A stretch of 21,793 nt of DNA from the IMG/VR virus record IMGVR_UViG_3300013010_000081, positions 1 to 21,793 of that record; one strand, 5' to 3'. Positions within the stretch are counted from its first letter, which is position 1; every line of letters begins with the position of its first letter. A model generated the notes under the pieces. It ran no database searches. It was not told where the DNA came from and saw only the letters and a program-made list of their open reading frames with translations. The position numbers and the translations under genes were made by a program. The stretch comes from a virus. Positions 1 through 21,793 of this stretch are shown here, piece by piece.

Positions 1-1
1 C

Positions 2-55
2 TTGTTGGTTTTGCTTTCTCGGCCCGCCGCTTTTTATTCAGAGAATGCACATTGA
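2..55 (+). CDS. possible 3' end of an upstream gene (partial)
   Basis: Frame 2 is open from the window edge to a TGA at 53-55 and reads as 17 codons ending in RPAAFYSENAH. The stop lies directly before the ribosome binding site of the next gene, the tight spacing seen elsewhere in the window. The piece is too short to recognise a family, and the other forward frames are also open here, so this is only a plausible gene end. Confidence 0.3.
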   Translation: MLVLLSRPAAFYSENAH

Positions 56-71
56 GAGAAAGGACAAAAAC

Positions 72-866
72 ATGGCACAATTTCCTGCAATACCAATTTG
101 GACTGACGCTTATCTTGCTGATACGCGGCATTTAACGACTATTGAACATGGCGCATATCTGTTGCTTTTAATTATAGCGTGGAGAAGCCCCGATTGCGAT
201 TTACCCGACGATGATAAGATACTTGCACGATATGCGGGCCTAACTAAAGGTCAATGGATGCGGATTAAGCCCACCATTATGGCGGCTTGGAATCTTGAAA
301 ATGGGCGCTGGACGCAAAAAAGATTGCAAAAAGAATTAGCTTTCGTCAAACAGAAATCCTCAAGTAATAAACGCAACGCGGATGCTAGATGGTTGAAAAC
401 AAAAGAAACTACAAATGCGCCCGCAATGCCATCGCAATGCCAAGTCGATGCCCCTACACCCACACCTATACTCACACCTAAAAGTAATAGTATTGGTGCG
501 TCTAAAGCCGCACCTAAACGAGGCTCAAGAATAGCTGACGATTGGACCCTTAATGAAAGCAACATTCAACACGCTAAAGAGAAAGGATACTCAGATGCAG
601 AGATTAGATCAGTTGGTCAAGAGTTCTACGATTACTGGACAGCGGCAACAGGTCGCAACGCAACAGCCCGCGACTGGAACGCCAAGTGGCGAACGTGGGT
701 TAGCAATGATATCAAATTTAACGGCACTCCTGAGCAAAGGAAAATCAACGATAGAAACAAGCAAGGCAATCAAGGAGTCATTGAAACAGGAATTAAAGTT
801 GCGGCCCAACTACACGATGACGAAAGAGGAATGGCCGAGTTCCTACGCGATTTTATCGACAGTTGA
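72..866 (+). CDS. DUF1376 (YdaU-like) replication protein
   Basis: 264 residues. The N-terminal ~100 residues match DUF1376/YdaU: the opening MAQFPAIPIWTDAYLADT, then the 'LTTIEHGAYLLLLI' helix, then a W-rich winged-helix-like part ending near KRNADARW. A low-complexity Pro/Thr linker follows, then a C-terminal domain with 'FYDYW', 'DWNAKW' and 'RTWV', as seen in phage replisome organisers and DnaT-like proteins. Known members sit beside helicase loaders and are thought to help open or load replication forks. I place the start at ATG 72, not the in-frame ATG at 45, because a GAGAAAGGA ribosome binding site lies at 55-63 and the family begins at MAQFPAIP. The 3' end overlaps the next gene by about 50 nt. 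The family call is firm; the exact role is inferred. Confidence 0.85.
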   Translation: MAQFPAIPIWTDAYLADTRHLTTIEHGAYLLLLIIAWRSPDCDLPDDDKILARYAGLTKGQWMRIKPTIMAAWNLENGRWTQKRLQKELAFVKQKSSSNKRNADARWLKTKETTNAPAMPSQCQVDAPTPTPILTPKSNSIGASKAAPKRGSRIADDWTLNESNIQHAKEKGYSDAEIRSVGQEFYDYWTAATGRNATARDWNAKWRTWVSNDIKFNGTPEQRKINDRNKQGNQGVIETGIKVAAQLHDDERGMAEFLRDFIDS

Positions 867-1191
867 TCAATCTCATGTTGATTTTATCAGGGCGGCTACT
901 GCGCCAATGGCAAAAGACAAGATTGTTTTCCTGCTTACAGCCGCTTACAATGTCCTAGCCCACCGGAACCAAGACAATATGGACCGCGAGACAACGATTA
1001 GTATGTACGCCAGAGTTGCATCAGATTACCCAGCAGATGTTGTTGACCACGTTATCGGTGGGTTGTTGAAGCCGGGGCAGGGCAAGAACAAGTTCTTTCC
1101 GTCATTCCATGAATTAGGCAACGACTTGGAGATGTTTGGGCGAGACAGGTTAAATTTACGGGACGCAATAGAAAGGGCAATCAGTGACTGA
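817..1191 (+). CDS. small hypothetical protein, possible replication partner
   Basis: 124 residues from ATG 817. The frame stays open upstream to 553, but that part overlaps the DUF1376 gene and reads as K/Q/T/S-rich shadow sequence. Convincing protein starts near MTKEEWPSSYAIL. A helical middle is followed by 'GKNKFFPSFHELGNDLE', a pattern common in short phage proteins beside DUF1376 or helicase genes. No nucleotide-binding motif is visible. The position immediately after a replication organiser suggests a helicase-loader or accessory role, which is inference only. No clear ribosome binding site precedes 817, so translation may be coupled to the upstream gene. The stop overlaps the next start by 8 nt. 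Confidence 0.65.
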   Translation: MTKEEWPSSYAILSTVDQSHVDFIRAATAPMAKDKIVFLLTAAYNVLAHRNQDNMDRETTISMYARVASDYPADVVDHVIGGLLKPGQGKNKFFPSFHELGNDLEMFGRDRLNLRDAIERAISD

Positions 1192-1450
1192 CATCATAGC
1201 AACACTTGAAGAGCGAGCAAAAACGCATGGGGATTTTACTGAGGTGGCATTTATTTCTCAAACCATTAAAACGCTGATCAATCAATCAAAGGTTGACCTG
1301 CCAAACGAACAACGCGAAGCACTTGACCTTATTGCGTCAAAAATAGGGCGCATAATTGCGGGGAACAACAACGAGATCGACCACTGGCGCGATGTTGAAG
1401 GCTATGCTAGATTAGTACGTCAACGACTTGAAAGAACGGAGGATAAATAA
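1184..1450 (+). CDS. DUF6378 phage protein
   Basis: 88 residues beginning at GTG 1184, with GAAAGGG at 1171-1177 as ribosome binding site. The sequence shows the features I associate with DUF6378: an opening 'LEERAKTHGDFTEVA', then 'QREALDLIASKIGRIIAGN', then 'DHWRDVEGYARLVRQRL'. The family is found in many phages and has no established function. It is compact, helical and soluble, without signal or membrane segment. It overlaps the preceding gene by 8 nt, and the next ATG follows its stop with no gap, so it is part of one early transcription unit. Confidence 0.85.
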   Translation: MTDIIATLEERAKTHGDFTEVAFISQTIKTLINQSKVDLPNEQREALDLIASKIGRIIAGNNNEIDHWRDVEGYARLVRQRLERTEDK

Positions 1451-1624
1451 ATGGCAGGACTATACGACAACATCCACGCGAAACGAAAACGAATTAAGGC
1501 TCAAAAAGCTGCGGGGAAGACACCAGAGCGGATGCGCAAGCCCGGTTCTAAAGGTGCGCCAACGGCTAAGTCATTCAAGGCAGCAGCTAAGACAGCTAAA
1601 CCAGCACCAAAGAAAAGGAAGTGA
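1451..1624 (+). CDS. short basic phage protein ('MAGLYDNIHAKRKR' family)
   Basis: 57 residues, below the length most gene finders report. It starts directly after the upstream TAA, with GGAGGA at 1438-1443 placed 7-8 nt before the ATG. The sequence opens MAGLYDNIHAKRKRIKAQ, continues with 'MRKPGSKGAPTAKSFKAAAKTAK' and ends PAPKKRK. I recognise this as a widespread small phage protein of unknown function. It is strongly basic and Lys/Ala-rich, so nucleic-acid binding is a reasonable guess. The longer frame open across 1428-1880 in another phase is not the gene here. The following gene's ribosome binding site lies within its last codons. Confidence 0.85.
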   Translation: MAGLYDNIHAKRKRIKAQKAAGKTPERMRKPGSKGAPTAKSFKAAAKTAKPAPKKRK

Positions 1625-1625
1625 A

Positions 1626-1880
1626 ATGGCAACAAAACCCGCAAAAGGTAAAGCCAAAGTCAAAGTCACAGCCTCTGGTAAAAAAGTCAGTTACGGTCAA
1701 GCTGGCAAAGCCAAAGGTGGCGGCGCACGGGTAAAGCCGGGAACTGCAAAAGGCAACTCATACTGCGCTAGATCGGCTGGTCAAATGAAGGACCACCCCA
1801 AGGCAGCAAAGAACCCTAATAGCCCGTTGCGTCTTAGTCGTAAGCGGTGGAAGTGTTCTGGAAGTAAATCAAAAAAATAG
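1626..1880 (+). CDS. DUF6321 small basic protein
   Basis: 84 residues from ATG 1626. AAGGAAG at 1615-1621, inside the end of the previous gene, serves as ribosome binding site. Characteristic DUF6321 segments are visible: 'KVKVTASGKKVSYGQAGKA', 'RVKPGTAKGNSYCARSAG', and the tail 'PNSPLRLSRKRWKCSGSK'. Two cysteines (in SYCARS and WKCSGS) and many Lys/Arg residues are the notable features. The protein is common in tailed phages and uncharacterised. High charge suggests DNA or RNA contact. The frame is open upstream to 1428, but that part overlaps the 57-residue gene in another frame and is not coding. Confidence 0.85.
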   Translation: MATKPAKGKAKVKVTASGKKVSYGQAGKAKGGGARVKPGTAKGNSYCARSAGQMKDHPKAAKNPNSPLRLSRKRWKCSGSKSKK

Positions 1881-1889
1881 CAGGGTAAA

Positions 1890-2537
1890 ATGAAACACAA
1901 AAAGAACATATGGCCAGCGGACAAAGTAGAGCGAAGAAAAACAGACTCACTTGTTCCGTATGCAAGAAACGCACGAACGCACAGCGAGCAACAAGTGTCA
2001 CAAATAGCCGAAAGCATTAAAGAATGGGGATGGACTACCCCGGTATTGATTGATGAAGAAGGCGGTATCATTGCAGGTCACGGCAGAGTACTAGCAGCGC
2101 AACAACTAAGTTTTGATGAAATCCCTGCAATGGTAGCTACGGGATGGACTAAAGCGCAAAAACAAGCATACGTTCTTGCAGATAATCAAATACCTCAAAA
2201 CGCCGGATGGGATATGGATTTGCTGAAAATCGAAATAAAAGATTTATCCAGCAAAAAATTTGATTTGAACCTGATCGGTTTTAATGATGGCGATATTATG
2301 AATTTAGCTTTGCCTGTTGAAGAGGGTGAAACAAACGCATATGAAGAATGGGAGGGCATGCCAGATTTTGAACAAAATGATAAAACATCATTTCGCCACG
2401 TCATTGTGCATTTTGAAAACAATGAAGATTTAGCTAAATTTTTTAGCCTTATAGGGCAAAGCCATACCGATAAGACCAAATCTGTATGGTTTCCAGAGCA
2501 AGAAAATATGGACACAGAGTCAAAAAGATATGGGTGA
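1890..2537 (+). CDS. ParB/Srx-fold nuclease-like protein, DNA-modification type
   Basis: 215 residues; AGGG at 1882-1885 is the ribosome binding site. Residues about 14-105 form a ParB N-terminal domain: 'LVPYARNARTHSEQQV', 'ESIKEWGWTTPVLID', the GHGR motif at 63-66, and 'ADNQ' at 97-100. The segment 'NAGWDMDLLKIEIKDL…FDLNLIGF' (104-131) is what follows ParB domains fused to phage DNA methylases. Here no methylase domain (no DPPY or FxGxG) follows. Instead there is an acidic linker and a ~45-residue module, 'RHVIVHFENNEDLAKFFSLI' plus 'KTKSVWFPEQE' (169-205). No partition helix-turn-helix is seen, so plasmid or chromosome segregation is unlikely. Its 8-nt overlap with the glycosyltransferase gene argues for a shared job in DNA modification. 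Function is inferred. Confidence 0.8.
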   Translation: MKHKKNIWPADKVERRKTDSLVPYARNARTHSEQQVSQIAESIKEWGWTTPVLIDEEGGIIAGHGRVLAAQQLSFDEIPAMVATGWTKAQKQAYVLADNQIPQNAGWDMDLLKIEIKDLSSKKFDLNLIGFNDGDIMNLALPVEEGETNAYEEWEGMPDFEQNDKTSFRHVIVHFENNEDLAKFFSLIGQSHTDKTKSVWFPEQENMDTESKRYG

Positions 2538-3456
2538 TTTAAATCCTCAGTTTCCTTTGTACATTCCAAGCAAAGGACGATCTGAGTATATGATTACGTC
2601 AAAGTATTTAACTTATATGGGGGTTAAACATAATGTTGTAGTTGAACCAAGCCAAATGGATGACTACAGAAAAGCAATAAAATCAATGGATTTGCTTGCT
2701 ACTGCCGTTGAACTTGATTTGTCTTACAAAGAAAAATACGAGCTTTGCGACAATCATGGTTTAACAAAATCAACAGGGCCGGGGCCTGCTAGAAACTTTG
2801 CTTGGGATCATTCAAAGTCTAATGGTTACAATTGGCATTGGGTTATGGACGACAATATCCGCAGTTTTCGGCGTTTAAACAAAAATGAAAAAATAAAAGT
2901 CACTAACGGTTCTTTGTTTACAGCGATGGAGGATTTTTGTTTGCGATATGAAAACGTATCTATGGCTGGGCCAAATTATTATATGTTTGCACCTTCACGC
3001 GTTAAGCAACCGCCATTTATAACTAACACACGCATATACTCCTGTAATTTTATTAGGAACGATGTGCCTTTTCGATGGCGAGGCCGGTATAACGAAGACA
3101 CCATTATGTCAATAGATATGCTAAAAGCAAAATGGTGCACCGTCCAATTTAATGCATTCCTTCAAGAAAAAATGGCAACTCAAACTGTAAAGGGCGGAAA
3201 CACTGACGAACTTTATCAAGTAAATGATAAGCCAAAAAATGGCGAAAAGTATTCTCAAACTGGCACCATAGACAAATCCAAAATGATGATAACAACTCAC
3301 CCAGATATTTCTTCAATAGTTCACAGATTTGGTCGTGTTCATCACCATGTAAATTACAGTCAATTTAAAAAAAACAAACTTATTCGCAAAAAAGATGCCG
3401 AAGTTTCCAACGGCATCAATAATTATGGAATGCAAATAGTAGTTAAGAGTTCATAA
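2530..3456 (+). CDS. TET-associated-type glycosyltransferase (TAGT-like), putative DNA base glycosyltransferase
   Basis: 308 residues. The GT-A-like layout is visible: opening beta strand 'LYIPSKGR' (10-17), a turn 'GPGPARNFAWD' (83-93), the metal/nucleotide-sugar motif MDDN at 106-109 within 'HWVMDDNIRSF', and the acceptor-side 'GRYNEDTIMS' (185-194) with the acidic E189/D190 pair. A His-rich 'GRVHHHVNY' (268-276) lies near the C-terminus. This combination matches the phage glycosyltransferases described beside TET/JBP dioxygenases, which put sugars on hydroxymethylated pyrimidines in DNA. There is no signal peptide or membrane segment, consistent with a cytoplasmic DNA-modifying enzyme. The start overlaps the ParB-like gene by 8 nt and the 3' end overlaps a reverse-strand gene by 14 nt. 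Enzyme class is fairly sure; DNA as substrate rests on family and neighbour. A sugar transfer to protein or lipid is the alternative. Confidence 0.78.
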   Translation: MGDLNPQFPLYIPSKGRSEYMITSKYLTYMGVKHNVVVEPSQMDDYRKAIKSMDLLATAVELDLSYKEKYELCDNHGLTKSTGPGPARNFAWDHSKSNGYNWHWVMDDNIRSFRRLNKNEKIKVTNGSLFTAMEDFCLRYENVSMAGPNYYMFAPSRVKQPPFITNTRIYSCNFIRNDVPFRWRGRYNEDTIMSIDMLKAKWCTVQFNAFLQEKMATQTVKGGNTDELYQVNDKPKNGEKYSQTGTIDKSKMMITTHPDISSIVHRFGRVHHHVNYSQFKKNKLIRKKDAEVSNGINNYGMQIVVKSS

Positions 3457-3655
3457 TATGTACCGCGTGATCATTTTCTCCAACTGCGTAGATCATAGTT
3501 CGGTTATCGCCATAGGAAAGGTTAGCGTACCGAATAGCTTGCGCCAAAGTTTTGAATTCTTTTCTGTCAAACTGTCCTCGCCCTTTAAAACGCACTGCTG
3601 TAAACAAATGAGCCGTTTTAACAACGTGGTCGTGAAATTCTTGAAGCGTTTGCAT
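3443..3655 (-). CDS. small hypothetical phage protein (reverse strand)
   Basis: 70 residues, starting MQTLQEFHDHVVKTAHLF, with 'FKTLAQAIRYANLSYGDNR' and 'MIYAVGENDHAVHI' near the end. AAAAGGAA lies a few bases before the start on the reverse strand, and its ATG follows 3 nt after the stop of the upstream reverse gene, so the two are probably co-translated. The sequence has normal amino-acid variety, whereas the opposite-strand frame is Cys/Phe-rich and shadow-like. It resembles short phage proteins that cannot be named. Its last 14 nt overlap the end of the glycosyltransferase gene in convergent orientation. Confidence 0.72.
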   Translation of the reverse strand: MQTLQEFHDHVVKTAHLFTAVRFKGRGQFDRKEFKTLAQAIRYANLSYGDNRTMIYAVGENDHAVHIMNS

Positions 3656-3658
3656 AAT

Positions 3659-3886
3659 TTATTCCTTTTCCAAGCTATTGGCAATTTCATGCCAGTTTAC
3701 ATCTGCAAGAAAAGCCAAAGCATAATCGCGAGCAATGCCGCTAGACTGTTGTTCAATATGCTCTTCAACCAAATCTTTACAAAAGTCTGCGTCAGTGTTT
3801 TTCCAAAGATCAGTGCTAGGAAAACATTCTTGTGCAATGCGCCATGTGGCGTAATTAGTCCAACCGTTGTATAATGTATCAACCAT
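3659..3886 (-). CDS. 'NGWTNYATW' small phage protein (reverse strand; DUF7249-like)
   Basis: 75 residues from the ATG at 3886 (reverse). I prefer this to the in-frame ATG at 3919 because AAAAGGATAT lies just before it at 3890-3900. The sequence MVDTLYNGWTNYATWRIAQE carries the Tyr/Trp-rich motif of a widespread small phage family annotated as DUF7249, followed by an acidic helical stretch and 'IARDYALAFLADVNWHEIANS'. Function is unknown. With the next gene it forms the only reverse-strand transcription unit in the window, between the modification and packaging blocks, which suggests separate timing. The 82-bp divergent gap before the terminase would hold its promoter. Confidence 0.8.
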   Translation of the reverse strand: MVDTLYNGWTNYATWRIAQECFPSTDLWKNTDADFCKDLVEEHIEQQSSGIARDYALAFLADVNWHEIANSLEKE

Positions 3887-3910
3887 GGTAATATCCTTTT
3901 GTTGTTGATA

Positions 3911-3947
3911 TTTACACAATAAGGCGATTACTTAATAAAGTAAACAA
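3911..3947. promoter_or_regulatory. candidate divergent promoter/operator
   Basis: The AT-rich gap between the reverse-strand pair and the terminase genes holds candidate -35/-10 pairs in both directions. Forward: TTTACA 3911-3916 with TAATAA 3933-3938, spacing 16. Reverse: TTTACT (complement of 3939-3944) with TTATTG (complement of 3917-3922), spacing 16. The two arms TTTACACAATAAG and CTTAATAAAGTAAA form an imperfect inverted repeat around GCGATTA. AT-rich sequence gives such matches easily, so this is a suggestion. Confidence 0.35.
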
Positions 3948-3968
3948 CTATTTTTTCGGTATTATAAA

Positions 3969-4331
3969 ATGGAACAAAAGAAAAAACGAGGTCGCCCACC
4001 GTTTAAGCCAACGGATGACGAGCGCAAGCAGGTCGGTCAGATGGTGGCTGTCGGCATACCGCAAGAGCAGATTGCAATGGTGATCCGCGACGGAATTGAC
4101 GCTGACACGCTCGCCAAGCATTTCAAGAAAGAGATACGCGAAAGCAAGATACTGGCAAACGCCAAGGTTGGCGGCACGTTGTTTAACAAGATTATGAACG
4201 GCGATACGTCAGCAGCTATCTTCTGGGCCAAGACGCAGATGGGATGGAAAGAAAAAAGCGAGATTGAGCATAGCGGCAACGTAAGTATGATTGAGAGAGT
4301 CATTGTCGATACTCCAGATACCAACAGCTAG
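3969..4331 (+). CDS. terS: terminase small subunit
   Basis: 120 residues. A basic RGRPPFKP N-terminus (AT-hook-like) is followed by a helix-turn-helix region: 'DERKQVGQMVAVGIPQEQIAMVI', then 'IDADTLAKHFKKEI'. The second half has 'AKVGGTLFNKIMNGDTSAAIFWAKTQMGWKEK', the pattern of small terminase/HTH packaging proteins in which a DNA-binding domain precedes an oligomerisation segment. It would recognise the packaging site and recruit the large subunit. The call is strongly supported by the large terminase gene that overlaps its 3' end by 41 nt. The upstream ribosome binding site is weak. Confidence 0.85.
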   Translation: MEQKKKRGRPPFKPTDDERKQVGQMVAVGIPQEQIAMVIRDGIDADTLAKHFKKEIRESKILANAKVGGTLFNKIMNGDTSAAIFWAKTQMGWKEKSEIEHSGNVSMIERVIVDTPDTNS

Positions 4332-5604
4332 GGTCTTCAAACCATTATTAGTGCCGTCACGCTATAAGGGTGCGTATGGTGGGCGTGGGTCAGCCAAGTC
4401 GCATTTCTTTGCAGACCTTGCTATTGATGACCTTGTTCAAAACCCAATGCACCGTGGCGTTTGCGTCCGTGAAATTCAAAAGTCGCTGAAAGAAAGCGCA
4501 AAGCGTTTGCTTGAGGATAAAATACAAACGCACAGGGTTGGGCATCTTTTTAACATTATGCATGACCGCATCGAAACGACTCAGGGCGGCGTTATCATCT
4601 TCCAAGGGATGCAAGACCACACAGCAGAATCAATCAAGTCGCTCGAAGGTTTTGACTGGGCGTGGTGCGAAGAAGCACAGACGATGACAAGCAAAAGCCT
4701 TGAGCTACTAAGACCAACCATTCGTAAGCCGGGGTCTGAGTTGTGGTTTAGCTGGAACCCGCGCCTCGCTTCAGACGCGGTTGACAAATTCTTTAGAAGT
4801 GATTCGCCGCCACCGGGCGCTGTATGTATTAGAGCAAATTACAGCGACAATCCGTGGTTTCCAAAAGAACTAAAGGCAGAGCTTGTTTTTGACAAAGAGC
4901 ATCGCCCAGACCGCTATGGTCACGTTTGGCTAGGCGAGTATGAACCACAAGCTGTTGGTGCTATCTGGACCATGCGCGACATTGACGAATACCGGGTACA
5001 GGAACAGCCTAACGATCTAAAGCGTATTGTGATCGGCGTTGACCCTGCAATCTCAAGCAAAGAGAACGCTGATGAGCACGGCATTGTGGCTTGTGGCGTT
5101 GCGGAGAGCGGACACGGGTATGTCTTAGAAGATGCCAGCACAAAAGGTACACCAGAGAAATGGGGCCGCAGAGCTATTGCCTTGTTTGATTATCATCAGG
5201 CTGACGCTATCGTTATCGAAAAGAACCAAGGCGGTGAAATGTGCAAGCACGTCATAGACAGCATTCGTCCCGGCGTTCCTGTGGTGCTTGTCCATGCGTC
5301 ACGAGGCAAGCACGTTAGGGCAGAGCCTGTAAGTGCGCTATATGCTTTAGGACGCATCCACCACGTTAAAAACAGCCCAGAGCTTGAAGCGCAGATGTGT
5401 CAGGTAACCGCGCAAGGGTACGAAGGCGAAGGCTCACCGGATCGTGTTGACGCACTGGTCTGGGCAATGACTGAGTTGTTCCCTGACATCAAAGGACGCC
5501 AGAACGTAACTAATCGACAATTTGTTGCGGAAATGGAGTATGATGTCAGCGGCTATGAAACAAACACATATCGTGGGCGGCAAGCCGTAGCTATTGGAGA
5601 CTAA
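4291..5604 (+). CDS. terL: terminase large subunit (PBSX/Terminase_3 type)
   Basis: 437 residues, ATP-driven DNA-packaging motor with nuclease. The ATPase domain shows Walker A GGRGSAKS (30-37) and Walker B 'FDWAWCEEA' (121-129), then 'WFSWNPR' (152-158), the coupling region typical of PBSX-type TerL. The RNase H-like nuclease follows with 'VIGVDPA' (D251), 'VIEKNQGG' (E310) and 'SPDRVDALVWAM' (D384, D387), so both activities appear intact. The start is uncertain: the frame opens at TTG 4291, and TTG 4303 would give a protein starting close to the usual LQIPTARVFKPLL. No ATG is available before Walker A. The overlap with terS suggests coupled translation. Confidence 0.93.
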   Translation: MRESLSILQIPTARVFKPLLVPSRYKGAYGGRGSAKSHFFADLAIDDLVQNPMHRGVCVREIQKSLKESAKRLLEDKIQTHRVGHLFNIMHDRIETTQGGVIIFQGMQDHTAESIKSLEGFDWAWCEEAQTMTSKSLELLRPTIRKPGSELWFSWNPRLASDAVDKFFRSDSPPPGAVCIRANYSDNPWFPKELKAELVFDKEHRPDRYGHVWLGEYEPQAVGAIWTMRDIDEYRVQEQPNDLKRIVIGVDPAISSKENADEHGIVACGVAESGHGYVLEDASTKGTPEKWGRRAIALFDYHQADAIVIEKNQGGEMCKHVIDSIRPGVPVVLVHASRGKHVRAEPVSALYALGRIHHVKNSPELEAQMCQVTAQGYEGEGSPDRVDALVWAMTELFPDIKGRQNVTNRQFVAEMEYDVSGYETNTYRGRQAVAIGD

Positions 5605-5607
5605 ATC

Positions 5608-5697
5608 ATGAGCGCAAACGTTAAGACTTTGTTAACTGAGGGATATAGCAAGAAAAAGCCTATGTCCAAGACTAAGAAGAAAAAGATTAAAAAATGA
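5608..5697 (+). CDS. 29-residue lysine-rich peptide
   Basis: This very short ORF, MSANVKTLLTEGYSKKKPM then SKTKKKKIKK, has a good ribosome binding site (GGAG 5596-5599, 8 nt upstream) and ends in an ATGA that is also the start of the acetyltransferase gene. It sits 3 nt after the terminase stop. Its placement and Shine-Dalgarno sequence argue that it is translated. About 40 percent of residues are lysine, nearly all in the C-terminal half. Function is unknown. It could bind DNA, or serve mainly to couple translation to the next gene. Confidence 0.6.
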   Translation: MSANVKTLLTEGYSKKKPMSKTKKKKIKK

Positions 5698-6149
5698 TCC
5701 GCAGCATGGTAGCGAGTGACATCCCTGTAATGATTGCACTAGGCGCAGAGATGCACCGGGAAAGCCGTTACGCCAGCTTAGACTTTGATACAAGCCGCCT
5801 ATGGCAACTAGGTGAGCAAATACTTGCAGCGCCCGATAGCTACCTTGCTGTCGTCTACGAAAAGGATGACGAGATTGTTGGGTTTTGCGTTGGGTACGTT
5901 GCGCCACACTTCTTCGGCAATGATCTAACCAGCGGTGATTTTGCAATTTACGTTTTGCCGGAGCATCGCAAGGGCATGGTCGGCGTAAAGCTAATAAAGA
6001 CATATGACGATTGGTGTGTTAAAAAGGGCGTTAAGGAACCAATGCTAGGCGTGTCGGCTGGCATTACCCCAGAGCGCATTGGCAAGCTATACAAGCGCAT
6101 GGGGTACACCGAAACATACATGATCTATAAGAAACCGGAGCAAAATTAA
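5694..6149 (+). CDS. GNAT-family N-acetyltransferase
   Basis: 151 residues, about the standard GNAT length. The opening 'MIRSMVASDIPVMIALGAEM' is the usual first strand and helix. The core strands 'YLAVVYEKDDEIVGFCVGYV' and 'GDFAIYVLPEHRKGMVGVKL' carry the acetyl-CoA pyrophosphate loop RKGMVG (92-97), and the end has 'LYKRMGYTETYMIYKK', the conserved C-terminal GNAT strand. It would transfer an acetyl group from acetyl-CoA to an amine; the substrate is unknown. GNAT genes between terminase and portal are frequent in aquatic podoviruses. The start overlaps the 29-residue peptide by 4 nt (ATGA), and the stop shares one base with the next ATG. Confidence 0.85.
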   Translation: MIRSMVASDIPVMIALGAEMHRESRYASLDFDTSRLWQLGEQILAAPDSYLAVVYEKDDEIVGFCVGYVAPHFFGNDLTSGDFAIYVLPEHRKGMVGVKLIKTYDDWCVKKGVKEPMLGVSAGITPERIGKLYKRMGYTETYMIYKKPEQN

Positions 6150-6565
6150 TGGGCGGCATACTTCCACAGAACGCAGCACAACCAGCGCCAATGCCGCAAG
6201 CCCCTCAAGCGTTTGATCCTAATGCTTTTTACGACTCACAATCAGATAAAGAAAAGAACCTAATTAATTACCACCGCAAGCATCTTGAGGATAAAACATT
6301 TATTGAAGACAATCAGGGAGTGACTACTTTGTACGAGACAGGCTTCATGGGCAAAGACGGGAAAATACACTCCGTCCCCGGCTTTGTTAATGGTAAGCGG
6401 TTAACGGAAAAAGAAGCTAAAACATATTATGAAGCAAGGCCAGAAATTCTTAACAAATACCCAGTATACAATTCTGGTCAGGAAGCAAACGCTGCGGCGC
6501 AATCTCGTAGCTTAATTAAAAAATATGATTTAAACCAGTTCAAATCTTCAAAAACGCCTAAGTGA
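6149..6565 (+). CDS. hypothetical phage protein
   Basis: 138 residues, not recognised as a named family. The first 25 residues are Pro/Ala/Gln-rich (MGGILPQNAAQPAPMPQAPQ). Then comes a compact soluble part with 'EKNLINYHRKHLEDKTFIED', 'GFMGKDGKIHSVPGFVNGK' and 'LTEKEAKTYYEARPEILNKYP', ending in a charged helix. No signal or membrane segment. It overlaps the acetyltransferase stop by one base (TAATG), which places it in the same operon. The MGG-I-P-rich opening resembles that of the next gene, suggesting a virion-associated role near the portal, which is inference. Confidence 0.65.
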   Translation: MGGILPQNAAQPAPMPQAPQAFDPNAFYDSQSDKEKNLINYHRKHLEDKTFIEDNQGVTTLYETGFMGKDGKIHSVPGFVNGKRLTEKEAKTYYEARPEILNKYPVYNSGQEANAAAQSRSLIKKYDLNQFKSSKTPK

Positions 6566-6594
6566 TAGACAAAAACCTATTGCAATGATATAGT
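6566..6594 (+). promoter_or_regulatory. candidate sigma70-type promoter for the head genes
   Basis: TAGACA at 6566-6571 and TATAGT at 6589-6594 each differ from consensus by one base and are exactly 17 nt apart. The pair lies in a 68-bp gap, one of few in the window, ahead of the head-gene cluster. This is a good host-type promoter candidate. Confidence 0.55.
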
Positions 6595-6633
6595 TTGGTA
6601 TCTTGTTTAACCATAAAGGTAAGGAATTAAAAT

Positions 6634-6849
6634 ATGGGCGGTATATTCCCTAAACCAAAAAAACTACCACCTCCTCCACCACTACCGCCTATGCCAGAAA
6701 AGTCTGCTGCTGAAGTACGCGCTGCTGAGACTGAATCTCGCCGTCGTGCTGCTGCAGCTAAAGGGCGTTCATCTACGATACTAACCGGGGCCACTGGCGT
6801 ATCTGACAATGCAGAAGTTGGCGGCAAAAAAACGCTTTTAGGTGAATAA
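6634..6849 (+). CDS. proline-rich small phage protein
   Basis: 71 residues with a good ribosome binding site (AAGGA 6621-6625, 8 nt upstream). It opens MGGIFPKPKKLPPPPPLPP, followed by an Ala/Glu/Arg-rich helix and the tail 'KGRSSTILTGATGVSDNAEV…KKTLLGE'. This Pro tract plus 'ST-ILTG' plus 'KTLLG' pattern is one I know from small proteins beside portal genes of many podoviruses. Their role is unknown, and a minor head or connector component is likely. It is the first gene after the promoter candidate and ends 3 nt before the next ATG. Confidence 0.8.
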   Translation: MGGIFPKPKKLPPPPPLPPMPEKSAAEVRAAETESRRRAAAAKGRSSTILTGATGVSDNAEVGGKKTLLGE

Positions 6850-6852
6850 CAA

Positions 6853-7428
6853 ATGGTAGATACAGTCCGCACAAAAGCTGACCTTGTCGCCAACATTTTC
6901 CAAGATGGGCAAGCAGCCAACTCAATCACAGCGAACGACCTTCGTGACTTGATTGTTAGTTTGCAGCCAAGTTTTGGCGAATGTTCTATGCAGGGCAACA
7001 CATCAGCAACAACAATAGCAAGCGCTGGAGCATACGTTAAGATTGCAGGTACAACTGCATTGTCTGGCAACGAGCTTTTGTTTGACAACAACTCCACAGA
7101 CACTGGCCGCTTGAGATATATCGGTGCGCCAAACAGGCTTGTGACATTTAGCGCAGCAATTAGCTTTTCCGCTGCGTCAAACAACCAAGTGGTTAGTTAC
7201 AAAGCATGGCATTACGACACAAGCGGCACATCAGGAGCTTTGATTGCTGCAAGCCTAGTCTCACGAAAAGTAACAGCATCAGGCGAGCTTGGTGCAGTGC
7301 TTGTTCAAGGTAGCGCATTGCTAAGTGTAAACGACTACATTGAGATTCACGTCACAAACGAAACATCAACGGCAAACGTAACTGTGGATGACCTCAACTT
7401 TCGCGCAATCGCGCTTCCGACCGTTTAA
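6853..7428 (+). CDS. putative head fibre/decoration protein
   Basis: 191 residues. The N-terminus 'TKADLVANIFQDGQAANSITANDLRDLIVSL' is a helical segment that I recognise from phage fibre-type proteins, where it probably serves as an attachment or trimerisation part. The rest is beta-rich with small residues: 'FGECSMQGNTSATTIASAGAYVKIAGTT', 'RLVTFSAAISFSAASNNQVVSYKAW', 'LVQGSALLSVNDYIEIHVTNET'. The order 'A-Y-V-K-I', 'F-S-A-A-I-S-F', 'D-Y-I-E-I-H-V' fits a C1q/TNF-like jelly roll, as in head fibres. AGGTGA at 6840-6845 is the ribosome binding site. Its position next to the portal suggests a head-surface protein. The fold is inferred from pattern only. Confidence 0.6.
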   Translation: MVDTVRTKADLVANIFQDGQAANSITANDLRDLIVSLQPSFGECSMQGNTSATTIASAGAYVKIAGTTALSGNELLFDNNSTDTGRLRYIGAPNRLVTFSAAISFSAASNNQVVSYKAWHYDTSGTSGALIAASLVSRKVTASGELGAVLVQGSALLSVNDYIEIHVTNETSTANVTVDDLNFRAIALPTV

Positions 7429-7437
7429 GGACTGACA

Positions 7438-9075
7438 ATGATTACCAGAGAACAAGTCGTCCACTTATGTAAGCGTAAAGGCAAACTAAAGGCGCAGCGG
7501 GGGACTTGGGAGACGCATTGGCAGGATTTGACAAACTTTGTTCTTCCTAACTCTGCTGACTTTAACTTGCAAAGGTCAAAGGGTGACAAGCGTTCTACGC
7601 TAATCTATGACAGCACAGGCGTTCACTCGAATGAAATGCTTGCGGCTGGCCTTCATGGTATGCTGACAAACCCTGCATCTGACTGGTTTAGCTTACGACT
7701 TAAAGAACCCCAGCAAGGGATGGAAGACCAAGCCGATGTTAAAGATTGGCTTGAGGACACTGCCGGGGCGATCTTATCTGAACTGTCAGCGCCTGACGTA
7801 GCTTTCCCAAGCCATATCCACGAATATTATTTGTCGCTATGCTCCATAGGCACTGCCTGTATGTTTATTGGTGAGCCAGCGCAACGTGAAGGCATCAGTT
7901 TCCGCGCAATACACATTGACGAGATATACATTGCAGAAAGCGCAGACGGCATCATTGACACGGTGTTCCGTCAATTCAAGATGACCGTTCGCCAGATCGT
8001 GCAGAAATTTGGTGAAGATTCATTGTCGCCACGCATTAAGCGTATGTATGAAAAGAAAGATTACGACAAAGAAGTAGAGTTGCTGCACTGCGTCTATCCA
8101 CGCGAGGACGTACAAAAAGGCAAGAAGGCTGCAACTATGCTGCCTGTTGCTTCTGTTTACTTAGATGAAAAAGATCAGCACGTTCTAGCTGAAGGCGGCT
8201 TTGACGAGATGCCTTACATGGTAAGCCGTTGGTCTAAAGCTATTGGTGAAGTTTTTGGTCGATCCCCGGCTATGACAGCATTGCCCGATATTAAAATGCT
8301 GCAAGAGATGATGAAAACCACAATTAAAGCTGGTCAGAAGATTGTAGACCCACCATTGCTTGTTCCTGATGATGGCGTACTTGGCCCGGTTAGAACAATC
8401 CCCGGTGGCTTAAACTATTACCGTTCGTCAACAGGCGCACGTATTGAGCCGCTGCTAACGGGTGGCAACATACCTATTAGTTTCCAAATGATGGAAGATT
8501 TACGCAACCGCATACGGATGACGTTCTTCTTAGATCAACTTCAGTTCCAAGGTGGGCCGCAGATGACCGCAACGGAAGTCATTGAACGCACAGAGCGCAC
8601 GTTGAGACTGCTTGGCCCCACCTTGGGACGCTTGCAGTCAGAGTTCTTAGGGCCAATGATCGAGCGCATCTTTGGCGTCTTGTCGAGGGCTGGCAAGCTA
8701 CCCCTTGCCCCTGAGATACTAAGCGAACAACAGTTGAAGATTGAATATGTATCGCCCCTTGCAAGAGCGCAGAGACAAACCGAAACACAAGGCATCATGC
8801 GGACCCTTGAATTTATTGGGCCGATTGCTGGCATGGACCCGCAAGCTGCGCAGATCGTAAAGGGCGCAGATACGGTCCGGCATATTGCTGAGTTAAACGG
8901 AGTGCCACCTAAACTCTTAAAGTCAGATGATGATCTAATGGAAGAAGCAAAGGCACAGCAACAAGCTATGGCAGCGCAGCAGCAAATGATGCAAGGCGCA
9001 CAAGTTATGGACATGATGCAAAAAGGTGCTAATGTTGCAAAAACAGCAAAAGAGGCTGGAGTAGAGTTTGAGTAA
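7438..9075 (+). CDS. portal protein (podoviral head-tail connector)
   Basis: 545 residues, the usual length of T7-like connectors (Head-tail_con family). Recognisable parts are 'RGTWETHWQDLTNFVLPNSADF' near the N-terminus, 'LIYDSTGVHSNEMLAAGLHGMLTNPASDWFSLRL', 'FGRSPAMTALPDIKMLQEMMK', and 'FQGGPQMTATEVIERTERTLRLLGPTLGRLQSEFL', the long helix of the channel. The last 45 residues are Gln/Met/Ala-rich helix. It forms the dodecameric ring through which DNA enters and leaves. AAGGA at 7427-7431 is the ribosome binding site. The stop overlaps the next start by 8 nt. Confidence 0.95.
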   Translation: MITREQVVHLCKRKGKLKAQRGTWETHWQDLTNFVLPNSADFNLQRSKGDKRSTLIYDSTGVHSNEMLAAGLHGMLTNPASDWFSLRLKEPQQGMEDQADVKDWLEDTAGAILSELSAPDVAFPSHIHEYYLSLCSIGTACMFIGEPAQREGISFRAIHIDEIYIAESADGIIDTVFRQFKMTVRQIVQKFGEDSLSPRIKRMYEKKDYDKEVELLHCVYPREDVQKGKKAATMLPVASVYLDEKDQHVLAEGGFDEMPYMVSRWSKAIGEVFGRSPAMTALPDIKMLQEMMKTTIKAGQKIVDPPLLVPDDGVLGPVRTIPGGLNYYRSSTGARIEPLLTGGNIPISFQMMEDLRNRIRMTFFLDQLQFQGGPQMTATEVIERTERTLRLLGPTLGRLQSEFLGPMIERIFGVLSRAGKLPLAPEILSEQQLKIEYVSPLARAQRQTETQGIMRTLEFIGPIAGMDPQAAQIVKGADTVRHIAELNGVPPKLLKSDDDLMEEAKAQQQAMAAQQQMMQGAQVMDMMQKGANVAKTAKEAGVEFE

Positions 9076-9310
9076 AATATCAAAAGACGACTTTCGTTTG
9101 GTTTTTGGATCAGAGGAAGGCAAAAGGGTTCTATCTCATATTTGCCGTGAGTGCGGTGTTCTAAGACCTTCGTTTGTTCCGGGCGAGGCGTTGGAGAATA
9201 CTGCTTTTAACGAAGGCATGAGAAATGTAGCGTTGATGATACTCACAGCACTTGACGAAACACCGGAGCGTTTCATAAAACTTTCACAGGAGATTACAGA
9301 AAATGCCTAA
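9068..9310 (+). CDS. Bbp19-like small protein
   Basis: 80 residues starting at TTG 9068, with GGAG at 9058-9061. 'DFRLVFGSEEGKRVLSHICRECGV', 'RPSFVPGEALENTAFNEGMRNVALMIL' match the Bbp19-like pattern (named from a Bordetella podophage) regularly found between portal and scaffold genes. Known copies have no assigned activity. Two cysteines in 'HICRECGV' recur in relatives. Both ends overlap neighbouring genes by 8 nt, so it is translated in a coupled chain with portal and scaffold, and a part in head assembly is likely. Confidence 0.82.
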   Translation: MSKISKDDFRLVFGSEEGKRVLSHICRECGVLRPSFVPGEALENTAFNEGMRNVALMILTALDETPERFIKLSQEITENA

Positions 9311-10142
9311 CGAAACCGCACCTGCCGAAATGGCAGATAATGCGCCAGAAGTTAGCGAACCCCTTACAACTTCAGAAATCGCAGACGACGATTGGCGTTC
9401 CTCACTTTCAGAGGACATCCGCGAAGACCCCAGCTTCTCAAAATTTAAAGATGTTAATTCGCTTGCAGCTTCTTATGTGAACTTGCAAGGGCATCTTGGC
9501 CGGGACAAGATTGCCAAGCCAGTTACAGATAGCGATTGGGATGGCGTATATGACTTCTTGGGGAGACCAGAAAGCCCAGACAAATACGAAGTGGAATTGC
9601 CTGACGAGCTTCCAGATCAAGTCAAAGCACAATTCAATGATGAGACATTGTCTTCGTTTAAGCAGCAAGCTCACAAGCTAGGGTTAAACGCTGAACAAGT
9701 TAAAAGTCTAGTCGCATGGCAAGCTGGCAGCATGGGCCAGCAATACGAAGCCATGAATGAGATTCAAGGCAAGTCGATTGAAGACGGGGAACGTGCGCTC
9801 AAAGAAGAATGGGGCCGCGCCTATGATCAGAACATTGATTTTGCCAAAAAGGCTTTCAACGAATATGGCGGTGATTCGCTTGCAGCTAAGATGGAAGCAA
9901 GCGGCCTTGGAAATGACCCTGATGTACTAAAGGCGTTTGCTAACATTGCAAAGTCTACAATGGCAGACAAAGACCTTGTCGGCGCAACAAGCGGTGCAAA
10001 GATGGCCCTGACGCCAGATGAAGCTAAATCAGAAGCAGCATCAATCATGGCACATCCGGCTTACACAGATCGTAAGCACCCGGAGCACAACGCCCTAGTT
10101 AAAAAGGTTCAAGGCTTGTTCAGTGAAGCATATGGCGAATGA
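9303..10142 (+). CDS. capsid assembly scaffolding protein
   Basis: 279 residues, acidic and mostly helical. The N-terminal 50 residues are Glu/Asp/Pro-rich and probably disordered. 'LAASYVNLQGHLGRDKIAKP' and 'YDFLGRPESPDKYEVELPDEL' are segments I know from podoviral scaffolds, followed by 'EWGRAYDQNIDFAKKAFNEYGG' and the C-terminal 'ALTPDEAKSEAASIMAHPAYTDRKHPEHNALVKKVQGLF'. The basic C-terminal helix is the usual coat-binding part. It would direct shell assembly and then leave. AGGAG 9288-9292 is its ribosome binding site. Position between portal and capsid supports the call. Confidence 0.87.
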   Translation: MPNETAPAEMADNAPEVSEPLTTSEIADDDWRSSLSEDIREDPSFSKFKDVNSLAASYVNLQGHLGRDKIAKPVTDSDWDGVYDFLGRPESPDKYEVELPDELPDQVKAQFNDETLSSFKQQAHKLGLNAEQVKSLVAWQAGSMGQQYEAMNEIQGKSIEDGERALKEEWGRAYDQNIDFAKKAFNEYGGDSLAAKMEASGLGNDPDVLKAFANIAKSTMADKDLVGATSGAKMALTPDEAKSEAASIMAHPAYTDRKHPEHNALVKKVQGLFSEAYGE

Positions 10143-10308
10143 TATGGATGAAGCCCTTATCAAGTTACAATGCTTGCAGTTGGCTCACAGCGGGTCGCCA
10201 CAAAATACAATAGCAATCGCCGAAGAGTATTTTAATTGGATCGTTGAAAAGCCAAAGGTAATTGAACCATTGCAAAAGCGGGGCAGACCACCTAAACTAA
10301 AAACTTAG
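10132..10308 (+). CDS. small protein with C-terminal RGRPPK motif
   Basis: 58 residues if started at ATG 10132; GTG 10123 and ATG 10144 are alternatives in frame. It overlaps the scaffold stop by 11 nt. 'DEALIKLQCLQLAHSGSP' and 'IAIAEEYFNWIVEKP' are helical, and the end KRGRPPKLKT resembles an AT-hook. Similar short proteins with 'AEEYFNWI' occur next to scaffold genes in phages, but I cannot name a function. DNA contact through the basic tail is an inference. It is the last gene before a strong terminator. Confidence 0.65.
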   Translation: MANDMDEALIKLQCLQLAHSGSPQNTIAIAEEYFNWIVEKPKVIEPLQKRGRPPKLKT

Positions 10309-10332
10309 TCCTTCTCGTTTTGCATCCAAATC

Positions 10333-10364
10333 TACCCTCGCTTCGGCGGGGGTATTTTTGTTTT
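10333..10364 (+). terminator. rho-independent terminator
   Basis: Stem TACCCTCGC (10333-10341), loop TTCG, stem GCGGGGGTA (10346-10354), giving 9 pairs with one G-T wobble, followed by TTTTTGTTTT. The UUCG tetraloop and U tract make this a strong terminator for the portal-scaffold transcript. Confidence 0.93.
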
Positions 10365-10449
10365 AAAAAAAATTATTTATTTTACTAAGAAATTTGATTA
10401 TGCTGCGTCTAACTTATGTAAGCAGACAGAAAAGGATTTACACAAAGCA

Positions 10450-10581
10450 ATGACAAAATTAAATAAAATTGTTAAAGAACTACGCGCAACAAAAGACAAA
10501 GACCTTATTGCTCTTGCCAACGTGATAACGGACGAGCGCGTCCTGCAAAATATTTTTAATTACGTTAAAGAAAAGAAATAA
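10450..10581 (+). CDS. 43-residue hypothetical protein between two terminators
   Basis: ATG 10450 to TAA 10579-10581 encodes MTKLNKIVKELRATKDKDL then IALANVITDERVLQNIFNYVKEKK. It is predicted fully helical and basic, with hydrophobic residues spaced as in an amphipathic helix pair. An AGAAAAGGA ribosome binding sequence lies at 10428-10436, 13 nt from the ATG, longer than ideal. An independent transcript is implied because a terminator precedes it and another follows 5 nt after its stop. A weak -35 (TTGATT 10394-10399) and -10-like TATGTA (10415-10420, spacing 15) lie upstream. Function is unknown; a regulator or host-takeover peptide is possible. Confidence 0.55.
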   Translation: MTKLNKIVKELRATKDKDLIALANVITDERVLQNIFNYVKEKK

Positions 10582-10586
10582 AAGGG

Positions 10587-10611
10587 TAAGGGCTTCGGCC
10601 CTTATTTTTTT
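10587..10611 (+). terminator. rho-independent terminator
   Basis: Perfect 7-bp stem TAAGGGC (10587-10593) / GCCCTTA (10598-10604) with a TTCG loop and seven T after it. It closes the 43-codon ORF and blocks upstream transcription from entering the capsid gene. Confidence 0.93.
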
Positions 10612-10634
10612 GTGGTTTCCAAAAAGGAAAAATG

Positions 10635-10643
10635 TGTTATATT
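10635..10643 (+). promoter_or_regulatory. candidate extended -10 promoter, capsid leader
   Basis: TG at 10635-10636, one base, then TATATT at 10638-10643 forms an extended -10 element just after the second terminator. The -35 region (TTTCCA 10616-10621, spacing 16) is poor. It would give a leader of about 120 nt before the capsid gene. Confidence 0.35.
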
Positions 10644-10704
10644 AAATCAGCCTTTTAACTAAATGGACAATTCCGCTCGGAACCCATTCAAGCATTTAGG
10701 CAGC

Positions 10705-10734
10705 TTGGGCCGTCTTGGACGATAACCCTATAAT
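10705..10734 (+). promoter_or_regulatory. candidate promoter for the major capsid gene
   Basis: TTGGGC at 10705-10710 and a perfect TATAAT at 10729-10734, spacing 18. It lies 35 bp before the capsid ATG and downstream of two terminators, where a promoter is needed. The leader would be about 28 nt. Confidence 0.55.
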
Positions 10735-10768
10735 CACTGTTTTTTAAACTCTCAAAGGAGAAATCCGT

Positions 10769-11641
10769 ATGTCTATTAATGTGACAACGGCCTTTGTCGA
10801 ACAGTATAGTGCCAACGTCCAACACCTCGTCCAGCAGGACGGGTCTAAGTTGCGTGGTCTAGTTCGCGAAGAAGCCGTAGTTGGTAAGAATGCATTTTTC
10901 GATCAAATCGGCGCAACTGCCGCACGTCGTCGCCCTTCCCGACACTCTGATACCCCTCGCATCGACACGCCACACTCGCGTCGTCGTGTTTCACTTGAAG
11001 ACTTTGACTGGGCTGACCTTATCGATGATGAGGATAAAGTCCGTATGCTTATCGACCCAACTTCGCAGTATGCTCAAGCCGCTGCTAAAGCTATGGGCCG
11101 TGCAATGGACGAAGTCATCATTGATGCTGCTCTTGGAACTGCCTTCACTGGCGTTTCTGGCTCAACATCAACGGCTGCTCAAACAGCTTTAAGTGATCAA
11201 ACTTCCAACATGAACCTAGACTCACTTCTGGCTATCAAAGATAATTTTGATAGCAACGATGTTCCCGACGAAGGTCGTGTCATTGTTTGTACTTCTTCAC
11301 AGATCAAAAGCCTGTTGAACACGACAGAGATTCAATCTGCCGACTTTAACACGGTAAAGGCTTTGGCTCGCGGTGAAGTAGACACATTTATGGGCTTTAA
11401 GTTCATTTCTGTTAACGGTCTTCGTACTGACGGCACTAAGCTCGTACCAGTGGCAAGTAGCAACAGACGTTGCTTTGCTTTCCAAATGGACGGTCTTCTG
11501 TTGGGTGTCGGTCAAGACATGAATACGAAAATTTCGGAACGCGCTGATAAAAACTATGCTACGCAAGTCTTCTGCTCAATGAGCATTGGCGGCACACGCA
11601 TGGAAGAAGCTCGTGTTCTCGAAGTTCCGTGTTCTGAATAA
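10769..11641 (+). CDS. major capsid protein
   Basis: 290 residues with a strong ribosome binding site (AAAGGAG 10754-10760). The N-terminus 'VTTAFVEQYSANVQHLVQQDGSKLRGLV', then 'GKNAFFDQIGAT', 'RHSDTPRIDTPHSRRRVSLEDFDWADLID' and 'DKVRMLIDPTSQYAQAAAKAMGRAMDEVI' are the hallmarks of the Phage_capsid_2 family of podoviral coat proteins, which adopt an HK97-type fold. It is the shell subunit and should be one of the most highly expressed phage proteins. Its own promoter candidates, isolation by two terminators and strong Shine-Dalgarno agree with that. No sign of a frameshift-extended form. Confidence 0.93.
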   Translation: MSINVTTAFVEQYSANVQHLVQQDGSKLRGLVREEAVVGKNAFFDQIGATAARRRPSRHSDTPRIDTPHSRRRVSLEDFDWADLIDDEDKVRMLIDPTSQYAQAAAKAMGRAMDEVIIDAALGTAFTGVSGSTSTAAQTALSDQTSNMNLDSLLAIKDNFDSNDVPDEGRVIVCTSSQIKSLLNTTEIQSADFNTVKALARGEVDTFMGFKFISVNGLRTDGTKLVPVASSNRRCFAFQMDGLLLGVGQDMNTKISERADKNYATQVFCSMSIGGTRMEEARVLEVPCSE

Positions 11642-11653
11642 GGAGATTAAATC

Positions 11654-12079
11654 ATGACTGTTTTATATAGTGCAGAAATGGAAGGTCTTCTTAACACTGT
11701 TCCGGTAAGCCTTCCTTCCGGTGGTGTTGTAGATGGTAATGTGCGTGTAAAGCGCTCAACTATCACTCTCGACACTCAGACAACGTCAGACACCATTGTT
11801 ATCGCGAAAGCGGAAAAGGGTGAATCCTTTTTGTACGGTGTTTTGAACGCAAGTGCTACTCTTGGCGCATCAGCAACGATTGCTATTGGTGTGACAGGAA
11901 CAACAGGCAAGTACCGTGCAGCAGCAACGCATACCGCTGCTAACGTGCCTACTTTGTTTGGTGTAAATGCTGGGGTGGCAACTCTTGCCGCTGATGAAGA
12001 AATCTTCATTACCATAGGGTCTGCGAGCCTTCCGGGTTCGGGTCGTTTGGTCGTGGACCTTTATTTCTCCGCAACTTAA
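11654..12079 (+). CDS. putative head decoration/stabilisation protein
   Basis: 141 residues, strong ribosome binding site (AAGGAG just after the capsid stop). It is beta-rich with many Ala/Gly/Thr: 'VPVSLPSGGVVDGNVRVKRSTITLDTQTTSDTIVIAKAEKG', 'TLGASATIAIGVTGTTGKYRAAATHT', 'GSGRLVVDLYFSAT'. The arrangement fits a small beta-sandwich virion protein. It lies 12 nt after the capsid gene and would be co-transcribed with it, so a capsid-surface decoration or head-completion protein is the likely job. I do not recognise a named family with certainty. Confidence 0.65.
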   Translation: MTVLYSAEMEGLLNTVPVSLPSGGVVDGNVRVKRSTITLDTQTTSDTIVIAKAEKGESFLYGVLNASATLGASATIAIGVTGTTGKYRAAATHTAANVPTLFGVNAGVATLAADEEIFITIGSASLPGSGRLVVDLYFSAT

Positions 12080-12090
12080 TGCTTTAGGGC

Positions 12091-12112
12091 GGGGAGGGCT
12101 TTGGCTCTCCCC
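12091..12112 (+). other. stable hairpin without U tract
   Basis: GGGGAGGGC (12091-12099), loop TTTG, GCTCTCCCC (12104-12112): 9 pairs with one G-T. It is followed by AATCTAAT, not a T run, so it is not a standard terminator. It may stabilise the 3' end of the capsid/decoration message or reduce read-through to the tail genes. Confidence 0.6.
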
Positions 12113-12131
12113 AATCTAATCAGGAGGAACT

Positions 12132-12734
12132 ATGGCGACATCTGAAGTTCAGATTGTAAACAACGCGCTTATTAAGATCGGCGCTAATGCAATTCTATCA
12201 TTAACGGAAGACAGTGAAGCGGCTCGTGCCGCTAATGTCATTTTTGAGCAAGTCCGCGATGCCAGCATTCGTGACCACATTTGGAACTTTGCTGTTACTC
12301 GCGTTGAACTAGCACAGAGTGCAACTGCTCCAGCTTTTGAATTTGCTTATCAATATCCAATCCCAGCCGACTGCATCCGCGTTTTGCAGATGGAAGACCC
12401 CAACATGGTCTACAAGATTGAAGGTCGCAATTTGCTGACTGATGAAGGCACAGCGAAGATTTTGTACTTAGGTCGGGTTGAGGACGTAAACTTATGGGAC
12501 CCTATGTTTGTTGAGGCATTTTCTGCCCGGTTAGCGGCTGAACTTGCTATCACGCTCGCCGAAAGCAATAGCCTATACCAGAACATGATGGAAATGTATC
12601 AGCGCAAATTAGCTGACGCACGTTCTGCGGACGCACAAGAAAGCGGCTATTCTGAAGTCATTGCAGACACTTGGTTAGACAGCCGCATCAACTATGCTGG
12701 CGGTTTAACCGTTAGCGTCAACGGAAGTAATTAA
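12132..12734 (+). CDS. tail tubular protein A (T7 gp11-like)
   Basis: 200 residues, close to the T7 gp11 length. 'VQIVNNALIKIGANAILSLTEDSEAARAANVIFEQVRDASIRDHIWNFA' is the typical start. 'YQYPIPADCIRVLQM' and 'FVEAFSARLAAELAITLAESNSLYQNMMEMYQRKLADARSADAQE' complete the pattern. It forms the upper tail ring that docks onto the portal. A perfect AGGAGG lies at 12122-12127. The stop shares one base with the next gene's ATG. Confidence 0.92.
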   Translation: MATSEVQIVNNALIKIGANAILSLTEDSEAARAANVIFEQVRDASIRDHIWNFAVTRVELAQSATAPAFEFAYQYPIPADCIRVLQMEDPNMVYKIEGRNLLTDEGTAKILYLGRVEDVNLWDPMFVEAFSARLAAELAITLAESNSLYQNMMEMYQRKLADARSADAQESGYSEVIADTWLDSRINYAGGLTVSVNGSN

Positions 12735-14806
12735 TGCCACGCTCCGCACCAATATTTACTAACTTTACGGCTGGCGAACTGTCACCACGTCTTGACGGGC
12801 GCGTTGATCTTACAAAGTACGCAAACGGCTGTAAGACTTTAGAGAATATGATTGTGCAAAAACATGGCCCTGCGTCCCGGCGCGGTGGGTTTTATTACGC
12901 TGCTGAAGTCAAAGATAGCACAAAGAAAACCCGCATTCTCCCGTTTGAATTTAGCGTTTCACAAGCATACGTTATGGAGTTTGGGGACCAATATATACGG
13001 TTTTTTAAGAATTATGGATCAATTAATTCTGGCCCGTTTGACGAAACTTTCACAGAGGACTTTAACAGCGGGGCTGTATACGAAATATCAAGCCCATACC
13101 TTGAAGCAGAACTGTTTGAAATAGTAATAACGCAGTCTGCTGACGTGTTGTATATTGCGCATCCAAACCATGCGCCGAGAACCTTATCAAGGCTTGCAGA
13201 CGCCAACTGGTCTCTTGCTGTCATTGAGTTTGTAGATGGCCCGTACAACTCCGTGAACGCGACTGATACCACCCTTGGCCTGTCTGCAACAACAGGTAGC
13301 GTAACGGTCACAGCGTCCGCAGTTACAGGCATTAACGACGACCTTGGGTTCCTTGCGACTGACGTTGGAAGGTATATACGTTTTGAAGACGCTGCAAATA
13401 ACTGGACATACCTTGAAATCACCGCTTTCACAGACACAACCCATGTGACTGCTACTATTGAAGGCCCAGACGCTTCAGCAACTACAGCACAAACAGGATG
13501 GCGGCTTGGGGCATTCTCTGAAACAACTGGATTTCCCGGCGTTACAACATTCTTCGAACAACGATTGGTGTTTGCAGCAACGCCAACGCGCCCACAATCA
13601 ATGTTCTTCTCTGTCTCCGCAGATTACACGAACCATGCGCCAACTGACGCTGGTGGCGACGTTCTTGACGACAGCGGGTTCATATACACCATCGCAACGG
13701 ATCAGGTTAACACTATCCGATGGATGCGAGCAGGTAAGGTGTTGTCAGTAGGAACGGCGGGTGGCGAATTTATTGTTTCACAAGGCGACAATAACAGCCC
13801 ACTAAGCCCAACAAACACTCGCGTTGTTCGCCAGACTACCTTTGGCAGCGCAGCCGTAACGCCTCCGCAAGTTGGTAACTCAGTATTGTTCTTGCAACGT
13901 GCTAGTCGCAAAATCCGTGAGTATGTTTATCAGTTTGAAAGTGACGCATACACCGCGCCAGATTTAGCTATCTTGTCTGAACACATTACGGAGGGCGGTA
14001 TCATCGACATGGCTTATCAGCAAGAGCCGGATAGCGTTGTCTGGATGGCAAGAACTGATGGCGTCTTAGTCGGGATGACTGATGAACGCGCCCAAGACGT
14101 TATTGGGTGGCATCGGCATATCATTGGGGGTGCGGATGCTAAGATTGAAAGCGTTGCCGTTATCCCAAACACAACCGCAACTGCTGACGATCTGTGGGCA
14201 ATCGTTGAAAGAACAATAAACGGAACATCCGTAAAGTACATTGAATTTATGACGCACGGCCTCCCAGAAGGCGATACAAACACGGTCAACGCCACGTATC
14301 TTGACAGTATGTTAAGTTACGACGGCAACCCTGTTTCAAGCTTGTCCGGCTTGGATCACTTAGAGGGTCAGACAGTCTCAGTGCTTGCTGACGGCGCTAC
14401 GCACCCTGTGAGGACAGTATCAAGCGGGTCAATAACGCTTAACGACTCTTACAGCGTTGTACACGTTGGGCTTCCTTACACATCAACACTTCAAACAATG
14501 CGTATTGAAGCCGGGGCAAAAGACGGGACGGCACAGGGCAAGAAGAAGCGTGTTTCTCGAATCACATATCGCATCTTTAAAACTTTAGGGTTAAAGCATG
14601 GTCCAAACCCTGATAGACTGGACATCGTACCGTTTCGTTCAAGCGCTGATGACATGGACGAAGCCCCTGCTTTATTCACAGGAGACAAAGAAGTGGAATT
14701 TCCTCGCAACTGGGACAAAGACGGCTTTATCACATTAGTGCAAGACCAGCCGCTACCCTTAACCGTTTTGGCTATTATGCCGGAACTGAATACGACGAAG
14801 GTTTAA
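12734..14806 (+). CDS. tail tubular protein B (T7 gp12-like nozzle)
   Basis: 690 residues. The N-terminal signature 'FTNFTAGELSPRLDGRVDLTKYANGCKTLENMIVQKHGPASRRGGFYY' is characteristic of podoviral tail tube B/stabilisation proteins. 'PGVTTFFEQRLVFAATPTRPQSMFFS', 'IRWMRAGKVLSVGTAGGEFIVSQ' and 'QRASRKIREYVYQFESDAYTAPDLAILSEHI' are beta-propeller segments of the nozzle. It closes the distal end of the tail and contacts fibres. It is somewhat shorter than T7 gp12 (about 790 residues). It ends 1 nt before the next ATG. GGAAG at 12723-12727 serves as ribosome binding site. Confidence 0.92.
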   Translation: MPRSAPIFTNFTAGELSPRLDGRVDLTKYANGCKTLENMIVQKHGPASRRGGFYYAAEVKDSTKKTRILPFEFSVSQAYVMEFGDQYIRFFKNYGSINSGPFDETFTEDFNSGAVYEISSPYLEAELFEIVITQSADVLYIAHPNHAPRTLSRLADANWSLAVIEFVDGPYNSVNATDTTLGLSATTGSVTVTASAVTGINDDLGFLATDVGRYIRFEDAANNWTYLEITAFTDTTHVTATIEGPDASATTAQTGWRLGAFSETTGFPGVTTFFEQRLVFAATPTRPQSMFFSVSADYTNHAPTDAGGDVLDDSGFIYTIATDQVNTIRWMRAGKVLSVGTAGGEFIVSQGDNNSPLSPTNTRVVRQTTFGSAAVTPPQVGNSVLFLQRASRKIREYVYQFESDAYTAPDLAILSEHITEGGIIDMAYQQEPDSVVWMARTDGVLVGMTDERAQDVIGWHRHIIGGADAKIESVAVIPNTTATADDLWAIVERTINGTSVKYIEFMTHGLPEGDTNTVNATYLDSMLSYDGNPVSSLSGLDHLEGQTVSVLADGATHPVRTVSSGSITLNDSYSVVHVGLPYTSTLQTMRIEAGAKDGTAQGKKKRVSRITYRIFKTLGLKHGPNPDRLDIVPFRSSADDMDEAPALFTGDKEVEFPRNWDKDGFITLVQDQPLPLTVLAIMPELNTTKV

Positions 14807-14807
14807 T

Positions 14808-15362
14808 ATGTGTATTGACCCAGTAACCATTGCCGCGCTAGGGCAGACTCTTGGCGCATCAAGTTTATTCACAGTTGGTGCTGGAGGGGCTGTAGCGGCT
14901 ACAAGCACAGCGACTGCACTTGCAGGTATTGGTTCTGCGGCTATGGTCGGTATGACTGGCTTATCTGCATTAGGCTCTATGCAGCAAGCAAAAGGTGCGA
15001 AACAAATGGGCGAGTACAACGCCCAGATTGCCGCAAATGAGGGTATCGCGGCACAACAGAAGGCGACCTTTGATCTAAAGCAACAACAACGTCAGGCTGC
15101 ACAATTCAAAGGAACACAAAGAACGCAGATGTCTGCAACAGGCGGCGAACTACTAGACATGGGCGACGTTGCTGATATGTCAGCAACAGACCTTGAGCTT
15201 GAGGCATTAGGTATACGCTACGGTGGTCAGATGGGGCAAACAGCCGCACAGCAACGTATCACACTGGCTCGTATGGAAGGGTCTATGGCTGCAAGGAAAG
15301 CGCGCAATGAGGCTGGAAGCACACTTTTAACTGGGGCAAAGTCCGGTTTAGCATTAGTTTAG
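14808..15362 (+). CDS. internal virion protein B-like (gp14-like)
   Basis: 184 residues, about the T7 gp14 length (196). An Ala/Gly-rich hydrophobic first 60 residues ('SSLFTVGAGGAVAATSTATALAGIGSAAMVGMTGLSALGSM') is followed by a Gln-rich helix ('GEYNAQIAANEGIAAQQKATFDLKQQQRQAAQF') and 'GTQRTQMSATGGELLDMGDVADMSATDLELEALGIRYGGQ'. This hydrophobic-then-coiled layout is that of gp14-type ejection proteins thought to form a pore in the outer membrane. AAGG at 14798-14801 is the ribosome binding site. Order after tubular B agrees. Confidence 0.85.
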   Translation: MCIDPVTIAALGQTLGASSLFTVGAGGAVAATSTATALAGIGSAAMVGMTGLSALGSMQQAKGAKQMGEYNAQIAANEGIAAQQKATFDLKQQQRQAAQFKGTQRTQMSATGGELLDMGDVADMSATDLELEALGIRYGGQMGQTAAQQRITLARMEGSMAARKARNEAGSTLLTGAKSGLALV

Positions 15363-15371
15363 GAAAATACA

Positions 15372-17039
15372 ATGATCGTAGCTAAAACAAAACCAACGCA
15401 AACCATTGCTGGCACCACCGGTCAGCAAATGGCACCTGTCGGCCTTTTGGGCGAACCAATGGCAAAAACTATTGGTGATGCTGGGATAGAGGTAAGCGAT
15501 GCTTTAGCAGCGGCAGGGCAGCGCATTAAAGATCGTGAAGACATTATTAGTTCCGCTGTGTCCAGTGACAATTTTGAGCAAGAAACCTTAAAAGCCTATA
15601 ATGCAATGATTGAGGCGGGTAACATTCTTGACCCCAAGCAAAATACAATAGGAAAATTTAACGCTGAAACTGAGCAACGGATTGCACAAGTTCTCAACAA
15701 TTCCGGTGTTAGCGCAAATCGAAGAGCGGAATTAGAAGCGAATCTGCGGTCTCGCGGGGGCCAATATAGCTCTAAAATGATACAATATCAAAACACAGAA
15801 CAACGCAAATATATCACTGACAAAGCACAAGATGAGATTGCGCCTATTGCGGCCCAAGTTGCTAAAAATCCCGGACTGTTGCGTGAAAATTTTGATGCCG
15901 TTGACGAAATTGTTAATAGATATGCGCCCGTGTTAGACCCCGCGTCAGAGCGCAGCCTACGGGACGCAGCACGTTCTTCAGTTATGGAGCAAGCCGTTTC
16001 TGGATTAATTAATGCCGGCAAATGGAAAGAGGCTAATTCACTTCTTTTAGATAACCCTGTGTTAATGAAGTACCTTGACCCATCGAAAAGAGATCAATTT
16101 AACAAGCAAATATCTAATTTTGCACAGGCTGAAAGAAAATCTTCTACCGAAATGGCTTTGCGCGAAGCCACGGTAAACCGTCTTATTCAAAGTGGCATTA
16201 AAATTGATCCGGGCAAAGCCATGAATTATGTGGTGGGCGCAGACCTTTTACCGTCAGACGGGCCGGGTGAAAAAATCACCAAAACGTTGGCTGCTCTCGG
16301 CATTAGAGAAGAAAACGCTACAGTGGAACAGAAAGCGGCAATACTTGAAATTGAACTTCCGAAAACTGAAGCGCCCGACCCGAACAAAGACTTCAAAATA
16401 GTTAAGGATGAAAGTGGCAAGTCGCAATCTACCTTGACTGAACAAGGAGCATTTAAGCGCACAAAACCTTACATTGAATCTGCTGTTGATATGAGTACAA
16501 AAGTCAGCACAGTTGAAAGTTCTTACCAAGAATATTTAAATGGAAATGAACTAGCAGGTTTAGCTGTTTTGCAGACGTATCTTAAAATGATTGACGAAGG
16601 CGCAGTTGTTCGTGATAGCGATATCGCACTTGCAGAGCGAGCATCTCCAATATATGAAACTATCAAGGCAGCGGTTTCTAGGTACGGAGCAGAAGGCGCA
16701 CAAGCTGTAACTAGAACTGTTATTGAACAAGCTAAAAAAGCCGCAGACGCATTTGGGCAAAAAGCCCTTGAAATGAGCAAGGGGTTCTTTGACGGGTACG
16801 AAAAAGATACCGGATATGCTCGCGGCGTTTTAGGTCTTCCCGGTGATAGATACGAAGCTATTTTTGGTGGCGTTCGAACAGTTAAACTAATACAAGACCC
16901 AAATACTGGATTGATTCCTGAAGATGACGTTGCCAATGCGCCTCCCACTGCAAGCAATGTTGAGGTTCCGCCACAACCGGGCGTTATAGTCATAAAAAGA
17001 AACGCTGACGGCACACTCCCCGTTGTTGTAGGAGATTAG
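15372..17039 (+). CDS. internal virion protein C-like (gp15-like)
   Basis: 555 residues, soluble and mostly helical. The N-terminus has 'PVGLLGEPMAKTIGDAGIEVSDALAAAGQRIKDREDIISSAVSSDNFEQETLKAYNAM', a pattern of podoviral ejection proteins, then 'AIEAGNI'-type helical repeats, 'AVSGLINAGKWKEANSLLLDNP' (helical hairpin), and a Pro/Val-rich tail. By order it corresponds to T7 gp15 (747 residues) but is shorter. It would help form the periplasmic channel during DNA ejection. Assignment rests mainly on synteny and helical character. AGGA overlaps the preceding stop codon as ribosome binding site. Confidence 0.75.
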   Translation: MIVAKTKPTQTIAGTTGQQMAPVGLLGEPMAKTIGDAGIEVSDALAAAGQRIKDREDIISSAVSSDNFEQETLKAYNAMIEAGNILDPKQNTIGKFNAETEQRIAQVLNNSGVSANRRAELEANLRSRGGQYSSKMIQYQNTEQRKYITDKAQDEIAPIAAQVAKNPGLLRENFDAVDEIVNRYAPVLDPASERSLRDAARSSVMEQAVSGLINAGKWKEANSLLLDNPVLMKYLDPSKRDQFNKQISNFAQAERKSSTEMALREATVNRLIQSGIKIDPGKAMNYVVGADLLPSDGPGEKITKTLAALGIREENATVEQKAAILEIELPKTEAPDPNKDFKIVKDESGKSQSTLTEQGAFKRTKPYIESAVDMSTKVSTVESSYQEYLNGNELAGLAVLQTYLKMIDEGAVVRDSDIALAERASPIYETIKAAVSRYGAEGAQAVTRTVIEQAKKAADAFGQKALEMSKGFFDGYEKDTGYARGVLGLPGDRYEAIFGGVRTVKLIQDPNTGLIPEDDVANAPPTASNVEVPPQPGVIVIKRNADGTLPVVVGD

Positions 17040-17043
17040 TATT

Positions 17044-19389
17044 ATGCCGGAACCTCAACCATTAGAGATTCTTGGTAGTCAAGTTGACTTAGAAGAAGTT
17101 GTCGGCGCACTTTCTTCATTAGCTCCTGAACAAGAAAATGAAGAATTGTCGGCAGACGAACCAGAGTTAATTCAAGCAGCGTCATCAGAAATTCCTGTCG
17201 ATGCTACACCTGCGGTGCCTGTTCCGACAGAACCCGCTATTGTAAAGCCAGCACCTGTTGCGCCAGTTGCCGTTCCACAAGTAAAAATATTTAAATATGA
17301 AGGCACAACATTTAACCTCCCAGCAGATGTAACGCAACAAGAGCTTGAGCAAATTATTGCTCAATACGAAAAAACCCCAGCATACGCTGCCAAAAAAGCT
17401 CAAACTGACAAATTGTGGGAGAGGGAAAACGTTGATAGCGAAAGCGGTGCGCCAGCGCTTGTAAGCATGGCTGTTGGGCCATCAGGTGAACGTTCTGACG
17501 ACGAAAGATTAAAAACGCTACAAAATTATTATCCTGATGCTGCTTTGTACGGGGAAGACAACTTTATATTCACTGACCCAGACACAAAGAAGTTCACTTT
17601 ATACAACGCGCCCGGCTTTGATGCTGGGGATGTAGCAGAATATTCAAAGCTAGGGGTTGAAACTATTGGCGGTGGATTAGGCGCTACTGCTGGGTTTGTT
17701 TCCGGGATTGCAACTGGCCCCGGCGCGGTTGTTACGTCTCCAACGCTTGCTGTTATCGGCGCTGGGGTCGGCACTGAAGTTGCAGCAAGAATCTACGATG
17801 TTTCTATGGGAGTATTTGCTGGGCGTGAAACAGCCCCAAAAACTTTAACTCAAGAATTTGCAGAAACTGGCATTCGCGTTTGGTTGGCTGCTACAGGACA
17901 AGCGGCAGGTCCAGTAATTGCCGAGGCTGGTAAGCGTGCTTTAACAGGAGTTTCATCTACAGCACGAAATGCAGCGGCAACCCTAGTTGAAAAATTTAAA
18001 TCTCTTGGCATTGAACCTGTTGGCGCAGCGGTAGGGCGCAAGGGTATGCTTGCGCGAATGGTAGCTGGGTTTGAACAAATGGCTGCTGCTGGGCCAATTA
18101 TGCAAAGACAAGCTGAACGTGTTGTTGTTCAATTAGACAATGCATTGCAAAAAATATCATCTGCAATGGGAGAAATTCGCACAGTTAATGAAGCTGGTGC
18201 GGCGATAAAGGCATCTGTTGAAGCCGCTGAAAAACGCATTAGAGATAATTTCTCGAAAAAATATGATGAGGTATTTGACGAAATTGGCGCAGATACGCCT
18301 GTCACCGAAATGAGTTCTGTGCAAAGGGTATTGCAACCGTATCTCAAACAAATTGCAGAGCTTCCAGAAGACGCACAGCCTTCTGGGCAAATTTTGTCTT
18401 TAGTTAAAAAATGGGACGCGCTCGGTAAATATGCAAAAATTGGCAATATGCCTTTTGAACAACTTAGGGATTTGCGAACTCAGCTTCGTTTAATCAGAAG
18501 CAAAAAAATATCTGGCACCCAAGGCGATTACGATGGTTTAGTTGAAGACATTTACGAGGCCGTTACTGATGACCTTGCTGTTGCCGCGAATAATGTTAAT
18601 CCAAAATTAGGTGCAAAGCTAAAGGCTATTGACACAGAACGCGCTATTTTTGCAGATACAGCGCAAAAGACTTTTGACAAAATTAAAAGTTATGATGCCG
18701 ACAACCAAGCATTTGATTATTTAATGACCTCATCAAAAGGTATGGGGAGAGAAGGGGTTAAAGCTCTTCAGCGGCTAAAAGAAAACTTTACGCCGGAAGA
18801 GTGGGGTGATGTATCCGCATCTGCTCTTTATAATCTTGGTCGTGAAAATGTTGGCGCTCAAGTTGGCGATGCCGCAGAATTTAGCGCTGCAACATTTATG
18901 AAGAGGCTGTCAGAAATTAAGAAAAATGGTCCGGAGGCATTTGAGGCGCTTTTCGGGGGTACGCAATACGCCGAAGTTGCTGATGATTTAATGAAATTAG
19001 TTGATGTTGTCGGAGCGCTTAAAGAAGTTAAGCGGCTTGAAAATGTTTCAAAAACCGCAGGCGCAATGAATCAAATGATTTTTTGGGGTTCATTGGTTGA
19101 AGCTGGAACCTCAGTAGTGCGAGGTGATATTGGGCAAGCAACCGCAATAGTTACTGGGACTATAATTGCGCCAACAGTTGCTGCCAAACTTATGACCAAC
19201 CCTGCTGTCATACAATGGCTTTCAACTCCTGCGTCACAAATATCAAAAGATGTTGCGTCTCATGTTGCAAGGCTTGTTGCAATTGGGCAAGAACAACCAG
19301 AGATTCAAGAGGAAATCCGTCAATATTATAAAGCAATTAGATCATATACAGGGTATACTGAGCCAGAAAACCAAGGAACCGCGCAATGA
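17044..19389 (+). CDS. internal virion protein D-like (gp16-like) without visible lytic domain
   Basis: 781 residues. An acidic start and a Pro/Val/Ala linker (52-80) are followed by 'FKYEGTTFNLPADVTQQELEQII' (83-105). A long Gly/Ala-rich hydrophobic segment (about 205-260, 'GGGLGATAGFVSGIATGPGA' within it) could insert in a membrane, and a second hydrophobic part lies near 675-725 ('MIFWGSLVEAGTSVV'). Between them are charged helices. By order it corresponds to T7 gp16, which is 1318 residues and carries an N-terminal transglycosylase. I see no Glu-Ser/Gly-X-Gln transglycosylase motif here. It probably forms the inner-membrane end of the ejection channel. AGGAG 17030-17034 is the ribosome binding site; the stop overlaps the fibre gene by 4 nt. 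Confidence 0.72.
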   Translation: MPEPQPLEILGSQVDLEEVVGALSSLAPEQENEELSADEPELIQAASSEIPVDATPAVPVPTEPAIVKPAPVAPVAVPQVKIFKYEGTTFNLPADVTQQELEQIIAQYEKTPAYAAKKAQTDKLWERENVDSESGAPALVSMAVGPSGERSDDERLKTLQNYYPDAALYGEDNFIFTDPDTKKFTLYNAPGFDAGDVAEYSKLGVETIGGGLGATAGFVSGIATGPGAVVTSPTLAVIGAGVGTEVAARIYDVSMGVFAGRETAPKTLTQEFAETGIRVWLAATGQAAGPVIAEAGKRALTGVSSTARNAAATLVEKFKSLGIEPVGAAVGRKGMLARMVAGFEQMAAAGPIMQRQAERVVVQLDNALQKISSAMGEIRTVNEAGAAIKASVEAAEKRIRDNFSKKYDEVFDEIGADTPVTEMSSVQRVLQPYLKQIAELPEDAQPSGQILSLVKKWDALGKYAKIGNMPFEQLRDLRTQLRLIRSKKISGTQGDYDGLVEDIYEAVTDDLAVAANNVNPKLGAKLKAIDTERAIFADTAQKTFDKIKSYDADNQAFDYLMTSSKGMGREGVKALQRLKENFTPEEWGDVSASALYNLGRENVGAQVGDAAEFSAATFMKRLSEIKKNGPEAFEALFGGTQYAEVADDLMKLVDVVGALKEVKRLENVSKTAGAMNQMIFWGSLVEAGTSVVRGDIGQATAIVTGTIIAPTVAAKLMTNPAVIQWLSTPASQISKDVASHVARLVAIGQEQPEIQEEIRQYYKAIRSYTGYTEPENQGTAQ

Positions 19390-21041
19390 CAATATCTAGT
19401 ACCACAAACACGGTATCGTACACAGGTAACGGAAGCACTACTGCTTTCCCCGTAACTTTTGTGTTCTTCGGCACCGCTACAAGCGCAGAGATAGAAGTTG
19501 TTGAGGTTGTCATTGCTACAGGCGCAGAGACGGTCAAGACAAATGGCACACACTTTACGGTGTCAGGCGGCTCTGGCTCAACGGGTACTGTGACGGCGGT
19601 AACTGCCCCTGCAAGCACGGTTAATTGGGTTATCAACCGCAATACAACGCAAACGCAAGAAACTGATTATGTTGAGAACGATCCGTTCCCGGCAGAAAGC
19701 CATGAGAAAGCATTAGACCGCCTCACAGCTATTGCACAGGAGCAAGAGCGCACGTTAACACGCACAGCGCAGCTACCTGACGGCTATACAGGCAGCTTTG
19801 ACCCTACGCTACCAACAACAATTACAGCAAACACAGCCCTTGTTATTAACGCCGCAGCAAACGGCTTTGACGCAGGGCCAACTACAACTGAGATTACTAA
19901 CGCTCAGACTTATGCAACCAACGCTGCCAATAGTGCAAGCGCAGCAGCAGCCGATCTCGTACTCACAAACGCAGATGTTGTTACCACAGGGGCCAGCGCA
20001 ACACTCTCAGCAAATTACGCCACTAAAATTGACGGCGCTGTAACAGGCTCAGATTACGCATCAAAGGCTTGGGCAGTCGGCGGCACAGGTGTAACGACAA
20101 CAAGCGCACGAGGTGCTGCCAAGGAATGGGCAACAACGACAGGTGCCGCAGTTGATACATCAGAATTCTCGGCAAAAGAATACAGCCAAGGCACAACGGT
20201 GAGTACAGGGTCATCTAAGCAATGGGCCTTGGGTGGCGCGTCGTTTGACGTAGATACAGTTGTGGCAGGTGGTGAGTTCTCCGCTAAGAAATACGCTGCG
20301 AACGCTGCGGCGTCTGCGGCACAGGCTGCAAGCGGTCAAATATATTCAACTGTCGTAAATCAAACTGGTGCGGCGTTATCTCCAGCATTGTCAGCCGACG
20401 GTACATATTATTTGTGCGATACATCGTCTAACGATATCACGGTGACACTGCCAGCAATCGGCACTGCCGAAGGTACGAAGTACGCTTTTCAAAAGACATC
20501 TGCTTCTAACAGCCTGATCTTCCAGCGCAGCGGCACTGACACACTAAACGGTTCAGCTTCGGACATTACGATCACCGACGTTAACGCACAGATACAATTT
20601 GTTGCAGATGACAACAGCCCAGACAACTGGGTTGGCGTTCAAATGTCACAGATTACTGTTGGCGCTGGCCTAACCAAAGTAGGCAGCGTTGTCAGCATTG
20701 GAGACGATGCTATCGTGCCGTCAATGGTCCAAGGCACGGTCAACGCCCAGACAGGCACGACCTACACCGCAGTATTGCTCGACGATCACAAGATCATTAC
20801 GTGCAGCAACAGTTCTGCTATCGCTTTTACCCTTCCAACTAACGCAAGCGTAGCATTCCCGGTGGGTGCCAAGCTCTCCATCGCCATGATTGGTGCTGGT
20901 GTAGTTACAATCACAGGAGACACAGGCGTGTATATCAACGGCATAAGTGCAGGAAGTGGTGCCTTGGCTCAATACGGTGCTTGCGACTTAGTTAAACTAG
21001 CAACCGATACATGGTTGGCTGTTGGTTTGACGGTGGCCTAA
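19386..21041 (+). CDS. tail fibre protein
   Basis: 551 residues. The first ~130 residues are a T7 gp17 N-terminal-like tail-attachment domain: 'VSYTGNGSTTAFPVTFVFFG', 'TDYVENDPFPAESHEKALDRLTAIAQEQERTL'. Residues about 170-315 hold Ala/Ser/Thr-rich helical and degenerate repeats: 'GSDYASKAWAVGG' (221), 'ARGAAKEWATTTG' (241), 'TSEFSAKEYSQGT' (258), 'SSKQWALGG' (276), 'GGEFSAKKYAANA' (295). Such '[E/D]-[Y/F]-S-A-K-[E/K]-[Y/W]-A' repeats are typical of aquatic phage fibres. The C-terminal third is beta-rich and would bind the receptor. ATGA overlaps the gp16-like stop; AAGGA 19373-19377 is the ribosome binding site. Confidence 0.88.
   Translation: MTISSTTNTVSYTGNGSTTAFPVTFVFFGTATSAEIEVVEVVIATGAETVKTNGTHFTVSGGSGSTGTVTAVTAPASTVNWVINRNTTQTQETDYVENDPFPAESHEKALDRLTAIAQEQERTLTRTAQLPDGYTGSFDPTLPTTITANTALVINAAANGFDAGPTTTEITNAQTYATNAANSASAAAADLVLTNADVVTTGASATLSANYATKIDGAVTGSDYASKAWAVGGTGVTTTSARGAAKEWATTTGAAVDTSEFSAKEYSQGTTVSTGSSKQWALGGASFDVDTVVAGGEFSAKKYAANAAASAAQAASGQIYSTVVNQTGAALSPALSADGTYYLCDTSSNDITVTLPAIGTAEGTKYAFQKTSASNSLIFQRSGTDTLNGSASDITITDVNAQIQFVADDNSPDNWVGVQMSQITVGAGLTKVGSVVSIGDDAIVPSMVQGTVNAQTGTTYTAVLLDDHKIITCSNSSAIAFTLPTNASVAFPVGAKLSIAMIGAGVVTITGDTGVYINGISAGSGALAQYGACDLVKLATDTWLAVGLTVA
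19893..20330 (+). repeat. degenerate SAKEYA-type protein repeats in the tail fibre
   Basis: Within the fibre gene, five diverged copies of a short unit (Y/F-[A/S]-[S/A]-K-[A/E/K]-[W/Y]-[A/S]) recur at intervals of about 17-37 residues with Thr/Gly spacers. They are visible at protein level; the DNA copies have drifted. They probably form a shaft whose length can vary. Confidence 0.6.
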
Positions 21042-21793
21042 TGTTACATGGATTTTCTCCCGGCATAGTCTCACAGGGCGCAAGTGCGTACCTCCTTGAA
21101 CAATCACTCCTGTTTAACGACGGCGACAGCGCATTTCTAAACCGCACACCATCTGTTGCTGGTAACCGTAAGACTTGGACTTTTAGTACTTGGGTGAAGC
21201 TAGCGGACCCTAACGCGACACTGGCACTACTTAGTGCTGGTGATGGAACGGCCAACAACTTTACTCAAGTTTTTATTAGATCAGATGATTTTCGTGTCAC
21301 TACGGTAGTTGGTGGTGTGTCATACACTTGGACAAGTGACGCTGCGTTCAAAGACCCATCTTCATGGGGGAATTTCGTGGTCACGCAAGACACAACTGCC
21401 TCAAGTGGTAGCCGCCTCATTGTTAAATATAATGGAGTTATTCTAACAGGAACTTGGGGAACAGAAATACCCCTTAATACTGACACGTTCATCAACTCAA
21501 CTAACGTCCATTACATTGGTGCAAGAGATAGCGGCGCTGGAGCGGCTAACTTCTTCGACGGCCTCATGGCACTCCCCCAACTCATCGATGGTGCAGCGCT
21601 GAGTGCCATAGATTTCGGTGAAGAAGACGACGATGGGTATTGGAATCCTATAGAGTTTACAGGTGCTACCACAACAACTGACAATGTTTCAGTTGGTGGT
21701 ACAGCATCAGCAGAAACCACATTTTTATCCTTCGTTCCAGCTAACGCTTTTGACGGAAATACATCTACTCGTTGGATTTCATCTGCAACCCCC
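21041..21793 (+). CDS. LamG-type lectin-like distal tail protein (partial, runs off the window)
   Basis: The frame is open for 251 codons from ATG 21041, which shares one base with the fibre stop, to the window edge without a stop. 'LLFNDGDSAFLNRTPS' then 'KTWTFSTWVKLAD' and 'NFFDGLMALPQLIDGAALSAIDFGEEDDDGYWNPIEFTG' are the standard segments of concanavalin-like (LamG) domains in phage tail proteins. At the edge 'SFVPANAFDGNTSTRW' (about residues 231-246) is the opening of an F5/8 type C (discoidin-like) carbohydrate-binding domain. It is probably the receptor-binding or fibre-tip protein acting on surface glycans. Full length and C-terminus are unknown. Confidence 0.82.
   Translation, partial: MLHGFSPGIVSQGASAYLLEQSLLFNDGDSAFLNRTPSVAGNRKTWTFSTWVKLADPNATLALLSAGDGTANNFTQVFIRSDDFRVTTVVGGVSYTWTSDAAFKDPSSWGNFVVTQDTTASSGSRLIVKYNGVILTGTWGTEIPLNTDTFINSTNVHYIGARDSGAGAANFFDGLMALPQLIDGAALSAIDFGEEDDDGYWNPIEFTGATTTTDNVSVGGTASAETTFLSFVPANAFDGNTSTRWISSATP

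Follow-up and report, generated by a model that had tools for sequence, protein, structure and literature searches.

The two overlapping genes examined here probably form a cassette in which a ParB-like protein (P0001) guides the glycosylation of phage DNA by a TET-associated glycosyltransferase (TAGT; P0002). They lie in a 21.8-kb fragment of a small tailed phage from an IMG/VR record (the whole stretch analysed, hereafter the window), in which replication genes are followed by the ParB/TAGT pair and then by the terminase, portal, scaffold and capsid genes, the last three being assigned by ORF reading and gene order (Table 1). In the proposed mechanism, the ParB-like protein would serve as a constant platform, encoded just before the terminase genes, and would dock the TAGT through its C-terminal adaptor; the TAGT would move a sugar or a similar group from an NDP-activated donor to phage DNA before packaging, and the DNA sugar would probably shield the phage from nucleases of the host. 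Other phages join this platform to a DNA methylase or place it beside Mom. Physical contact between the two proteins, DNA as the substrate, a targeting role for the ParB-like protein and protection of the phage are all parts of this picture that we infer.

Table 1. Features of the gene pair and the adjoining terminase genes (positions in the window)
Feature	Position	Strand	Basis and remarks
ParB-like protein P0001, 215 aa	1890..2537	+	PF02195, PHROG 620, AlphaFold, Foldseek
ParB N-terminal core, then ParB-methylase-type helices	1911..2300	+	HMM from 33 relatives
GHGR motif, residues 63-66	2076..2087	+	Alignment, sequence; replaces the GERR CTPase motif of partition ParB
C-terminal TAGT adaptor domain (EW.GMP.F ... 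KTKS.W.P)	2343..2531	+	Adaptor HMM
8-nt gene overlap ATGGGTGA, P0001/P0002	2530..2537	+	Sequence
TAGT-family GT-A glycosyltransferase P0002, 308 aa	2530..3456	+	PF20691, AlphaFold, PDB GT-A matches
DDN, putative metal/nucleotide-sugar site of TAGT	2848..2856	+	Invariant, 33 sequences
NED motif of TAGT	3091..3099	+	Invariant, 33 sequences
TQTVKGGNT motif of TAGT	3178..3204	+	Form common to type-2 TAGTs
Terminase small subunit	3969..4331	+	PHROG 309; marks the terminase-proximal slot
Terminase large subunit	4291..5604	+	PF04466 and PF17289

Two further genes were observed nearby. A small ORF on the minus strand (3443-3655) lies between the TAGT and terminase genes and by eye resembles an equally placed small gene (GDNRTM.YAV) in about 20 related contigs, and a GNAT acetyltransferase (PF00583) is encoded at 5694-6149, downstream of the large terminase gene.

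The ParB-like protein and the glycosyltransferase

The two plus-strand ORFs and their exact 8-nt overlap, as described in an earlier sequence-only reading, were confirmed. P0002 matched the Pfam family PF20691 (TAGT) with 141.3 bits (hmmscan, E 5e-41, cut-off 27.5), which bears out the TAGT-type assignment of that reading. The MDDN (residues 106-109) and NED (residues 188-190) motifs, likewise pointed out in that reading, are present and invariant in 33 relatives, among which the TQ..GG.T motif and HH of TAGT are invariant or nearly so. The AlphaFold model adopts a GT-A fold and is confident (pLDDT 88.5, pTM 0.88). Its distant PDB matches were GnT-I, heparosan synthase and the ColGalT complex, and the targets of these nearest solved folds are proteins or polysaccharides; no sequence relatives of TAGT were found in the PDB. 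These data indicate that P0002 is a TAGT-family GT-A glycosyltransferase with intact GT-A motifs. Because PF20691 as used now also includes members without TET, a TAGT that lacks TET linkage still falls in the family. The TAGTs of T2 and T6 reportedly attach a second glucose unit to alpha-glucosyl-hydroxymethylcytosine in DNA (PMC13216743, PMC13390438), and a 2026 study of the T4 glucosyltransferases described solitary TAGTs, without alpha- or beta-GT, in 288 of 753 phage genomes as potentially novel transferases (PMC13216743).

P0001 gave a borderline match to ParB_N, scoring 27.1 bits in the DNA search (above the cut-off of 26.3) and 25.4 bits in hmmscan (just under it). Its matches to PHROG 620 (5e-54) and to PHROG 498, which comprises ParB-DNA methylase fusions (1e-46), were strong. 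The stretch 'AGWDMDLL...FDLNLIGF' is common to methylase-fused ParB domains, e.g. that of Vibrio phage 1.213.O; no methylase domain was found after the ParB region of P0001, which instead continues into a different C-terminal domain of about 65 residues. The ParB domain with GHGR and this stretch but no methylase, as the sequence-only reading had it, was confirmed. The AlphaFold model of P0001 (pLDDT 85) matched the CTP-binding ParB 7bnk with a Foldseek E-value of 6.5e-8. CTP-binding ParB/Noc proteins (E ~1e-7) fitted far better than sulfiredoxin or the free-serine kinase SerK (E ~6e-3), so the analogy to SerK drawn earlier is weak, and a SerK-type ParB/Srx kinase was rejected on this poor structural rank. 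At the position of the GERR motif, the alignment shows GNGT, GHTR or GEGR in relatives and GHGR in P0001 itself, and P0001 yielded neither an HTH nor any other DNA-binding module, Pfam matching ParB_N only. Because GHGR stands in place of GERR and no HTH domain was found, P0001 has a predicted ParB fold but is probably not a partition protein, and this candidate role was rejected.

Conservation of the pair and a shared adaptor domain

A search of viral contigs with the window TAGT confirmed at least 597 related stretches, and pairing was counted in the best 80 of these together with 24 bacterial genome loci. In this survey of co-occurrence, a step proposed in the earlier reading, 80 of the 86 type-1 TAGT loci that have at least 900 nt upstream proved to have a ParB-like gene no more than 2 kb before the TAGT. 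The adaptor is present in five of the six loci without ParB and missing, like ParB, from the sixth (L115). ParB is the most constant TAGT neighbour, every other neighbour in the loci compared being less constant, and the ParB-TAGT adjacency is far above chance. The pair is found in Xenophilus, Pantoea/Erwinia, Chryseobacterium and Rhodovulum as well as in metagenome-assembled genomes labelled Bartonella, Verrucomicrobia and others, with hosts in several phyla, and the terminases beside it fall into several separate clusters. The exact 8-nt overlap also occurs in the ParB-Mom pair of Psychrobacter phage Y8A and in the ParB-TAGT-2 pair of E. coli phage 683R6. Variants were seen as well: one locus (L095, 8420-10897) has a ParB-adaptor gene followed by two tandem TAGT copies, and in Pantoea/Erwinia prophages (L099, L100 and L081) genes for a VASGPSL-type protein, a GT9-like protein and a methyltransferase precede the ParB-TAGT pair.

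The adaptor comprises the last ~65 residues of P0001 (EW.GMP.F...KTKS.W.P), a region without a Pfam match; modelled on its own by AlphaFold, it has low confidence (pTM 0.60). With an HMM built from the ParB tails, this domain was also detected N-terminally in TAGTs from Aeromonas phage Aeh1 (6.6e-17), Tenacibaculum phage PTm1 and Vibrio phages Kuja, 1.124.O and 1.076.O, none of which has a ParB gene directly upstream of the fused TAGT. The domain also forms a stand-alone protein (Aeh1p092), and a stand-alone adaptor gene directly precedes the TAGT gene in a Rhodovulum locus (L104) and in L108. The adaptor therefore occurs with TAGT in three arrangements, namely on ParB, on TAGT and alone, and ParB and TAGT were joined in a single polypeptide in 0 of 98 adaptor-TAGT junctions. 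In Kuja (L082, 3596-6284), two adaptor-TAGT genes stand in tandem. Since the adaptor is found both in trans and in cis, an interaction between ParB and TAGT can be inferred from gene fusion (Rosetta-stone evidence). Together with the conserved adjacency, this sequence-based evidence supports the view that the two proteins work together as a functional pair, in keeping with the earlier reading, and makes ParB plus adaptor a likely partner for many solitary TAGTs. The TAGT literature found here does not mention ParB, the earliest TAGT and phage-TET reports lying outside the search; no paper containing both 'TET-associated glycosyltransferase' and 'ParB' was found, which does not prove priority.

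A type-2 form of the pair is covered to at least 80% in 887 of 5,426 complete E. coli genomes, where it is annotated as ynaK plus a 'GREB1-related protein', the PGAP name for the TAGT homologue. Rac-type prophages harbour this pair, examples being L205 (6001-7717) and ON470595 (35487-37203). In some of the genomes with the pair, L205 included, ynaK is annotated as incomplete, and K-12 has a truncated ynaK remnant only. The E. coli prophage version makes a laboratory test simple.

The terminase-proximal slot and the likely substrate

A ParB-seeded scan was evaluated in 74 loci with 1.5 kb or more downstream; nearly all of these lie upstream of the terminase, most of them by a few genes. The ParB-like gene was accompanied by an N6/N4 DNA methylase in 37 loci (36 of them fused), Mom in eight, a C5 methylase in four, a type-2 TAGT in seven and a PAPS reductase in one, and nine loci received no assignment; a type-1 TAGT with adaptor followed in the remaining eight, a biased frequency because the scan was seeded partly with the adaptor pattern. 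Pfam matches of the partners were clear for Mom (1e-42 to 1e-55), the C5 methylases (2e-50 or better) and the type-2 TAGTs (7e-30 to 3e-36). Mom stands directly after the same ParB type in L131, L139, L172, L183, L186, L190 and Y8A (L202, 2989-4246), and no published description of a ParB-Mom pair was found. The tree of the ParB core, which rests on a short alignment, calls for a minimum of 39 changes of partner label and a minimum of 16 changes for TAGT-1; of these TAGT-1 changes, just 3 are forced by branches with strong support. The terminase-proximal ParB site is best read as a putative DNA-modification slot, and the exchange of TAGT with DNA methylases and Mom in this slot is the main reason to consider DNA as the substrate; it also makes plausible the earlier suggestion that the pair acts on DNA. 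Other occupants of the slot were observed. In Pseudoalteromonas phage SL25 (L204, 2980-4583) and in L188 (53-1689), the ParB-like gene is followed, directly before the terminase, by a gene for an ABC-type ATPase protein, which is possibly a further modifying enzyme; the SL25 protein also has a GNAT acetyltransferase domain. The protein after ParB in L161 (1422-2258) has glycosyltransferase-like features (DDF) and no Pfam or PHROG match, and represents a possible third enzyme type.

TET (PF12851, PF20515) and thymidylate synthase/hydroxymethylase (PF00303) were both absent from 21 related contigs of 29-69 kb and from two 47-kb cultured phages. TET was also absent from four complete bacterial genomes carrying the cassette; three of these have one full-length thymidylate-synthase match each, as expected for a host gene, and Rhodovulum has none. 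The positive controls worked, with the TET-TAGT phage P12024L scoring 2.8e-29. A TET/JBP or hydroxymethylase step, which the sequence-only reading had assumed on the basis of known TAGTs, is not supported by these searches for window-type TAGTs, and a TET/JBP or thymidylate-synthase partner, not found in the small phages, was rejected. No known maker of a pyrimidine hydroxyl acceptor was found in these phages or hosts, and we can name no precedent for the chemistry. As for the donor, in about 30 loci (e.g. L037:5997-6428) some 3 nt separate the cassette from a cytidylyltransferase-like gene (PF01467), whose nearest curated models are glycerol-3-phosphate cytidylyltransferase and heptose-1-phosphate adenylyltransferase. 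Because this gene stands beside many copies of the cassette, a phage-supplied donor is a candidate, and the models hint that it may be CDP- or ADP-activated, e.g. CDP-glycerol or NDP-heptose. We tentatively consider it possible that the cassette puts a sugar or polyol on DNA without a hydroxymethyl base, either on a canonical base directly or on an acceptor that the ParB-like protein helps to create.

Counting against ParB-guided DNA glycosylation are the lack of a known pyrimidine-hydroxyl maker in the phages and hosts examined, the ParB-like protein having no detected DNA-binding module and a GHGR that lacks some CTPase-motif residues, the fact that the solved folds nearest to TAGT act on proteins or polysaccharides, and a report, cited in PMC10908778, that the TAGT-related eukaryotic protein GREB1 O-GlcNAcylates the estrogen receptor. 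The main rival, which we regard as unlikely, makes protein the target of glycosylation: RNA polymerase of the host, a defence or virion protein, or the ParB-like protein, which the adaptor or the ParB domain would recognise in place of DNA. The GREB1 report, the PGAP name of the E. coli homologue, the protein glycosyltransferases ColGalT and GnT-I among the nearest folds and the failure to find a DNA hydroxyl-making enzyme in related phages and host genomes would all fit such a target; however, in relatives DNA methylases and Mom occur with this ParB platform, at the same location and with a comparable gene overlap, and the T6 TAGT acts on DNA.

Conventional glycosylation that depends on TET or a hydroxymethylase, the acceptor maker being encoded elsewhere in the genome or belonging to another family, appears rather improbable. 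The window is a fragment, the distant TAGT of Nonlabens phage P12024L adjoins a TET gene, and Kuja, Aeh1 and PTm1, whose TAGTs are fused to the adaptor, have thymidylate-synthase homologues, all of which would suit this route; it is opposed by the absence of TET and thymidylate synthase from the contigs and cultured phages described above and by host genomes that lack TET and hold at most one thymidylate synthase. It is very improbable that the neighbours are unrelated, i.e. a ParB-like regulator or partition protein beside a glycosyltransferase for host surface polysaccharide, since the near-obligate pairing, the sharing of the adaptor, the TAGT family membership and the persistence of the pair across different terminases and host phyla outweigh the breadth of the ParB_N domain, the frequency of surface-modifying glycosyltransferases in phages and the GT9-like and methyltransferase genes that flank the pair in Pantoea/Erwinia prophages.

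If ParB-guided DNA glycosylation is correct and DNA is the target, the pair may reveal a modification route with an acceptor other than the known ones, as well as a general rule that the ParB-like proteins of phages carry interchangeable DNA-modifying enzymes and do not serve in partition. Should no hydroxymethyl base be involved, the DNA modification would belong to a new class that needs neither TET nor hydroxymethylase and already occurs, as the type-2 form, in about one sixth of complete E. coli genomes.

Comparison with known systems

The closest enzymatic counterparts are the TAGTs of PF20691, among them the T6 enzyme (beta-glucosyl-HMC-alpha-glucosyltransferase); P0002 shares the profile match, the GT-A fold and the DDN and NED motifs with this family. 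Unlike TET-linked TAGTs, the window-type relatives in the small phages examined have no TET or hydroxymethylase, and they have an obligate-looking ParB/adaptor partner. The N-terminal fold of P0001 resembles that of partition ParB/Noc proteins, which are CTPase clamps, but P0001 differs from them in having no GERR motif, no HTH found and a TAGT adaptor. Its ParB domain is homologous to that of the phage ParB-DNA methylase fusions of PHROG 498 and occupies the same site upstream of the terminase; in the window, however, an adaptor and a separate, overlapping glycosyltransferase gene take the place of the methylase. The E. coli Rac-type pair of ynaK and 'GREB1-related protein' likewise combines ParB and TAGT with an 8-nt overlap beside the terminase, whereas its ParB tail and its TAGT are of type 2. 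Mom acts on unmodified adenine. In relatives, Mom (PF25680), like the TAGT, comes after a ParB gene of this type, with the 8-nt overlap in phage Y8A. The TAGT shares its genomic slot with known DNA modifiers; its enzyme fold and chemistry are different from those of Mom.

Follow-up and report, generated by a model that had tools for sequence, protein, structure and literature searches.

A putative moron-like single-gene insert between two terminators at the scaffold–capsid junction of a podovirus-type phage

Introduction

Morons, as characterised in the portion of PMC4378225 on which we draw, are single coding regions that lie between two adjacent phage genes, carry their own promoter and their own terminator, differ in composition from their surroundings and are expressed from the prophage or affect the host. 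The DNA examined here (the window, 21,793 bases at its full length) is a virus record, a fragment that carries the late genes of a podovirus-type phage: terminase, Head-tail_con portal, scaffold-type protein, Phage_capsid_2 capsid and tubular tail protein. It is a piece of such a phage and a distant relative of pelagiphage HTVC010P. Its capsid protein is 57–60% identical to those of HTVC010P (59.8%), HTVC203P and Skadi, and in the window, as in HTVC010P and HTVC203P, the portal gene is followed by a small gene, the capsid assembly protein gene, a second small gene and the capsid gene. Skadi-1, a cultured relative, encodes no RNA polymerase of its own, and in the passages considered its authors identified no terminators (PMC10504331). 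Since Skadi-1 lacks a polymerase in that account and the capsid gene of the relatives described below is preceded by a sigma70-like promoter, intrinsic terminators fit the biology of these phages. By capsid identity the nearest kin of the window are uncultured contigs, namely L001 (95%) and L083 and L084 (both 94%).

Results

The region between the scaffold and capsid genes of the window is laid out as follows.

9303–10142, + strand: gene for a scaffold or capsid assembly protein, upstream unit (phrog_3742, E 1.6e-54)
10144–10308, + strand: s54, a 54-aa gene that closes the scaffold unit (alignment and relatives)
10333–10362, + strand: T1, terminator of the scaffold unit (fold −19.2 kcal/mol; matches the relatives' terminator)
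10376–10404, + strand: promoter candidate for ORF43, TTTATT-17-TATGCT (390 of 1000 shuffles equal or better)
10430–10437, + strand: possible ribosome-binding site, AAAAGGAT (duplex −5.6 kcal/mol)
10450–10581, + strand: ORF43, a 43-codon ORF (codon usage, G+C)
10580–10611, + strand: T2, second terminator (−16.5 kcal/mol, z −4.29)
10616–10643, + strand: capsid-gene promoter, TTTCCA-16-TATATT with TG before the −10 element (position and −10 kept upstream of the leader in relatives)
10650–10768, + strand: conserved capsid-gene leader, probably structured, a neighbour that lies outside the insert (alignment of sister leaders)
10769–11641, + strand: major capsid protein gene, downstream unit (PF19821 Phage_capsid_2, E 6.1e-83; phrog_3437)

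The scaffold gene occupies the position of the 'putative capsid assembly protein' of HTVC203P and also matches a protease-type family (phrog_458, E 1.7e-16). The s54 gene that follows is conserved in relatives, with seven invariant columns in a 13-sequence alignment, and was found at 72 loci in viral contigs; apart from a weak PHROG hit (E 0.076) it matched no family. Its basic tail, RGRPPK or similar, resembles an AT-hook. Elsewhere in the window, at 1890–3453, a ParB-like protein (PF02195, E 1.5e-5, just below the cut-off) adjoins a TET-associated glycosyltransferase (PF20691, E 5e-41), and the two may form a DNA base modification module. Two small ORFs of 70 and 86 aa with no Pfam match lie on the − strand at 3446–3919, opposed to the late genes.

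The preliminary description had placed two UUCG terminators 232 nt apart on either side of a 43-codon ORF, and scanning, folding and the ORF coordinates all bore this out. The T1 stem (10333–10354) has 9 bp, a UUCG loop and then TTTTTGTTTT, and its folding energy of −19.2 kcal/mol corresponds to a z of −5.45 against 200 shuffles. The T2 stem (10587–10604), also with a UUCG loop, has 7 bp as scanned and 14 bp when pairing between the A-tract and the U-tract is included, and folds at −16.5 kcal/mol (z −4.29 against shuffles); the spacing between the two stems spans 10355–10586. Because its stem runs into the U-tract, T2 was missed by a stricter terminator scan and was seen by folding and by a relaxed scan, while one scan listed it on the − strand only.

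We compared the junction between s54 and the capsid gene across 28 distinct junctions, the window included. L136, which has neither this clade's terminator nor its leader, was dropped from an initial 29 long junctions, and junctions shorter than 150 nt, which belong to other clades, fall outside the count. The relatives have the order scaffold gene, s54, one terminator, sigma70-like promoter, conserved leader, capsid gene; exactly one terminator was present in 26 of the 28 junctions, with two in the window and in L107. The closest relatives, L001, L083 and L084, resemble the window in having s54, terminator, promoter and leader, and differ from it in having a single terminator and neither ORF43 nor T2, their junctions measuring 189 nt as opposed to 460 nt in the window. 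The ORF43 frame is absent from these close relatives, not broken, and it is missing from all 27 of the relatives' distinct junctions, 24 of which also hold no other inserted unit or gene. T1 has the place and the core, CTCGCTTYGGCGGG, of the single terminator in L001, L083 and L084, and the poly-T and promoter that follow T2 match the sequence that follows the relatives' single terminator. Since T1 thus matches the terminator of the relatives and the sequence beyond T2 matches what lies downstream of theirs, ORF43 and T2 together read as an added piece; on this comparison, T1 is the ancestral terminator of the scaffold unit and T2 would have come with ORF43.

Additional material was found in four of the 28 distinct junctions (window, L014, L100 and L107), which suggests that the spot tolerates insertions. 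In L014 it comprises two small basic genes at about 1090–1508, and the same junction occurs in L170 and L171. By eye, these two genes resemble ORFs of the window at 1451–1624 and within 1428–1880, and from their sequence we read the pair as displaced phage genes or a displaced module. L107 carries at 3178–3335 a promoter-like sequence similar to TTGACG-17-CATAAC (recognised by eye and unscored), a short stretch and a terminator, after which comes the usual terminator. L100 has, at 974–1153 and just before the capsid promoter, TTGCGC-17-TATATT followed by a short stretch with a terminator at its end. Neither of these two units has an obvious ORF on reading, and both are candidate small RNAs of the s54–capsid junction. 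In a group with 252-nt junctions (L015, L016 and L117), the sole terminator is preceded by a longer AT-rich stretch, which was not counted as an insert.

ORF43 runs from ATG to TAA (10450–10581), and its predicted product is basic, with a mass of 5.0 kDa and a computed pI of 9.7. An ATG-initiated + strand ORF of this length arose in 2.7% of 5000 dinucleotide shuffles of 10355–10586, a share that rose to 6.1% with ATG, GTG and TTG starts and to 18.1% on either strand; length by itself is therefore weak evidence of coding. Codon usage is much stronger evidence, and by these statistics ORF43 looks coding: its score of 0.157 bits per codon stands at the 25th percentile of 131 real gene pieces and was reached by none of 2000 stop-free permutations and by two of the 138 other ORFs of 30–60 aa in the window, some of which may be real genes. 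Its composition looks foreign, with 32.6% G+C compared with 46.2% for the window, a value as low as this being found in two of 486 equally long gene pieces. We consider it unlikely that the frame is a chance or decaying ORF, left over from a longer gene or lying in spacer DNA, and does not work as a gene. Such a reading is helped by the unremarkable length (2.7–18.1% of shuffles), by a frame open for 90 codons from stop to stop, from which a 5′ part could have been lost, and by the outcome of the homologue and promoter searches given below, with no homologue found and no promoter above chance. Against it stand the gene-like codon usage, equalled by none of the 2000 permutations and two of the 138 other short ORFs, and the strong terminator of the gene's own that comes immediately after the stop codon, as is usual for a functional gene.

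A single-sequence AlphaFold2 model of ORF43 has three helices at a pLDDT of 85, and an antisense ORF of that region, used as a presumed non-coding control, reached 86.5. Because the control scored as high, we rejected model confidence as evidence of a real protein. The earlier characterisation of the ORF as helical agrees with the three modelled helices, although their confidence is matched by the control, and we describe the protein as probably helical on the strength of the model. A Foldseek comparison of this model with PDB and BFVD returned no match with E ≤ 0.001.

Sequence searches with ORF43 against Pfam, PHROGs, NCBIfam, PADLOC and PDB sequences gave nothing usable. Nor did a homologue turn up among 50,697 phage records, where the best E was 6, in 72,556 plasmids, by peptide pattern in IMG/VR and GTDB contigs, in HTVC010P-type pelagiphages or in 33 related records searched whole. 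ORF43 is thus provisionally unique among the records searched, a set in which near-identical records may not show. Three kinds of match were set aside: phrog_12730 (E 0.039), since the same family also matches seven of 14 control genomes; tblastn matches in Gordonia and Pseudoalteromonas phages (E 6–8), judged to be chance, which sit within annotated, unrelated genes of 222 aa and 104 aa (one record each); and blastn matches of phages to the inter-terminator interval, which, judging from 20 of the 203 records, cover its two ends only, as generic terminator-like pieces.

For expression signals, shuffle scoring (1000 shuffles) found no promoter above chance between T1 and ORF43; the best candidate, TTTATT-17-TATGCT at 10376/10399, was matched or beaten by 390 of the shuffles. 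The Shine-Dalgarno-like AAAAGGAT sits 12 nt from the ATG, a long spacing, with a duplex energy of −5.6 kcal/mol. Of the insulated mini-transcript proposed in the preliminary description, the extra unit between the scaffold and capsid units and its own terminator hold up; a promoter of its own is no more than a candidate (390 of 1000 shuffles). As no promoter is evident for ORF43, read-through of T1 is a live rival: ORF43 could be the last cistron of the scaffold unit, having brought no promoter and being expressed at a low level through a leaky T1 that acts as an attenuator. The interval does lie on the s54 strand, directly downstream of s54, and lacks an above-chance promoter after T1. We nevertheless hold this arrangement to be distinctly unlikely, given that T1 combines a U-tract with a strong hairpin (−19.2 kcal/mol, z −5.45) and that a conserved promoter serves the capsid gene separately, which would be expected were T1 truly the end of the upstream unit.

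The suggestion that the transcript itself acts as a small RNA found no backing. With T2 included, the predicted RNA 10390–10612 has a z of −1.54, and 15 of 200 shuffles fold as well; its degree of structure does not stand out clearly from that of shuffles, a result that weighs against a role as a small RNA. No Rfam match reached the gathering score, and only sub-threshold matches were listed at E up to 10. A small regulatory RNA terminated at T2, with an incidental ORF, is made conceivable as the product of the unit by the short promoter-like and terminator-closed units without an obvious ORF in L100 and L107, but the modest fold (15 of 200 shuffles as stable), the Rfam result and the coding-like codon usage of ORF43 render it highly improbable.

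The neighbouring capsid leader (10650–10768) is probably a structured element. Three of its helices are 98.9–100% paired across 24 sister leaders, with modest covariation; the alignment does not keep a fourth helix, P1, in register. These 24 come from 27 leaders found by the anchor, L014, L083 and L117 having been dropped as copies or near copies; L179 has no anchor. No Rfam match at the gathering score was obtained for the window and 16 loci, and the leader model built here does not reach other clades. The leaders of other phages that carry this capsid family (103 representatives) differ from it but look similarly patterned by eye, with GGAUAA/GGACA ... CCC motifs. The leader is possibly an undescribed class of capsid-leader RNA. 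Capsid relatives were also encountered in bacterial genome contigs (L238–L258), many of them alphaproteobacterial MAGs, with one Phyllobacterium and five Akkermansia-group loci; their setting suggests prophages or co-binned phages.

Discussion

Collectively, our results favour the view, which we regard as probable, that ORF43 and T2 are a recently acquired, moron-like single-gene insert encoding a 5-kDa basic, probably helical protein. A moron-type extra unit had been anticipated from the window by itself, and the comparison with relatives strengthens that idea: they have one terminator where the window has two, and the added ORF43 and T2 are coding-like and foreign in composition. The insert would have entered between T1 and the capsid-gene promoter. 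In this arrangement T1 would end the scaffold transcript and keep most late transcription out of ORF43, and T2 would end the ORF43 transcript ahead of the capsid promoter and leader; with this insulation on both sides, the gene could be gained without upsetting capsid expression. ORF43 itself would be transcribed either from a weak sigma70 promoter within 10363–10449 or by read-through of T1, and would then be translated. We suppose that its product has its effect outside the virion, on the host or on a competing phage. Judged by sequence, ORF43 seems to be an unremarkable accessory gene of presumably recent gain, with any estimate of its age and spread provisional.

A bolder proposal, for which we see only a small chance, is that the interval from T1 to the capsid promoter serves this lineage as a permanent point of entry for unrelated mini-units closed by terminators and that ORF43 is a previously unseen host-acting miniprotein; the similar U-tract seams of the terminators might act as recombination points. 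If the probable reading of ORF43 as an insert is true, the junction would offer a clean example of gene gain without upsetting capsid expression in phages whose late genes rely on host-type promoters and intrinsic terminators, it would be a place to seek further small accessory genes or RNAs in related marine phages, and the protein of 43 residues would be a candidate for a miniprotein that acts on the host.

Among known systems, HTVC010P and HTVC203P differ from the window at this junction, with a gap of about 95 nt that holds no annotated gene. Unlike small RNA genes, the ORF43 unit shows no structure clearly beyond that of shuffles and no Rfam match at the gathering score. Relative to morons as presented in the portion of PMC4378225 used here, the ORF43 unit differs in that its promoter candidate is no better than shuffles. 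As with morons, it is a single short coding region set between genes that neighbour each other in related phages, and it has a terminator of its own, T2, and a G+C content unlike that of its neighbours. With coding judged by statistics only, the unit therefore shares four of the six moron features taken from that source.
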